NCBI RefSeq assembly: GCF_002797935.1
Contig: NZ_PGER01000001.1
Location: 1,550,001 to 1,614,000 of the forward strand
Source: Flavobacterium sp. 1
GTDB lineage: Bacteria > Bacteroidota > Bacteroidia > Flavobacteriales > Flavobacteriaceae
Reading direction: 5' to 3'
Length of the DNA: 64,000 nucleotides
The translations under genes were made by a program, and so were the position numbers. Within the stretch, counting starts at the first letter, position 1. Every line of letters starts with the position of its first letter. The notes beneath the pieces are model-generated. The model had not been told where the DNA came from. It made no database searches and worked only from the letters and a program-made list of their open reading frames with translations. This document shows positions 1 through 64,000 of the stretch, piece by piece.

Positions 1-152
1 GGTGGGATTATGCTACCAGAATTATTTGGGTCAACATCAGCTTGAACTTCGGCTTGAGCTTTAGGTTTGTCAGTTTCAATTTCGTCTGCAGTACAAGAGT
101 TTAAAGTGGCTAGCAGTGATATAATCGCGATAATATAATAAAAATGTTTCAT
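1..152 (-). CDS. lipoprotein, partial (runs off the left edge)
   Basis: Only the first 50 or so codons are in the window. The reading begins MKHFYYIIAIISLLATLNSC, a short charged n-region, a hydrophobic stretch and a cysteine in a lipobox-like context (LNSC), so it is probably a lipid-anchored envelope protein. After the cysteine the chain is acidic and Pro/Ala-rich (TADEIETDKPKAQAEVQADV), a typical linker. The functional part lies outside the window, so no role can be given. Confidence 0.7.
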   Translation of the reverse strand, partial: MKHFYYIIAIISLLATLNSCTADEIETDKPKAQAEVQADVDPNNSGSIIP

Positions 153-799
<647 letters not shown>

Positions 800-961
800 T
801 TGCTTAAAGAAGTTTCGACTCGGGCTTTTACTATACGTGAAATTGCAAAAGAAATATTTGTTTCGCCGGATGCTGTAAAATTTCACAGAAGAAAACTTTT
901 TGAAAAATTAGAAGTAAATAATATTTCAGAAGCTATTGTTTTGCAACCAGCAATAAGCTGA
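800..961 (+). pseudogene. LuxR-type (GerE) HTH remnant
   Basis: The frame reads ...STRAFTIREIAKEIFVSPD followed by AVKFHRRKLFEKLEV and NNISEAI, then stops. This matches the LuxR/GerE helix-turn-helix pattern (xxEIAxxLxISxxTVKxHxxNIxxKLxVxxxxEA). There is no start codon and a stop lies immediately upstream in frame, so only about 50 residues of the C-terminal DNA-binding domain survive. It is best read as the tail of a deleted two-component or quorum-type regulator gene. Family call from motif only. Confidence 0.65.
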
Positions 962-1009
962 TTTAGAAATAGCTTCTTTTATCGGTGTTATTTTAACCTT
1001 AAATGGCAA

Positions 1010-1204
1010 CTAACGAATCCGTTTGAAAATTATTTTTTTAGTTTCATTTGCTTGAATGATTAGATATTTTTTATTTATTTCATATTTTCCTTTCAGTAAT
1101 GTTACCATTTGTGATTCTACGGGTTCATCAAACGTACTGGGCTGAACAATAAATTGCGTTCCCAAGATTTTTGCAAAGGCATACGAAAGAATCATTGTTG
1201 CCAT
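1010..1204 (-). CDS. small hypothetical protein (doubtful)
   Basis: A 64-codon open frame starting MATMILSYAFAKILGTQF, 84 bp downstream of the dehydratase gene on the same strand. It has no motif I recognise, no signal peptide, and an in-frame stop directly before the ATG with no clear ribosome binding site. It does not resemble a LanC cyclase, so it is not a detached piece of the missing domain. It could be a small gene of the RiPP operon, a gene remnant or a chance frame. Confidence 0.25.
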   Translation of the reverse strand: MATMILSYAFAKILGTQFIVQPSTFDEPVESQMVTLLKGKYEINKKYLIIQANETKKIIFKRIR

Positions 1205-1288
1205 TTAATAGCGACAAAACGTGTATAAGTAGTAATGTTTTTTTTCAATTCCATAAAATTAATTTTTCAATCTTTTGCTTCTTTTTAA

Positions 1289-3169
1289 TTAAAGTTTAAC
1301 CGAATCCGTAATCAGCATTATTTGATTCTCAAAATCTTCTATGCTTGCATTTTTAACTTTATTGTGTATATTTTCTATAGCACTGCATTTTATTAAATCC
1401 ATGCTTTTTTTATTGGGTAAATTGATACGGTTATCTAAAGCCTTAATATAAAATACAGGAATATCATCTCGTAACATTTGTTCTCGCTCCGCATCTAATA
1501 TGGGGCCGCCATTATCAAAAGCTATGTATGCTTTTGCTAACATCTCCAGTTTTATTCCATACTTGATGGAATCAGCCAAATATTCCTGCTTATTTAGAAA
1601 TTTTAAAATCTTAGCGTACACTTTTGTGTGGCGGTTGACAAAACGAATTTTGGAACTATAAAAATTAGTAATGGGAGAATATTCAGACTGCAGATGTTTT
1701 TTGTTTTTCAAAATTAAATTGTACAACTTTTGAAACCCTGTCTTAAACTCTTTTTCATATTCTGCAAGATTTACAACTGAATCGTTCAAAAAAGGCTTAT
1801 TTAATTTGTACAGTTTTTTCGTCTCCATTTCAGAAATCACTTTCATGGAATCTTTATTCACATCTTGAATTTTTGAAATTGGGAAATCAGACTCTAACAT
1901 TTTTGAAGAACCAAATCCGTACATATAATAGGGCAAATTTAAATGTCTTGTCGGGAGCAGTGATGCCTCAAAAATTGATCTAAAAATAGCACTCTGTGAT
2001 TCTTGATTTTCTCCGTTGAGCTGTTTTAATTCCGGGCTCAGAATAGTTTCATGATCTATTAAAACGGGACAGTTCCCTGAAGCAATTATATTTTCGCAGT
2101 GAAAATCTTTAGCATTCAAAAAATAAGTTACTCCCAATAAAATACCGGCTCTTTCATAGTACAGTTTTACATCTTCAATATTGTTACAAGGCGAATTTTC
2201 AATAAATTCTAACCAGCCATGATTCCCTTTATCCAAGACCTTAAAGGTTTTTAAGTTTTCTTCCATGTTCTCATTTACCCAGTTTAGAAACTCATTATAG
2301 GAATTTGTTATACTTAAATTGGTAGGTTTGTAAACTAATTTATGAGAATTTTCAAACTCAAGAATGATAGTCGATTCTCCATTGTGCTGATCACCTGAAC
2401 TTAAATGAAGTTTTGTAAGCTGATCAAACTTTTTATCTAAAAGTAGTTTTAAATCAGGTTTGTCATTTTCAAATCTTTTAAAAACAGTAGTTATAAAAAC
2501 AATATAATCTGATGTTTTTTTAGAAAGTTTGCGGGCAAGCATTGGATACTTTAAAAATAAATCCTGAAATTTATCTGATAAAGTACCGAAAACAAATTTC
2601 TTATAATAGAAATCCTCTGCTAAATCGTGGGCTGAATTTTCTGTTTTTATTTCATTAAATTCATGAAACAAAACTAAATCCGATAAATTATAAAGATCTT
2701 CGTATAATTTTATGCCTAATTGATCTATAACATCATTATTCGGTATTGGTATATTTTCTTCGGTCAAATTTTGAGTCAACTTTTTAAAAAAGCAATCCAA
2801 AAACGGTAAAAAAAGATGATAAAATGCCTTTTGAGAATGATTATGATCAGACATAGATTTTTTCACATCTGTCTCGTTTAAAACATCTTCTAATACAAAT
2901 ATCCAATCTGGAAAATTAATATTTTCTTCGATAGCAATTATACTTGAAATCATTTTAGAAATGTCTTCGCTAGCCAGATTATTTGTAGTGCAGTATTTTT
3001 TAAAAATTTCCTCTGAACCGTCGTTAGCTATTGTTTTTTTCCAATAATCTAGATAATCCAAATCTCCATTTTTTTCAAAAGAACATTGATATTGCTTACT
3101 AATATTTAATATTTCGAAAGGAGTCAGCGATTTGAAGTATATGCTTTCTGATAATGGAGAACGCTTCAT
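1289..3169 (-). CDS. LanM-type lanthipeptide dehydratase (DUF4135) without cyclase domain
   Basis: Expected to phosphorylate Ser/Thr in a RiPP core peptide and eliminate phosphate to give dehydroamino acids. At 626 residues it covers only the dehydratase half; family LanM enzymes are usually about 900-1000 residues with a C-terminal LanC-like zinc cyclase. Visible motifs are GDQHNGES near residue 262, the kinase lysine in VYKP (K281), DFHCEN (D355, H357, N360), IDHET (D372, E374), and RFVNRHTKVY (R509, R513, T515) in the region assigned to elimination. The chain ends about 50 residues after the REQMLRDDIPVF segment, where dehydratase domains normally end, and no zinc-ligand motifs follow. It lies downstream of the NHLP precursors on the same strand, behind an attenuator-like hairpin. 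The frame is intact, so absence of the cyclase looks like architecture rather than a local frameshift. Confidence 0.88.
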   Translation of the reverse strand: MKRSPLSESIYFKSLTPFEILNISKQYQCSFEKNGDLDYLDYWKKTIANDGSEEIFKKYCTTNNLASEDISKMISSIIAIEENINFPDWIFVLEDVLNETDVKKSMSDHNHSQKAFYHLFLPFLDCFFKKLTQNLTEENIPIPNNDVIDQLGIKLYEDLYNLSDLVLFHEFNEIKTENSAHDLAEDFYYKKFVFGTLSDKFQDLFLKYPMLARKLSKKTSDYIVFITTVFKRFENDKPDLKLLLDKKFDQLTKLHLSSGDQHNGESTIILEFENSHKLVYKPTNLSITNSYNEFLNWVNENMEENLKTFKVLDKGNHGWLEFIENSPCNNIEDVKLYYERAGILLGVTYFLNAKDFHCENIIASGNCPVLIDHETILSPELKQLNGENQESQSAIFRSIFEASLLPTRHLNLPYYMYGFGSSKMLESDFPISKIQDVNKDSMKVISEMETKKLYKLNKPFLNDSVVNLAEYEKEFKTGFQKLYNLILKNKKHLQSEYSPITNFYSSKIRFVNRHTKVYAKILKFLNKQEYLADSIKYGIKLEMLAKAYIAFDNGGPILDAEREQMLRDDIPVFYIKALDNRINLPNKKSMDLIKCSAIENIHNKVKNASIEDFENQIMLITDSVKL

Positions 3170-3208
3170 ATATAATGATTTAAAAGATGTATAAAAAGTC
3201 TATGTGCT

Positions 3209-3268
3209 AAAAAAAAAATAGGTATTGTTAATTTATTTATAGAGAACTATAATAGATTAACAATACCT
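3209..3268 (-). terminator. intrinsic terminator / attenuator between precursor genes and dehydratase gene
   Basis: On the minus strand a perfect 13-bp stem (AGGTATTGTTAAT paired with its complement; arms at 3256-3268 and 3220-3232) encloses a 23-nt loop and is followed by a run of about ten T. It lies 46 bp after the precursor stop and 40 bp before the dehydratase start. Partial read-through would give more precursor than enzyme transcript. The function is inferred. Confidence 0.75.
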
Positions 3269-3313
3269 AAAGGAGTTGTTTATTAGATGAGATTATCTAA
3301 AAATGATGTGGAA

Positions 3314-3631
3314 TTAGTTCCCCCATCCAATACAGATTCCTGTCCAAAGAATCTCTAAATTGAATTGTCCACCTGCAACAGCTTCCAATTCAGCGTCTGT
3401 TAATTCCATATTTTCAGGATTAGCAGGAATGTTGATATAAACAGCAGAATAATCTGTTTGATCTGTTACAATTAGTTTTTTACCTTTTAAATCTAATGGT
3501 TTACCAGATAATTTTTCAATAGCCTGAACCGGGTTACTTACTAACTCTTGTTTGAAAGTTTCATCTTCCCAAGCTTTTTTGATAATTGTTTTTAAGTTTT
3601 TTTCTGCGTTTTCTCTTTCTTGATTTGTCAT
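3314..3631 (-). CDS. NHLP-leader RiPP precursor, copy A
   Basis: A 105-residue precursor. Residues 1-88 form a nitrile-hydratase-like leader, recognised by KKAWEDETFKQELVSNPVQA, the acidic segment MELTDAELEAV and the cleavage-type AGG at 86-88. The putative core is QFNLEILWTGICIGWGN (17 residues) with one Thr (T97) and one Cys (C100), so at most one ring of the T-x-x-C type is possible if a cyclase exists. The protein is identical to copy B, with about five silent base differences over the gene. It is the last precursor before the dehydratase gene, separated from it by the attenuator. No C39 peptidase transporter is seen nearby. Confidence 0.9.
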   Translation of the reverse strand: MTNQERENAEKNLKTIIKKAWEDETFKQELVSNPVQAIEKLSGKPLDLKGKKLIVTDQTDYSAVYINIPANPENMELTDAELEAVAGGQFNLEILWTGICIGWGN

Positions 3632-3706
3632 GATCTTATGTTTTAAAGTTGTTTTAAAAAAATATAATATTTTTGATTATTTTTAGTTTGATGACTGAAT
3701 CAGGAA

Positions 3707-4024
3707 TTAATTTCCCCATCCAATACAGATTCCTGTCCAAAGAATTTCTAAATTGAATTGTCCACCTGCAACAGCTTCCAATTCAGCGTCTGTTAATTCC
3801 ATATTTTCAGGATTAGCAGGAATGTTGATATAAACTGCAGAATAATCTGTTTGATCTGTTACTATTAGTTTTTTACCTTTTAAATCTAATGGTTTACCAG
3901 ATAATTTTTCAATAGCCTGAACCGGGTTACTTACTAACTCTTGTTTGAAAGTTTCATCTTCCCAAGCTTTTTTGATAATTGTTTTTAAGTTTTTTTCTGC
4001 GTTTTCTCTTTCTTGATTTGTCAT
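3707..4024 (-). CDS. NHLP-leader RiPP precursor, copy B
   Basis: The encoded 105 residues are identical to copy A, including leader, AGG site and the 17-residue core with T97 and C100. The nucleotide sequences differ only at about five synonymous positions, so this is a recent tandem duplication with a period of 393 bp or a gene-converted pair. Flanking sequence outside the coding region has diverged: the 5' neighbourhood shares only the first few bases before the ATG. It lies 40 bp after the Cys-free precursor gene, presumably in the same operon. Confidence 0.9.
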   Translation of the reverse strand: MTNQERENAEKNLKTIIKKAWEDETFKQELVSNPVQAIEKLSGKPLDLKGKKLIVTDQTDYSAVYINIPANPENMELTDAELEAVAGGQFNLEILWTGICIGWGN

Positions 4025-4064
4025 GATTTTATTATTTTAAGGTTAATATTTAATAATTAATTAT

Positions 4065-4397
4065 TTATATTTTTATGTAATCTTTTAATGTTGGAAAAAG
4101 GCTGTTTACTAAATCCGACCATACGGTTTGTCCGCCCGCTATTATTTCCAATTGACTTTCAGTCAGTTCAACATCTTCAATATTGGGCTCCGAAGGAATA
4201 TTTACAAATACCTTAGATTTATCCGTCTGATCATTAATTACCAGTGTCTTTCCCTCCGGCAGAACAATTTTAGCTCCTGTCAGATTTTCTATTGCTTTCA
4301 TAGGATCCGCAATCAAGCTTTTTCTAAAATTAGCATCTTCCCAGGCTTTTGAAATTATTAATCGCAAAACTTCTTCTTTATTTTTCCTTTGCTCCAT
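4065..4397 (-). CDS. NHLP-leader RiPP precursor with Cys-free core
   Basis: A 110-residue protein with the same leader layout: ISKAWEDANFRKSLIADPMKA, the acidic VELTESQLEII segment and AGG at residues 87-89. The core (QTVWSDLVNSLFPTLKDYIKI, 21 residues with no more than four hydroxy residues T91, S94, S99, T103) has no cysteine, so it cannot form a lanthionine. It could still be dehydrated by the downstream DUF4135 enzyme. It is the first gene of the precursor-precursor-precursor-dehydratase series, with three tandem promoter-like repeats upstream. Confidence 0.87.
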   Translation of the reverse strand: MEQRKNKEEVLRLIISKAWEDANFRKSLIADPMKAIENLTGAKIVLPEGKTLVINDQTDKSKVFVNIPSEPNIEDVELTESQLEIIAGGQTVWSDLVNSLFPTLKDYIKI

Positions 4398-4426
4398 GAT
4401 TCAATCTATTTCTTTATTGATGTGAA

Positions 4427-4480
4427 ATTAGTCGATCTTTTTGTGACAAAATTGCCAAATAAACCGGCAAAAAACATTTT
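4427..4480 (-). promoter_or_regulatory. putative precursor promoter (proximal copy)
   Basis: Minus-strand sequence TTTTTTGCCGG, TTTATTTGGCAATTTT and GACTAATTTC aligns base for base with the region upstream of the precursor gene at 6826-7152. The TTTG and TAATTTC blocks, 25 bases apart, resemble the Bacteroidetes -33/-7 boxes, though the spacing is slightly long. Transcription from here would start about 25-30 bases before the ATG at 4397. Confidence 0.5.
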
Positions 4481-4740
4481 AATTGTAATCTTTAAAATCA
4501 TCAATCACGAAGTTTATTTTGCTTTTGCGTCTTAAACCGTCCTCGTTATTAATGTAAATTTAGCGAGTCTGTTTATGATAAAATTGCCAAATAAACTGAC
4601 AAAAAACATTTTAATTGTAATCTTTAAAATCATAAATAGTGAAGGTTATTTTGCTTTTGCATCTTGAACCGTTCTCGTTATTAATGTAAATTTAGCGAGT
4701 CTGTTTATGATGAAATTGCCAAATAAACTGACAAAATATA
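4427..4740. repeat. 132-bp tandem repeat, about 2.4 copies, carrying precursor promoter elements
   Basis: The string ATTGCCAAATAAAC recurs at 4451, 4583 and 4715, an exact 132-bp period, and flanking sequence (TTAATTGTAATCTTTAAAATCAT; GCGAGTCTGTTTATGAT) repeats with it. Read on the minus strand each copy holds TATTTGGCAATTTT followed about 20 bases later by CTAA(A)TTT-CAT. The same arrangement precedes the precursor gene ending at 7152, so the repeats are copies of a precursor promoter region lying upstream of the 4065-4397 gene. Confidence 0.85.
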
Positions 4741-4763
4741 ATTTAGTAATAAGCATTATTTGG

Positions 4764-6728
4764 TTAGTTATTTGGAATATGAGAATTCTTTTCCACAAAA
4801 TACATCTTGAGTTCTCCCTTTCCCTTTGCTTGAATACTTCCTCTATATTCAAAACTAAAGCATTCTTCATTTTTTATGAGATTATAAAGCGATTCACTGA
4901 TGTTAACTTTACCTACAATTCCGTTGCTTTCAATCCTGCTAGCGGTATTTACAGTGTCACCCCATACATCATATTGAAATTTCTTTATTCCTACAATACC
5001 TGCTACAATAGGCCCTGCATGAATACCTAATCGCATCTCAAAAGCAGGATTATTATTCGCTTCGTTGTTAATTTTTCTTTTAGCCATAAAATCCTGCATT
5101 TCTAATCCTGCTAATACAATATTTGTTAAAGATTCTTTATCTGGTTTTGGGATGCCTCCGGCAGCCATATAAGAATCTCCAATTGTTTTAATTTTCTCAA
5201 TATTGTATTTTTCAGTGATCAAATCAAAAGCTTTGAAACAGGCATTTATTTCTTCTACTAAATTTTGAGGAGACATTTTCTCAGCGGTTTGAGTAAAGGA
5301 TTTAAAATCTGAAAAAAGTATAGAAACTAAATTAAAGTTTCGGGCACTAACAAAACCTTTTTGTTTTAGTTCTTGTGCTATTTCTTCTGGCAATATATTT
5401 AGTAATAGTTCATCAGAGAGGTCCTTTTCTATTTTTAAAGCTTTTTTAGATTTTCGTGTGTAGTTTAATCTATTCCATAATCCTAAAGTAATAAGAACAA
5501 TAAAACACAAAGAGATAATAATAATATTTCGTTGCGTTTCCTTTTTTTGAACTTCTTCTTTATGTTTGATTTCAACAGCGTGTTCCTTCTTTACATGAGA
5601 TATACTATCTAGTAATTGTTGACGTTGAAACTCCATATTCATCATTTTATTAGAAGTTTCTTCAGATTTTAAGCTGTCTTTGAAATTAATTGATTTTTCA
5701 TAAAAATGAAGAGCTAATTTATCGTTTTTAATAAACTTATATGCATTATAAAGACAATCACAGGCATCTTTTTTAACTGATATAGCGCCTATTTTTTCAG
5801 CAGTATTATATCCTTTTAGGCATTTTGTAATTGCTTGTTTGTTTTTATTTAATTTATTTAATATTTTCCCAAGGGCAACTTCTGTGATACTTATATATTG
5901 CAAACTATTAATTTCGGTTGAATATTTTAGAGAAAGATTATAGTAATATAATGCTCGCTCAAAATTTGATTGTTTAAAAAACAATTCTCCTAAACTAGAT
6001 AATACTTCAATTTTTAATTGTTTATCATTTATTTTATCTGCAATAACTAGTGCTTGATTAAGATTCTTCTGAGCTTTTGGGTAATTAGCCAATTTTATAT
6101 AGACTATCGCAGAAGCATTTAAGTTTTGAGAGATGGCTTTTACATCAGTACTGTTTTTATAAATTAAATAAGATTTATCATAGTATTTCAATGCATTTGA
6201 GTAATCTTCCACTTGCGAATAAATTCCGCCAATATTTTGTGAAGTTGCTGCAGTCATTTTAGTATCGTTTAGTTCTTCTTGAACAACAATAGCCTGTTTG
6301 TAATAGTTTAAAGCATTTAGATAATTTCCTAAATAATAATAAACCCCTCCTATATTATTTAATATCGAAGAAATTCCTTTTTTATATTTTGTTTTTTTAT
6401 ATTCTTCGTTACTTTTCTTAAAAAAGAATAAAGCATTTGAATAATCTCCTTGATAATAATATGTTACTGCTTTATAACTATAACAATCACCTACTTTTCG
6501 ACTTTTACCCAAAGAGTTATAAATCCTTAAACTTTTATCGAAGTACAATAATGATTGTGAATAATCTCCTGCATCCTGACTTTTCATACCTAAATTAAGA
6601 ATGGAATCTGCCATCTTAATGTTCTTGTTTGTCACGATCACTTTTTGTTCAATGTTTGGTTGTCCAAAAAACGGTATTCCATTAAATAATAAAAAGATAG
6701 AGAAAACAATATTTATGACTCTTCTCAT
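4764..6728 (-). CDS. TPR-containing class III adenylate/guanylate cyclase
   Basis: Predicted to make a cyclic nucleotide in response to a signal read by its periplasmic TPR part. The start was set at MRRVINIVFSIFLLFNG, which gives a normal signal peptide or membrane anchor; an ATG 42 bases upstream lies inside the palindrome. After it come tandem TPR-type repeats (about residues 40-350, many Y-x-A-L-x-Y-Y units), a charged helix, one membrane segment (IIIISLCFIVLITLGLW, about 400-420) and a class III cyclase domain. Metal-binding aspartates are D474 in LFSDF and D518 in GDSY; the NTASR motif supplies the transition-state Asn/Arg. Lys in IKTIGD and Asp in YDVWGD favour ATP over GTP. It sits between two precursor genes on the same strand; a functional link is inference. 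Confidence 0.88.
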   Translation of the reverse strand: MRRVINIVFSIFLLFNGIPFFGQPNIEQKVIVTNKNIKMADSILNLGMKSQDAGDYSQSLLYFDKSLRIYNSLGKSRKVGDCYSYKAVTYYYQGDYSNALFFFKKSNEEYKKTKYKKGISSILNNIGGVYYYLGNYLNALNYYKQAIVVQEELNDTKMTAATSQNIGGIYSQVEDYSNALKYYDKSYLIYKNSTDVKAISQNLNASAIVYIKLANYPKAQKNLNQALVIADKINDKQLKIEVLSSLGELFFKQSNFERALYYYNLSLKYSTEINSLQYISITEVALGKILNKLNKNKQAITKCLKGYNTAEKIGAISVKKDACDCLYNAYKFIKNDKLALHFYEKSINFKDSLKSEETSNKMMNMEFQRQQLLDSISHVKKEHAVEIKHKEEVQKKETQRNIIIISLCFIVLITLGLWNRLNYTRKSKKALKIEKDLSDELLLNILPEEIAQELKQKGFVSARNFNLVSILFSDFKSFTQTAEKMSPQNLVEEINACFKAFDLITEKYNIEKIKTIGDSYMAAGGIPKPDKESLTNIVLAGLEMQDFMAKRKINNEANNNPAFEMRLGIHAGPIVAGIVGIKKFQYDVWGDTVNTASRIESNGIVGKVNISESLYNLIKNEECFSFEYRGSIQAKGKGELKMYFVEKNSHIPNN

Positions 6729-6768
6729 GAACATGTACGTTTTAATATTTATTAAAACGTACATGTTC
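6729..6768. promoter_or_regulatory. 18-bp perfect inverted repeat abutting the cyclase start codon
   Basis: GAACATGTACGTTTTAAT (6729-6746), a 4-base spacer and the exact reverse complement (6751-6768) lie directly before the cyclase ATG at 6726-6728. As DNA it could be an operator for a dimeric regulator; as RNA it would form an 18-bp hairpin that ends one base from the start codon and would block initiation. Which applies cannot be decided from sequence. Confidence 0.8.
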
Positions 6769-6825
6769 AAAATATAGAATAGGTACGTTTTTTAATTTTT
6801 AAAATTGCCAATAAGTTAATTTTTA

Positions 6826-7152
6826 TTAAAAAATATCCCCAGAAAAATTGTTAGGCTTAATAATTATAGGTGGGGTTATATCTCCATCTCCACCAGCAAC
6901 TATATCAAGTTGTTCTTCATTCAATTCTACATCGTCCATATTGAGTTCAGCAGGAATATTGATAAAAATTGTCGACGAATCTGTTTGATCAACAAATGCA
7001 ATATTTTTACCTTCGGGTAGATGAATTGGATGTCCTAAAAAGCTTTCTATCGTTGTGACGGGTCTAGTTATTAAATTGCTTTTAAAAGTTGGATCTTCCC
7101 ATGCTTTTTTAACAATTGCATCTAGAATTTTTTGGTCATTAGTTAATTCCAT
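6826..7152 (-). CDS. NHLP-leader RiPP precursor with Cys-free, Pro/Ile-rich core
   Basis: A 108-residue protein. The leader carries VKKAWEDPTFKSNLITRPV, the VDQTDSSTIFINIPAELNMD segment shared with the other precursors, and AGG at 86-88. The core DGDITPPIIIKPNNFSGDIF (20 residues) has only T93 and S104 as possible dehydration sites and no cysteine. It is separated from the other precursors by the cyclase gene, but shares their upstream element. It may use the dehydratase at 1289-3169 in trans, or be unmodified. Confidence 0.85.
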   Translation of the reverse strand: MELTNDQKILDAIVKKAWEDPTFKSNLITRPVTTIESFLGHPIHLPEGKNIAFVDQTDSSTIFINIPAELNMDDVELNEEQLDIVAGGDGDITPPIIIKPNNFSGDIF

Positions 7153-7184
7153 TTTTCGTATGTTTAGTTAATTTCATTTTACAT

Positions 7185-7236
7185 TCGGGAAATTAGCTTC
7201 TTTTTTAGGTATAGAATTGCCAAATATGCTGACAAA
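7185..7236 (-). promoter_or_regulatory. putative precursor promoter, same element as in the 132-bp repeats
   Basis: The minus strand reads TTTTTTGTCAG, ATATTTGGCAATTCTA and then AGCTAATTTC at the same spacing as upstream of the 4065-4397 precursor. Outside this block the two regions are unrelated, which argues for a conserved regulatory site rather than simple duplication. Confidence 0.5.
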
Positions 7237-7330
7237 AAACTTGCTTAGCTACTTTATTATTAGTGCTTATACTATAATTTAAGACTTAATTTTCAGATAG
7301 TTTTATTAATTTGTTTTTTAAATAAAACTT

Positions 7331-8143
7331 AGAGCATGTTTAAATTTTATTCAATAAATGTTTTATAGCAGCCAATTTGACCATGTTTTCGGAAGAATCC
7401 ATTAACAACTCATAGTTCCTGCATAATCTTCTGTCGTTGTCAAACCAAGCAAATGTTCTTTCTATCACCCATCTTTTATGTGTAGGCTTAAAAGCTGATT
7501 TCCTGTCATCAGACCTCATAACTACTTGAATCATAAATTAAAATTTACTTTTAACTTGTTCTATAATTTTTCCTCTAGCCACCATCGGCAAGGATAACTT
7601 TTACAGGGCAGAGAAAATAGTTTTGGGTTCTCATCAACAGAAGCACTGCTTTATTATCATGAATATTTACCACGGTTACCATAATAGCTAATAAAAAACC
7701 ATCAAAGCTTTTTAAGGAACGATTATTTATCCAGCGAACGCTTTGACTATCCATTATTCCTAGACGTGGCTCTGCATTTTGTCATATTTTGATGCAAACT
7801 CACTCACTTAACTTAGAAAGCAATAAATCAAAATCTTCTAAATCAGCTCATTTTGAATAGTAATAATAAACAAGCTGCCATTTTGGAAAATCAGAAGGCA
7901 ACATTCGCCACTGGCAACCACTCTTAATCAAGTATTTGATTACTTTCCAAATCAAACGCGAGCTATGTTTACGTTTTCTATCGCCTAATTCTAATGTTTT
8001 TTTAATAAATTGCCACTGAGTTTCTGTTAAATCAGTTGGCTACATCTTCTTGTTGTTTGGTTACTACAAAAAGAACAATTCCAATCGGTTTCTTTAAAGT
8101 TAATATTAGTTACAAAAACAAAATTTATTTTGAACATTTGTTC
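7331..8143 (-). mobile_element. decayed IS5-family (IS427/IS1031-like) insertion sequence
   Basis: The left end carries AGAGCATGTTTAAATTTT, a typical terminal inverted repeat for this group in Bacteroidetes. A degenerate match (AAATTTATTTTGAACATTTGTTC, 8121-8143) may be the other end. The transposase between them is broken by several stops. End assignments are tentative. Confidence 0.55.
7340..8045 (-). pseudogene. IS5-family DDE transposase, multiply interrupted
   Basis: Minus-strand pieces in order read PTDLTETQWQFIKKTLELGD and SGCQWRMLPSDFPKWQLVYY (N-terminal helix-turn-helix region of IS427-type transposases), GIMDSQSVRW (first catalytic Asp region), VILADGG (second Asp region) and RWVIERTFAWFDNDRRLCRN (C-terminal Glu region, with an open frame to 7340). 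The second codon after the start is a stop, further stops and frame changes lie between the pieces, and part of the middle is missing. The element cannot encode an active enzyme. Confidence 0.8.
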
Positions 8144-8193
8144 ATTATTATTTATATTTTTGTTTTATAATAAACTTTTAGGTGAGCAATTAT

Positions 8194-8372
8194 AACGCAA
8201 AAGCAATAAAATAAAATGGAATAGTAATTCTGTTTATTTTCAGAAGCAATTGGAACAAAATAATGCAAAAATTAATGATAAAATTCTAGAAAACAGAGAA
8301 GAAACATGTACACATTTTTTTAAGAATTTCGAAAATGCAAAACAAGGATTTAAAAATATTGCTCATGAATGA
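8194..8372 (+). pseudogene. possible gene remnant, Lys/Asn-rich helical tail
   Basis: An open stretch without a start codon reads ...YFQKQLEQNNAKINDKILEN, then REETCTHFFKNFENAKQGFK and NIAHE before a stop. The heptad-like pattern of charged residues suggests a helical C-terminus of a lost protein. No family is recognised. It fills most of the gap between the IS remnant and the DUF134 gene; chance cannot be excluded. Confidence 0.25.
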
Positions 8373-8445
8373 AGCTTTGTAATTAAAAAAAGCAAACATA
8401 CTAATTAACAGATTTTCTAATATTAATTATAACAGCAACTAAATA

Positions 8446-8868
8446 ATGCCACGACCGAAGCTAAATAGAACTATTGTAAATCCACCGATAATGGAAGGTT
8501 TTAGGCCTTTTGGAATTGCTATGACAGATTTAGAACCTGTTATATTGTTGTACGAAGAATACGAGTCAATACGACTCTCAGATTACGAGGGATTAACACA
8601 AGAACAATCCGCCGAACAAATGAACGTTTCAAGACCAACCTTTACCCGAATATATGAAAAAGCAAGGAGAGCAATTGCTAAAGCTTTTGTTGAAGGCAAA
8701 GCAATTTTTATTGAAGGCGGGAATTACCACACAGACGATTACTGGTACAAGTGCGAAAATTGCTTAAAATTGAACATTCACAAAGAGGAAACCGATTCCT
8801 GCAATTACTGTCACTCTAATTTTTTACGAAGATTAAACAAAAAAACAGAACCTAATGGAAGCAAATGA
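8446..8868 (+). CDS. DUF134 family helix-turn-helix protein with zinc ribbon tail
   Basis: A 140-residue protein. It begins MPRPKLNRTIVNPPIMEGFR and continues with VILLYEEYESIRLSDYEGLT, the signature of DUF134 (a sigma-70 region 4-like HTH; here LTQEQSAEQMNVSRPTFTRI). The tail adds two Cys pairs (CENC and CNYC) that would bind one metal ion. DUF134 proteins are commonly next to NifX/NifB-type iron-molybdenum cofactor proteins, as here, and are presumed regulators. The stop overlaps the next gene by 14 bp, implying translational coupling. Confidence 0.88.
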   Translation: MPRPKLNRTIVNPPIMEGFRPFGIAMTDLEPVILLYEEYESIRLSDYEGLTQEQSAEQMNVSRPTFTRIYEKARRAIAKAFVEGKAIFIEGGNYHTDDYWYKCENCLKLNIHKEETDSCNYCHSNFLRRLNKKTEPNGSK

Positions 8869-9061
8869 TAGTAATGGATATTGTATCTGCCTGCATTGCA
8901 ATACACGGCTCCCCCACACTGAAGGACAGCCATGTCGAGATAATGATTGTCCGCAATGCAGAAAAAAATTAATTAGAGAAGGAAGTTATCATCATCAACT
9001 GTATTTATCAAAAAAAGGAGATGTTAATCAATACCCTCCCGTATTCAAATCATGTAAATAA
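8855..9061 (+). CDS. small zinc-ribbon / rubredoxin-like protein
   Basis: A 68-residue protein with CICLHC and CRDNDCPQC clusters, enough cysteines for one zinc or iron site, then a basic His-rich segment (REGSYHHQLYL). It overlaps the DUF134 gene and precedes the NifX-like gene by 54 bp, so the three probably form one operon. Similar small Cys-rich proteins accompany DUF134/NifX genes in other genomes; the exact role is unknown to me. Confidence 0.7.
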   Translation: MEANDSNGYCICLHCNTRLPHTEGQPCRDNDCPQCRKKLIREGSYHHQLYLSKKGDVNQYPPVFKSCK

Positions 9062-9115
9062 AACAAGTATGATATGGAATGGAAGCTTTATCATACATAC
9101 TAAAAATCAACCATT

Positions 9116-9571
9116 ATGATAAAATTAGCAGTACCAACAAGCGGAAATATTGTCGATGACCATTTTGGACATTGTGATGCATACACTCTATTTACAATTA
9201 ATGCAAATAAAAAAATTGAACAAACTGAAATGTTGCCCTCACCGCAGGGTTGCGGTTGTAAAAGTAATATTGGAGCTATATTAAAAGAAAAAGGTGTCAG
9301 TGTAATGCTTGCCGGAAATATGGGAACAAGAGCATTAAATGTGCTGAAAAATCATGACATTGAGGTTTATTGTGGCTGTTCAGGCGGTGTTCTCCAACTT
9401 GTCGAAAGCTTTTTGAAAGGTAAAATTGGAGAGACAGTATCTGTGCATAAGAAATCAAAAAAAATGTGCGGTCTTCAAAAAATTAAAAATGTTACTATTG
9501 CTCGTGTTTTGTTTTCGAAACAAACCGAAGAACTAAAAACAATTCATTTCCTTTACAAGGCTTTTATCTAA
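9116..9571 (+). CDS. NifX/NifB-type dinitrogenase iron-molybdenum cofactor family protein
   Basis: A 151-residue protein of the RNase H-like NifX/NafY fold: MIKLAVPTSGNIVDDHFGHC at the N-terminus, PSPQGCGCKSNIGAILKEKG in the middle and VMLAGNMGTRALNVLKNHDI plus VYCGCSGGVLQLVESFLKGK later. Such proteins bind Fe-S or metal clusters; stand-alone members outside nitrogen fixers have no settled function. No nif genes are seen here. After about residue 110 the sequence departs from the usual short Cys/His-rich end and reads KKMCGLQKIKNVTIARVLF..., about 35 residues of unfamiliar tail, which could reflect an old frameshift or a genuine extension. Confidence 0.85.
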   Translation: MIKLAVPTSGNIVDDHFGHCDAYTLFTINANKKIEQTEMLPSPQGCGCKSNIGAILKEKGVSVMLAGNMGTRALNVLKNHDIEVYCGCSGGVLQLVESFLKGKIGETVSVHKKSKKMCGLQKIKNVTIARVLFSKQTEELKTIHFLYKAFI

Positions 9572-9663
9572 CATTTTGACTCATAAATATCCAAATTTTT
9601 CAATAAATCCACTGTAAAAGCAGGCTGATTTAAATAAATTTTAAAGTTTTAATTATAATACAA

Positions 9664-11736
9664 ATGACAAATAATATACTTATTGAAAATCAATATAAAA
9701 GAACCCGTTTATTTGAAAAAGAAAATATAAGTTATTTGGTTAGAGTTTTAAAGAGATTTAATACCGTGCCAAAGATCAACAACATAAACATTATTACTTC
9801 AAATAATGAACCAAACCTATTTAAAATTGTTCCCAACAAATCAATTATAATTGGCTCGTCATTTTTAGACAAACCCGTTTTGGCTTTAATTTATCTAAGA
9901 TATGGTGTTGAATGGCAACTTTGGTACAAAGCTTTAGGAAAAGATAAATCAGACACCCTTTTATGCGATATAGCAGCTCTAAAAGTCACTAAAATATTTT
10001 ATGAAATATTGCCAAAAGAGGATAAGGAAAAATTAAAAAACCTCAATCATTTTTTAATTGACATGATTAAAAATGAGGAGTCTTTGGATATTGAATCTTT
10101 AATAAAACACAGAGAACTAGAATCTATACATGGAATAAATGATTCCAAAAAAGTATTTGAAAAATCTTGGGAACCAATTCTTGAAAATCTAGCAAAACCA
10201 ACTGAATATTTATTAATGTCAGGCGGCGATCTTAGATTGAATATTGACGAAATTGAATTGTTAAACAAATATGGCTGCCGGCCATTTCCAAGACCAGATG
10301 CATTTACTTTTGCCTCATCAACTGCAACAAGCATCTCTAATTTTGCTTTTGATAAAACTGACAAAGTTAGACGTATATTAATTCAAAATAGTTTAAAAAA
10401 AGGTTTCAAAAATACAACTATTGCATTTTCAGAATTGCTAAAAAACAACCTCAGAAAAACCCTTAAAATAAATGATGAATGCCAAATAATTTTTTCACCT
10501 TCGGGGACTGATTCTGCTCTTCAAATAGCAGCCATTACTCAAATTATTTCTGATAAGGAAATTACGCATGTTTTAGTAGCTTCTGATGAAACAGGCAGTG
10601 GCGTACCCGCAGCATTAAAGGGGTACCATTTTGAAAATACCACAGCTTTAAATCATCCTGTTACAAAAGGAAATAAAATTGAAGGATTTAGAGATATTGA
10701 TTTGATTAAAATTCCATTAAGAAATGAAAACGGCGGATTAAAATCTTCATTAGAATTGGATTCAGAAGTTTTTACTGCCGTTTCAAAAACTAATGAATTA
10801 GGAAGGCATATCGTATTACATGTAATGGATCAATCAAAATTAGGATATCAATCACCAAGCGAAAAAATAATTAAAAGCTTGGATACTCTTGACAATTTAT
10901 CAATGCAGATTATTGTAGACGCGTCACAGCTTAGATTAGACCCAAAAGACATACAAAATTATTTAAATAAAGGATATATTATTACAATAACCGGAAGCAA
11001 ATATTTTACAGGACCTCCATATTCAGGAGCATTAATCCTGCCTAAAAGAGTTAGTAAATCCATTAATTCTGCAAAAATTACAATGCCAAAAGGGTTAAAC
11101 AATTATTACAATCATTCCGATTGGCCAACATCCTGGTTTTGTTCCAAAGATTTATCAGATGGATTTAATTATGGGTCCAATATGCGCTGGAATGCTGCTA
11201 TAGTTGAAATGGATAGGTATTATAAAACACCCATTTTATACAGAAATATGGGAATTGAGATGTTTTGTAACTTTGTTGAAGACTCTATTAAAGATGTCGC
11301 TTTTTTAGAACCTCTTTTTGGAGATAAAACAAAAACAAACACTTATGACAGTAACGAATTTGGATTAAGAAACATTTGCACAATTTTTCCTTTTTTTATT
11401 CTTAAAGATGAAAAAGCATTATCTATTGATCAAGTAAAAAAAATCTACATATTGCTGAATTCTGACATATCCGACAAATTTGAAGATTCACATATAGAAA
11501 TCATTAGGCTTGCTTCTCAAAAATGCCATATTGGACAACCTGTTAATGTAAAATATGTCAATAATTTTCAAAGTGCAGTTTTGAGAATAAGTTTGGGGGC
11601 AAGAGTAATTTCTGAAAGCTGGGTTAATAGGGATATTAGTCTCTTTTTCAGAAACATCGAAACACAAATGAATCAGATTACTATAATTATAAAAAAGATA
11701 GAATTAATCCTAAACAATCCTGAATTGCTGGATTAA
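9664..11736 (+). CDS. large PLP-dependent enzyme (fold type I), uncharacterised
   Basis: A 690-residue soluble protein without signal peptide. Residues 200-600 have the layout of fold type I PLP enzymes near the class V aminotransferases: SPSGTDSALQ (about 278-287) for the phosphate-binding loop, VDASQLRLD with D419 to pair with the pyridine nitrogen, and ITGSKYFTGPP with K446 as the Schiff-base lysine. The first 190 residues and the last 90 match nothing I recognise, and the protein is about 250 residues longer than usual for the fold. It starts 92 bp after the NifX-like gene on the same strand and may be co-transcribed. The reaction cannot be assigned. The PLP call is firm on motifs, the rest is open. 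Confidence 0.7.
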   Translation: MTNNILIENQYKRTRLFEKENISYLVRVLKRFNTVPKINNINIITSNNEPNLFKIVPNKSIIIGSSFLDKPVLALIYLRYGVEWQLWYKALGKDKSDTLLCDIAALKVTKIFYEILPKEDKEKLKNLNHFLIDMIKNEESLDIESLIKHRELESIHGINDSKKVFEKSWEPILENLAKPTEYLLMSGGDLRLNIDEIELLNKYGCRPFPRPDAFTFASSTATSISNFAFDKTDKVRRILIQNSLKKGFKNTTIAFSELLKNNLRKTLKINDECQIIFSPSGTDSALQIAAITQIISDKEITHVLVASDETGSGVPAALKGYHFENTTALNHPVTKGNKIEGFRDIDLIKIPLRNENGGLKSSLELDSEVFTAVSKTNELGRHIVLHVMDQSKLGYQSPSEKIIKSLDTLDNLSMQIIVDASQLRLDPKDIQNYLNKGYIITITGSKYFTGPPYSGALILPKRVSKSINSAKITMPKGLNNYYNHSDWPTSWFCSKDLSDGFNYGSNMRWNAAIVEMDRYYKTPILYRNMGIEMFCNFVEDSIKDVAFLEPLFGDKTKTNTYDSNEFGLRNICTIFPFFILKDEKALSIDQVKKIYILLNSDISDKFEDSHIEIIRLASQKCHIGQPVNVKYVNNFQSAVLRISLGARVISESWVNRDISLFFRNIETQMNQITIIIKKIELILNNPELLD

Positions 11737-11774
11737 ATAGGTAGGAAGAAAACCAGCATAATGCAAATCAAATA

Positions 11775-11806
11775 ATAAAAAAAGCACCTCTAACTGAAGT
11801 GCTTTA
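11775..11806 (-). terminator. intrinsic terminator for the OsmC remnant
   Basis: Minus-strand AAAGCACTTC, loop AGTTA, GAGGTGCTTT followed by T tract: a 10-bp stem with one wobble pair. It lies about 25 bp after the OsmC stop and between two convergent genes, so it may also act against the PLP-enzyme transcript. Confidence 0.75.
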
Positions 11807-11830
11807 TAAACAATATTAAATTTGATTTCC

Positions 11831-12169
11831 TTAACGGATATTTAGTTCTTCAGTGATTATTGCATCATTTATTATAAGAATTTCCGGTTTCAATATGACT
11901 TTAGAATTAATTGAATTTGAAATGAGACAGGCTTTTTCGCTCATTTCCATCACTCGAATTCCTTTGTCTTTTAATCCTTCCTCATTGATGATCAGAATAG
12001 GGAACAATGTGATTTCGGTGATGTGGTATTTGCCTTCAATACGGTCTAAGGTTCCAATGGCATTACATTCGAATTTGCTGAAATTTAATTTGGAATTCTC
12101 GGCGACGATAAGAAATGTAGTCATAAAACAACTGTTTACTGCCCCCACAAAAAGATGTTCGGGCGACCA
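11831..12169 (-). pseudogene. OsmC-family peroxiredoxin-like protein, 5'-truncated
   Basis: The surviving frame reads SPEHLFVGAVNSCFMTTFLI and continues to ...GIRVMEMSEKACLISNSINS before the stop. SPEHLF-x-A-x-x-x-CFM and the later EKxCxIS cysteine are the two halves of the OsmC/Ohr active site, so the family is clear. Family members have about 45 residues before SPEHL; here the frame is open for only one codon before it and the sequence becomes unrelated. An ATG at 12148 lies after the conserved entry motif and is unlikely to restore function. The truncation faces a truncated tRNA across 58 bp. Confidence 0.75.
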
Positions 12170-12227
12170 TTATCAGCTATTAACCCTATAAAATTTTAAA
12201 TTCGGAATTATTAAAGCAAATTAGTAT

Positions 12228-12250
12228 AGTTCGAATCCTGCTCTCTCCAC
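12228..12250 (+). pseudogene. 3' end of a tRNA (probably tRNA-Ser), 5' part lost
   Basis: AGTTCGAATCCTGCTCTCTCCA is the T-loop, 3' side of the T stem, acceptor 3' strand and discriminator of a tRNA. No 5' T-stem strand, anticodon arm or matching GGAGAGA acceptor strand precedes it. It is followed by a hairpin terminator. tRNA-Ser is suggested by the CTGC-TCTCTCC end, but this is a guess. Confidence 0.7.
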
Positions 12251-12255
12251 AAAAA

Positions 12256-12285
12256 ACGTTTCAAGCAATTGAAGTGTTTTTTTTT
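12256..12285 (+). terminator. intrinsic terminator with GCAA tetraloop behind the tRNA remnant
   Basis: ACGTTTCAA, loop GCAA, TTGAAGTGT then eight T: a 9-bp stem with two G-U pairs and a GNRA loop. It is the natural terminator of the lost tRNA gene on the plus strand. Confidence 0.8.
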
Positions 12286-12296
12286 GCTTTATTCAC

Positions 12297-12338
12297 AAAA
12301 AAATCCCATCTCATTTTATAATTAATGAGACAGGATTT
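12297..12338 (-). terminator. intrinsic terminator of the SIMPL-domain gene
   Basis: Minus-strand AAATCCTGTCTCATT, short loop, AATGAGATGGGATTT and a T run form a stem of about 14 bp with a weak centre, 25 bp after the SIMPL stop codon. Confidence 0.7.
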
Positions 12339-12362
12339 TGAATTTCTAAGATTATTTAAAAC

Positions 12363-13052
12363 TTATTCTAATTTAAAACTGACACTCACATTGGCAGTAA
12401 TCTCAATTTCCCCTGCAGCCATTGTTTGTCTTGGTGAGGCACTGTCAGCTTCCATTGCCATCGATTTCATTGCATACACTGGTTGAGGATAGTAGATTTG
12501 CGTATTATCAGTAATAGTTATTGCTACGCCAACTTTTTGCCCTAAAACAGACACATAATCCTCCGCCTTCATTTTGGCGTCTTTCATAGCCAGTTTGCGG
12601 GCGTCCGCTTGATGCTGCGCTAGCTTTGACGATTGAAAAGTAACATTGTCAATTCGATTAATTCCTTGATCAACCAATCCTTCCATCAATTCATCATATT
12701 TTGCTAGATCTCTCAATAAAATTTCAATAGTCTGTACCGCATTATAGGTATGCTTCTTTTTCTCATAATCATACTGCGGATTCAGAGAAACTCTTTTTGT
12801 TTTATAATCTGCTGACGGTAAATTCATATTTTTGACTAACTTCAAAACTGCCTCCATTTGCTGATCATTTTGCTTTTTTACATCTTTGGCATTTGTACCT
12901 TTTGTCTCTACTGTAGCAGAGATAGTAACTTGATCTGGCACTGCTTTTATTTTCCCTTCACCTGAAACATTTATTTGAGGAATTAGTTTTACTTCTTGGC
13001 TATAAGTCAGCACAGTAAAAAAACAGACTAAGATTGCAATTGATTTTTTCAT
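12363..13052 (-). CDS. SIMPL domain (DUF541) periplasmic protein
   Basis: A 229-residue protein with a cleavable signal peptide (MKKSIAILVCFFTVLTYSQ). The mature part shows the SIMPL/DUF541 layout: INVSGEGKIKAVPDQVTISA, a central QTIEILLRDLAKYDELMEGL segment, ARKLAMKDAKMKAEDYVSVL and a C-terminal ITANVSVSFKLE strand. Members are periplasmic oligomers of unclear role (E. coli YggE relates to oxidative stress). It is 23 bp downstream of the rhomboid gene and ends at its own terminator, so the two are probably co-transcribed. Confidence 0.88.
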   Translation of the reverse strand: MKKSIAILVCFFTVLTYSQEVKLIPQINVSGEGKIKAVPDQVTISATVETKGTNAKDVKKQNDQQMEAVLKLVKNMNLPSADYKTKRVSLNPQYDYEKKKHTYNAVQTIEILLRDLAKYDELMEGLVDQGINRIDNVTFQSSKLAQHQADARKLAMKDAKMKAEDYVSVLGQKVGVAITITDNTQIYYPQPVYAMKSMAMEADSASPRQTMAAGEIEITANVSVSFKLE

Positions 13053-13075
13053 ACTTTTTATAATTAAATTAATAT

Positions 13076-13714
13076 TTATAGTTTACCCATTTTTGCCATT
13101 CCAAATAAAATAACAATAGGAATTGCTAATAGAACGGTCATTAAGGTATGTTCTTGTATTAATTCAGGATTTCTTAAAAGTGTAATCAGATACCCTCCTA
13201 TTGCCCCTCCAAAATGAGCTGTATGACCTATGTTATCATTTTTGGCTCTCATCCCATAGATTGAATACAATAAATATAAAATTCCGAATAAATAGGCTGG
13301 AATAGGAATAATAAAATAAAGCCCCAACATCATATCCGGCTGCAGTAAAATAGCTGAGTACAGTATACCTGTTACTGCACCCGAAGCGCCAACCGCTCTA
13401 TAGCCATAATCATCTTTATGGAATGCCATAGTCAGTAAACTCCCAAAGATTAAGCTTCCAAAATAAACCATAAGAAATGAAAATGTTCCTAAGAAACTAA
13501 AAACCACTGGCGCGAAAAAATAAAGCGTCAGCATATTAAATAATAAATGCCCCATATCAGCATGCAGAAATCCAGATGAAACCATTCTGATTTGTTCTCC
13601 TGCGCGTATACTTCCTACATGGAATTCATATTTTCTAAAAAAAGAAAAATCATTAAATCCTTTATAACTGATTAATACATTAGCAACAATAATTGCAATC
13701 AAAATGCTATTCAT
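13076..13714 (-). CDS. rhomboid family intramembrane serine protease
   Basis: A 212-residue polytopic membrane protein with about six segments. The catalytic serine is in GASGAVTG (S111) and the partner histidine in GHTAHFGGAIGG (H167), followed by the GxxxG-type helix; HADMGHLLFNMLTLYFF supplies the conserved loop 1 and H/N region. These proteases cut substrates within the membrane. Length and topology match the short bacterial six-helix class. It leads the two-gene unit with the SIMPL protein. Confidence 0.92.
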   Translation of the reverse strand: MNSILIAIIVANVLISYKGFNDFSFFRKYEFHVGSIRAGEQIRMVSSGFLHADMGHLLFNMLTLYFFAPVVFSFLGTFSFLMVYFGSLIFGSLLTMAFHKDDYGYRAVGASGAVTGILYSAILLQPDMMLGLYFIIPIPAYLFGILYLLYSIYGMRAKNDNIGHTAHFGGAIGGYLITLLRNPELIQEHTLMTVLLAIPIVILFGMAKMGKL

Positions 13715-13908
13715 AAATAAATACGTTTTTAAAAATTTGCTGTAAAGCTAACTATTATTTACTTGGCAAATGCCACTATCAGCAAGGAATTAAAGGTAAT
13801 TCTTATTTTTAAAAAGGATTTAACATCAATATATAACTAAATGATTAAATAAACATTAAAGAACATCTAAACGTAAATTAATACCCTATATTTGACGAAA
13901 TTAATAGA

Positions 13909-14778
13909 ATGAAATACCTTGTTTATCTAATTGTTTACCCTTTTTTATGGTGTATTTCAATGCTCCCCTTTCCGTTATTGTATCTTTTTTCAGATTTTGT
14001 TTATATAGTTTTATACCAAATTATTGGTTACAGAAAAAAAACAGTTCGTGAAAATCTCTCTTTGGCTTTGCCACATTTATCAAATAAAGAACGATTGATT
14101 ATTGAAAAGAAATTTTACCATCATTTGTGTGATATGTTTCTGGAAATGATAAAAACAATGAATATTTCCAAAGAAGAAATCTGCAAAAGATATGTTTTCA
14201 AAAATTTTGAAGTCTATGCAGATTTAGAAAAGAAACAAAAAAGCATTGCTATCATGTGCGCTCATTATGCCAGTTATGAATGGGTTATGTCGATGAATTA
14301 TTTTACAACATTTAAAAGCTTTGGAATTTATAAGCAAATAAAAAATCCTTACTTTGATAAATTAATACATACTATTCGTTCAAGGTTTAATGCACACTTA
14401 ATAACTACGAAAGAAACAATTCCTATCATCTCAAATAATTGCAGAAACAAAACATTATCAGTTTATGGATTTGCCAGTGATCAATCTCCAAAAGAAAACT
14501 GCGCCTACCATTGGGCGAAATTCATGGGAATTGAGGTTCCTGTTCATACCGGAGCCGAAATGCTTTCGAAAAAATATGACATGAATATTATTTTTCTTAG
14601 AACAAAAAAAGTAAAACGCGGTTATTATGAGGCTACTATGGAAGTTCTTTCTGAAAATGCAAAAAAAGTCCCAAACTACGAAATTACAGACCAGTTCTTA
14701 AAACTTGTAGAACAGCAAATTTATGAAACTCCAGAATACTATTTATGGACTCATAAAAGATGGAAACACAAAAGATAA
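13909..14778 (+). CDS. lipid A-type acyltransferase (LpxL/HtrB family), first of a tandem pair
   Basis: A 289-residue inner-membrane enzyme that would transfer a secondary acyl chain to lipid A or a related lipid. An N-terminal hydrophobic anchor (YLIVYPFLWCISMLPFPLLY) is followed by RKKTVRENLSLALP, the HX4E catalytic pair in CAHYASYEW (H119, E124), GIYKQIKNPYFDKLIHTIRS, and ASDQSPK before the C-terminal WTHKRWKHKR. These are the usual LpxL family blocks. The next gene is a close paralogue. Confidence 0.9.
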   Translation: MKYLVYLIVYPFLWCISMLPFPLLYLFSDFVYIVLYQIIGYRKKTVRENLSLALPHLSNKERLIIEKKFYHHLCDMFLEMIKTMNISKEEICKRYVFKNFEVYADLEKKQKSIAIMCAHYASYEWVMSMNYFTTFKSFGIYKQIKNPYFDKLIHTIRSRFNAHLITTKETIPIISNNCRNKTLSVYGFASDQSPKENCAYHWAKFMGIEVPVHTGAEMLSKKYDMNIIFLRTKKVKRGYYEATMEVLSENAKKVPNYEITDQFLKLVEQQIYETPEYYLWTHKRWKHKR

Positions 14779-14874
14779 CATTTTGTAATAATTGTTGAAT
14801 ACTTAGCGATTCTAAATTTTGAAAGAATATAAAGAAAAATATTATTTATTTATATTTGCATAAATTCAGACTAC

Positions 14875-15753
14875 ATGCAATACTTCATATATTTATTAGC
14901 CTATCCTCTAATTTGGAGCATATCGATGCTTCCTTTTCCATTACTATATTTATTTTCTGATATTGTTTATTTCTTTGTTTACAGAATTATTGGATATCGT
15001 AAAAAAACAGTTCGTGAAAATCTAGCTTTGGCACTTCCAAAATTATCCGACAATGAGCGCTTAGTCATTGAAAAAAAATTCTATCACCATATGTGTGATA
15101 TGTTTCTGGAAATGATAAAAACAATGAATATTTCTGAAGAGGAAATATGCAAGAGATTTGTTTTTAAAAACATTGACATGTATAAAGAGATAGAAAAACA
15201 AGGAAAAAGCGTTGCTATTATATGTTCTCATTATGCTAGTTATGAATGGATTATATCCATGAACTATTATTCTGACTTTACAGCCTATGGAATTTATAAA
15301 CAATTAAAAAATCCATATTTTGACAAATTAGTGCATAAAATCCGTTCTAGGTTCAATGCCAAATTAATTACTACAAAACAAACCGTACCGACAATAATTA
15401 ATAATAATAAGAATAATGTTTTGTCTTTGTATGGTTTTGCCAGTGACCAATCCCCTAAAGCCAAAGCAGCAGTGCATTGGTCAAAGTTTATGGGAATTGA
15501 AGTACCTGTTCATGTTGGTGCAGAAATGCTATCGAAAAGATACAATATGAATTTAATTTATCTGAATACTAAAAAAATATCGCGAGGTCATTATGAAGCA
15601 ACTCTTGAACTCCTCTCGGACAATCCAAAGGAAGTTCCAAACTTTGAACTCACTGATCAATATTTAAAACTTTTAGAAAAACAAATCTATGAAGCTCCTG
15701 AATATTATTTGTGGACACACAAAAGATGGAAATACAAGAGAGAAAGTGTCTAA
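14875..15753 (+). CDS. lipid A-type acyltransferase, second of a tandem pair
   Basis: A 292-residue paralogue of the preceding gene, colinear throughout: the same membrane anchor, RKKTVRENLALALP, the catalytic CSHYASYEW (H119, E124), ASDQSPKAKAAVHWSKFMGI and WTHKRWKYKR. The two proteins look well over 60% identical by eye, so they arose by tandem duplication. They may add different acyl chains or one may be redundant. A 96-bp gap separates them and may hold its own promoter. Confidence 0.9.
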   Translation: MQYFIYLLAYPLIWSISMLPFPLLYLFSDIVYFFVYRIIGYRKKTVRENLALALPKLSDNERLVIEKKFYHHMCDMFLEMIKTMNISEEEICKRFVFKNIDMYKEIEKQGKSVAIICSHYASYEWIISMNYYSDFTAYGIYKQLKNPYFDKLVHKIRSRFNAKLITTKQTVPTIINNNKNNVLSLYGFASDQSPKAKAAVHWSKFMGIEVPVHVGAEMLSKRYNMNLIYLNTKKISRGHYEATLELLSDNPKEVPNFELTDQYLKLLEKQIYEAPEYYLWTHKRWKYKRESV

Positions 15754-15822
15754 AATTTCAGATTTAGAAATTTGGCATAATAAAAAACTCTTAGCTTCTC
15801 AGTCTCTTAGAATCTCAATAAC

Positions 15823-17310
15823 TTATAAAGAAAACCAATTCTGCACTAATGTATCTTCCAATGCCAGTGCATCTTTATGAACAAACTCATTAGTTTCTTT
15901 GTTATAATCGTAGTCTAATGACCAGCTTTTATGATTTTCTGCTAAGGATTTTATGCTCTTGCACACATATTCAATTTCGGCAGTGGTTGTAGTTGGATGT
16001 ATTGACATTCTGATCCAGCCCGGCTTTCTGATTAAATCTCCCAAACTAATTTCATCAATTAATTTATTTGAAGCTTCTTGATCCACATGCAATAAAAAAT
16101 GCCCGTAAGTTCCAGCACAACTGCATCCTCCACGGGTTTGAATACCAAATTTATCATTCAATAATTTTACACCCAAATTAAAGTGTAAATCTTCGATAAA
16201 AAATGAAATTACTCCCAAACGATTGTGATGCTGTCCAGCAAGGATCTTTATATTTGGAATACTTCCCAATGCATCAAATACATATTCAACAATTTCGTGT
16301 TCGCGATTAAGAATATTATCAATTCCCATTTGCTCCTTCAATTGAATTGCCAAAGCTGTTTTAATAACCTGCAGAAAGCCAGGAGTACCGCCGTCTTCCC
16401 TATCTTCAATATTGTCAATGTATTTATGCTCACCCCATGGATTTGTCCAAGAAACGGTTCCTCCGCCTGGACAATCCGGAATCATATTGTGGTATAATTT
16501 TTTATTAAAAACCAAAACTCCTGAAGTACCCGGGCCTCCCAAAAATTTATGCGGAGAAAAGAAAATGGCATCCAAATACGATTCTGAATCTTCGGGATGC
16601 ATATCGATTTTTACGTAAGGACCTGAACAGGCAAAATCCACAAAACAAACACCATTGTATTCATGCATAAGCTTTGCTGCTTCATGGTATGGCGTTTTAA
16701 TTCCTGTCACATTCGAACAGGAAGTTATCGAAGCAATTTTATAGGCTCTATCCTTATATTTTTCTAATAAAGAAACAAGATTGTCAAGACTAAAAAGTCC
16801 CTCGTCACATGATGGAATAACTTCAACATCGGCAATAGTTTCCAACCATGAAGTTTGATTAGAATGATGCTCCATGTGCGAAATAAATACAATTGGTTTT
16901 TTTTCGGCTGGAATATTGAAATATTCCGTTAGATTTTCAGGAACTTTTAATCCTAATATGCGCTGAAATTTATTTACAACGCCAGTCATTCCAGTTCCAT
17001 CGGTTATTAAAACATCATTAGAATCTGCATTTACATGGTGCTTAATAATATGGCGCGCTTGATGATAAGACTTAGTCATTGCTGTTCCAGAAACTGTTGT
17101 TTCAGTATGTGTATTAGCAACAAAAGGTCCAAAATCGTTCATTAATTTTTCTTCGATGGGACGATACAAACGGCCGCTTGCTGTCCAATCTGTATAGATA
17201 ATTTTTTGTTGACCATAAGGGGAATCAAACTCTTGATCAATTCCTATAATATTATTTCTAAATTGCTGAAAATACTGTTCTAATGATGCAGGGGCTTTTG
17301 TTGTGGACAT
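15823..17310 (-). CDS. class V aminotransferase / cysteine desulfurase-like PLP enzyme
   Basis: The start was placed at MSTTKAPASLEQYFQQF (495 residues); an upstream in-frame ATG would add 18 residues with no family support. The fold is the NifS/SufS type: IYTDWTASGRLYRPIEEKL at the entry, THTETTVSGTAMTKSYHQAR, VFISHMEHHSNQTSWLE, CFVDFACSGPYVKID for the PLP-binding Asp, and FFSPHKFLGGPGTSG with Schiff-base K255. A cysteine-containing loop TRGGCSCAGTYGH lies where desulfurases carry the catalytic Cys. It is longer than SufS (about 405 residues) and belongs to an uncharacterised subgroup common in Flavobacteria. It converges on the acyltransferase genes and stands alone. Confidence 0.87.
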   Translation of the reverse strand: MSTTKAPASLEQYFQQFRNNIIGIDQEFDSPYGQQKIIYTDWTASGRLYRPIEEKLMNDFGPFVANTHTETTVSGTAMTKSYHQARHIIKHHVNADSNDVLITDGTGMTGVVNKFQRILGLKVPENLTEYFNIPAEKKPIVFISHMEHHSNQTSWLETIADVEVIPSCDEGLFSLDNLVSLLEKYKDRAYKIASITSCSNVTGIKTPYHEAAKLMHEYNGVCFVDFACSGPYVKIDMHPEDSESYLDAIFFSPHKFLGGPGTSGVLVFNKKLYHNMIPDCPGGGTVSWTNPWGEHKYIDNIEDREDGGTPGFLQVIKTALAIQLKEQMGIDNILNREHEIVEYVFDALGSIPNIKILAGQHHNRLGVISFFIEDLHFNLGVKLLNDKFGIQTRGGCSCAGTYGHFLLHVDQEASNKLIDEISLGDLIRKPGWIRMSIHPTTTTAEIEYVCKSIKSLAENHKSWSLDYDYNKETNEFVHKDALALEDTLVQNWFSL

Positions 17311-17566
17311 TGTATTTAAATTTGGATTCAAATATATTAATTTTTGATTAAATTTAAATTTCATTGTTTACGTTTTTACAAATTTTACCACCGCAAACAA
17401 TAATTATTCTCAAATTACCTTTTGTACTCTTAAATTTTTTGACAAATATTTAAAAAATCAGCCTTTAAATAAATTATCTATTTAATCTATAGATTAAAAA
17501 AAAGCTTAAAATTTTAGGTTTAAAATTCAAATAAAAATAGCAGTAAAGAAGTACAATATTTCCATT

Positions 17567-17688
17567 TAGCCCCGAGAGAAGTGAAAATCCTCCTGTGTTG
17601 TCTCATCCCAAAAGACGAGAGGCACGGGAGATTACTTTGTCAGTTCGTTATCGCTCGTGTGTAACGGATAGCGGGACGATGCTTGCTG
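17567..17688 (+). ncRNA. Flavo-1-like structured RNA
   Basis: The block starts TAGCCCCGAGAGAAGTG and ends AACGGATAGCGGGACGATGC, with G+C-rich pairing sequence between, in an otherwise very AT-rich 490-bp gap. This start/end pair recurs between genes in Flavobacterium genomes and fits my memory of the Flavo-1 RNA motif. CCCCG near the start can pair with CGGG near the end. Function is unknown. Boundaries and family need a covariance-model search. Confidence 0.5.
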
Positions 17689-17802
17689 AAAATACCAAAT
17701 CTTTCTGCTCCAAAAAAACAATAATTCAGTTATTTTTTAGAAAAAAAGAGTTTTAGAATTTTCATTATTTTCAACAAAAAAATATATTTGCAATCGAAAA
17801 AT

Positions 17803-17876
17803 CGGGATGTAGTGCAGTCTGGCAGCGTACTAGCATGGGGTGCTAGGGGTCGCTGGTTCGAATCCAGTCATCCCGT
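17803..17876 (+). tRNA. tRNA-Pro (anticodon GGG)
   Basis: Acceptor CGGGATG pairs with CATCCCG, the anticodon arm is CTAGC-ATGGGGT-GCTAG giving anticodon GGG, and the T arm is CTGG-TTCGAAT-CCAG. The CCA end is not encoded (TCAAAA follows). The discriminator base appears to be T, unusual for tRNA-Pro. A truncated tyrosine recombinase 290 bp downstream indicates that the tRNA served as an integration site. Confidence 0.94.
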
Positions 17877-17944
17877 CAAAAGGGTAAAAAGAAGTAAAAA
17901 GGCAGCTTTTTCAATCTTTTAAAAAACCCGCAAAAAACGTGGTA

Positions 17945-17978
17945 AAACCTGCAAATCCGAGGATTCGCAGGTTTTTTT
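17945..17978 (+). terminator. intrinsic terminator after tRNA-Pro
   Basis: AAACCTGCAAATCC and GGATTCGCAGGTTT form a 14-bp stem with one mismatch, followed by seven T. It lies 68 bp after the tRNA end. Confidence 0.8.
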
Positions 17979-18168
17979 CATTTACAGCACTTTTCAATCT
18001 TTATAAAAACACTCAAAAGTTTTGTGACAAAATCGTGGCAAAACTAAGAGGTGAAAAAAATTGCCACAAAATAGTACTTAAACACCTATGAATACAGGGG
18101 CTAAGGAGGTTAACGACTTGTTTATTTGACGCTATAATTCTACATTTATTAATCTAAAAAGTTGAATT

Positions 18169-18504
18169 ATGTTAGAAAGCAGCTTTGGGTTGGATTTTTT
18201 TCTAAAAAGCCCCCACAAAGGAAGTAAAATTAGATCGGTTTATCTTAGGATAACAGTAGACGGAATTCCAAAGGAAACATCCACCAAACGGAAATGGGAC
18301 AGCACCCGCTGGGATCAGAAAACCGAAAGAGCAATCTGTACAAAAGAAGATGCCAGATCCCTAAACTTTTTTCTTGATTCACTGATTTTAAAAGTCAATG
18401 AATACAAAACAGAGATTATGTACAGCGGAAAACTGGTAACCTCTGAAAAGATCATTAACTATGTACTGGGAAAAATTATTCCGAGAGTAAAATTATTTTT
18501 CTAA
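18169..18504 (+). pseudogene. tyrosine recombinase (integrase), N-terminal fragment
   Basis: A 111-residue remnant beginning MLESSFGLDFFLKSP. The text GSKIRSVYLRITVDGIPKET and STKRKWDSTRWDQKT is the arm-DNA-binding domain of Bacteroidetes phage-type integrases (Arm-DNA-bind_5), followed by the start of the SAM-like domain (LDSLILKVNEYKTEIMYSGK). Full enzymes are about 400 residues with a C-terminal R...HxxR...Y catalytic domain, which is entirely absent. An inverted pair GTGGCAA/TTGCCAC at 18035-18067 upstream may be a leftover recombinase site. It cannot be active. Confidence 0.82.
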
Positions 18505-19045
18505 AATCCAGAATAAAATACTAGTTCTAAAATTTAATACTGCAAATAAAATTTATCGAGTCCTGAATGAGCCATACTACTTTTGTTCAATGGCTAGATT
18601 CATAATATTTAAGCACTATTTTAGATATATATTAAAAATAACACATTCAGGTCCAATATTGAATACATTTCCAGCCACTTTAATTTTTTCTTAATTGATA
18701 CTTTTACACCGCAGTATTCTGTTTCTTATTGAAAAGATTATGACAAATAGAGATAATCTGTTAATCAATAAAGAATTCAATTTTCAAACTTATAATATTT
18801 TAGTAAAAAGATGAAAGAATTTATATTTAGGAACTATGCCCTTCTTTTTACTGTTTCCATATATTCTTAAATTAAGAAAAAATTATTAATACTGTTTTTT
18901 TGACATAATCAATATTGATATAAAACAAGCTAAATGATACTCAGAGTTTCGAAATAAATTATATGAAATAATCGCAAAAGAAAATTGGTCGCAAATACCA
19001 ATGAAGATATGCAAATTAGATATGACCAATAAAAAAATATCACCT
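18505..19045. other. 540-bp non-coding gap before the polysaccharide locus
   Basis: Very AT-rich with no convincing coding frame, RNA or hairpin. It separates the integrase remnant from the GH31 gene and must hold the GH31 promoter; I could not place the boxes with confidence. Two in-frame ATGs at 19001 and 19022 precede the chosen GH31 start. Confidence 0.5.
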
Positions 19046-21913
19046 ATGAAAGGAAATAAAATATGTTTAAGCTTAATCACTGGATTGGTATTAGCATCTT
19101 GTGCTACTAAACATTACAAGAAGACGGATGATGGCATTATTGTAAACATAATACATGCTAAAGAGTACCAATTGAGCAAATTACGTTTACAGGTTTTAGG
19201 AAATGATTTGATTCATGTGTCTGCAACACCAGAAAATGAATTTCCAAAAGATTCCAGTTTAATTATTGTTCCTCATATTGACAATGTTTCTTTTAAAGTT
19301 TCTAATGAAAAAGATTCTATTAAATTAGCTACCGAAACTTTAAATGTAATGATTTCCCCAAAAGATGGTGGTGTTAAGTTTAAAGATAAAAACGGAAAAC
19401 TTATTTTGTCAGAAAGAGCCGGTGGTGGTAAAACATTCAGTCCGGTGGAAGTTGAAGGGACTAAAGGATATACAGTTCGCCAAATTTTTGAATCACCAAA
19501 AGATGAAGCTTTTTATGGCTTAGGGCAACATCAATCAGACGACTTTAATTACAAAGATAAAAGCGAGGAATTATTTCAATACAATACTAAAGTTTCTGTA
19601 CCATTTATTATTTCCAATAAAAACTATGGTCTTTTATGGGATAGTTATTCATTAAGCCGTTTTGGGGACAGCCGTCCCTATGAACAATTAAATACCGTTT
19701 TTAAATTATATGATAAAAACGGTGAAGCTAATAGTTTAACAGGGACTTATAACACGCCAGATAATGGTAAAATAAATCTGATTCGAAAAGAAGGATCTAT
19801 TTTCTTTGAAGATGTCAAAAGTTTTAAAAACTTACCGGAAAATTTTCCTTTAAAAAATGCTAACGTTACTTATGAAGGTGATATTGAAGCACCACAAAAT
19901 GGAGAATACAAATTTACTTTGTATTATTCAGGTTATGTTAAAGTGTATTTGAATAATCAATTAGTAGTTCCTGAACGCTGGAGAACAGCCTGGAATCCTA
20001 ATAGCTACAAGTTTTCAATGAATTTAGAAGCCGGAAAACGAGTTTCTTTACGAATAGAATGGAAACCAAATGGAGGTACATCTTACTGCGGATTAAGAGT
20101 AAGAACCCCTCAACTAACTGAAGAAAAAAGTAATCAGGTTTGGTGGAGCGAAATGAATAAAAAAATAGATTATTATTTTGTTCATGGCAATTCTATGGAT
20201 CAAATAGTTAAAGGATACCGTACTTTGACCGGAAAAGCTCAAATCATGCCAAAATGGGCAATGGGTTATTGGCAAAGTCGTGAACGATATAAAACTCAAG
20301 ACGAAATTCTAAGCAATTTAAAAGAATTTAGAGAGCGTAAAATTCCTATTGATAATATTGTATTGGATTGGAATTACTGGGAAGAAGATTCTTGGGGAAG
20401 CCATAAATTTGATCCAAAACGTTTTCCTGATCCAAAAGGGATGGTAGATTCTATCCACGCGATGAATGGTAAAATGATGATTTCGGTATGGCCTAAATTT
20501 TATAAAACTACCGAACATTTCAAAGAATTTGACCAAAAAGGATGGATGTACCAACAAGCCATAAAAGATAATGTTCGTGACTGGGTTGGCCCTGGCTATG
20601 TAGGTTCTTTTTATGACGCTTATTCAGGTGGTGCAAGAAAACTATTTTGGAAACAAATTTATGAAAATTTATACCCGACGGGAGTTGATGCATGGTGGAT
20701 GGATGCCAGTGAGCCAAATGTACTGGATTGTACAGATATGGATTACCGTAAGTCATTGCAAGGACCAACCGCTTTAGGCTCGGCGACAGAATATTTCAAT
20801 ACCTATGCTTTAATGAATGCTGAAGCCATTTATGATGGACAACGCAGTGTAGAACCAAATAAGCGGGTATTTTTATTAACCAGATCAGGTTTTGCAGGAT
20901 TACAACGTTATTCAACAGCAACATGGAGTGGTGATATTGCAACACGCTGGGAAGATTTGAAAGCACAAATTTCGGCAGGTTTAAACTTTGCAATTAGTGG
21001 TATTCCATATTGGACTATGGATATTGGCGGATTCTGTGTCGAAGATCGTTATGTAGCTGCTCAAAATGAATATGATAAAAACGGAATAGAAAATTCAGAC
21101 AACAAAGAATGGAGAGAATTGAATACACGTTGGCATCAATTTGGTGTATTTGCACCATTATACAGATCGCACGGACAATTTCCTTATCGTGAACCCTGGA
21201 ATATAGCCCCGAAAGGGCATCCGGCTTATGAGTCTATTTTGTTTTATGACAATTTACGTTATAGATTAATGCCATATATCTATACCATGGCAGGGATGAC
21301 TCATTTTGACGATTATACGATTATGCGTCCTTTAATTATGGATTTTTCTAATGATAAAAAAGTGGTCAATAGTAATGATCAATTTATGTTTGGTCCTAAT
21401 TTTATGGTCTGCCCCGTATATAATTATGGCATCCGTAAAAGAGATGTATATTTTCCTGCCGGAACTAATTGGTATGATTTTAATACAGGGGATTATATTA
21501 AGGGAGGTCAAACTTTATCCGTAGACGCACCATACGGCCGCATTCCACTATTTATTCCTGAAGGAGCCATTATCCCTGTTGGACCTGAAATACAATATAC
21601 CGATGAAAAACCAGCAGATACTATTCTTCTGTATGTATATAAAGGCAAGAACGGAAGTTTTAATTTATATGAGGACGAAGGTGTGAATTATAATTATGAA
21701 AAAGGATTCCATTCCAGCATTCCAATCAGTTATAATGAAACAAATAGTGTCTTGACTATTGGCGAGCGTAAAGGAGAATTTAAAGGAATGTTAAAAAACC
21801 GAAAATTTGTTATTATAGCTATAAGTAAAGAAAACCGTAAAGCTTTTGTATATGATGCTCAGGGGCAAGTTGTCAATTATGATGGCCACCAACAAACCGT
21901 TACATTAAAATAG
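19046..21913 (+). CDS. GH31 alpha-xylosidase with PA14 domain, lipoprotein
   Basis: Predicted to release alpha-xylose from xyloglucan oligosaccharides. The start was set at MKGNKICLSLITGLVLASC because this gives a lipoprotein signal (955 residues); ATGs further up would prepend 15 residues. An N-terminal beta-sandwich (about 20-190) is interrupted after FKLYDKNGEANSLTG by a PA14-like insert (about 215-360, with VTYEGDIEAPQNGEYKFTLY), as in xyloglucan-specific members such as the Bacteroides ovatus enzyme. The barrel holds the nucleophile in WWMDASEPN (D553) and the acid/base in TWSGDIATRW (D630), then IPYWTMDIGGF. It heads a plus-strand group with GH42 and the HTCS. Confidence 0.9.
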   Translation: MKGNKICLSLITGLVLASCATKHYKKTDDGIIVNIIHAKEYQLSKLRLQVLGNDLIHVSATPENEFPKDSSLIIVPHIDNVSFKVSNEKDSIKLATETLNVMISPKDGGVKFKDKNGKLILSERAGGGKTFSPVEVEGTKGYTVRQIFESPKDEAFYGLGQHQSDDFNYKDKSEELFQYNTKVSVPFIISNKNYGLLWDSYSLSRFGDSRPYEQLNTVFKLYDKNGEANSLTGTYNTPDNGKINLIRKEGSIFFEDVKSFKNLPENFPLKNANVTYEGDIEAPQNGEYKFTLYYSGYVKVYLNNQLVVPERWRTAWNPNSYKFSMNLEAGKRVSLRIEWKPNGGTSYCGLRVRTPQLTEEKSNQVWWSEMNKKIDYYFVHGNSMDQIVKGYRTLTGKAQIMPKWAMGYWQSRERYKTQDEILSNLKEFRERKIPIDNIVLDWNYWEEDSWGSHKFDPKRFPDPKGMVDSIHAMNGKMMISVWPKFYKTTEHFKEFDQKGWMYQQAIKDNVRDWVGPGYVGSFYDAYSGGARKLFWKQIYENLYPTGVDAWWMDASEPNVLDCTDMDYRKSLQGPTALGSATEYFNTYALMNAEAIYDGQRSVEPNKRVFLLTRSGFAGLQRYSTATWSGDIATRWEDLKAQISAGLNFAISGIPYWTMDIGGFCVEDRYVAAQNEYDKNGIENSDNKEWRELNTRWHQFGVFAPLYRSHGQFPYREPWNIAPKGHPAYESILFYDNLRYRLMPYIYTMAGMTHFDDYTIMRPLIMDFSNDKKVVNSNDQFMFGPNFMVCPVYNYGIRKRDVYFPAGTNWYDFNTGDYIKGGQTLSVDAPYGRIPLFIPEGAIIPVGPEIQYTDEKPADTILLYVYKGKNGSFNLYEDEGVNYNYEKGFHSSIPISYNETNSVLTIGERKGEFKGMLKNRKFVIIAISKENRKAFVYDAQGQVVNYDGHQQTVTLK

Positions 21914-22059
21914 ACAAAAAAACATAAAGCAAAATAATTGAAATGAAAATAAAGTAAACTAATTAAGATTCTTTTTATATAAAATAAATTAGCATCCACG
22001 ATTAAAAATTAATCCTTCAGGGTAATTAATTCTTAATCATAGTATCAGTAAAAAAACAC

Positions 22060-24153
22060 ATGAAAAATAAAATTTATATATCGCTTTTGTTTGTCTTATT
22101 AACTATAGTTGTTAAGGCTCAAGATTCTCATCGTTTCTTTCCGAAGGAAAATCTAATGTCCATGGGAATTTATTATTATCCAGAGCATTGGAATAAAAAT
22201 GACTGGGAACGGGATATCAGTAATATTTCAAAGATTGGTTTTGAATTTATCCACATCGCTGAATTTGCATGGATAGATATGGAACCTCAAGAAGGCGTTT
22301 ATAAATTCGAATGGCTGGATGAGGTTATTACCCTGGCAGCTAAATATAAATTGAAAGTTATTTTAGGTACACCCACGGCTATTTCGCCGGTTTGGTTGGG
22401 AATTAAATATCCGGAAATTTATGCAATGGGGTCTGATTATCAGCGTGCAGAACATGGAACCAGAGCACAACAATCATTAAGTAATCCGGTTTGGAGAAGT
22501 TTTTCTAAAAAAATAATTGCAAAATTAGGCGAGCGCTATGGTAAAAACCCTAACGTAATAGGCTGGCAATTAGACAATGAACCCGAAGCAAAGGAAGATT
22601 ATAGCCCTTCTTCTCAAGAAGCCTTTAGAAAATGGTTAGAAAATAAATACAAAACCATAAGTGCACTTAATAATGCTTGGGGAGCCCAATTTTGGAGTCA
22701 AACTTATAGCGATTTCAGTCAAATTAAGATTCACAATGCAAATCATGTAGGATGGTGGGGAACTAATCCACACGCTTTATTGGATTTTAAACGGTATACT
22801 GCCGATACACAGGCAGAGTTTTTAGATTATCAGGCGAACATTCTTAGACCTTTAATTTCTAAAAATCAATTTATTACTACTAACTATACCGCCACAACGC
22901 CTTTTGCCGATCCCAGAAGAACGAAAGAATTAGATTTTGATTCTTTTACCAGTTATCTAAATAAAGGAAATGCAAATATAGGGGACAAAGGATTTCGACT
23001 GGGAGATCCTAAAGAACTTTCATTTGCTTTGAGCTTTTTCAAACCTGATACTAAAATTTCCGGAATTATGGAACTTCAGCCAGGATTTGTAAATTGGGGA
23101 AATGTAAATCCATTGTTGCAGCCCGGAGCAGTACGTATGTGGCTATTTCATTGTTTTGCAGAAGATATGTCATTTGCCTGCTCATATCGATACAGACAAA
23201 TTAATTATGGTGCAGAACAATACCACAGCGGCATTACCAAATTAGATGGAGTTACCTTATCTCAAGGGGGAAAAGATTATAAACAAACTATTAGCGAAAT
23301 GAAATTATTGCGTGATGCTTACAAACCTAATGCAAAAGTTCCAAAAGAAATCAAGGCGCGTACAACTGCTTTATTATGGAATTATGATAATTTATGGAGC
23401 ATGGGGCGTCAGGGGCAAACAAGTCAGTGGAATACTTTGCAATTTTTTCAAAAATATTTAGAAATAGTAAAATCGTTTGGAGCCCCTGTAAATATAGCTT
23501 ATGAGAATGATGACTTAGACCAGTATGCTGTTGTCATTGCCCCGGCTTTTGAATTGGTTGACAACAAACTTATTACGAAATGGACTAATTATGTAAAAAA
23601 AGGCGGAAATTTGGTATTAACTGTACGCACAGGGGTTAAAGATCGAAATGGCCATTTATTTGTTGGAGGCTGGGGACAATCTATTTATCCTTTAATTGAT
23701 GCCAGTATTGATGACTTTGATCATTTATTGCCTTATGCTAAAGGAACTATAAAAGGTTTTAATAAAGATTATAATTGGAACAATTGGGCAGATTTGATTA
23801 CTGCTAACAAGTCCGAAAATGTATTAGCAACCTATACCAATCAATTTTATGCAGGGAAAGCTGCAGTTGTTACTAATAAAATAGAAAAAGGAACCGTCAC
23901 TTATATTGGTGTTGATACAGACGATTCCCAACTTGAGAAAGATGTCTTGAGAAAAGTATATGATCAGGCGAATATAACAACCGAAAATTATCCTGAAGGC
24001 GTGTATGTAAAATGGCATGATGGTTTTTGGGTAGCAGTAAACTATTCTTCTGATAATTACGAACTAAAAAACATATCTGCTAAAGCAAAGATATTAATAG
24101 GAACTAAAACAGTACAACCCGGAGGAGTAACAGTGTGGCAAGAATTGGATTAG
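22060..24153 (+). CDS. GH42 beta-galactosidase
   Basis: A 697-residue secreted enzyme (signal MKNKIYISLLFVLLTIVVKAQ). The A domain begins MGIYYYPEHWNKNDWERDI, the acid/base is in WQLDNEPEAK (E174) and the nucleophile in GIMELQPGFVNWG (E338). A trimerisation-type domain (about 400-600, ALLWNYDNLWSM onwards) and a small C-terminal beta domain complete the usual GH42 plan. It would remove terminal beta-galactose, for example from xyloglucan or galactan side chains. It lies 146 bp downstream of GH31 on the same strand. Confidence 0.9.
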   Translation: MKNKIYISLLFVLLTIVVKAQDSHRFFPKENLMSMGIYYYPEHWNKNDWERDISNISKIGFEFIHIAEFAWIDMEPQEGVYKFEWLDEVITLAAKYKLKVILGTPTAISPVWLGIKYPEIYAMGSDYQRAEHGTRAQQSLSNPVWRSFSKKIIAKLGERYGKNPNVIGWQLDNEPEAKEDYSPSSQEAFRKWLENKYKTISALNNAWGAQFWSQTYSDFSQIKIHNANHVGWWGTNPHALLDFKRYTADTQAEFLDYQANILRPLISKNQFITTNYTATTPFADPRRTKELDFDSFTSYLNKGNANIGDKGFRLGDPKELSFALSFFKPDTKISGIMELQPGFVNWGNVNPLLQPGAVRMWLFHCFAEDMSFACSYRYRQINYGAEQYHSGITKLDGVTLSQGGKDYKQTISEMKLLRDAYKPNAKVPKEIKARTTALLWNYDNLWSMGRQGQTSQWNTLQFFQKYLEIVKSFGAPVNIAYENDDLDQYAVVIAPAFELVDNKLITKWTNYVKKGGNLVLTVRTGVKDRNGHLFVGGWGQSIYPLIDASIDDFDHLLPYAKGTIKGFNKDYNWNNWADLITANKSENVLATYTNQFYAGKAAVVTNKIEKGTVTYIGVDTDDSQLEKDVLRKVYDQANITTENYPEGVYVKWHDGFWVAVNYSSDNYELKNISAKAKILIGTKTVQPGGVTVWQELD

Positions 24154-24278
24154 AAATTGATAAAAAAGTTTTTTGTGGTTAAAATAAAAGTTGAATAACA
24201 AAAAATTATTTTTAATATAAATTAAGAATGTTGCGAAGCTAAAATGCTCTTTCATACATATTATAAACTTATTATAAG

Positions 24279-27200
24279 ATGAAAAAAATACAGTTATATA
24301 TTCTTGCATTTATTTGGATTACCTCATTCCAAAATACTGTTGCGCAGTCAAATTATATTTTTCATCATTTGAACACGAATGAAGGGCTCCCCAGCACCAA
24401 TGTAAAAGCAATATTAAGAGACAATTACGGATTTCTTTGGATTGGAACTGAAGGAGGTTTAAACAGATACGACGGATATGGATTCAAAGTTTATACGACG
24501 AATCCAGGAAAGCCTAATACATTGGTATCAAACGATATTTATGGATTACAGGAAGATGGTCTGGGAAATATTTGGGTAGACTTCAGATATACTTATATGG
24601 TATATTGGAGAGATAAGGATTGTTTTATTTCAGACATAAAATTATTTTTAAAAAAATTACACATACAGACTGATCAAAATTATAAGATTTATGTTGACAA
24701 AAAACGAAATTTATGGGTTATAAACAATAAAAAAATATTTCTCTACAATGTTAAGAAACAACACACATCCGTTTTCAATCTAAAGGATCCCATAAAGGAC
24801 CCCACTTTAATTAATATAACCGATGATGGAGAATCTTTGTATTATATTGTTCAACGGTCTGGTAAATGCTGGCAATTAAACAGTAAGTCGGGCAACTTTA
24901 CCTTAATAAAATTACCCGATTCAATTAATAAAAATACAGCTAATTTTCCGGGCGAAATTTTTCTTAAAATTTTTCTTGACAGTGACAACGAATTATGGGT
25001 ATATTCAAATTATTCAAATCAGATTTCGTATAAGAATAAACAAACTCAGGAATGGAAAACACTGGCGTTAAAATCTCAGGTAAACATTGAGAGTAATTCT
25101 ATTACAAGTATTGTTGAAAATAGTCCTGGAGAGGTTTGGATTGGTACAGACCATAACGGACTGTTCATTTATGACAAAACCAGAAATTTAATGACAAATA
25201 TCGTTCATGATTCATGGAAAGATAATTCATTAGTTTCCGATAACATAAATTGTTTATACCGTGATAACAATGAAACTATTTGGATTGGCCACAGTAAAAA
25301 AGGGCTTTCATTTTACAATGAAAGTTTTAAAAATTTCATGAATTTTAAATACCCCGAATGTTCAGATATTAGTGCAATAATGGAAGATAACAGGGAAAAT
25401 CTTTGGCTTGGAACTGATGGAAAAGGATTGTTTTTGAAAGAAAAGCAATCAGAAAACATCGTAAAACTTCCAATTTCAAATACTTCAATAATGTCTATAA
25501 TAGAAGACCGTAAAGGTCTTATTTGGATAGGGACGTTTAAGAAAGGGTTGTTCTGTTATCAAAAAGGTAAAATGATTCAGTATACAAAAGAAAATAGTAA
25601 ATTAAGCAATAACAATATTTGGAGCTTAGTAGATGACCGGTATGGGAATATATGGATTGGAACGTTGGGGGGGAAAATTCAATTATTACCTGCTGAAGCA
25701 ACAAATTTTGATTTTTTACGATCCCCTTTTAAAGAAGATGTATATGCACTGGATATGTTTTATGATGGAGGAGACGAAATCTTTGTCGGGACGAGCTATG
25801 GACTTTCTGTAATTGATATTACAAATAATAAAAATGTAATGTATTATGGAAATAAGAAGGGAAATCAAAAATTTAAGCAACTTCAAATATCAAGTGTATA
25901 TAAAGATAAACGCGATATTTTATGGCTCGCTCATGGTAACGGCCTGGATATATGGGATCAAAAGAAAGATACTATTTACTCCTTTAACAAGTCAAATGGC
26001 TTATGTGATAATTCTACCAAAGGCATTCTGGAAGATGATCGGAATAATATTTGGGTGACGACAAGTAATGGACTCTCCATATTAACTGTTAAACGTGATG
26101 TGAACGACAAACTTGTCATAACAAGTAAAAATTACTCTATTAAAGATGGTTTTATGGATAATTATTTTAATAGACATTCAATAATTAAGTTAAGAAATGG
26201 AGATATTTTACTTGGAAACATAGATGGATATACAATTCTTAATCCAAATAAATTAGTTGAAAAGAATCGACCAATAGCAAAAATTGTTTTTGCCGGATTA
26301 AGCGTCGGTAATCAAAACATTGAAGTCGATTCAATTTATAATGGTCATAAATTACTTAAACATTCAACGGAATTAACTTCGGGACTAACCTTCAGACATG
26401 ATGATAAACTCATCACCTTAAAATTTACAACAGCCGATTTACTTAATGCTGATAAGGTGAAATACATTTATAAAATTGAAGGATTTGATACAGAATGGAT
26501 TCCAATTCAGGAAAATAAAATAATATTATCTGCTCTTCCTCCCGGCGATTACAAACTTTTAATAAAAGCATCTAATAGTGATGGTGTATGGAGAAATAAT
26601 GCTACTGTACTCTCTATAAGTGTAACGCCTCCTTTTTATTTATCTGTTTGGGCATTTAGTATTTATGGAATAATAAGTATTGTGATCCTCTTATATTTTA
26701 GTCATAAATCAAAAGTTCGTAATCTGCTAAAAATAGAAGAGCATCGAATAAAAATGGATCGTGAGAAAGAATGGCAAATAAATGAGATGAAACTGAAGTT
26801 CTTTACAAATATAAGTCATGATTTGCGTACTCCATTAACACTAATTACTACACCTCTTCAGGTTTTGCTAAGTGGCACAATGGAAGAAAGCATGAGAAAA
26901 AAGCTGAGTATCATGTATAAAAATGCCAATCAACTGCTTTCATTAATAAATTCGCTGCTGGATTTTCGCAAATTGGATGTTGGGATAGATACATTAAATT
27001 TAAAATCAGGAAATTTTGTAAATTTCATCAGGGATATTCATGCGTCTTTTAGTGTTTATGCAGATGAACGCAGTATTAACTTATCTTTAAGCAGTGAATT
27101 AGAAAACTTATTAATGCAGTTTGATAAAGATAAAATACAGAAAACACTTATCAACCTGCTTTCTAATGCGTTTAAATTTACACCTGATGGCGGAAATATT

Positions 27201-28301
27201 AACATACATATAAGTAAACAGGAAGGTGATGTTTGTGTAAGTGTTTCAGATACAGGTTCAGGGATAAATGATGAAGATAAAACACGTGTTTTTGAACGAT
27301 TTTATCAAGCTCCGCAAAGACAAGATGAAACTGGCAGCGGAATTGGCTTACATATTGCAAATGAATATGTAAATCTGCATGGCGGGACTATTACGATAAA
27401 GGATAATATACCAAATGGATGCATATTTACTTTTAAAATTCCGATTAGAGAAATAGATAAAGCAGAGAGCACTCTTACAGATATACAATCCAGTTATGAT
27501 AATGTAGAAAATATTGAAAGAAAAGAAATTATTCACAGTAAGCCAATATTGCTATTTGTAGATGACAATAAAGATTTTTGTGATTTCATGGCTGATAACC
27601 TTGAGGATGAATATTCTGTAATAACAGCTAATAATGGACAAGAAGCTATAGAACAATTAAACGAATATGATGTAACAATCATCGTAAGCGATGTTATGAT
27701 GCCGGTTATGGATGGAATTGAGCTTTGCAAACAAGTGAAAACAAATATTCATTGGTCTCATATCCCGGTTATTTTATTAACCGCACGTACGGCAGAAGAA
27801 CATCAGATAGAAGGATTAGAATTAGGTGCAGATGATTACATTACTAAACCATTTCACTTTAATCTTCTTAGACTGCGTATTCAGAAATTTATTGAATGGA
27901 CAAAAAAGAGCCATAGAGTATTTAGCCAAAAAATCGATGTTAATCCCAGTGAAATTACCATTACATCTTTAGATGAAAAGTTGATAGAAAAAGCAATAAA
28001 GATAGTAGAAAATAATATAGGCGACCTTAAATTTTCAGTTGAAATCCTGGGAGAAGATTTAGGTCTGAGCCGAGGACATTTATATAAAAAATTAATAATA
28101 ATTACAGGTAAAGGGCCGGCTGAATTTATTCGTACAATCCGATTAAAGCGAGGACGCCAGCTTCTTGAAAAAAGTCAATTACAGATTTCTCAAATAGCAC
28201 ATGAAGTAGGTTTCAGTTCTCCGAAAAGATTTTCTAAATACTTTCGCGAAGAGTTTGGCTTATCACCATCTGAATACTCAAAAGCTTATAAAAAACTCTA
28301 A
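24279..28301 (+). CDS. hybrid two-component system regulator (HTCS)
   Basis: A one-protein sensor, kinase and transcription factor of 1340 residues, typical of Bacteroidetes polysaccharide loci. In order: signal peptide (1-23); about 14 Reg_prop propeller repeats (GFLWIGTEGGLNRYD-like) to about 690; Y_Y_Y domain ending near 780; one membrane span (SVWAFSIYGIISIVILLYF, about 789-809); HisKA with ISHDLRTP (H847); HATPase with LLSNAFKFTPDGG, DTGSG and GSGIGLHI; receiver with VSDVMMPVMDG (D1138) and TKPF; C-terminal AraC HTH (GFSSPKRFSKYFREEFGLSP). The periplasmic propeller probably binds a released oligosaccharide. It sits between the two halves of the locus and probably controls it. Confidence 0.95.
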   Translation: MKKIQLYILAFIWITSFQNTVAQSNYIFHHLNTNEGLPSTNVKAILRDNYGFLWIGTEGGLNRYDGYGFKVYTTNPGKPNTLVSNDIYGLQEDGLGNIWVDFRYTYMVYWRDKDCFISDIKLFLKKLHIQTDQNYKIYVDKKRNLWVINNKKIFLYNVKKQHTSVFNLKDPIKDPTLINITDDGESLYYIVQRSGKCWQLNSKSGNFTLIKLPDSINKNTANFPGEIFLKIFLDSDNELWVYSNYSNQISYKNKQTQEWKTLALKSQVNIESNSITSIVENSPGEVWIGTDHNGLFIYDKTRNLMTNIVHDSWKDNSLVSDNINCLYRDNNETIWIGHSKKGLSFYNESFKNFMNFKYPECSDISAIMEDNRENLWLGTDGKGLFLKEKQSENIVKLPISNTSIMSIIEDRKGLIWIGTFKKGLFCYQKGKMIQYTKENSKLSNNNIWSLVDDRYGNIWIGTLGGKIQLLPAEATNFDFLRSPFKEDVYALDMFYDGGDEIFVGTSYGLSVIDITNNKNVMYYGNKKGNQKFKQLQISSVYKDKRDILWLAHGNGLDIWDQKKDTIYSFNKSNGLCDNSTKGILEDDRNNIWVTTSNGLSILTVKRDVNDKLVITSKNYSIKDGFMDNYFNRHSIIKLRNGDILLGNIDGYTILNPNKLVEKNRPIAKIVFAGLSVGNQNIEVDSIYNGHKLLKHSTELTSGLTFRHDDKLITLKFTTADLLNADKVKYIYKIEGFDTEWIPIQENKIILSALPPGDYKLLIKASNSDGVWRNNATVLSISVTPPFYLSVWAFSIYGIISIVILLYFSHKSKVRNLLKIEEHRIKMDREKEWQINEMKLKFFTNISHDLRTPLTLITTPLQVLLSGTMEESMRKKLSIMYKNANQLLSLINSLLDFRKLDVGIDTLNLKSGNFVNFIRDIHASFSVYADERSINLSLSSELENLLMQFDKDKIQKTLINLLSNAFKFTPDGGNINIHISKQEGDVCVSVSDTGSGINDEDKTRVFERFYQAPQRQDETGSGIGLHIANEYVNLHGGTITIKDNIPNGCIFTFKIPIREIDKAESTLTDIQSSYDNVENIERKEIIHSKPILLFVDDNKDFCDFMADNLEDEYSVITANNGQEAIEQLNEYDVTIIVSDVMMPVMDGIELCKQVKTNIHWSHIPVILLTARTAEEHQIEGLELGADDYITKPFHFNLLRLRIQKFIEWTKKSHRVFSQKIDVNPSEITITSLDEKLIEKAIKIVENNIGDLKFSVEILGEDLGLSRGHLYKKLIIITGKGPAEFIRTIRLKRGRQLLEKSQLQISQIAHEVGFSSPKRFSKYFREEFGLSPSEYSKAYKKL

Positions 28302-28333
28302 CTGAATCCAAAAAATTATAGATGTTTACCATT

Positions 28334-28393
28334 AAAAAAGAGGGCTTTTTGTATTATTCAAAATTAATTTGGAATACAAAAGACCCTCTTTTT
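28334..28393. terminator. bidirectional terminator between HTCS and symporter genes
   Basis: AAAAAGAGGGCTTTTTGTATT and its near-perfect reverse complement AATACAAAAGACCCTCTTTTT form a stem of about 20 bp with T-rich ends on both strands, between the convergent HTCS and symporter stop codons. Confidence 0.85.
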
Positions 28394-28437
28394 GGCTATT
28401 ACTTTAAACGTTTAAAGCGTTATTTCTTTAATAAAAT

Positions 28438-30126
28438 CTACCAAAATATTGAATACAAAGCAACTAACACTCCTATTATAATGAGGCTGCCTGCTAAAAA
28501 ACCATTATTGACTTTAAACATTTTTGAATCGACTTCTAATCCCTTTACATTGACTTGTCTCTTGGCATCAAATAAGCTAATTGCAATCATCAACAAAACA
28601 CATATTACAAATACAAATCCCATTCGGTCTAAAAAAGGAATTTCATAAGCGAATGTCATGTCTTTTTGTTCTACCAATGTGGCAAATCCTGTACTGCTCA
28701 AGAATTCTAAATTCATAAAATTTGGCAGGAATTTGAATATTACTGATAAAATAAAACCTCCAATTGTAGCAAACATGGCTGCATTAGAGCTCGTTTTTTT
28801 CCAGAAGAAACCTAAAATAAACATAGCAAAAATCCCTGGACTTACAAATCCGGTATACTCTTGAATAAATTCAAAACCTCCTTTTTTGTCAATACCTAAG
28901 AAAGGGGCTATTATCACGGCAATAAGCATAGAAACTACAACTGTCATTTTACCTACTTGCACCATTCTCTTTTCGGTGGCTTCAGGCTGAATTTTTTTCT
29001 TAAAAATATCAAGCGTAAAAATAGTAGAGATACTATTTACTTTTCCTGCCAATGATGCAACCACAGCTGCTGTTAAGGCTGCAAATGACAAACCTTTTAA
29101 TCCCGTTGGCAATAAGTTCAATAATACAGGATAGGCTCTATCAGGATTTAACACTCCGTCAGTTCCAAGCATTTCGGTTTGCAAACCACCTTTCATGTGA
29201 ATGACAAAAGCAGCAATTCCTGGTAATACCACAATCACAGGCATCAATAGTTTTAAGAAAGCAGCAAACAAGATTCCGCTTCGGGCTGTTTTTAAATCGG
29301 CTCCTAAAGCTCTTTGAGTAATGTATTGGTTACAACCCCAATAATTTAGGTTTACAATCCACATTCCTCCCAACAAAACCGTTAATCCCGGTAAACTGGG
29401 AAAATTGGCATTATCCTTCTTGAAAATCATATGAAAATGATCCCCGGATTGATTCATCATATAGTTGAATCCCTGAACTATCCCATGCTGTCCATTTAAG
29501 TCAGCAACCTTATCTAAAGCTAAATAAGTAGTTACTAAACCACCAAATATTAAGAAAACAACCTGAATAACATCGGTGTATCCAATAACTTTCATTCCTC
29601 CTAAGGCAATAATAATGGCAAAAATAGCTAAAGCATACATACATAAATCGATATTGATTCCTGAAATCCCATTTATGGCCAATGCCCCTAAATAAAGTAT
29701 GGAAGTCAAATTAACGATTACATAAAGTAACAACCAAAATACAGCCATAATCATGGCAACATTTCCATTATAGCGCTCACTTAAAAATTGTGGCATAGTA
29801 TAAATCTTGTTCTTTAAATAAACAGGAATAAAAAAGACGGCTACGATAATTAATGTCAATGCAGCCATCCATTCATATGTGGCAATTGCTAATCCCATTT
29901 TGAAACCGTTTCCGGACATAGCTATAAACTGTTCCGAAGAAATATTTGAAGCTATTAATGATGTTCCGATTGCCCACCATGTTAAAGAACCTTCAGCAAG
30001 AAAATAATCGTGAGAAGCTGAAATACTTGCTTTTTTCTTTCGATTATGGATATAAAATCCGTAACCTGCAACCAGGAAAAAATAGAATAAAAAAACCAGG
30101 TAATCATATAATTGTAATGAATTCAT
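28438..30126 (-). CDS. sodium:solute symporter (SSS family, SGLT-like sugar transporter)
   Basis: A 562-residue inner-membrane protein with about 14 hydrophobic segments. SSS family blocks are visible: TSLIASNISSEQFIAMSGNG near residues 55-75, YEWMAALTLIIVAVFFIPVY, LSERYNGNVAMIMAVFWLLL, the NLNYWGCNQYITQRALGA sodium/sugar site region, and LTAAVVASLAGKVNSISTIF. It would bring monosaccharides released by the locus across the inner membrane with sodium. The GH43 remnant and GH5 gene lie upstream on the same strand and may share its transcript. Confidence 0.93.
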   Translation of the reverse strand: MNSLQLYDYLVFLFYFFLVAGYGFYIHNRKKKASISASHDYFLAEGSLTWWAIGTSLIASNISSEQFIAMSGNGFKMGLAIATYEWMAALTLIIVAVFFIPVYLKNKIYTMPQFLSERYNGNVAMIMAVFWLLLYVIVNLTSILYLGALAINGISGINIDLCMYALAIFAIIIALGGMKVIGYTDVIQVVFLIFGGLVTTYLALDKVADLNGQHGIVQGFNYMMNQSGDHFHMIFKKDNANFPSLPGLTVLLGGMWIVNLNYWGCNQYITQRALGADLKTARSGILFAAFLKLLMPVIVVLPGIAAFVIHMKGGLQTEMLGTDGVLNPDRAYPVLLNLLPTGLKGLSFAALTAAVVASLAGKVNSISTIFTLDIFKKKIQPEATEKRMVQVGKMTVVVSMLIAVIIAPFLGIDKKGGFEFIQEYTGFVSPGIFAMFILGFFWKKTSSNAAMFATIGGFILSVIFKFLPNFMNLEFLSSTGFATLVEQKDMTFAYEIPFLDRMGFVFVICVLLMIAISLFDAKRQVNVKGLEVDSKMFKVNNGFLAGSLIIIGVLVALYSIFW

Positions 30127-30144
30127 GTTATTTGTTTTTAGTTA

Positions 30145-30438
30145 TTAGTTAGTTATTGGTGTGTATTTGAAATTTTTAAATTTGACAGAACCTTCTCCCA
30201 TAGAACAAAGTCCGATACGAACCCCCAGAAAACCTCCAAAAGCATTGTGATGAAAGCCTGATATTTCTAATGAATTTTCAATTTTGAGCCAGTCTTTACC
30301 ATTTAGGCTATAATATAGGTCAACATTATTATTTATATTTTTTATCTTCAAAAATACATGTCCTTTTAATACATTGCTTTGGGTTTGAAACTGCCATCCA
30401 TTATTGCTAATTAAAATTAATACTGTTACATCTTTTGA
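30145..30438 (-). pseudogene. C-terminal fragment of a GH43-type protein
   Basis: An open stretch with no start codon reads KDVTVLILISNNGWQFQTQS, then LKGHVFLKIKNINNNVDLYY, SLNGKDWLKIENSLEISGFH, HNAFGGFLGVRIGLCSMGEG and VKFKNFKYTP. This is the jelly-roll C-terminal domain found in GH43 beta-xylosidases and arabinofuranosidases (F/L-K-x-x-x-N-x-x-V-D-x-Y-Y-S-x-D-G-K-x-W). The catalytic propeller is missing; a stop lies right before the fragment and the GH5 gene begins to the left of it in transcription order. A whole enzyme gene has been lost between GH5 and the symporter. Confidence 0.7.
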
Positions 30439-30449
30439 TTACCTGGATA

Positions 30450-31586
30450 TTATTTTTTCTTTGCCTCTTTGGCTCCTTCCATCATCGCTTTTAAAACTCC
30501 TCTATCCAATACTTGTCCTGAATCACGATTAAATAAGTTATTGGGAGTATCCCAATAATAAGGTATAATTCCGTTTTCAAGTGCCGATTTTACAACATAT
30601 TTACCAAAGAATTCCACAGATCTTTCGTTAAGTACCTGATCTGAAGGAGCACTAAGTTTACGTTTATAGGCCCCAAATTCACCTAGTATTACAGGGATTC
30701 CCTTGTCAACATATTTTGTTCTCAAGTCGCCAAAAAGTTTATCAACCATTGCTTCTTCTCCCCAGGCAGAATTATGTTCCACATCAGTTTTAGAATGATT
30801 GTCTTTACCCCAATAGTAAAATGGCTTGCCCCAGGATGCCTCTTTTTCCATCAGACAAAATTGAAAAGGAGTATAATAATGCACTTCAACCATCATACGC
30901 TCTTTAATTTTATCTTTAGGTAAACTGTTCATTAAATCGAGCGTTTTCTCGATATTTGTTTCCGGCCCCTGAACAATGATTGTTCTGGAAGCATTATTGC
31001 CCCCTGTTGCACGAACAGCATCTACAAAAGTCTGATAATAAGATATTAGGATATCGAGTTGTGCAGCATTAGCGGCATTAGGTTCATTTGCCCCTGCGAA
31101 AAGCAGGTGTTTGTCATAATTTTTAAAGTATTTTGCTATTTGGGTCCAATAAATATATTGTCTTTTGTTTACCTCTTTCTGATTGGCTGCATTAATTCTG
31201 TTTTCTAACCAACCTTTGTCCCAGTGCATATTAATAATTACATAGAGATCGTCTTTAATACAATAATCAACTACTTCTTTTACACGTGCTATCCACTTTT
31301 TATTTATTTTATTCGAAATTGTATCAGAATGGCAAAACCAGGATACCGGAATTCGCACTGTATTGAATCCGGCTGCCTTAACAGAATCTATTAATTTTTG
31401 TGATGTCTTTCCTGCTCCCCAGGCATTTTCATCGCACGTTGCTTCGAGTGTATTGCCTAAGTTCCACCCAACATGCATCCTTTTAGCGATTTCCTGTGCT
31501 TTTGGCAACTGAGACCACACATTTGCAGACATTAAAAGCCCGGTAACAATGATTATTGATTTGATTGATTTGATTGATTTTCTCAT
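30450..31586 (-). CDS. GH5 endoglucanase (GH5_4-like), probable endo-xyloglucanase
   Basis: A 378-residue secreted single-domain enzyme. The (beta/alpha)8 barrel opens with MHVGWNLGNTLEATCDENAW, has NTVRIPVSW, the acid/base in GANEPNAAN (E168), the HYYTPFQF segment, and the nucleophile in VILGEFGAYK (E303). This set fits subfamily 4, which includes xyloglucanases and endo-beta-1,4-glucanases. The n-region of the signal peptide (MRKSIKSIKSI) is encoded by a 9-bp tandem repeat. With GH74 it would give the locus two endo-acting backbone enzymes. No sorting domain or lipobox is present. Confidence 0.9.
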   Translation of the reverse strand: MRKSIKSIKSIIIVTGLLMSANVWSQLPKAQEIAKRMHVGWNLGNTLEATCDENAWGAGKTSQKLIDSVKAAGFNTVRIPVSWFCHSDTISNKINKKWIARVKEVVDYCIKDDLYVIINMHWDKGWLENRINAANQKEVNKRQYIYWTQIAKYFKNYDKHLLFAGANEPNAANAAQLDILISYYQTFVDAVRATGGNNASRTIIVQGPETNIEKTLDLMNSLPKDKIKERMMVEVHYYTPFQFCLMEKEASWGKPFYYWGKDNHSKTDVEHNSAWGEEAMVDKLFGDLRTKYVDKGIPVILGEFGAYKRKLSAPSDQVLNERSVEFFGKYVVKSALENGIIPYYWDTPNNLFNRDSGQVLDRGVLKAMMEGAKEAKKK

Positions 31587-32084
31587 TTTAAAATATTTAT
31601 TTGGCTAGTTTTCATAATATGATATTCCCCTTTTGCGATGATGATTATTTATCTAATTAAAACCTATTAAATTATACTGCTTCTGTCTTTAATTCAGGTC
31701 GATTTATAAACTTATTATTATCATGAAACAATCATTTTAAGGGAATGTAAAACTAACTTTTATTAAATATTTAAAAGGCTTTAAAATGTATTACATATCA
31801 GGCTTAAATGTGTTATTTGCCCCTTTTTTAGCTTTGGAATCGAAGTTTATAGTGAATTAGTTTATTTCTACTGTTTTTAAATTCGTTTCATTTACTTAAA
31901 GTGAACTAACATTATGCACAGCATAGAAAGTTAAAAAGAGTAATTATTGCTATATGCTTTTTTGTTTTTTAATCATTTTATTTGCTCTCCTAGCAAATAC
32001 TTTACTTTCTTTTATAAACCATCTTAAATTCGCCAACGGTTTGCAGATGTTTTTCTTTCGTCTGTTTAGTTGTGCATCTAAATG
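31587..32084. other. 500-bp non-coding gap upstream of GH5
   Basis: The gap lies between the GH5 start and the terminator of the MoaF/SnoaL gene and must contain the GH5 promoter. The sequence is AT-rich; I see no intact gene. I could not find in it the element shared by the AraC and GH43 promoters. Confidence 0.5.
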
Positions 32085-32121
32085 CAAAAAGCCCTCACCG
32101 TTTTTGCAGTCAGGGCTTTTT
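32085..32121. terminator. terminator of the MoaF/SnoaL gene
   Basis: GCAAAAAGCCCTCAC and GTCAGGGCTTTTT form a strong stem of about 10 bp with T runs on both strands, 20 bp after the minus-strand stop at 32140. Confidence 0.85.
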
Positions 32122-32139
32122 CTATATAAAAAAGTTTGT

Positions 32140-33294
32140 CTAGAATTTTCCGTTGTTATTTTTCCAGTTTTCTTTTGGTGTCATTGGCTCAATTGTATCC
32201 CAATGTTCCGCAATTTTTCCGTTCTCCACCCGGAACAAGTCATAAAAAACATTATAGTCTTTTCCAAAGTGTCCTTCGCTTACCACCAATACAAAATTTC
32301 CTTCTCCAAGTACTCTATGAATTTTATCGTATTTCAAAAAGATACCTTGCTTACCCAGTGCTTCAAGAGTTGCACCAAGTCCTGAAAGTAAATCAGGAAT
32401 ATTTGGATTGTGTTGAATATAATTGTCTCCGTCAAAATACCCTGCAAGTTTTTCCATTTTACCGTTTACTAAAATGTCGTCAACAAAACTTCTTACAAGT
32501 ATTTTGTTCGCTTCTGTTTTGTCAAGATCTTTCAGTTCTGTTGTGCCGTCAATCATTGTGTGTCCGCTTGGGTTTGGTTTTGCAGTTTCTTGCAAGTTGT
32601 CCCAATGCTCTACAATTTTACCATCTTCAAAACGGAAGATGTCAAAACCAATTTTTGGTCCAAAGAAATTATAGTCTGTATGTGTGAAAACAAAATCTCC
32701 ATCTTGAAAAGCACGAACAGTATTCACTTTTGCTGAATTAGGTGGTAGAGATTGTAACAAAGCACCAAATCCTGCTAGTCCATCAGCAACACCTAAATTG
32801 TGTTGAACATATTTGTTTGCATTAATGTATCCAACGGGTTCTGTTGCACCTGTTTCAATTGATTTTAGTAGGCTTACTACTTTTTGTTTATTGTCCATTT
32901 TACTGTTTTTTATTAATGTTAATTTTCCTTTTAAGTTTAAAAATGTGTGATCCGGAGATGTGATATTGGTATAAACAATTCCTTTTTCAAAATCTTCTAC
33001 ATGAGTAACTGTTGTTCCTGATTTTTCTTTCCAATACACCATATATACGTTGGGACGTATCTCTGTTTTGGTAATAGTCACTGTTTCAGATGCACCAAAT
33101 CCAGCATTGGTTAATGCTTTCCAAGTTAATTTTGTTTCACTTTCAAAATTTAATTCAAAGGCATAAGCTCCAAAATCAGCTTTGAATTTATTTCCAATAA
33201 CCTTGATCTTGTTTTCCGTTTTACTTTTCTTTTGTGCATAAACTGTAGATAATCCAAGAATTGAAATTACCGTGGCTATAATTAGATTTTTCAT
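32140..33294 (-). CDS. secreted MoaF-like / double SnoaL-like fusion protein
   Basis: A 384-residue protein with a signal peptide (MKNLIIATVISILGLSTVYA). Residues 25-130 resemble the MoaF barrel domain (WKEKSGTTVTHVEDFEKGIV, YTNITSPDHTFLNLKG). From M133 the text MDNKQKVVSLLKSIETGATE starts a SnoaL-like (NTF2-fold) domain of about 115 residues ending in DIFRFEDGKIVEHWDNLQE, and a second copy follows (about 260-375, ending DLFRVENGKIAEHWDTIE). SnoaL-like proteins are often isolated cytoplasmic proteins of unknown substrate. The AraC regulator upstream on the same strand, 84 bp away, is the likely controller. It is not an obvious carbohydrate enzyme. Confidence 0.8.
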   Translation of the reverse strand: MKNLIIATVISILGLSTVYAQKKSKTENKIKVIGNKFKADFGAYAFELNFESETKLTWKALTNAGFGASETVTITKTEIRPNVYMVYWKEKSGTTVTHVEDFEKGIVYTNITSPDHTFLNLKGKLTLIKNSKMDNKQKVVSLLKSIETGATEPVGYINANKYVQHNLGVADGLAGFGALLQSLPPNSAKVNTVRAFQDGDFVFTHTDYNFFGPKIGFDIFRFEDGKIVEHWDNLQETAKPNPSGHTMIDGTTELKDLDKTEANKILVRSFVDDILVNGKMEKLAGYFDGDNYIQHNPNIPDLLSGLGATLEALGKQGIFLKYDKIHRVLGEGNFVLVVSEGHFGKDYNVFYDLFRVENGKIAEHWDTIEPMTPKENWKNNNGKF

Positions 33295-33377
33295 TTTAAT
33301 GTGTTTTTAATTTCACAGCAAAAATACAGCGAACTATAAAAACGGAAAAGGTAGAAATCTGCCTTTGAATGATACTT

Positions 33378-34268
33378 TTACGGCAAAGTGTTTTTTTCTC
33401 TAAATTCGACAGGTGTAGTAAAACAATGTTTTTTAAAGTACTTAATAAAGTTTGTAGGTTCTTCGAATCCTAAATTAAAAGTAATTTCTTTAACACTTTC
33501 AGTTGTGTGTGCCAATATTCTTTTGGCTTCTAGCATTATTCTGTCGTTAATTATTTCTTTAGGTGTTTTACCTAAAACTTTTGTAGTTGCAAGATTTAAA
33601 CGCTTTTCAGTAATACTAATTTCTTTAGCATAATAATTTACTTTTTTTTGATTTTTGTATCCTGTTTCTAAAAGCTGTTTAAATAACATTACATAATCAA
33701 AATCAGCATCTTGTTTAATTTCAGTAAAATTTTGTTTCCGTCTTTCTCTTTCAGAATATAACAGGAAATTTTGTAGTAGATTTTGTAAAATGTCAGCTTG
33801 GAAAGTATCTTTGACATTTTGCAACTCATCTGTCATTTGCTCTAGCAAATCAGTAAATAATTTGGATTGCTTTTGTACTTGAATTTGTGAAATTGAAAAG
33901 AAATCATTGAACAAAATACTGTTCCGTAAAAATTTGATATCGTTTTCTGTCTTGCAAAAAAAACTATCTGTAAATAAAATTACCTTGCCATCATAATTAT
34001 TTTTACTATCAAAGCGTTGAACTATGTCCTTGTTAAGAAATAACAATGTATTTGGTTCTATTTTTACAGGATTAAAGTCGACTAAATGTGTTGGATAGCC
34101 TTTTTGAAACCAAATAATATGATAAAAACCTGTCCTGTGTGGAGTTGTCAAAGTGTCTTCAAACTCTTTGTATAAATCAGCTATTCCAACAATTTCAAAC
34201 TCTTGAGGAAGTCCTTCTTTGAATGTATATTTTTTAATATTGGACTTTATTTTGTGCTGCTTTATCAT
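33378..34268 (-). CDS. AraC family transcriptional regulator
   Basis: A 296-residue protein. The N-terminal cupin-like half (about 30-130, FYHIIWFQKGYPTHLVDFNP, TLLFLNKDIVQRFDS) is a ligand or oligomerisation domain, and the C-terminal 100 residues are the double HTH with ISITEKRLNLATTKVLGKTP and ITFNLGFEEPTNFIKYFKKH. It lies 84 bp upstream of the MoaF/SnoaL gene on the same strand. Its own promoter region carries an element also found upstream of the GH43 operon, so it may belong to the locus regulon or control itself. Confidence 0.9.
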   Translation of the reverse strand: MIKQHKIKSNIKKYTFKEGLPQEFEIVGIADLYKEFEDTLTTPHRTGFYHIIWFQKGYPTHLVDFNPVKIEPNTLLFLNKDIVQRFDSKNNYDGKVILFTDSFFCKTENDIKFLRNSILFNDFFSISQIQVQKQSKLFTDLLEQMTDELQNVKDTFQADILQNLLQNFLLYSERERRKQNFTEIKQDADFDYVMLFKQLLETGYKNQKKVNYYAKEISITEKRLNLATTKVLGKTPKEIINDRIMLEAKRILAHTTESVKEITFNLGFEEPTNFIKYFKKHCFTTPVEFREKNTLP

Positions 34269-34321
34269 TTTAGAAAAAGATAATACTTTCTTTATTTCTT
34301 GATTATAAAAAATAAACTTAT

Positions 34322-34372
34322 AAAACTACTTGTTACTATTGTAAAAAACTGTCCTGATGTATCCAATTTTGT
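34322..34372 (-). promoter_or_regulatory. regulatory element upstream of AraC gene, shared with GH43 promoter
   Basis: About 42 of 53 positions match the block at 40976-41028 (both hold AAAACTACTT-TTACTATT-TAAAAA and ATGTATCC-ATTT). On the minus strand GGATACAT is followed about 35 bases later by AAGTAGTTTTA, close to the TAnnTTTG -7 box, 54-104 bp before the AraC start. The GGATACAT part is the candidate regulator site. Confidence 0.6.
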
Positions 34373-34391
34373 GTCACAATCGTGCATTGAT

Positions 34392-36752
34392 TCATTTTTT
34401 ATTCTTCAATTCAACCCATTTCTTAACTTCTTTCTGATTTCGGAAAATAACCACTTCTGTTTTATCCCCGTTAACCGACTTCCTGGCTTCAAGCAAATCG
34501 TCAAGATTATTGGTTTTTCGTGAATTGAACGCCAGAATCACATCGTTGACTTGCAAGAACTTAGATGCGTCCGATCCGACAACTACTTCCAATACCAACA
34601 CTCCCAGTATATCGTTCATTCCTGTTGCCGACTGTTCACCCAAAGTTGTCAGGTTCTTTACCTTTGCTCCCAGGAAATCTATTACCACATCATCATTACT
34701 CTTTTTAAAAACATCGATTTTAGGAATGTTAACTTTTTTAGCCAAAGCTTTTAATCCCGGCGAAACAACGCCAAAACTATTCATATCGAAATTTTTAAAC
34801 CCCACTGAAAAAGCTATGGAACCTTCTTTTAGTCTAAAATCACCTTCTTCAGGATTCACAAAATCAAAACCTCCATATACAGAATGTTGATCTGTTCCTC
34901 TTGCCTTAGCTTCTTTCAGAGATGCTAAATCTGGAAAAACATTATAATCTGTTTCTTTTCCCCAAACATCAATGTGAATTGGTGCATATCCTTTGAAAAC
35001 AATATTATGTTTAAACACATCATTACTATTTTTAAACCACACGTGCGGATGAAAAGTATTGTTGACCAAAATATTATTTTCAACCATTCTATTCACACCT
35101 TCCCGTAACTTAATGCCTCCATTTAAGCATAAATTATTACGAATAATGTAATTACTGGAACCATCATCCAAATCGATATCCCAGCCATGGTCGCAACGCA
35201 TGCGGTTATTTTGGATAACAATTGGTTCCACCACATCGGCCAGAGCCAAATCATAATTGTTTTCAACAATCGAATCCATCACTTTTTTATCTGGATGCCA
35301 GTACCGGTCTCTCCCCCATGAATTGAACGAGCCATGATCTCCGGTTTCTTTTACAGTGTTAAAAATATCATTGTATTCTATGATATGACCGCCCCAGGTT
35401 CCTTCATTTACATTTACCCCGGCTCTTGGAATATCATAAATGGTATTGTGGCTTACTGTTATATTTTGGCACATGGACAGCTGTATTCCTGCCGACTGTT
35501 TTTCTACTGTTCCTAAATCAAACATCAAATTATCATACACCTTACATTCTGCCGGATAATTGTTTGTTTTTGGCCCTGGAGTACGATCCATTTTATCTAA
35601 CGGTACATATTGATAATATTGAAAGCTTGGAGAACGTACTGCACCTGAATCACCTACAAAACAAAATGCGCTGGCACCTATTTCTGAGATCAGGCATCCT
35701 GACACCTCACAATTGCGATTATAATTATTAAAAAAAACGGCATTCCCGCCAAGATTAGTAAGTGTACTATTTTTGAGAGAACAATTTACAGTACCATCAT
35801 AAAATACAGCACCTCCTCGATAAATAGTCCAGTCGCTTCGCAACAATGGTTCTTTATTATCCATAAAGGTGCGCAGGGTTTGCGTCAATGCTACTCCTTC
35901 AATACTAATGTTTTTTACTGGCTTGATTTCTGATCCCCTGAATTCAAACAGATGGGCTATTTGCGGTGTTTCAAACTTTGCCTTTTTCATATTCAGGTTT
36001 TTTGGAGGGCAGTAATATAATGTTTTGGTTTTTTTGTCAAAAAACCACTCATTGACAGTATCCAATTCTTCAAAAACATTTTCGACAAAACGATATTTGT
36101 TGTGCATTCCCATTTGCCTGTTGTTTTGCCAACCTCCTTCAAGAGTTAATTCTCCATTTTTATCTTTTCCTGTAATGAGGTAATGATAATCTCCCCACAG
36201 TGAAGAATGCAGGGCGTGTACATAGCCTCCTTCAGGCGATTTCCACAGACTGGCTCTTTCTTTTGATACTGCATCAGCTGCAAATCCTTCATAATATTGA
36301 GCCGTTGGGTCATAATTTGGATATCGGGCCATTCGTTGCAATTTCCCATTCACAAACAGTTGGTCAAAAATGAGATCCTGCGTTACTTTTGCCTGCCATA
36401 TTCCATTTTTATTTGCTATCCATTTCAAATTCAAAACCTCGCTGCCGCTGATAGTTACTTTTTGATTATCAAAACTTTTAATAGTGAGTTTTTCATTTTC
36501 TTTTCGGGAATCCTCAGATGTAAATACAATAGGCTGATCTAAATAATAAGTTCCTCCTATTAGGTAAATATCAACGCTTCCTGAGATTTTACGTGCTACA
36601 GATACTGCTTTACTTATTGTAGCAAATGGTTTTGTTTTTGTTCCTTGACTAGTGTCATTTCCTTTAGGAGCAACATAAAAACTGGTCTGTGCAAACAAAG
36701 CTTTTGAATACAAAAGAATTAATGTTATAATTATTGTTTGAGTTTTATTCAT
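34392..36752 (-). CDS. right-handed parallel beta-helix enzyme with C-terminal PDZ-like domain
   Basis: A 786-residue secreted protein (signal MNKTQTIIITLILLYSKALFA). The mature N-terminus YVAPKGNDTSQGTKTKPFAT is typical of pectate-lyase-like helices. Residues 290-600 carry many helix turns with stacked Asn (CKVYDNLMFDLG, ITVSHNTIYDIPRAGV, NNILVNNTFHPHVWFKNSND). The sequence resembles GH141/GH120-type enzymes (fucosidase or xylanase activities), but I cannot choose. The last 90 residues (LEVVVGSDASKFLQVNDVIL, TEVVIFRNQKEVKKWVEL) look like a PDZ domain, unusual in a secreted glycanase. It follows GH43 and GH74 on the same strand. Confidence 0.72.
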   Translation of the reverse strand: MNKTQTIIITLILLYSKALFAQTSFYVAPKGNDTSQGTKTKPFATISKAVSVARKISGSVDIYLIGGTYYLDQPIVFTSEDSRKENEKLTIKSFDNQKVTISGSEVLNLKWIANKNGIWQAKVTQDLIFDQLFVNGKLQRMARYPNYDPTAQYYEGFAADAVSKERASLWKSPEGGYVHALHSSLWGDYHYLITGKDKNGELTLEGGWQNNRQMGMHNKYRFVENVFEELDTVNEWFFDKKTKTLYYCPPKNLNMKKAKFETPQIAHLFEFRGSEIKPVKNISIEGVALTQTLRTFMDNKEPLLRSDWTIYRGGAVFYDGTVNCSLKNSTLTNLGGNAVFFNNYNRNCEVSGCLISEIGASAFCFVGDSGAVRSPSFQYYQYVPLDKMDRTPGPKTNNYPAECKVYDNLMFDLGTVEKQSAGIQLSMCQNITVSHNTIYDIPRAGVNVNEGTWGGHIIEYNDIFNTVKETGDHGSFNSWGRDRYWHPDKKVMDSIVENNYDLALADVVEPIVIQNNRMRCDHGWDIDLDDGSSNYIIRNNLCLNGGIKLREGVNRMVENNILVNNTFHPHVWFKNSNDVFKHNIVFKGYAPIHIDVWGKETDYNVFPDLASLKEAKARGTDQHSVYGGFDFVNPEEGDFRLKEGSIAFSVGFKNFDMNSFGVVSPGLKALAKKVNIPKIDVFKKSNDDVVIDFLGAKVKNLTTLGEQSATGMNDILGVLVLEVVVGSDASKFLQVNDVILAFNSRKTNNLDDLLEARKSVNGDKTEVVIFRNQKEVKKWVELKNKK

Positions 36753-36753
36753 C

Positions 36754-36869
36754 TTATTCTGTATATATTTTTAAAAACTTCCACTCACGAGTGATCAGTT
36801 CACGTCCAAATGCTGTTGAATGCATCATCCCAAATCCATACCCATGACCTCCTGATTGATAAATATGAA
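36754..36869 (-). pseudogene. C-terminal fragment of an alpha/beta-hydrolase esterase
   Basis: The fragment reads FHIYQSGGHGYGFGMMHSTA followed by FGRELITREWKFLKIYTE and a stop. HIYQSGGHGYGF is the region of the catalytic histidine in acetylxylan-esterase-like hydrolases of polysaccharide loci, followed by the conserved terminal Trp. Only 38 residues remain, with a stop at the upstream end. It is wedged between the GH74 stop and the beta-helix start. Confidence 0.65.
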
Positions 36870-36883
36870 AATTTTATACTCTG

Positions 36884-39289
36884 CTACTTTTTAATTATTT
36901 TGAAAGACTTTGTAAAATTTGTCCCAAATACTTTTACTATATAGATATTTGGTGTTAATGCAGTCCCCAGTGCCATTTCACTTTTGATATCTGACTGTTC
37001 AATAGTTTCAACAGATCTTCCTAACATATCAAAAACTGAAATACGCACTATTTCATTAGGTTTTTCAACTGTAAGATTTATTGTTTTTGAAGATGGATTT
37101 GGGTACAAAACTATCTGATTATTAGACAAAACAGTATTGTTTTCTATACCCAAAGTACTTAAATCTTCGGTATATGTTATTCCCTGTACAGCTAAATAAG
37201 CCCTTCCAAATACATTATTATCTCCTACAATCATTTCTATTCCTCCATATTGATGTGCATCATCATTTATTCTAATCCAGTTTACACCTTTATCTGTTGA
37301 TCTGAAAAGCCCTTTTACACCTCCAACAGTACCCCAAATAAAAAGAGTTGGGTAAGCCGCATTGGGTGCTGCCTTGCCAATACCTATTGAGCGGCAATAT
37401 GTAACATTAGAAATAGTAGTATAAGTCTGTCCGTGATCGATTGAATATTTTAAACCATTGTTTGCAAGAGGTACCCATACGTGTCCTTCATATCCAAGTA
37501 CCGGACGTATTAACGTTGTTGACCATGGCACAGAGGTATACCCGGGATTACCTAAAGCTGAAAAGCTGACTCCTTTATTAGAACTTACATACATTTTTCC
37601 GTCGGACGGATTATAAATGTAAAAGTAATTACTGTTCATCGGATCTGCTACGGGTATCGCTCCCCATACGGCAACACCAGTCGATTCTGTCCAGTTAGTC
37701 CCATTATCAGTACTATAATAAACTTTTTGCTGTTGAGAAAAATTAGCATCATTTGGACAGTTAATAATAGTTCCTCCGTCAGCACTTAATGCCAACCTTC
37801 CTCCCGGCCCTTTAGTGGTGGTACATCCCGTCCATGTAGCTCCCATATCGGCGGAATAATAAACCTGCTTTCCGCCATCACTAGATCTTGCCAGTTTATT
37901 GGTATTGCCGGCAGCAAAAACAACGCTGCGGTTTGTACCTACATTGGGCTGAAGAAGCTGTTGCGGAAATGTAGTGATATCATTGAGTAAAAAGCCGTCC
38001 ATGTCGCCCATTGCGCATACAAACGGACCTCCCGGGATGCTTATACCGTCCAGAAAAGCAGTTTCTTCAATCCCGATAACATCTAATTTCCAGACAGGAT
38101 TTGTAGCTGTAATATTGGGACAGGTAAAGATTCCCCCTCCTCCTACAACACGCACTTTATTGCTATCAAAAGGGTCAAAAACTGCACATTCGGCCCAGTT
38201 TACCTGACCCGCAGTATATCCTATACCATTATTATTAAATGTACTATTAGAACCATTCTTTATAGTCCAGGTTGAACCTCCATCGGTTGAGAAATAAATA
38301 AAATCTCCCCAGGCAGTACCGTATTGATTATTATTATAAACTCCTGTTGTTGAAATCACTACCCTATTGACATTTGCAGGATCGATATCGACACCACCAT
38401 AAGAAAGAGAAGTATTGCCCCATGTTAATGGCGTAACATTCGTCCAAACACCGGTTGAAGTGTTCAGCTTAAATACCCTGCCTGCATTATTGGTCCCAGG
38501 TCCTTCAGAATCTGCATAAGTCACATACATTGTAGTCCCCTGCAAAACAGCCCTGTGTGGCATAAAATCAGTAGTAGGAGATATTGGAGTAAATGTAACT
38601 CCTCCATCTGTACTTTTATAAAAGTTGGCATTACCTGCACCTTTTCGTGAAACACCTATATACATGGTCTTTGTAGTTCCGCCTGATGCTGTTGATGGGT
38701 CAAAAAGGACAAAACAAATTCCGTTCTCATTAGGAGTTGATGTTACTCCGTTCCAAGCAAGATTCCATGTAACACCACCGTCAATACTTTTCCATAAACC
38801 ATTAGCTCTTGTGCCACAAAATAAAACGCTACTGTTGTGCGGATCCACTACAAGCCTTTCACCATTTCCTCGTCCATATCCATTTCCATGAGCTTTGAAC
38901 TTTGATGTAACATCGACAACTGTGAAAGAATTTCCTTTGTCGGTAGATTTCAGAATAGCAGTCGCCCCATTATTTATATAAGAAGTTCCACATAACATAT
39001 AAATATTATTAGGATTTTGCTCATCAATAGCCAAAGCTTCCACACCCATATAACCTCCTTGTCCATCGGGAATCCAGTTAAGCAACTGAACCCATTTATT
39101 GCTTACCGCATCCCAACGGTAAGCACCTCCAACATCAGTACGGCAGTAAATATCTCCGGTTGTTTTATGGCTAATAACACCAGTTACAAAACCTCCTCCT
39201 CCAATTGGTATATTTTTGAATGTAAACTGAGCAAATGAAGAAACAGTACTGACCAGCAGGAATATTATAAAAATTATTTTTTTATTCAT
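36884..39289 (-). CDS. GH74 endo-xyloglucanase with T9SS type A sorting domain
   Basis: An 801-residue secreted enzyme (signal MNKKIIFIIFLLVSTVSSFA) that would cut the xyloglucan backbone. Two seven-bladed propellers carry many BNR-type turns (STDGGSTW, STDKGNSF, SADMGATW). The base aspartate is in YCRTDVGGAYRWD (D52) and the acid region is GDMDGFLLND (D429/D431), as in GH74. The C-terminal 75 residues (VLYPNPSSKTINLTVEKP, ISVFDMLGRSVET, IYIVKVFGTNFTKSFKIIKK) form a type A T9SS sorting domain, so it is exported to the cell surface or medium. It is the only intact T9SS substrate in the window. Confidence 0.93.
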   Translation of the reverse strand: MNKKIIFIIFLLVSTVSSFAQFTFKNIPIGGGGFVTGVISHKTTGDIYCRTDVGGAYRWDAVSNKWVQLLNWIPDGQGGYMGVEALAIDEQNPNNIYMLCGTSYINNGATAILKSTDKGNSFTVVDVTSKFKAHGNGYGRGNGERLVVDPHNSSVLFCGTRANGLWKSIDGGVTWNLAWNGVTSTPNENGICFVLFDPSTASGGTTKTMYIGVSRKGAGNANFYKSTDGGVTFTPISPTTDFMPHRAVLQGTTMYVTYADSEGPGTNNAGRVFKLNTSTGVWTNVTPLTWGNTSLSYGGVDIDPANVNRVVISTTGVYNNNQYGTAWGDFIYFSTDGGSTWTIKNGSNSTFNNNGIGYTAGQVNWAECAVFDPFDSNKVRVVGGGGIFTCPNITATNPVWKLDVIGIEETAFLDGISIPGGPFVCAMGDMDGFLLNDITTFPQQLLQPNVGTNRSVVFAAGNTNKLARSSDGGKQVYYSADMGATWTGCTTTKGPGGRLALSADGGTIINCPNDANFSQQQKVYYSTDNGTNWTESTGVAVWGAIPVADPMNSNYFYIYNPSDGKMYVSSNKGVSFSALGNPGYTSVPWSTTLIRPVLGYEGHVWVPLANNGLKYSIDHGQTYTTISNVTYCRSIGIGKAAPNAAYPTLFIWGTVGGVKGLFRSTDKGVNWIRINDDAHQYGGIEMIVGDNNVFGRAYLAVQGITYTEDLSTLGIENNTVLSNNQIVLYPNPSSKTINLTVEKPNEIVRISVFDMLGRSVETIEQSDIKSEMALGTALTPNIYIVKVFGTNFTKSFKIIKK

Positions 39290-39337
39290 AATTGAGTCTT
39301 TTTTATGCTTTAATAGGTTAAAAAATTTAAATCATAT

Positions 39338-40909
39338 TTAATCTGAACTGCCGGGTTTATACATAAACTTATCAAAATCAGCATAAGCTTTAGTATTTTT
39401 ATTTTGAGAAGCGGCATATAATCCAATATAAACTCCGGTGAATCCCCCATTAGTTTCAGAACTCAGATACCATACGTTTATCTTGTTTAAAAAATTAAAT
39501 TTCTCCCCGTCCACAGAATAATAAAACGAGTAAAAGTCCTTATCTCCTTTAACCTTCAAATAAATTTTATCACCGGGAATTTCCATCTCGTATGCGGTTT
39601 GGTTCAACACCCCCATATGATAACGTACTAACAGTTTACGCTTGCCTTTTTCCGATTTTTTTAAAAAGATGTCATAATGGGCCTGAGGCGAGTAGTAAAT
39701 TGTCATTCCCGCTTCGTCATCTTGCATTGCATCATTTAAAGATAGCACAGTGGTAGCCGAAAAATCAATATGTTCCTGTCTGCGTCCCACAAAAGTAGGG
39801 GAATCAGCAGCATCCAAAGAAACCGGGCTTGCTTTCAGCCTCAATGAACCTTTCTTTTCCGTCAGAGAATAATTTTTCATGAATGGGTTTCGGAGATAGT
39901 TCCAATCAACACCCAACTTCGCTTCATCAAAATCGGTAGAGAGGGCTTGCTGCTTTACAGGTTTTAAAGGTAAAGTAGGTACATTCATATCTATGTTTAC
40001 TGTACCGTTGCCATTTATCACTGGCCAGGCATTTGCATCCCATCTTACCGGAGCCAAAAATGTTTCACGTCCTATTACGTGATGCAGTAAGCTTTGTGGA
40101 CGAAAGCCCAGGAATACTATCCACCAAGAGCCATCATGAGCCTGAACAAAATCGCCATGCCCGGTACCCTGAATTGGGTTGTTTTGAGAAATTTCATTTA
40201 TGTGCGTAAAAATCGGATTAGAGGGGTTAGACTCATAAGTCCCATAAAGAGATTTGCTGCGTGCAATCGTCATTTTATGTCCATACTCGGTACCACCCTC
40301 AGAAATCAATAAATAATAAAATCCATCTTTTTTATAAATATGCGGTGATTCAGGATAACGTCCTCCTGTACCATTCCATACGATTCTGCTTTCAGTAAGT
40401 TTTTTTCCTGTTTTAATATCTATTTCAGAAATGGTGATGCCTTTGCCATTTGACACAAAGTAACATTTGCCGTCTTCAAAATATAACGTAGGATCAATAC
40501 CTCCCTGATCTACATAAACAGGTTCAGACCATTCGCCGGCAGGATTATCTGTATACACATAAAAATTTCCACTAGATACATTTGTGGTCACCATATAAAA
40601 AAGACCTTCGTGATAACGGATTGTCGGTGCATAGATCCCGGCAGAAGGCAGGCATTTGTCTAATTTGAGTTGGGAAGGTCGGGTTAGACAGTGTCCGATT
40701 TTTGTCCAGTTAATTAAGTCTTTACTATGAAAGACCGGAACCCCCGGAAAATATTCGAAACTACTGGTTACTAAATAATAATCATCACCAACCCTGCACA
40801 CACTCGGATCCGGATGAAAACCGGAAATGACAGGATTTTTATATCCCTGAGCGTTAGAATAGTGATAGAAACCAAAAATGCAAATTATAAAAACAATTAT
40901 TTTTTTCAT
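39338..40909 (-). CDS. GH43 (subfamily 12-like) arabinofuranosidase/xylosidase
   Basis: A 523-residue secreted enzyme. The five-bladed propeller shows the three acidic residues: base D34 in GFHPDPSVCR, pKa modulator D139 in QGGIDPTLYF and acid E187 in RYPESPHIYK. A C-terminal jelly-roll (about 330-520: GMTIYYSPQAHYDIFLKK, FYSFYYSVDGEKFNFLNK) completes it, as in the GH43_12 enzymes of xyloglucan loci. It would remove arabinose or xylose branches. It is the first gene of the GH43-GH74-beta-helix operon; its stop is 48 bp before the GH74 start. Confidence 0.92.
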   Translation of the reverse strand: MKKIIVFIICIFGFYHYSNAQGYKNPVISGFHPDPSVCRVGDDYYLVTSSFEYFPGVPVFHSKDLINWTKIGHCLTRPSQLKLDKCLPSAGIYAPTIRYHEGLFYMVTTNVSSGNFYVYTDNPAGEWSEPVYVDQGGIDPTLYFEDGKCYFVSNGKGITISEIDIKTGKKLTESRIVWNGTGGRYPESPHIYKKDGFYYLLISEGGTEYGHKMTIARSKSLYGTYESNPSNPIFTHINEISQNNPIQGTGHGDFVQAHDGSWWIVFLGFRPQSLLHHVIGRETFLAPVRWDANAWPVINGNGTVNIDMNVPTLPLKPVKQQALSTDFDEAKLGVDWNYLRNPFMKNYSLTEKKGSLRLKASPVSLDAADSPTFVGRRQEHIDFSATTVLSLNDAMQDDEAGMTIYYSPQAHYDIFLKKSEKGKRKLLVRYHMGVLNQTAYEMEIPGDKIYLKVKGDKDFYSFYYSVDGEKFNFLNKINVWYLSSETNGGFTGVYIGLYAASQNKNTKAYADFDKFMYKPGSSD

Positions 40910-41386
40910 ATTTAAAATTTATTTAAAATCAATTACAATGGCCTATTTTTTTGATTTCAAAAAAAATAAGATCGTAAAACTACTTATTACTATTATAAAA
41001 ACATGGCCCCTAATGTATCCGATTTAGTACCGTTTTCATGTCTTTTGTTGATATTCGAGGCATATTGCAGGAGAAAAAAACCAAAACAAAACTATAGCTT
41101 CATTATGCTTGCTTTTCGTCTTACACTGTGGTCTTGAGTTTAATAAAATAACTTTGCAATAATCTCAATTTTTTTTAAAAGAGAATAAAAACATAAGTCG
41201 TTACTATTTTAGAGATTGTATTTTTTTAGTAATTTATATTGCGAAAATATTATTCATAAAAAGAAAATTAGAAAAGCTATATTTTTTTCATTTAGAAAAA
41301 TCCAAACGAGCACAGGTAGAGTCAATTTGAAACGTTGATGCCAAATGACCTCAGACCGAAAAAAACATTATCCAGATTTTATGTGT
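40910..41386. other. 477-bp non-coding gap with the GH43 promoter
   Basis: It contains the element described at 40976-41028. The remainder (41040-41386) is AT-rich and shows no gene or clear terminator for the GH3 gene that ends at 41387. Confidence 0.5.
40976..41028 (-). promoter_or_regulatory. regulatory element upstream of GH43 operon, shared with AraC promoter
   Basis: The minus strand holds GGATACATTAGGGGCCAT then ATAATAGTAATAAGTAGTTTTA, 67-119 bp before the GH43 start. It matches the AraC upstream block over its whole length. GTAGTTTTA probably contains the -7 box, leaving GGATACAT upstream as activator site for the HTCS or AraC protein. Confidence 0.6.
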
Positions 41387-43588
41387 CTATTTCAAAATAA
41401 AGTCTTCAGTACCTCTGATATCAGTGGCCGAAGCTCCAATCATGATTTTGAATTTACCGGGTTCTGCAATCCATGCATTTTTTTTGTCATCGTAATAAGA
41501 AAGGTCTTCTTTTGTCAAGGTGAAACTCACCGTTTTTTCCTCTCCCGGTTCTAAAGAAATTTTCTTAAACCCTTTTAGTTCTTTAATTGGACGTGGCAAA
41601 CTTGATGCTTCATCATTAACATACAGTTGAACTGTTTCCTTTCCTGCAACTTTGCCTGTATTTTTTACTAGAATTGTCACCATTAATGAATCGGCTGCTG
41701 TAATTGATTTCGAAGAAACGGCAGGTTTTCCGTATTGAAATGTTGTATAACTCAATCCATATCCGAATGGAAAAAGAACAGGAATGTTTTTAGTGTCATA
41801 CCAGCGGTAGCCTACTAAAATATCCTCTTTGTAATACACGTTGACACCATCACCCGGATAACAGAGTTTGTCAAAGGCATGTGCCCCGACATCTTCCAGT
41901 TTTTTAGGAAAGGAGACAGGGAGTTTCCCTGAAGGGTTTACGTCACCGGAAATAATATCCGCCAAAGCATTTCCGGCCTCAGAGCCAAGATACCATCCTT
42001 GTACAATAGCTGGTGTTTTATCCAGCCAAGGCATCAAAACCGCATTTCCGCTTAGTAAAATTACGGCAACATTTTTATTGGCTTTCTCTATCGCTTCAAT
42101 CAGTTTATCTTGTCCGAATGGCAAACTAAGGGATTTACGGTCACCACTTTCACAATCCTGAAAATAATTTTTATTCAACCCGCCGACAAAAAGGACTACA
42201 TCGGCATGACGGGCAACTTCAACGGCTGCGTTTTGCAATGAGTCTATATTTAATTTGGAAGGTTCTTCTGCCCCGTATAGTGACGGACCTGAAGCATATC
42301 CCATGCTGTAAACAATATGATTTTCACCGTATTTATTCTTTAATCCCTGCAATGGTGTAATTTCATAAGCAGCTTTCAGCGACGTAGAACCTCCACCAAC
42401 AATCAGGCTGCGTACAGCATTTTCGCCTATCACGGCAATCTTTGTGTATTTGCCAGCAGGAATGGGTAAAAACTGTTTGTTATTTTTAAGAAGGACAATA
42501 CCTTCATCTGCTATTTGTCTCGCTGCTGAGCTGTGTTCGGGTGATACAAAACGACCGAAAGGACGATTGGCGCTCATAGTGGTACGAAAAATCATTCGCA
42601 GGATTCTGCTTGCTTTATCATCAAGCTTTGACATTTCATATTCCCCAGATTTGATTCCTTTCAAAAACGGATCGGCCAAAAAATAGCTGGAAAAAGGGAA
42701 ATGTCCTTGTGTTGTCAATCCATTGGTATAGGTGCCCATTTCAATATCAAGTCCGCCATTGACCGCTTCATCGGTATTGTGCACACCGCCCCAGTCACTG
42801 ACCACTACGCCATCAAACTTCCAGTCATTTTTCAGGATTTTGTTCAACAAAAGGTCGTTGTGACAGCAATGCACGCCCCATATTTTGTTATAGGCGCCCA
42901 TGATGGACCACACATTCCCTTGCTGAACGGCAGCTTTAAAGGCCGGAAGGTAAATCTCGTGCAACGCACGGTCACTTACATTTACATTAATTTCGCCACG
43001 GGAAATTTCCTGATTGTTCAATGCAAAGTGTTTTACGCACGCAGCAACTCCATTGGACTGTACACCCTGAATGTATGGAACCACCATGCGTGAGGCCAAA
43101 AAAGGATCTTCGCCCATATATTCAAAATTCCGGCCATTGAGCGGTGTACGATAAATATTGACTCCCGGTCCTAACAACATGGTTTTGTTTCGGTATCGGG
43201 CTTCTTCTCCAATAGATTTACCATAAAGCAGCGATATCTCGGGATTGAATGTTGCCGCAAGACATGTTAAGGCAGGAAAAGCGGTGCAGGAGTCATTCGT
43301 CCATTGCGCCCCGCTCCATTCATCCCATAATTTCTCATCGCTCACACCATGCGACCCATCGGCAGACCATACATCTGGAATGCCCAGCCGGGGAACTCCT
43401 TTTGAACTGAATTTCGACTGCGCATGACAGAGGGCTACTTTTTCTTCTAACGTCATCTTTGACAATGCGTCCTTTATACGAGCTTCTATAGGTTTGCTTT
43501 CATCTAAGTAAACAGGCTCTTGTGCCCATCCGCAAACAGACAACAGACTAAATAGTAATACTAAAACGTTAATTTTTCTTTTTTTCAT
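41387..43588 (-). CDS. GH3 beta-glucosidase/beta-xylosidase
   Basis: The start was placed at MKKRKINVLVLLFSLLSVCG, which gives a signal peptide (733 residues); an ATG 30 bases upstream adds a polar stretch. The first barrel holds KHFALNNQE and the nucleophile in VVVSDWGGVH (D265). The alpha/beta sandwich follows (KIAVIGENAVRSLIVGGGST, NVAVILLSGNAVLMPWLDKT) and a fibronectin III-like domain closes the chain (VTILVKNTGKVAGKETVQLY). It probably removes beta-glucose from debranched xyloglucan oligosaccharides. It lies 110 bp downstream of GH35. Confidence 0.92.
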   Translation of the reverse strand: MKKRKINVLVLLFSLLSVCGWAQEPVYLDESKPIEARIKDALSKMTLEEKVALCHAQSKFSSKGVPRLGIPDVWSADGSHGVSDEKLWDEWSGAQWTNDSCTAFPALTCLAATFNPEISLLYGKSIGEEARYRNKTMLLGPGVNIYRTPLNGRNFEYMGEDPFLASRMVVPYIQGVQSNGVAACVKHFALNNQEISRGEINVNVSDRALHEIYLPAFKAAVQQGNVWSIMGAYNKIWGVHCCHNDLLLNKILKNDWKFDGVVVSDWGGVHNTDEAVNGGLDIEMGTYTNGLTTQGHFPFSSYFLADPFLKGIKSGEYEMSKLDDKASRILRMIFRTTMSANRPFGRFVSPEHSSAARQIADEGIVLLKNNKQFLPIPAGKYTKIAVIGENAVRSLIVGGGSTSLKAAYEITPLQGLKNKYGENHIVYSMGYASGPSLYGAEEPSKLNIDSLQNAAVEVARHADVVLFVGGLNKNYFQDCESGDRKSLSLPFGQDKLIEAIEKANKNVAVILLSGNAVLMPWLDKTPAIVQGWYLGSEAGNALADIISGDVNPSGKLPVSFPKKLEDVGAHAFDKLCYPGDGVNVYYKEDILVGYRWYDTKNIPVLFPFGYGLSYTTFQYGKPAVSSKSITAADSLMVTILVKNTGKVAGKETVQLYVNDEASSLPRPIKELKGFKKISLEPGEEKTVSFTLTKEDLSYYDDKKNAWIAEPGKFKIMIGASATDIRGTEDFILK

Positions 43589-43698
43589 AATATTGTATTC
43601 TCTTCTATTATTTATCAAACTACTGTCATATCAATTTATTTATGACGGAATTGATAACTGAGTCGGGTCTTTCAATTAATTCTAAAAACAGACTATTT

Positions 43699-45360
43699 TT
43701 ATTTCATTTCATAAGTAGTCACTTTATATACCGCAGGAGTTTGAACTTCTGTATTCTTGGCTGATTCCAATACAGGTTGGTTTAGTCCAGGCTGGGGAGG
43801 AACTATTTGTCCTTCTAAAGTCTGGGTAATCTTTACTTCACGCCCTTTTACAAGCAGGCGGTCATGATGCCAGGTTTCGTCACCATTAAGCATACGGGAA
43901 GTTATCCACTTTTCGCCTTCAAACTTTCCTTCAAACACTTGGCCAATGCGAATTTTTTTTGATGGATTACTCGATTCAAATCTTAGTCGTGCTGTAATGC
44001 CTGCTACTATATATTCATCCGGTGCCGTTTGAATAACCAGGCCATATCCAGTAGTGTTCCAATTATCATATTCCACAATTACTTTATCATCGCCAAATGT
44101 AAGCGTGTCGGTGGTACTGTTTTTAGTGCGCATAAAACCTCGCATTTTTCCTGTACCCTGATATTTAATTATATAGGGCATTAATTCATTTATTACAGAG
44201 ATTGACTGCCTGTAAGCTAAATTGCCATAAGCATCTTCAATCCCAAAAGGAGAAAAGCAAATAGCATCATGTTCTGCGTAGGCATAAAAAGCCCGGGCCT
44301 GTTCAGTTGTGCTTTCAGGAATAAAAAGCGGATTATCATATCGATGATACATCGCCACTATTTCTTTATAGTTGGGTTCATAAATATCAGGGGCGCAGAA
44401 ATCGATATAAGGCGCAAAGGCTTTGTAAATATCCATTACTCTGGATACTGGTCCACCGTTTGGATATACTCCGGGTAAATCAGTAGGTTTTAGAACCAAC
44501 CAGCAATTTACATACATAGGCAGGTTTAGTTCTTTTTTACCCAATCGGGCTATTTCATTTATATATTTGGCATATTGCCATGTCATGAAAAAGTTTTGTG
44601 CACTTTTCATTTCATCAGCAAATATTTCAGACCAAGTACCTTTAGTTTTGCTTCCATTTTTTTGCCAGACAGATTTCATTTCCGGGCTCAAATTATTTGT
44701 ATTTTTTTGTAAATACTTAATTAAGGTTTCCGGAACCTGAGACTTAAATAAGTCAAGTGCCTGTTTATTGTAATCGATGTCCTGAAAAGCACCAACTTCG
44801 TTTTCAACTTGCATCATTACCACAGTATGATCTTTGTCTATTTCTTTGATTCGTTTCATTAATTGCACATAAGCCTTAGCATCTGCCATCTGTGCTTCCT
44901 TACAAAAAGCTGAAATTACTTCTCCAGTCTCGCCATTACTTTGTTTTAATTTAAAAAACCGTTTTGAATCTTTTTTTACCCAAAGCGGCGTATAAGTGGA
45001 AAGTCCATTTTTCCAGCTTGCAAACCATATAATACAAAGTTTTAGTTTGCTTTCGCGAGCCTGGGCTATCATCCCGTCAATAAGTGAATAATCAAACTTT
45101 CCCTCCTCAGGCTCAAATTGTTCCCATGCAATTGATGCGATAGCTGTATTAAGTCCCATTTCTTTTAATTTTGAGAAAACGGGTGCCAAATAAGTTAAAT
45201 TGGAAGAGGTGGAATTATGCAGCTCTCCGGCAACCATAACAAAGGGTTTACCATCAACATACAGTCTGGTCATATTACCCTCTTTCTTTAATTGAGGTAA
45301 TTCCTGAGCTTTTAAATAAGCTGAGAAAAATAAAAAAGTAAATAGAACTAATTTTTTCAT
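43699..45360 (-). CDS. GH35 beta-galactosidase with DUF5597 domain
   Basis: A 553-residue secreted enzyme. The barrel begins KPFVMVAGELHNSTSSNLTY, with acid/base in MMQVENEVGAF (E188) and nucleophile in FIPESTTEQ (E349). From about residue 390 the chain continues as the beta-domain known as DUF5597 (VIVEYDNWNTTGYGLVIQTA, TAPDEYIVAGITARLRFE). This combination occurs in Bacteroidetes polysaccharide loci and acts on beta-galactosides. The next gene on the same strand is GH3; upstream lies the terminator at 45461-45500, so GH35 and GH3 form a separate unit. Confidence 0.88.
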   Translation of the reverse strand: MKKLVLFTFLFFSAYLKAQELPQLKKEGNMTRLYVDGKPFVMVAGELHNSTSSNLTYLAPVFSKLKEMGLNTAIASIAWEQFEPEEGKFDYSLIDGMIAQARESKLKLCIIWFASWKNGLSTYTPLWVKKDSKRFFKLKQSNGETGEVISAFCKEAQMADAKAYVQLMKRIKEIDKDHTVVMMQVENEVGAFQDIDYNKQALDLFKSQVPETLIKYLQKNTNNLSPEMKSVWQKNGSKTKGTWSEIFADEMKSAQNFFMTWQYAKYINEIARLGKKELNLPMYVNCWLVLKPTDLPGVYPNGGPVSRVMDIYKAFAPYIDFCAPDIYEPNYKEIVAMYHRYDNPLFIPESTTEQARAFYAYAEHDAICFSPFGIEDAYGNLAYRQSISVINELMPYIIKYQGTGKMRGFMRTKNSTTDTLTFGDDKVIVEYDNWNTTGYGLVIQTAPDEYIVAGITARLRFESSNPSKKIRIGQVFEGKFEGEKWITSRMLNGDETWHHDRLLVKGREVKITQTLEGQIVPPQPGLNQPVLESAKNTEVQTPAVYKVTTYEMK

Positions 45361-45460
45361 GAAATAAATATTTTTGATGATTTCAACAAAATATAAATCC
45401 TTGTTGAATGTTTAATTTGTAATGTAATTTGTTTGCTGCCAACATCTCAATTCTTCTAAA

Positions 45461-45500
45461 AAAACAGTTATTCCCAACTCATTCGGGAATAACTGTTTTT
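45461..45500 (-). terminator. terminator of the long GH operon
   Basis: AAACAGTTATTCCC and GGGAATAACTGTTT form a perfect stem of about 14 bp with a 10-base loop and T tract on the minus strand, 6 bp after the GH29 stop. A plus-strand T run is also present. Confidence 0.9.
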
Positions 45501-45505
45501 GTTTA

Positions 45506-47584
45506 TTATTTTGTAATCACATCCACTTCTGCATAACCAGCAACATTATCTCCAAAGGTGTTTTTCAATGCACGCAACTTAATGTAACGCCCCATTACCG
45601 GTGCAAAATTTTTGATTTGCATCAAAGGGTTATTTTTTATATTCGAAAACTCACCTTTATCAACTAATTTCCAACTCACATTGTCGTCTGATGTATAGAA
45701 CTCGTATGTAGTAACAATACCAGAACTCCATTTATTTTGATCAGGCGTGTATTTAAAACCAACAATGTTTTTACTATTTCCAAGATCAATCACTAAATCT
45801 ATCGGCATTTTATTGTCTTTATAATGCCATACAGTTGCTGGATTTCCGTCAAATACTGCAGTAGCATTATTATCGTTTATCCCTACTAATTTCCAGTCTT
45901 TTTTAGAAACATCAAATTTTTCTACACCAACTGGACTGCTCTTGTGTGAAGTAGGATCAAAAGAAATTGCTTTTATCTCCATTTTACCGTCAGCTATAAA
46001 TGGACCTGTATATTTTTTTGAATTTGAAGTAGGTTCACTACCGTCTAATGTATAGTAAAAAATTGGTCCAATATCATTAGTCGATATCGTTACTTCGCCA
46101 GATTGATTTCGGATAATTGATGGAGCATACAAGAACACTGGAGCATCATAAATTCCGATATTAGAAATAACAGGGTTGCATTTTGAGTCATTAACATTGA
46201 AACGTACCTTAGTTGCATTTACAGCAGAAAAACGAAGGATTCGTTTGTAACCAATGGTAGTTCCGCTTGCTACTTCTTTCCAGTTTCCATCCACAAAGGC
46301 TTCTACAGTAAAGGATTTCACACGTTGACCCAAACGGATGTATTCCTGTGCCATAAAACGGTTGAAAATGGTAGGTTTACCCAAATCAATTGTTAATGAT
46401 CCCGTTTTGATATTATCATCCGTAGTCCAATAGGTATTTTTCTTTCCATCTACCGCCAAATCAGCCCCAAACTTTTTTGATTTTTCACGCACATTTGAAG
46501 CTGTTGCTTTTTTGTTTTGGGCAATGTTTGTTGCAAAAGATTCTTTTACAGCTTTACCAAATTCGATGGCATTCTTTTCATCGGTTGGGTGAATCAAACC
46601 GTTTGGCATAATTGGAAAATTCAGCAACATAGTTCCGTTGCGTCCAATAGAGTTGTAATAAAGATCCATCAATTGGGGAACTGTTTTTACTTTATTGTCT
46701 TCGTCTGGATGATAAAACCACTCTGGACGAATGGAAGTATTTACTTCGGACATCACCCATTTATTCCCGTTTTCAACCCCAAAATGCAAATTGTTCCATG
46801 GAACATCACCCGTTGCGTTCAAGAGACTCCAGTTCGTTTCACCTACATTTCCATCCTCGGTTCCAACCCAACGAAGGTCTCCTCTTTCACCACCATCGTT
46901 CCAAATCACACATTTTGGTTGCAATTTATGAATCAATGCGTATGTGGTTTTCCAGTCGTAATATGTCTTAGCATCAATTTTACGAACTTCGTTAGCTCCA
47001 CCATAATATCCATCTCCACCATTAGCACCGTCAAACCACACTTCGAAAATTTCACCATAATTAGTAAGAAGTTCTGTCAATTGGTTTCTGAAATAAGTAA
47101 TATATTCCGGTTTTCCATAATCAGCGCTATTTCTGTCCCAAGGTGACAAGTATATTCCAAATTTCAAACCGTATTCTTTACAGGCATCAGCCATTTCGCG
47201 AACCATATCTCCTTTACCATTTTTCCATGGAGCATTTTTTACTGAATACTCCGTGTATTTAGATGGCCAAAGCGAAAATCCACAATGGTGTTTAGCAGTA
47301 AGAATAATCCCCTTCAACCCAGCTTCTTTGCAAATGCGTGCCCATTGACGACAATCTGATTTTTCTGGATTAAATAGTTTGACATCTTCATTACCAAATC
47401 CCCACGACTGATCCGTGTAGGTGTTTAACGAGAAATGCACAAAAGCATAACTTTCCATTTCCTGCACTCTCATTTGGTTCTCAGAAGGTGTCGGCCCACA
47501 GGCTGCTGGAGTTTTTATCTGAGCAACACCAACACTAGTTGATAAAAACGCAAGAATGACTGCGTATAAAAAAAATCTTTTCAT
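45506..47584 (-). CDS. GH29 alpha-L-fucosidase with F5/8 type C domains
   Basis: A 692-residue secreted enzyme. The barrel (about 25-345) begins SYAFVHFSLNTYTDQSWGFG and has ILTAKHHCGFSLWPS and the nucleophile in EVWFDGANGGDG (D185). This is the subgroup acting on alpha-1,3/4 fucosides in characterised members. After it come a discoidin domain (about 350-460), a chitobiase/hexosaminidase C-terminal-type segment (FYYTLDGSEPTSNSKKYTGP) and a second discoidin domain to the end (IVGFKYTPDQNKWSSGIVTT). It is the last gene of the operon, 24 bp after GH2, and ends at a strong terminator. Confidence 0.92.
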   Translation of the reverse strand: MKRFFLYAVILAFLSTSVGVAQIKTPAACGPTPSENQMRVQEMESYAFVHFSLNTYTDQSWGFGNEDVKLFNPEKSDCRQWARICKEAGLKGIILTAKHHCGFSLWPSKYTEYSVKNAPWKNGKGDMVREMADACKEYGLKFGIYLSPWDRNSADYGKPEYITYFRNQLTELLTNYGEIFEVWFDGANGGDGYYGGANEVRKIDAKTYYDWKTTYALIHKLQPKCVIWNDGGERGDLRWVGTEDGNVGETNWSLLNATGDVPWNNLHFGVENGNKWVMSEVNTSIRPEWFYHPDEDNKVKTVPQLMDLYYNSIGRNGTMLLNFPIMPNGLIHPTDEKNAIEFGKAVKESFATNIAQNKKATASNVREKSKKFGADLAVDGKKNTYWTTDDNIKTGSLTIDLGKPTIFNRFMAQEYIRLGQRVKSFTVEAFVDGNWKEVASGTTIGYKRILRFSAVNATKVRFNVNDSKCNPVISNIGIYDAPVFLYAPSIIRNQSGEVTISTNDIGPIFYYTLDGSEPTSNSKKYTGPFIADGKMEIKAISFDPTSHKSSPVGVEKFDVSKKDWKLVGINDNNATAVFDGNPATVWHYKDNKMPIDLVIDLGNSKNIVGFKYTPDQNKWSSGIVTTYEFYTSDDNVSWKLVDKGEFSNIKNNPLMQIKNFAPVMGRYIKLRALKNTFGDNVAGYAEVDVITK

Positions 47585-47608
47585 TTGATATATTGTTTAT
47601 TCTAATTA

Positions 47609-50041
47609 CTATTTAAGCGTTTTTATATTTATTGAAGTTTCTTCCAATCCATTGGATGATACCGATAATTTAATTTCACCCGCCTGATGATTGCTTTTTA
47701 TTACTACCAAAGCTCTACCTTTCCATGCTTTACGAGTGTTGCCTAAGTATGGTTCGAAGTCTTTCAAATCAGCATTGTCTACTCCTGCAATGACACCCGG
47801 CCCATCAATTTTAAAATGCAGACGATTGGCAGCGTTCGGTTGGAATATTCCATCCTTGTCTGTTATTTCAATAGTTATGAATGATAAATCCTGTCCGTTG
47901 GCCAGTATTTCTTTTCGGTCGGCAGTCAATTTTATTTTTGAGGCATCGCCAGCAGTCTGCAGAATGGCTGATTCCATTTCCTTATCATTTTCTACTCCAA
48001 CAGCTTTAAGCAAACCTGCAGAATATGGAATCGGAAAAGTAGCCTTAAATTGCTCCTCTTTACTGTTTTTTTGTTCACCAACCAATTTGTCGTTCAGGTA
48101 TAACCTTACTTTTGGATATTTTGAATATACCTCAACCTGAACAGTTTTTCCTTCAAAACCAGGCCATGTCCAGCTTTCCCATGTTGGATAAACCGACCAC
48201 CATGTTTCTTTGATTTCCAAAGGTTCCAGGGCTGGTTCACGAACTGCCATGTAGAGTTTTTCGTTAGTATTATGCAACAGGCTTCTGTAATGGGAAATGG
48301 GTTTTCTCCAGCCAATCAAATCTATATCACCGCAGTAGGCACCATGATAAGGGAAGAAATCATTTTCCCAGTGCTGGCCGGGAACTTCTCCCGAATAATA
48401 ATAACGACCGATACCTGATTCGCCCAAATAATCCATCGCTGTCCAAACAAAATCCCCGATTACATAATTATTTTCTTCCACCAGTTTCCAATTGTTAAAA
48501 GCATCTTTTGGATAGGATTCGGTTTGAACTATGATACGCGAAGGCACTCTTTTATGATCGTCCGGGGCAGTATGCAGGTTGTAATTATAACCTGCAACAT
48601 CGTGTGCCGCCATCAGCGGATCGAACACTTCCCACTTTCCGTTAGCTACAATTGCGGATGTAACAGGACGGGTATTATCTATTTTCTTTACTGTTGCTGA
48701 AAGCATTTTAGCTGTTTCAACGGCCTCAGGATCTGCCCGTTCGGGTATTTCGTTACCTATGCTCCACATAAAAACTGAAGGATGATTGCGATCGCGCAAT
48801 ACCATGGCTTCCAAATCACGTTGCCACCACTGGTTGAAATATTTAGAATAATCATTACTGTTTTTCCCGACATTCCAGCAATCGAACGACTCATCCATTA
48901 CCAGTAAACCTAATCTGTCGCAGGCGTCAAGAAATGCCTCAGAAGGCGGGTTGTGGGAAGTTCTCACGGCATTGAATCCACCGGCTTTGAGCAATTCAAT
49001 TTTGCGTTCCTCGGCACGATCAAAGGCAGCTGTACCTAAGCAGCCATTATCGTGATGTACGCAACCGCCGTTTATTTTTACTGTTTTACCGTTAAGCTGA
49101 AATCCATTTTCGGCAGTAAATTTTATGGAACGGATACCAAAATTGTTTTTTGTATCGTCCAGCGCTTTTTTATCTTTTATTACCTGAATCCGGGCCTGAT
49201 ATAAATGCGGTGTTTCAGGTGTCCAGAGCATAGGGTTTGACACTTGTATGGTTTGGGTTATTTCCTTCTCGCCATTGGCAGGAAGCTCAACCTGTGTTTG
49301 ACTGTTTCCAACACTTTTAGAACTCTTATCCAAAAGATGGGTTGTAACAACAATTCTCTGTAGCGATCCTGTTTCATTTTTAACCTTGGTTTTTACCAGT
49401 ACTGTCGCCTTTTTTGAAGATACTTCGGGAGTTGAAATAGCAACACCCCAGTTTGCCAGATGTACCGGATTGGTAACCATCATCCAGACATGGCGATAGA
49501 TTCCTGATCCACTGTACCATCGGCTGTTCATCTGTTGTGAATTATCAACACGTACCGCAATAACGTTTTCTTTTCCAAAAATCAAATATGGTGTAAGGTC
49601 ATAACTGAATGAAGAGTAGCCATAAGGATAAACACCCAGCGATTTTCCGTTGATAAAAACTTCAGAGTTCATATAAATACCTTCAAAATAAATAGCTGTT
49701 TTTTTTGCTTTCCAGCTATCAGGTACCTGAAAGGTTTTGCGATACCAGCCAATTCCTGACGGAAAATATCCGCCACCTCCACCAGTAGCATTTTTAGGGT
49801 GAATTTTTCCTTCGATACTCCAATCATGAGGTAAATCCAGTTTACGCCAGCTCTGATCATTGAAATCATTTGTTTTGGCTTCAGAAGCGTCGCCTAAAAA
49901 GAATTTCCAGTCAGAATCAAATAACTGTTTTCTTTCCATCCCGTTTTGTGCATATCCTGAAAGAAAGCTTATACATAGTATAAATAAGAATACTAGTTGT
50001 TTTGTAAAATATTGTTTTTTATATGAATTTAAGCTGTACAT
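47609..50041 (-). CDS. GH2 beta-galactosidase (first of three)
   Basis: The start was put at MYSLNSYKKQYFTKQLVFLF (810 residues), giving a signal peptide with a long n-region. Layout: sugar-binding jelly roll (DLPHDWSIEGK, GWYRKTFQVP), Ig-like domain, barrel with acid/base in WSIGNEIPERAD (E431) and nucleophile in VQTESYPKDAF (E508), a DUF4982-type domain (WWSVYPTWESWTWPGFEGK) and a last Ig-like domain (LHFKIDGPGVIAGVDNADLK). The substrate cannot be fixed from the sequence. It is 24 bp before GH29 and 82 bp after the other GH29 gene. Confidence 0.9.
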   Translation of the reverse strand: MYSLNSYKKQYFTKQLVFLFILCISFLSGYAQNGMERKQLFDSDWKFFLGDASEAKTNDFNDQSWRKLDLPHDWSIEGKIHPKNATGGGGGYFPSGIGWYRKTFQVPDSWKAKKTAIYFEGIYMNSEVFINGKSLGVYPYGYSSFSYDLTPYLIFGKENVIAVRVDNSQQMNSRWYSGSGIYRHVWMMVTNPVHLANWGVAISTPEVSSKKATVLVKTKVKNETGSLQRIVVTTHLLDKSSKSVGNSQTQVELPANGEKEITQTIQVSNPMLWTPETPHLYQARIQVIKDKKALDDTKNNFGIRSIKFTAENGFQLNGKTVKINGGCVHHDNGCLGTAAFDRAEERKIELLKAGGFNAVRTSHNPPSEAFLDACDRLGLLVMDESFDCWNVGKNSNDYSKYFNQWWQRDLEAMVLRDRNHPSVFMWSIGNEIPERADPEAVETAKMLSATVKKIDNTRPVTSAIVANGKWEVFDPLMAAHDVAGYNYNLHTAPDDHKRVPSRIIVQTESYPKDAFNNWKLVEENNYVIGDFVWTAMDYLGESGIGRYYYSGEVPGQHWENDFFPYHGAYCGDIDLIGWRKPISHYRSLLHNTNEKLYMAVREPALEPLEIKETWWSVYPTWESWTWPGFEGKTVQVEVYSKYPKVRLYLNDKLVGEQKNSKEEQFKATFPIPYSAGLLKAVGVENDKEMESAILQTAGDASKIKLTADRKEILANGQDLSFITIEITDKDGIFQPNAANRLHFKIDGPGVIAGVDNADLKDFEPYLGNTRKAWKGRALVVIKSNHQAGEIKLSVSSNGLEETSINIKTLK

Positions 50042-50123
50042 TTTGTTACGTTTTATATTTCTAAATACCTTAGGATAGTATATAGTATTATTATTCAATT
50101 TATAATTGAGAGTTATTTAAACA

Positions 50124-51899
50124 CTATTCGACCTTGAACACGATTGCCGTTGCAAATGGCATTTCCGCCGGACAAGTGACAACGAGACCATCAGTTTCCA
50201 GTTTCCATTGCAATTTCCCTTTGTATCCAAGCAATTTCACATCTTTAACAGGCTTGCTAAAGTATTTTGCATCGGTACCAAGAGATTTGATTTTCAACTG
50301 TGCTCCCGGAACAGGTACGTTCATACAAAATGCGTAGCATGCACCGTTCTTACCAATTGTGAAACGAATGTCCTGAGCATCGAACCTGAATTCTGCATGT
50401 TTACGATTCAACGCACCACCAGGAAGCATTTTCAACTTGCCGTTAATTTGTTCTCCTTCTCCAGGAATCGTCCATGCATGGCTTCCGTAAACAGCTTCCC
50501 CATTTCGTTTCATCCAGACACCAACTTCTTTCAACATTTTCATACTGCCTTCGTCCAATGAACCATCAGGCAAAATGGAAATACATAAAGCTGCATTACC
50601 ATCGCGGGCAATGGCTTCGATAATATAGCGAATCATCATTCCCGAATCGTAGGTAAAACCCGGAGCATAGAACCAGTCACCAACCGGAGCTTCTGCGATC
50701 CATGGCTGATCGGTTTTGATCTCGACCGGAACACCAAATTCTTCAGTGTTTACTGTACCATTAGTCTTTTTTCGGAATTTCACTATGCTGAAAGTATTCA
50801 CAGAGCCACGATTTTTGAGTGTGCGATTGTAGTAATCGGCTATAACGGTTTGCATAGCATCTGCTTTAAGGCCGGTTCCAGTTCCATCACCGGTAAAAGG
50901 TCCTTGTACTGTACCATCGGTATAAATAAAATCAGGGTCATAATGCTGTACTACATCCATCATCCTTAACGCCCATTTTGATGCATACCACTTTGCGTAA
51001 TCAAGGTGATTCGTGAATATGCCTGCCGGTGGAGGTGACCATCCTGAATAAGCAGCCTCGGTTACACCTTTGTACTCGCGCAGATTAATGCCGTAAAGCA
51101 ACCGTGGATCATATCCTTCCCACCATTTACCTTTGCCATCGGCAAGAGTCAGCCCCCCATCATAAGGCACACCTTTTTTAGCACCTTCTTTATCACTGCC
51201 AAAAGCCGTTTGCCACCACCACCAGGTATATTCGTGGTGAAATGTTACACCATAATGCATTCCATTGGCACGGCAAGCTTTCGCCCATTCGCCAATTAAA
51301 TCACGCTTTGGACCGATATTTACGGAATTCCATGGTTGATATTTTGAATTCCACATATCGTAGTTATCGTGATGTACTCCTTGAATCATCAGAAAACGAG
51401 CACCTGCAGCCTTATAAATTTTGGTAAGCGTAGCCGGGTCAAGCTTTGTTGGATTCCAATCACGAAGTACTTCCTTATACCCTGATTCGGATGGGTGACC
51501 GTATTTCTTGAAGTGATTTTTATAGGCAGTCGTACCTTCCGTGTAAAGTTTTCGTGCATACCAGTCACCGCTTTCACCTGCCGCTTGTGGCCCAAAGTGA
51601 ACCCAAATACCAAACTTAGCATCCCGAAGCCATGCCGGTTCACCAGGATAATTTTTCTCAATGGATTCCCAGGTTGGTTCAAACGGGCCGGATGCGATGG
51701 GAATATTCAATTTCATTTCGGGAAACGATTTTAAGTCACCAACTGTAATACTGTCTTGCGGCAAAATGGTTGATACCGAAGGAAATGCTGGTAACAAATA
51801 AGGTTCAACATTCGATTTTGGCTTCGTTTTTTTATTTTGGGCATTTAAGCCAAAAATCGTAATTGAAATAATAAAGACAATTTCTAAAATCTTTTTCAT
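50124..51899 (-). CDS. GH29 alpha-L-fucosidase (second type)
   Basis: A 591-residue secreted enzyme with signal MKKILEIVFIISITIFGLNA. The barrel runs from about residue 85: LRDAKFGIWVHFGPQAAGES, GARFLMIQGVHHDNYDMWNS, MHYGVTFHHEYTWWWWQTAF and the nucleophile in FIYTDGTVQG (D328). A beta-sandwich C-terminal domain follows from about 480. It is clearly different from the other GH29 (no discoidin domains, much longer loops), so the two probably cut different fucose linkages. It follows the large GH2 by 29 bp and precedes the first GH2 by 82 bp. Confidence 0.88.
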   Translation of the reverse strand: MKKILEIVFIISITIFGLNAQNKKTKPKSNVEPYLLPAFPSVSTILPQDSITVGDLKSFPEMKLNIPIASGPFEPTWESIEKNYPGEPAWLRDAKFGIWVHFGPQAAGESGDWYARKLYTEGTTAYKNHFKKYGHPSESGYKEVLRDWNPTKLDPATLTKIYKAAGARFLMIQGVHHDNYDMWNSKYQPWNSVNIGPKRDLIGEWAKACRANGMHYGVTFHHEYTWWWWQTAFGSDKEGAKKGVPYDGGLTLADGKGKWWEGYDPRLLYGINLREYKGVTEAAYSGWSPPPAGIFTNHLDYAKWYASKWALRMMDVVQHYDPDFIYTDGTVQGPFTGDGTGTGLKADAMQTVIADYYNRTLKNRGSVNTFSIVKFRKKTNGTVNTEEFGVPVEIKTDQPWIAEAPVGDWFYAPGFTYDSGMMIRYIIEAIARDGNAALCISILPDGSLDEGSMKMLKEVGVWMKRNGEAVYGSHAWTIPGEGEQINGKLKMLPGGALNRKHAEFRFDAQDIRFTIGKNGACYAFCMNVPVPGAQLKIKSLGTDAKYFSKPVKDVKLLGYKGKLQWKLETDGLVVTCPAEMPFATAIVFKVE

Positions 51900-51928
51900 T
51901 GGTTTATAATTTATATTGTTTATCTGAC

Positions 51929-55108
<3,180 letters not shown>

Positions 55109-57586
55109 CTATTGTTTTGAATTCCCTGCAGGGAAATTGATATTATTTATACCTCCTTTTAGTTGTCTTTGAACGCCTTTCCAGATGAAAACTCCGTCCA
55201 AATGAATTGGTAAAGTAATTTCACCACTAACATTATTTTTATCTTTTTGTAATTTCACACGAATAGTACCGAGTTTATGCGGCATAGTTGCATCAATATT
55301 TTTCAAATCTCCAAAATTAGGTTCTATCCTTACGGATTTAAAGCCAGGAGCATTTGGTTTTATACCACTTACCAACGATAAGAAGTAATAAACTGGCGAG
55401 GCACTCCATGCATGACAATCAGAACGTGTAGGGTCGGGTGTCTCGGCAAAAGTAGTCAAACCGCTATCTACCATTTTTCTCCAGGGAGTTAGTACCGCTG
55501 TAAATTGGTTGGCTTGCCCGGCTTTCTCAAGCGCTTCGAACAAGTAAAATTTAAAATATAAGGTGCATTGTGCCAAATCTTTGTCGTTGAGAAGAGTACT
55601 AACTATTTTAGCTTTATCTGTTGTTTCAGAAAATGTATTGGTTAAAATGGCTAAAATATTGGCATGTTGACTAAAAGTATCCTTTTCAGGAGAATCGGCA
55701 ATCAATCCTTTATTCGAATCGTAACATTTTTCAAAAACAGCAGTTTTAATTTTATCCGCCAAATCTCTATATTCAACAGCAATCTCATACATTTTGTATG
55801 TATCGAAAATAGCTGCTGCTTTTTCCAGCGTGTAAACATATTGCAAACTGAGTATGGACGAATTTCCGGTATGTGTGGCAGGCGGATTACCATTGTCCCA
55901 ACCTTTTGAATATGTCCAATCTACAAAATCCCACCATTCAACAGGACCTAACATTCCATTGGAATCAATGCGGTTTCTAAACCAATTGAGTGTTTCCTGC
56001 ATTCCGGGAATCATCGCCTTAACAAAATCAGAATCGTCATTCAGCATCCAATAATCATAAACCATTGTTACCCAAACCAATGAAAAAGGTGGAATAATCT
56101 GGGGTAGGTTACTACTTGGAAACCGGCTTTGCGTTATGCCTATTGGCAATTGCGATTCGTGTAAAACAGCAATTGCATTTTTAGTCAATCGGAAATCCCC
56201 TGAAACATAAGTTGAGACTAATGCCTGAATTCGGGCGTCACCAATGTATTGAAGCTGCTCGTAGTATGGGCAATCAAAAAAAGTTTCATTGGCACATAAA
56301 CGCTGGGTTCGCCAGCCAACATTCCAAATATCCTTTATTTGGGAATTGTCGCAATGAAACGATGCCTTTTCTTCGAGAGGATATGCTGAAAAAATGCTAT
56401 AAAAATCGTTTAAAACAAGTGGTTCCTCTTTTGTTTCAACTTCCATTTCAATATATCTGAAAGTCCGCCACCATAATGTCTGGAATATCCTATTGTTTTC
56501 CCCGTCGCAAATGATAACATCGGAGTTGCCTGTTATTTGTTTGTTTTCAATATCATTCCTGTTGCCTTTATTTCCCTTACTATCCAATAAGCTTTCAGCA
56601 TAAGTCAGTTTTATTGTGCTTTTCCCTCCTTTCGAAAAATTCAGTACGGGGTATGCCGTTGTTAATACATTTTGATCAATAAGTAATTTTACTTTCGAAT
56701 TTGCTGCAATAGTGATTGGTGTTTTACCATTCAGAAAACCTGCCGGAACGTTGATAATATCAGAACGACGGATCTTAAAAAACCGCTGTTCCTTTTCTTC
56801 CATAAAAGGTATTTCTCTTGGTGAAAGTAAATGGATTGAAGGCTCTCCCCATTCTCCCATACAACCAACAGGCTTCCCGGTTTCCACCACCTGGGCTTGT
56901 TTCCACTCTGTTACATCAAAATCAGTATCCATCCAGTTCCAGGGATGCTTCTCACAATCGAACTCCTCACCGTCTCCGGCAGCATAATATTGATTTATGT
57001 TTACCGAAATAGTTTTATATGCCGTATTTTTTAAAACAACCCAACTGTTATCTGAGTTAACAGCATTCTCTTCCTTCGTATTTCCCTGAATGATAAATCC
57101 TGTATGTCCCGAAATCTGGGCTAAAGGACGATGCCAACCAAAATTCCATACTATGGCAGAAATAATATTTTTCCCCGAATGAAGATATGGGGAAATATCT
57201 ATGCTCTCGAAATTCCATTTAAACAAATGACTTCTGGCAGGACCATTACAAACATATACACCGTTGATATATAGCTTATAGCGATTGTCTGCCGACACAT
57301 GAATAATAAATTTTTCAGGTTTTGTTTGTATTGAAATTTCTTTTCTGAATAAATAAATTCCATAATCCGTATTAGAATTATCTGGAAATGAAATCCATTT
57401 TGCTGTCCAGGGCTTGCGTAGCAATTCAGGATTGATTTCTGTTGCCTGTTGTACCGAAAACCTTGTGCTGTCAAATGATATACTCTTTTTCTGTGCACTA
57501 AGATGTAGTGACAGAAAAAAGAGTAGTATCATTTTACTCATTAAAAGAGGACGAATTAGATTTTCCTTTCTCATGGAGATTTCCAT
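55109..57586 (-). CDS. GH78 alpha-L-rhamnosidase
   Basis: An 825-residue secreted protein. N-terminal beta-sandwich domains (SADNRYKLYINGVYVCNGPA, HSGKNIISAIVWNFGWHRPL) lead to an (alpha/alpha)6 catalytic domain from about residue 420 with NETFFDCPYYEQLQYIGDAR and GPVEWWDFVDWTYSKGWDNG, the acidic region of GH78, and a C-terminal beta domain (SGIKPNAPGFKSVRIEPNFG). It would release alpha-rhamnose, which is absent from xyloglucan, so the locus probably meets pectic (RG-I) or arabinogalactan side chains. Neighbour gaps are 4 bp and 3 bp. Confidence 0.9.
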   Translation of the reverse strand: MEISMRKENLIRPLLMSKMILLFFLSLHLSAQKKSISFDSTRFSVQQATEINPELLRKPWTAKWISFPDNSNTDYGIYLFRKEISIQTKPEKFIIHVSADNRYKLYINGVYVCNGPARSHLFKWNFESIDISPYLHSGKNIISAIVWNFGWHRPLAQISGHTGFIIQGNTKEENAVNSDNSWVVLKNTAYKTISVNINQYYAAGDGEEFDCEKHPWNWMDTDFDVTEWKQAQVVETGKPVGCMGEWGEPSIHLLSPREIPFMEEKEQRFFKIRRSDIINVPAGFLNGKTPITIAANSKVKLLIDQNVLTTAYPVLNFSKGGKSTIKLTYAESLLDSKGNKGNRNDIENKQITGNSDVIICDGENNRIFQTLWWRTFRYIEMEVETKEEPLVLNDFYSIFSAYPLEEKASFHCDNSQIKDIWNVGWRTQRLCANETFFDCPYYEQLQYIGDARIQALVSTYVSGDFRLTKNAIAVLHESQLPIGITQSRFPSSNLPQIIPPFSLVWVTMVYDYWMLNDDSDFVKAMIPGMQETLNWFRNRIDSNGMLGPVEWWDFVDWTYSKGWDNGNPPATHTGNSSILSLQYVYTLEKAAAIFDTYKMYEIAVEYRDLADKIKTAVFEKCYDSNKGLIADSPEKDTFSQHANILAILTNTFSETTDKAKIVSTLLNDKDLAQCTLYFKFYLFEALEKAGQANQFTAVLTPWRKMVDSGLTTFAETPDPTRSDCHAWSASPVYYFLSLVSGIKPNAPGFKSVRIEPNFGDLKNIDATMPHKLGTIRVKLQKDKNNVSGEITLPIHLDGVFIWKGVQRQLKGGINNINFPAGNSKQ

Positions 57587-57590
57587 TAAT

Positions 57591-60056
57591 TTATTTAATA
57601 GTTTTAATAACTACTTCGGTTCCTTTTAGATTTTCTGACAATGCTTTTATCTTGATTTCTCCAGCCTGTTTATCTGACTGAACAAGCACTATGCAATAGC
57701 CATTGAAAGCCATACGTTGACTAGCCTTATCCGGTTCGTGGCTGCTTGGATTTCCGTTAGCTACACCAATTATCTTTCCGGGTCCTTCAATGCTAAACTT
57801 TACCAAATTATTGGCTGTTGGTACAACGCGGCCTTTGGCATCTTTTATGCTTACCTTAATTATGGCTACATCACATCCATCCGCTTTTATCGTATTTACA
57901 TCACTATTTAGAGCTACATGAGCAGGAGCTGTAGTTGTTTCAACTATATCTTTGGTAACTAATTTTCCGGCTTTATAACCGCGTGCTTCGAGTTTTCCAG
58001 GCTTATAAACCAAATCCCAAATCAATTTCTTGTAAGGAACTGCTTTTTGCCTCCCTATACTTTTGCCATTCAAAAACAATTCTACTTCGTCGCAATTAGT
58101 ATAACAATGTACCGGCATTTTTTGCCCTTCTTTTCCTGCCCAATTCCAGTGTGGAAAAATATGTACTGTTGGAATATCAGTCCAAGCCGCTTTATAAGCA
58201 TAGTAACCGTCTTTTGGAAAACCACAAACATCCATAAAGCCAAATTGAGAAGCTACACTAGGCCATGTAAATGGCGTTGGTTCACCGCGATAATCAAAAC
58301 CAGTCCAAACAAACAGGCCTCCTAAATAAGGATACTTAACTACATCTGCCCAATCTTCTCCCGGATAAGGTCCCCAACCGGGCTGCCATAAAATTGAGTT
58401 TGAACAAGTCTGCGGCCACCAACTATTCTCATATTCGCCACGGGTCGAAACAAAACTTGTTCCTTCGGTACAAAACATAACGCGGTCTGGGTGATTCTCT
58501 TTATCTTTTACATACGCCAATTCCTTGTCTCCATAATTATAACCTACAACATCCAGCACATCACTATATCCCCCTTCGTTACGGGCATGGTTCATAGCTG
58601 CGGTAACTTTTCTTGTCGGATCGATCTGGTGACTTGTTTCAACCATAGTTTCCAGTATTCTTGCCCCCATTACCGTACCTTGCATCGCTTCTTCATTTTC
58701 CAGGCTCCACATAAATATGGAAGGATGATTCCGATCTCGGTACAACATGGTTTCCAAATCTTTAATTCCGTCTTCGCTACTCGACAACATACGGTTTTCA
58801 TCCAATACAAGCAACCCCATTTGGTCACACATATCAAGCAGTTCGTGAGTGGGTGGGTGATGGGAACAACGATAGGCATTACTCCCCATATCTTTAAGCA
58901 ATTTTAATTTGTACCAGTTTATTTTATCCGGAAGGGCTACACCAATACCTGCAAAATCCTGATGGTTGCAAGTACCTTTTATAGGATATAATTTTCCGTT
59001 GAGAAATACCCCATTGCGATTGATTTCAACGGTTCGTACACCAAAAGTGGTTTCATAAGTGTCTATGATGTTTCCGTTTTCAAAAACTTCGGTCAGAACT
59101 TTATAAAGATTTGGTGTTTCTGGCGACCAAAGCAATGGTTTTTGAATATCACCTGTTTGCAAAATTTCTGTTGAACTAAAGGGTTCTATTACTTGAGTCG
59201 AAGTTTTTGTATCTAATACAACTCCATTTTTATCTACAATTTTTGAAACAAGCGTACTGTTTTTGGCTTCTTTTTGCTCATTTTTGATTGTAGTTTTCAT
59301 GTTTACCGATGCTTTATCAGAAGTAATAGAAGGCGTGGTAACATAAGTTCCAAAACGGCCAACATGAAGTCGGTTGGTTTTATTGAGCCAAACATGGCGG
59401 TAAATACCGCAACCTTCGTACCACCAACCTTCGTATTCTGTAGCGTCGACTTTCACAAGGATAACATTTTTGCCTTCGTTGCCGTAACGCAAAACATCAG
59501 TCAAATCATAGTTTGAAGGCGTGTAGCCACTTTGGTGGTTTCCAAAGAGCTGACCATTTACCCAAACGGTACTATTCCTGAAAATTCCGTCAAACTCAAT
59601 GGATATTTTTTTTCCTTTATCGGTTTCCGGTATTTCAAATTCTTTTCGGTAAAAGCCTATCCCGCCAGGCAAATAGCCGCTAACGGCAGGTGCACTCCCG
59701 ATTGATTTATCATTAACAAAAGTTCCTTCTACACACCAATCGTGTGGAAGATTTATTTCTTTCCAGTCCTCGGGTTTGTAGGTAGCCGCTTTATCAACAT
59801 CGGCATAAGCAATGACAGCTTCTTTATTGGTTTCCACTTTTACATTGACATCGGTTAAGCCTCCATAACCGCCTGCTTTTACTGCACGCTTGATAGCAAT
59901 GTCGCCTTTATGGAACTGCCAACTTTGGTCAAAATTTTCTTTTGCCCTTTTGGATAGCGGTGTTTGCTGAGTAATCTGTGCTTTTCCTTCCGTTTGTATG
60001 AACGATAATACAAAGGAGAAACATAGGATGGAGACAATTTTTTGTTTAAATATCAT
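57591..60056 (-). CDS. GH2 beta-galactosidase (third), ENE-type active site
   Basis: An 821-residue secreted enzyme with the same plan as the first GH2: jelly roll (NLPHDWCVEGTF, YLPGGIGFYRKEFEIPETDK), Ig-like domain, barrel, DUF4982-like segment and terminal Ig-like domain (VKFSIEGPGKIIGVANGNPS). The acid/base is in WSLENEEAMQ (E455), where the usual G before N-E is replaced by E; the nucleophile is in FCTEGTSFVST (E531). Specificity may therefore differ from the other two. It is the first intact gene of the six-gene operon running to 45506. Confidence 0.88.
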   Translation of the reverse strand: MIFKQKIVSILCFSFVLSFIQTEGKAQITQQTPLSKRAKENFDQSWQFHKGDIAIKRAVKAGGYGGLTDVNVKVETNKEAVIAYADVDKAATYKPEDWKEINLPHDWCVEGTFVNDKSIGSAPAVSGYLPGGIGFYRKEFEIPETDKGKKISIEFDGIFRNSTVWVNGQLFGNHQSGYTPSNYDLTDVLRYGNEGKNVILVKVDATEYEGWWYEGCGIYRHVWLNKTNRLHVGRFGTYVTTPSITSDKASVNMKTTIKNEQKEAKNSTLVSKIVDKNGVVLDTKTSTQVIEPFSSTEILQTGDIQKPLLWSPETPNLYKVLTEVFENGNIIDTYETTFGVRTVEINRNGVFLNGKLYPIKGTCNHQDFAGIGVALPDKINWYKLKLLKDMGSNAYRCSHHPPTHELLDMCDQMGLLVLDENRMLSSSEDGIKDLETMLYRDRNHPSIFMWSLENEEAMQGTVMGARILETMVETSHQIDPTRKVTAAMNHARNEGGYSDVLDVVGYNYGDKELAYVKDKENHPDRVMFCTEGTSFVSTRGEYENSWWPQTCSNSILWQPGWGPYPGEDWADVVKYPYLGGLFVWTGFDYRGEPTPFTWPSVASQFGFMDVCGFPKDGYYAYKAAWTDIPTVHIFPHWNWAGKEGQKMPVHCYTNCDEVELFLNGKSIGRQKAVPYKKLIWDLVYKPGKLEARGYKAGKLVTKDIVETTTAPAHVALNSDVNTIKADGCDVAIIKVSIKDAKGRVVPTANNLVKFSIEGPGKIIGVANGNPSSHEPDKASQRMAFNGYCIVLVQSDKQAGEIKIKALSENLKGTEVVIKTIK

Positions 60057-60073
60057 AAACGTGATTTTTAATT

Positions 60074-60451
60074 TTATTTATTGGTTACTATAAATTTTTT
60101 AATTTGATATTGCGTTTCATTGCTTATTTTCACGAAATACATTCCACTAAATAAATGAATGAATGGATATGCGTAAAACAGGTTCTCGAGCTGTTGTCCT
60201 GCCCAATGCATCGAAAACATCAATTTCATTATGTTGAAAATCAGCAGAATTAACAATCAACTCGTTAGAAACCGGGTTTGGATAAATACATACATCCTCA
60301 TCAGTTATATTATACAGAACGGGATAATAAAAAAGCTCAACAATACAAATAGAAATTGTATACCAATAATTTTTTTAGTCATAATGGCAATTCTGGTTTT
60401 ATCCTGAAATTGCCCCCCTTGTAATAATCGGTTGTTCATTGTGTTTTTCAT
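60074..60451 (-). pseudogene. fusion remnant: N-terminus of a DUF5916-like paralogue joined to a T9SS sorting domain
   Basis: The 5' part (60451 downwards) reads MKNTMNNRLLQGGQFQDKTR and IAIMTKKIIGIQFLFVLL then ends at a stop; it is nearly identical to the start of the intact DUF5916 gene at 63253. Right after it another frame reads CIYPNPVSNELIVNS and IDVFDALGR, and after a frame change SGMYFVKISNETQYQIKKFI, which is a T9SS type A domain. The body of the gene between has been deleted. The original protein was probably a T9SS-exported member of the operon. Confidence 0.72.
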
Positions 60452-60498
60452 TTTTCATTTATGGATACTCGGTTTATTATATTTCTTTGTAGTTATTA
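60315..60498. repeat. direct repeat, copy 1 (5' end and promoter of DUF5916-type gene)
   Basis: About 180 bp closely matching 63117-63300, including CAACAATACAAATAGAAATTG and GGATACTCGGTTTATTATAT. It covers the first 48 codons and about 45 bp of upstream sequence. Confidence 0.85.
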
Positions 60499-60529
60499 GA
60501 TTCTTCAAATCTTGCTTTGATTAATAATA

Positions 60530-63253
60530 TTAGATTGAAAACCAATAATTAAATTTAGCAAGAAAAATATTATTCGGAAATATCCCTTTAATACTGCTCA
60601 TACCATCATTCAGGCTCTGGCTGCCGGGTTGGGAAAAGGCAGTCCTATCCTGCGACCAGACCAGATAAAACTGCGACCCCGGAAGGAATTCCCACCTGAA
60701 AACCAAGTTGGAACGGAACTGGGTAAAATTAAAATTGGGATTCCCGAAGTTATAATTATTGTTGTTCTCCGAAACTTCGTATGTATTACTGCTATTCAAT
60801 GTTGGAGCCAATCCGGCAAAACGATCCGTGTAATTACTTGCTTTTGGATCGGTCACCCTTTTAAAGTCCGAGTATTTACCTACTGTTGCAAACGGGCTGC
60901 CATAATACTGAATCGACAATTCCGGCGTAATGTTATAATCCACCCTGAAAGTAACACCTAATGTTTGCTGGTCGATTTTTCCTAGAATATATTTTGGATC
61001 ATTATCGCCATTAGCAGTTTCAATATACTGAAGATCATTCTGATTACCTGAATAATTAAAACTTGTGGAAAGTTTCAACGTATTTATGGGTGTGTACTTT
61101 AAACTTGGTTGAACTGAATAATACCGGGCGCTGCCATACCCTGAAGTAGAAAGTTCCGTGTTTAACTCAAAACAAAATTTCAATGAAGGATCTGTCCTTA
61201 CATATAGGTTTTCGTACCAAGCATTAGGCAGCAACATAGCACTGCCACCACGCAAAATCCGTGTATCAAGCGATGGTGTCGTATAGCTGGCCGAAGCATT
61301 GACAGCCCATTTATTTAAAAACTCGAAGTAAGCTCCAAGATTTGTGTTTGATGATAAATAATTTAGTCCAAAATCCCAATTGTTCGTTTCCGACAATGAA
61401 ACATTATAGGTACGAAATATAGAAACCTGTTTATTTACAAAGCAATAAACCGAGTTTTTTTGTTTTATCACATCAGCCATTTGCATAAATCCCATGTCAT
61501 TGAGGTCGAGTCCCGGCGAACGCCATATCAGTTCGGTAGAATAACGCCAAAATCCTTTGCTGCCTTTCCCAATCCGGACATCTCCACCATAGCCGGATAA
61601 CCGGTTGCCGGTAGTATCAAGCTGGACATAACTTATGTCCGGCCGTTGGTAGTAACGTGCCGAAGATTGCTGAAGGTTATCCATGGCTTCATGGCTTCCG
61701 GTAATGCTGCTTGCTACTAGTTTTGCATCTAAATAATATTCCTTATCCCGCCATTGATGCAGCAAATCAATCCCTCCTGTATAGGCATTCCTGTTCATGA
61801 ATTGCAGTTGCGGAGTATTTATAAACCGGTTGGTTGAAGTAAATATTCCTCCAAGTACAGTATTTCCCTGTTTAAAATCCTGCTGAACCCTGACCAATGA
61901 ATAATTTGTAAGCGGCTCCACATTCATGTTCTTTCTTTTTCCCAATGAATCAATCCGGGCATATTCAGACGCAGTTAGACATTGCAACATCCCGATTGAA
62001 AGTCCTTTGGCCGTTTTTCCACTTACTTTTGTCGCTCCAAGTATAGAAGTATTGTCGGGATATTTCATAAACTCGTCATTAGACAGAGAAGGGCGAAATG
62101 AGGGTGTATGCCCTATTCTTCGACTATAAAACAGGCTTGAATTATCAAAATCAAAACTAAAAATATTTTTCCCTTCAAGGAAAAAAGGGCGTTTCTCACC
62201 ATAAAAAGTTTCGAAAGCAGTAAGGTTCATCACAGATGGGTCTGCCTCTACTTGACCGAAGTCGGGATTTACCGTCAAATCGACTGTAAAATTGCTTGCC
62301 AGACCAATTTTTGCGTCCAAACCAATATTCCCGGCTAAACTCCAGCCTTTGTCCATAAATGGATTGTTCGACTCAGGTTTAAAAGTATTGAACTTGCCTG
62401 ATAGGTATGGCATAATTTCAATTCTACGGGATTTCGGCAGATCTTTAATTCCGTGAAGTTCGCCAAATAGGTACAATATCCCCGGACTAGTGCTTGATTG
62501 CAACTCCCAATCGCTTTCTTCTTGATAACGATTAATCCAACGCCAGGCATGAAGCCCCCAAACCTGCTCGGAATCATTGCTGTAACGAAGCTGGCTCAAT
62601 GGAATTTCAAACTCTGCCGTCCAAGCCGAACCCTCCTGGGCAGTTTTTGCACTCCATACCGCATTCCAGTTTAAATCGGCATTCTGTGGGTTAGTCAACA
62701 ACAAATCAATTTTTTGTCCTGCAGCCGAAACATCAAATTCAAACCCGGTACGGCGATCGTGATAACTATCAAAAGCAATGCCTACCATATCACCCGTAAA
62801 CTCATCACGCCTTCCGGCTTTGCGGCTTATTTTTTCAGGTATGCTGTCGAAAGCCCGAATGGCAACATATATATTTTTGTCGTCGTAAAGGATTTTTATT
62901 TTCGTTGGTTGCGATGGTTTAGCACCTTCGTTCGGAATCCATTGGGTATAATCGCCGGTCCATTCACCTGTTTTCCAGCAAGTATCGTCCAATTTTCCAT
63001 CTATTATCGGTTTTTCAACAGATAACCTGCTGGTATGATAAATCCGTAATAGTTTTTTTGTAGCATTTTTTAGACTATCATTCCCCACCTGAATGGGCTC
63101 TTCCTGTGCAGTCAAACAGAACGGAATCAGAAAAATACACAACAATACAAATAGAAATTGTATGCCAAAAATTTTTTTAGTTACAATGGCAATTCTTGTT
63201 TTATCCTGAAATTGACCACCTTGTAATAATCGGTTACTCATCGCGTTTTTCAT
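60530..63253 (-). CDS. DUF5916 protein with CBM9-like N-terminal domain
   Basis: A 907-residue envelope protein. The first 50 residues carry a long polar n-region then FLFVLLCIFLIPFCLTAQ. Residues 55-235 form a CBM9-like sandwich (KPIIDGKLDDTCWKTGEWTG, YDDKNIYVAIRAFDSIPEKI). The remainder (SRRIEIMPYLSGKFNTFKPE, FFLEGKNIFSFDFDNSSLFY, ending in alternating aromatic strands to KFNYWFSI) is the DUF5916 region, which resembles an outer-membrane barrel. The role is unknown; members are frequent in polysaccharide loci. It lies 270 bp upstream of the remnant and 474 bp before GH2. Confidence 0.85.
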   Translation of the reverse strand: MKNAMSNRLLQGGQFQDKTRIAIVTKKIFGIQFLFVLLCIFLIPFCLTAQEEPIQVGNDSLKNATKKLLRIYHTSRLSVEKPIIDGKLDDTCWKTGEWTGDYTQWIPNEGAKPSQPTKIKILYDDKNIYVAIRAFDSIPEKISRKAGRRDEFTGDMVGIAFDSYHDRRTGFEFDVSAAGQKIDLLLTNPQNADLNWNAVWSAKTAQEGSAWTAEFEIPLSQLRYSNDSEQVWGLHAWRWINRYQEESDWELQSSTSPGILYLFGELHGIKDLPKSRRIEIMPYLSGKFNTFKPESNNPFMDKGWSLAGNIGLDAKIGLASNFTVDLTVNPDFGQVEADPSVMNLTAFETFYGEKRPFFLEGKNIFSFDFDNSSLFYSRRIGHTPSFRPSLSNDEFMKYPDNTSILGATKVSGKTAKGLSIGMLQCLTASEYARIDSLGKRKNMNVEPLTNYSLVRVQQDFKQGNTVLGGIFTSTNRFINTPQLQFMNRNAYTGGIDLLHQWRDKEYYLDAKLVASSITGSHEAMDNLQQSSARYYQRPDISYVQLDTTGNRLSGYGGDVRIGKGSKGFWRYSTELIWRSPGLDLNDMGFMQMADVIKQKNSVYCFVNKQVSIFRTYNVSLSETNNWDFGLNYLSSNTNLGAYFEFLNKWAVNASASYTTPSLDTRILRGGSAMLLPNAWYENLYVRTDPSLKFCFELNTELSTSGYGSARYYSVQPSLKYTPINTLKLSTSFNYSGNQNDLQYIETANGDNDPKYILGKIDQQTLGVTFRVDYNITPELSIQYYGSPFATVGKYSDFKRVTDPKASNYTDRFAGLAPTLNSSNTYEVSENNNNYNFGNPNFNFTQFRSNLVFRWEFLPGSQFYLVWSQDRTAFSQPGSQSLNDGMSSIKGIFPNNIFLAKFNYWFSI

Positions 63254-63300
63254 CTTTGATTTATGGATACTCGGTTTATTATATTTCTTTGTAGTTATTA
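63117..63300. repeat. direct repeat, copy 2 (5' end of intact DUF5916 gene)
   Basis: Partner of the repeat at 60315-60498. It spans the signal-peptide coding region and upstream sequence GGATACTCGGTTTATTATAT through GTAGTTATTA at 63300. The two copies lie 2.8 kb apart in direct orientation, so recombination between them could delete the DUF5916 gene. Confidence 0.85.
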
Positions 63301-63487
63301 CTCGATTTAGCCTTTAGGAAACTACCGGTTGATATCTATATTTTCTTTTACCCTTTTAAATGAGATAGCATGACGAACCGAGCTTTCACTTCAATAGAAA
63401 TTGTCGATAAAAAACTGCACCCGCAACTAATAACTTTAGCTTTGAACCAGCAATTTTTGTCTATTCTCTGTATTTCAGCAATAAACT

Positions 63488-64000
63488 TCAACCCAATGCT
63501 TTCGTCACCCCTACTTTCTTAATATCTATCCATGTCAGGTCGTGCCATAATTTTTCGAGAGGTCCTTGCTTGTGTTTCTTTAACCACCACTTGCAAAAAG
63601 TGAATTGAACTACAAACAATACAACGCCTACCAATAGAGAAAGGCTTGCACCGGTATACTGATATAAGGCTAATCCGCATCCATTGTAAACAAAGCACCC
63701 CATCATTGATTGCATCACATAGTTGGTGAGGCTCATTTTACCAAAAACTTCGAAATGAGATAGCAGTTTATGAATCAATTTGGTTGAGTATAACAATACA
63801 AAAGCCGAAATCCAAACAAAAGTAAAAATGAAGTTATTCCATGTTTGAACAACCAAATTGGCCTGATTAAGAAGTATGTCCCCTTTAATCAAATCAGGCA
63901 TTGATTTAGCTCCAAAAATGAAAACAACTCCTATAATACTTGAAATGACAAGTATTTTTAGCCAAAATTTTCCATTTGTTGTATTTATCTCAAATTTTCG
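63488..64000 (-). CDS. DUF418 family membrane protein, partial
   Basis: The frame is open to the window edge (about 170 residues seen), so the ATG at 63901 is internal. At least four hydrophobic segments are visible (ILVISSIIGVVFIFG, FIFTFVWISAFVLLYS, LTNYVMQSMMGCFVYNG, LSLLVGVVLFVVQFTFCKWW). The block GKMSLTNYVMQSMMG followed by FCKWWLKKHKQGPLEKLW is the C-terminal signature of DUF418 proteins, predicted multi-spanning transporters or acyltransferase-like proteins of unknown role. No link to polysaccharide breakdown is evident. Confidence 0.8.
   Translation of the reverse strand, partial: RKFEINTTNGKFWLKILVISSIIGVVFIFGAKSMPDLIKGDILLNQANLVVQTWNNFIFTFVWISAFVLLYSTKLIHKLLSHFEVFGKMSLTNYVMQSMMGCFVYNGCGLALYQYTGASLSLLVGVVLFVVQFTFCKWWLKKHKQGPLEKLWHDLTWIDIKKVGVTKALG

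Follow-up and report, generated by a model that had tools for sequence, protein, structure and literature searches.

Cyclase-free LanM enzymes are already known, PoyF and EmbM being the examples given in the part of a review available to us (PMC9505594). EmbM consists of a lone domain with mutated elimination residues and leaves phosphates on its peptide (PMC9259500). Not every DUF4135 domain works alone, since the N-terminal half of CcaM was inactive by itself according to the accessible text of PMC10676384. With regard to substrates, an excerpt of PMC2887384 already expected NHLP cores devoid of Cys and encoded beside LanM to stay dehydrated. Within the family of the present organism, the accessible part of a Flavobacteriaceae survey names a Kordia proteusin cluster (PMC10734526). 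Our literature search, beyond whose reach lay many subscription journals, found no description of the Bacteroidota clade reported below.

The window analysed here is a stretch of 64,000 nucleotides from Flavobacterium sp. 1. The features of interest, including one from the adjoining stretch to its left (L002), were as follows.

1010..1204, minus strand: remnant of a DoxX-like membrane-protein gene, its N- and C-terminal pieces aligning separately to a 295-aa protein of L013
1289..3169, minus strand: predicted cyclase-free class II (LanM-type) dehydratase, 626 aa (PF13575, TIGR03897, CylM-aligned residues, fold model)
3314..3631 (core 3317-3367), minus strand: NHLP precursor type C copy 1, 105 aa, likely substrate, directly upstream of the enzyme (TIGR03793, 58.5 bits)
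3341-3343 and 3332-3334, minus strand: codons of Thr9 and Cys12, respectively, in the core of type C copy 1
3707..4024 (core 3710-3760), minus strand: NHLP precursor type C copy 2, protein identical to copy 1 (TIGR03793, 58.5 bits)
4065..4397 (core 4068-4130, QTVWSDLVNSLFPTLKDYIKI), minus strand: NHLP precursor of type A, regarded as a companion and an unlikely substrate (TIGR03793, 53.9 bits)
4764..6770, minus strand: 668-aa TPR protein (start codon uncertain) with an adenylate/guanylate cyclase catalytic domain, flanked by the genes for types A and B (PF00211, 184.8 bits)
6826..7152 (core 6829-6888, DGDITPPIIIKPNNFSGDIF), minus strand: NHLP precursor of type B, regarded as a companion and an unlikely substrate (TIGR03793, 49.6 bits)
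L002 5931-7067, minus strand: DUF7005 protein, downstream of the exporter and also found at several related loci

The 626-aa ORF matched PF13575 (DUF4135) at 320.9 bits in a Pfam profile search, the single such match in the whole genome (one contig, 5.35 Mb), and matched the LanM model TIGR03897 at positions 2-519 of 932, which is the dehydratase half only; a C-terminal LanC domain was absent. D355, H357 and N360 aligned with D347, H349 and N352 of CylM, and R509 and T515 with R506 and T512, which we take to be the phosphorylation and elimination residues of CylM, respectively. The fold predicted from 52 sequences had a mean pLDDT of 91.7 and matched LicM2 7-619 and CylM 3-621 by structure comparison, ranges that presumably end at about the boundary of the dehydratase half. 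Below these two, the matches shown were to lipid kinases and other kinases, as expected for the fold, and PADLOC returned no match for the enzyme. The preliminary description of an intact DUF4135 protein of 626 residues with kinase and elimination motifs and no LanC domain was therefore accurate.

A homologue search scored 7,993 candidates and returned 99 proteins, of which the best 81 matched PF13575 alone. The cyclase-free enzyme beside NHLP precursors is a real and conserved one. Among the remaining 18, 17 also matched PF05147 and one (P0096) did not. Recent truncation of a full LanM, which would have left close homologues at full length, was ruled out, as close homologues were of the same length and the cyclase-free enzymes grouped together. 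A quick maximum-likelihood analysis of 91 rows placed 40 cyclase-free enzymes and 51 longer ones on opposite sides of one branch (SH-aLRT 98; 'full-length' denotes more than 690 aa), and the 40 belonged to Bacteroidota wherever their origin was known. The cyclase-free label required one change in this tree and three in the 94-row tree, for which 33 loci had been dropped (those duplicating the window or another locus, near-copies, and rows that were broken, short or cut by a contig end) and eight of the 99 proteins used; the 91-row tree additionally omitted L080 (683 aa, Herpetosiphonaceae), L156 (broken) and P0096. When L082, L154, L155, L159 and L160 were restored, support for the cyclase-free branch fell to 60, the branch then holding the 40 together with L159, whose gene is split, and L160 (752 aa, on a very long branch and with no LanC profile match). 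The label required two changes in a tree of 98 rows from which L154, L160 and P0096 were absent. The clade is thus less firm once fragments and long-branch rows are restored. The LanC profile matched none of L080, L154, L160 and P0096, so further DUF4135 proteins without a recognizable LanC exist, mostly outside the clade.

By longest ORF, the 40 comprised three subclades of 616-658 aa (13 rows including the window), 483-512 aa (10 rows) and 506-531 aa (14 rows), plus three deeper rows. An enzyme ORF of at most 690 aa was present at 26 of 80 loci; 25 of these were in Bacteroidota, 24 of them with an NHLP precursor, and L080 had none. DUF4135 was found in 12 of 398 sampled Flavobacterium genomes, eight with cyclase-free enzymes, all eight having NHLP leaders, and four with longer enzymes, none of which had them. 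Ten further Flavobacterium genomes displayed NHLP matches without DUF4135, G626 and G662 being those inspected. In Chryseobacterium, the genus of locus L015, DUF4135 occurred in 22 of 173 genomes and was cyclase-free in 10, one of which also carried a full-length enzyme.

No PF05147 (LanC) match was obtained at E 0.001 anywhere in the genome of the window, which led us to reject a LanC elsewhere serving this cluster. The examined flanks of the 25 Bacteroidota cyclase-free loci, some of which end at contig ends, were likewise free of LanC. Across 25 related genomes, 10 had no match at E 1e-3, 13 had one over the cut-off and two had weak matches, and a distant cyclase may help in the 13. Five of the eight cyclase-free Flavobacterium genomes had no LanC and three had one or two, none of them in the examined stretches around the enzyme. 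In a further set of loci, LanC was found only at G933, beside a DUF4135 in pieces.

The cluster extends past the left edge of the window on the same strand, where L002 encodes, in order, a TPR histidine kinase, a response regulator, an AraC-type regulator, a cNMP-binding protein, TolC, HlyD, a C39-containing ABC transporter, a second ABC transporter and DUF7005. The genes from TolC through the second ABC transporter, at a distance of about 5 to 13 kb from the edge, form an NHLP export cassette, in which HlyD (TIGR03794, 307.7 bits), the C39 ABC transporter (TIGR03796, 1039.4 bits) and the second ABC transporter (TIGR03797, 855.9 bits) all exceeded their cut-offs. The C39-containing transporter is for this reason counted in the same cluster as the dehydratase, and the case of a LanC or full LanM with a C39 transporter serving these precursors from elsewhere did not appear. 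Radical SAM, methyltransferase, hydroxylase and YcaO genes were not found among the cluster genes scanned with Pfam. By eye, DUF7005 holds the string HECTH, resembling the HExxH motif of zinc peptidases.

Homologues of the TPR/nucleotidyl cyclase were found at 20 of 25 and 13 of 15 related loci. This gene and the cNMP-binding protein encoded in the export cassette jointly suggest second-messenger control of the peptide system. PADLOC gave weak cyclase and TPR matches to it, and a signal sequence and membrane segment could be seen by eye in the 668-aa protein. On the other side of the enzyme, the DoxX-like remnant corresponds to an intact gene lying directly 3' of the enzyme in Flavobacterium ajazii (L013 11884-12771), the 295-aa product of which matched DoxX weakly and under the cut-off (17.2 bits). 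Just upstream of the cluster, short ORFs at window 7340-8040 (minus strand) looked like transposase remnants by eye. A 690-aa protein at 9664-11736 (plus strand) matched nothing in Pfam or NCBIfam at E up to 1, with parts resembling PLP-dependent enzymes by eye, and about 17 tandem copies of the trinucleotide TAG occupy window 492-545, a stretch without an evident gene.

The four precursors are encoded upstream of the enzyme on the same strand and carry an NHLP leader with a Gly-Gly motif, three exceeding the leader_NHLP (TIGR03793) cut-off of 50.9 bits and type B falling 1.3 bits under it. These were the only TIGR03793 matches genome-wide at E up to 10. The cores following Gly-Gly are QFNLEILWTGICIGWGN in both type C copies (one Cys each), QTVWSDLVNSLFPTLKDYIKI in type A and DGDITPPIIIKPNNFSGDIF in type B (no Cys in either), so that the four precursors had been correctly placed and read in the preliminary description. 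The two type C genes differ at five nucleotides, every one at a third codon position. Ser and Thr number one in QFNLEILWTGICIGWGN, four in QTVWSDLVNSLFPTLKDYIKI and two in DGDITPPIIIKPNNFSGDIF; with such counts, and a single candidate site in the likely substrate, the idea of products rich in dehydroamino acids found no support. Related loci usually display the order type B, TPR/nucleotidyl cyclase, type A, a run of variable precursors, enzyme, regulators and exporter (L024, L026, L030 and L053 deviate), and in many relatives the cyclase gene is immediately preceded by a similar precursor, in the type B position. Type C represents the variable, enzyme-adjacent type and the Cys-less pair of the window represents types A and B.

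Comparison of the core nearest the enzyme at each locus of the window's subclade (QFNLEILWTGICIGWGN, FKFQLGWTLLCLDTSSDF, KGVEISWSFICVTW, WFVTLLWTSISFGDGDPGGASVGF, QQQLDISGHITVIITFTLVCW, SDYFSSWFCNNDVTIINN, QEASIRSYFCDWTINIPITIY, AEASIRSVICSYSMCGDIIINL and WFVQLGWTLICFGDGDPGGTSVSVE) revealed [ST]xxC in eight of nine (shuffle tail 4.7e-7) and [ST]-x-hydrophobic-[CS] in all nine (2.4e-7), values that overstate significance and serve as a guide only, since the motifs were picked once the cores had been read, and among related loci. The nearest core of L015 has Ser where the others have Cys, and the second-nearest, near-identical copy was taken for the shuffle test at this locus. In the other two subclades, [ST]xxC was present in just 3/12 and 3/16 nearest cores. 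The 506-531 aa subclade instead displayed Ser or Thr at residue 2 in 10 of 13 nearest cores against 1.4 expected (tail 1.8e-8, with the pattern chosen after reading and three of 16 loci dropped as near-copies), and SCxFLSC was common to five of 12 loci of the third subclade. Two, perhaps three, enzyme lineages thus appear each to have their own kept Ser/Thr in the adjoining peptides, as would be expected of modified sites. Mean Cys content per distinct core was 0.56 at cyclase-free loci (187 cores, including those of G626, which has no enzyme, and excluding the window) and 1.22 at other loci (45 cores), a descriptive difference obtained after ORFs lacking a recognizable Gly-Gly motif had been dropped. 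Low Cys content as a hallmark of cores beside the cyclase-free enzyme is weakly supported, and the idea that enzyme-adjacent cores are simply Cys-poor found no support, given how widely [ST]xxC recurs in the subclade. The expectation that Cys-less NHLP cores beside LanM remain dehydrated is reportedly that of Haft and co-workers.

From these comparisons, we consider it probable (about 0.6) that the 626-aa protein works as a cyclase-free dehydratase of the LanM type, and that it dehydrates Thr9 of the two type C precursors only, ahead of their cleavage and export. The enzyme would phosphorylate Thr9 in both copies of QFNLEILWTGICIGWGN and eliminate the phosphate to give a peptide with one dehydrobutyrine, whereupon the C39 domain of the exporter would cut after Gly-Gly and the core would be exported. 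A spacing of three between Ser/Thr and Cys is usual for a small methyllanthionine ring, and Cys12 lies at +3 from Thr9, such that lanthionine or methyllanthionine is possible in the product. Cys12 might add to dehydrobutyrine 9 without an enzyme and close a ring, a step that we leave outside the claim to which we commit. A broader and distinctly tentative proposal is that this Bacteroidota lineage forms methyllanthionine-like rings without any cyclase, placing one dehydrobutyrine in [ST]-x-hydrophobic-Cys, where the nearby Cys would close the ring unaided. The cluster would then be a plug-in system, its constant part (two companion peptides, nucleotidyl cyclase, cNMP-binding protein and exporter) taking exchangeable cassettes of enzyme and peptide.

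Closure of the ring between dehydrobutyrine 9 and Cys12 could instead be catalysed, by the dehydratase or by an unrecognized protein of the cluster, yielding a true methyllanthionine peptide. The recurrence of Cys at +3 in eight of nine loci fits this, as does the existence of kinase-fold cyclases that close aminovinyl-cysteine rings, described in the accessible part of PMC12291118. However, LanC was lacking from the genome and from the examined flanks of related loci, and DUF7005 is the only cluster gene scanned that has no assigned role; we regard catalysed closure as unlikely, albeit the best placed of the alternatives.

Ranked below it is a peptide kinase that halts at phosphorylation and has a phosphopeptide as its exported product. 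EmbM provides the precedent, being likewise a lone LanM dehydration domain, with a linear peptide as substrate on which phosphates remain (PMC9259500; also the available part of PMC9505594), but its elimination site is mutated. Here, R509, R513 and T515 showed no variation across 52 of 52 aligned sequences. More broadly, 12 phosphorylation and elimination positions were intact in 106 of 107 distinct sequences, the remaining one having Ser for Thr, in a set chosen by length (at most 690 aa) that includes L080 and fragments. With both sets of residues intact and a predicted fold that spans the dehydratase half of LicM2 and CylM, we hold dehydration to be more probable than a role as a kinase alone. 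Of the linear products proposed in the preliminary description, dehydrated or phosphate-bearing, the latter is thus weakened.

The restriction of the predicted activity to type C follows from the behaviour of the other two types in relatives. Type A cores were recognized at 27 of 40 loci (counting G626 and the window), and those of L015 and L151 have no Ser or Thr; the L015 core (AQPVWRDLVDGMFPDLRDYIKI) also lacks Cys, and the L015 enzyme belongs to the window's subclade. The type B core of L035, from another subclade, is GDPGAIIQE, again without Ser or Thr. Neither type can therefore be an obligate substrate. Genome G626 retains types A and B with no DUF4135 match, and a JmjC-type oxygenase gene (PF08007; L107 10073-11287, minus strand) lies there with the precursor array on one side and the kinase gene on the other, which suggests that the tailoring enzyme was exchanged in that cluster. 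We accordingly describe types A and B as predicted companions of the export and regulation module, although the four Ser/Thr of the type A core and the two of the type B core may yet be dehydrated here. That all four precursors are substrates, giving linear peptides with several dehydroamino acids as first proposed, is the least probable alternative, for although the precursors share one leader family and one strand and lanthipeptide enzymes can be promiscuous, the relatives just described speak against it. Separately, in L015 (Chryseobacterium defluvii) a split class I dehydratase pair (Lant_dehydr_N and Lant_dehydr_C, 14325-17427, plus strand) follows the cyclase-free class II enzyme.

The enzyme and its adjoining peptides thus vary beside companion peptides that are kept, and likely substrates could be told from companions by comparison alone. 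Lanthipeptide mining as laid out in the accessible part of PMC7268733 starts from LanC, and would miss such clusters unless a LanC happened to be close by, so that these peptide-modifying enzymes of Bacteroidota have had little chance of notice. With one enzyme, one candidate Thr and one Cys, the locus also offers a minimal test system for the action of a lone LanM dehydratase and for whether small thioether rings need a cyclase.

Set against described systems, the 626-aa enzyme lacks the LanC half of the class II synthetases CylM and LicM2 and groups apart from the full-length enzymes sampled. CcaM, the LanMbC of the dehydrazole pathway of Chryseobacterium carnipullorum, is similar in having a DUF4135 dehydratase within a proteusin-like pathway of Flavobacteriia and a product without lanthionine (PMC10676384, in the text accessible). 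Dehydrazole LanMbC enzymes carry a fused class III-like cyclase domain, absent here as the 626-residue protein comprises the dehydratase half and no more, and have a YcaO partner, of which the Pfam scan of the cluster genes found no counterpart. EmbM, the phospeptin enzyme, is alike in being a sole maturase with one LanM-type dehydration domain, a linear peptide and a Gly-Gly leader (PMC9259500; PMC9505594 in part). Compared by description only, it differs in its Nif11-type leader, mutated elimination residues and phosphorylated product, where the present system has an NHLP leader and retains R509, R513 and T515. PoyF, of the polytheonamide (proteusin) pathway, shares with the present enzyme a lone LanM dehydratase domain without a cyclase and an NHLP-leader precursor nearby, and acts on Thr (PMC9505594, in the part available). 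Again by description only, that Thr is the N-terminal residue, whereas the sole Thr here is residue 9 of 17, and the radical SAM, methyltransferase and hydroxylase partners of PoyF have no equivalents among the cluster genes scanned. In sum, cyclase-free LanM as a kind was already known from PoyF and EmbM, and what appears to be new is a Bacteroidota clade of cyclase-free LanM-type enzymes.
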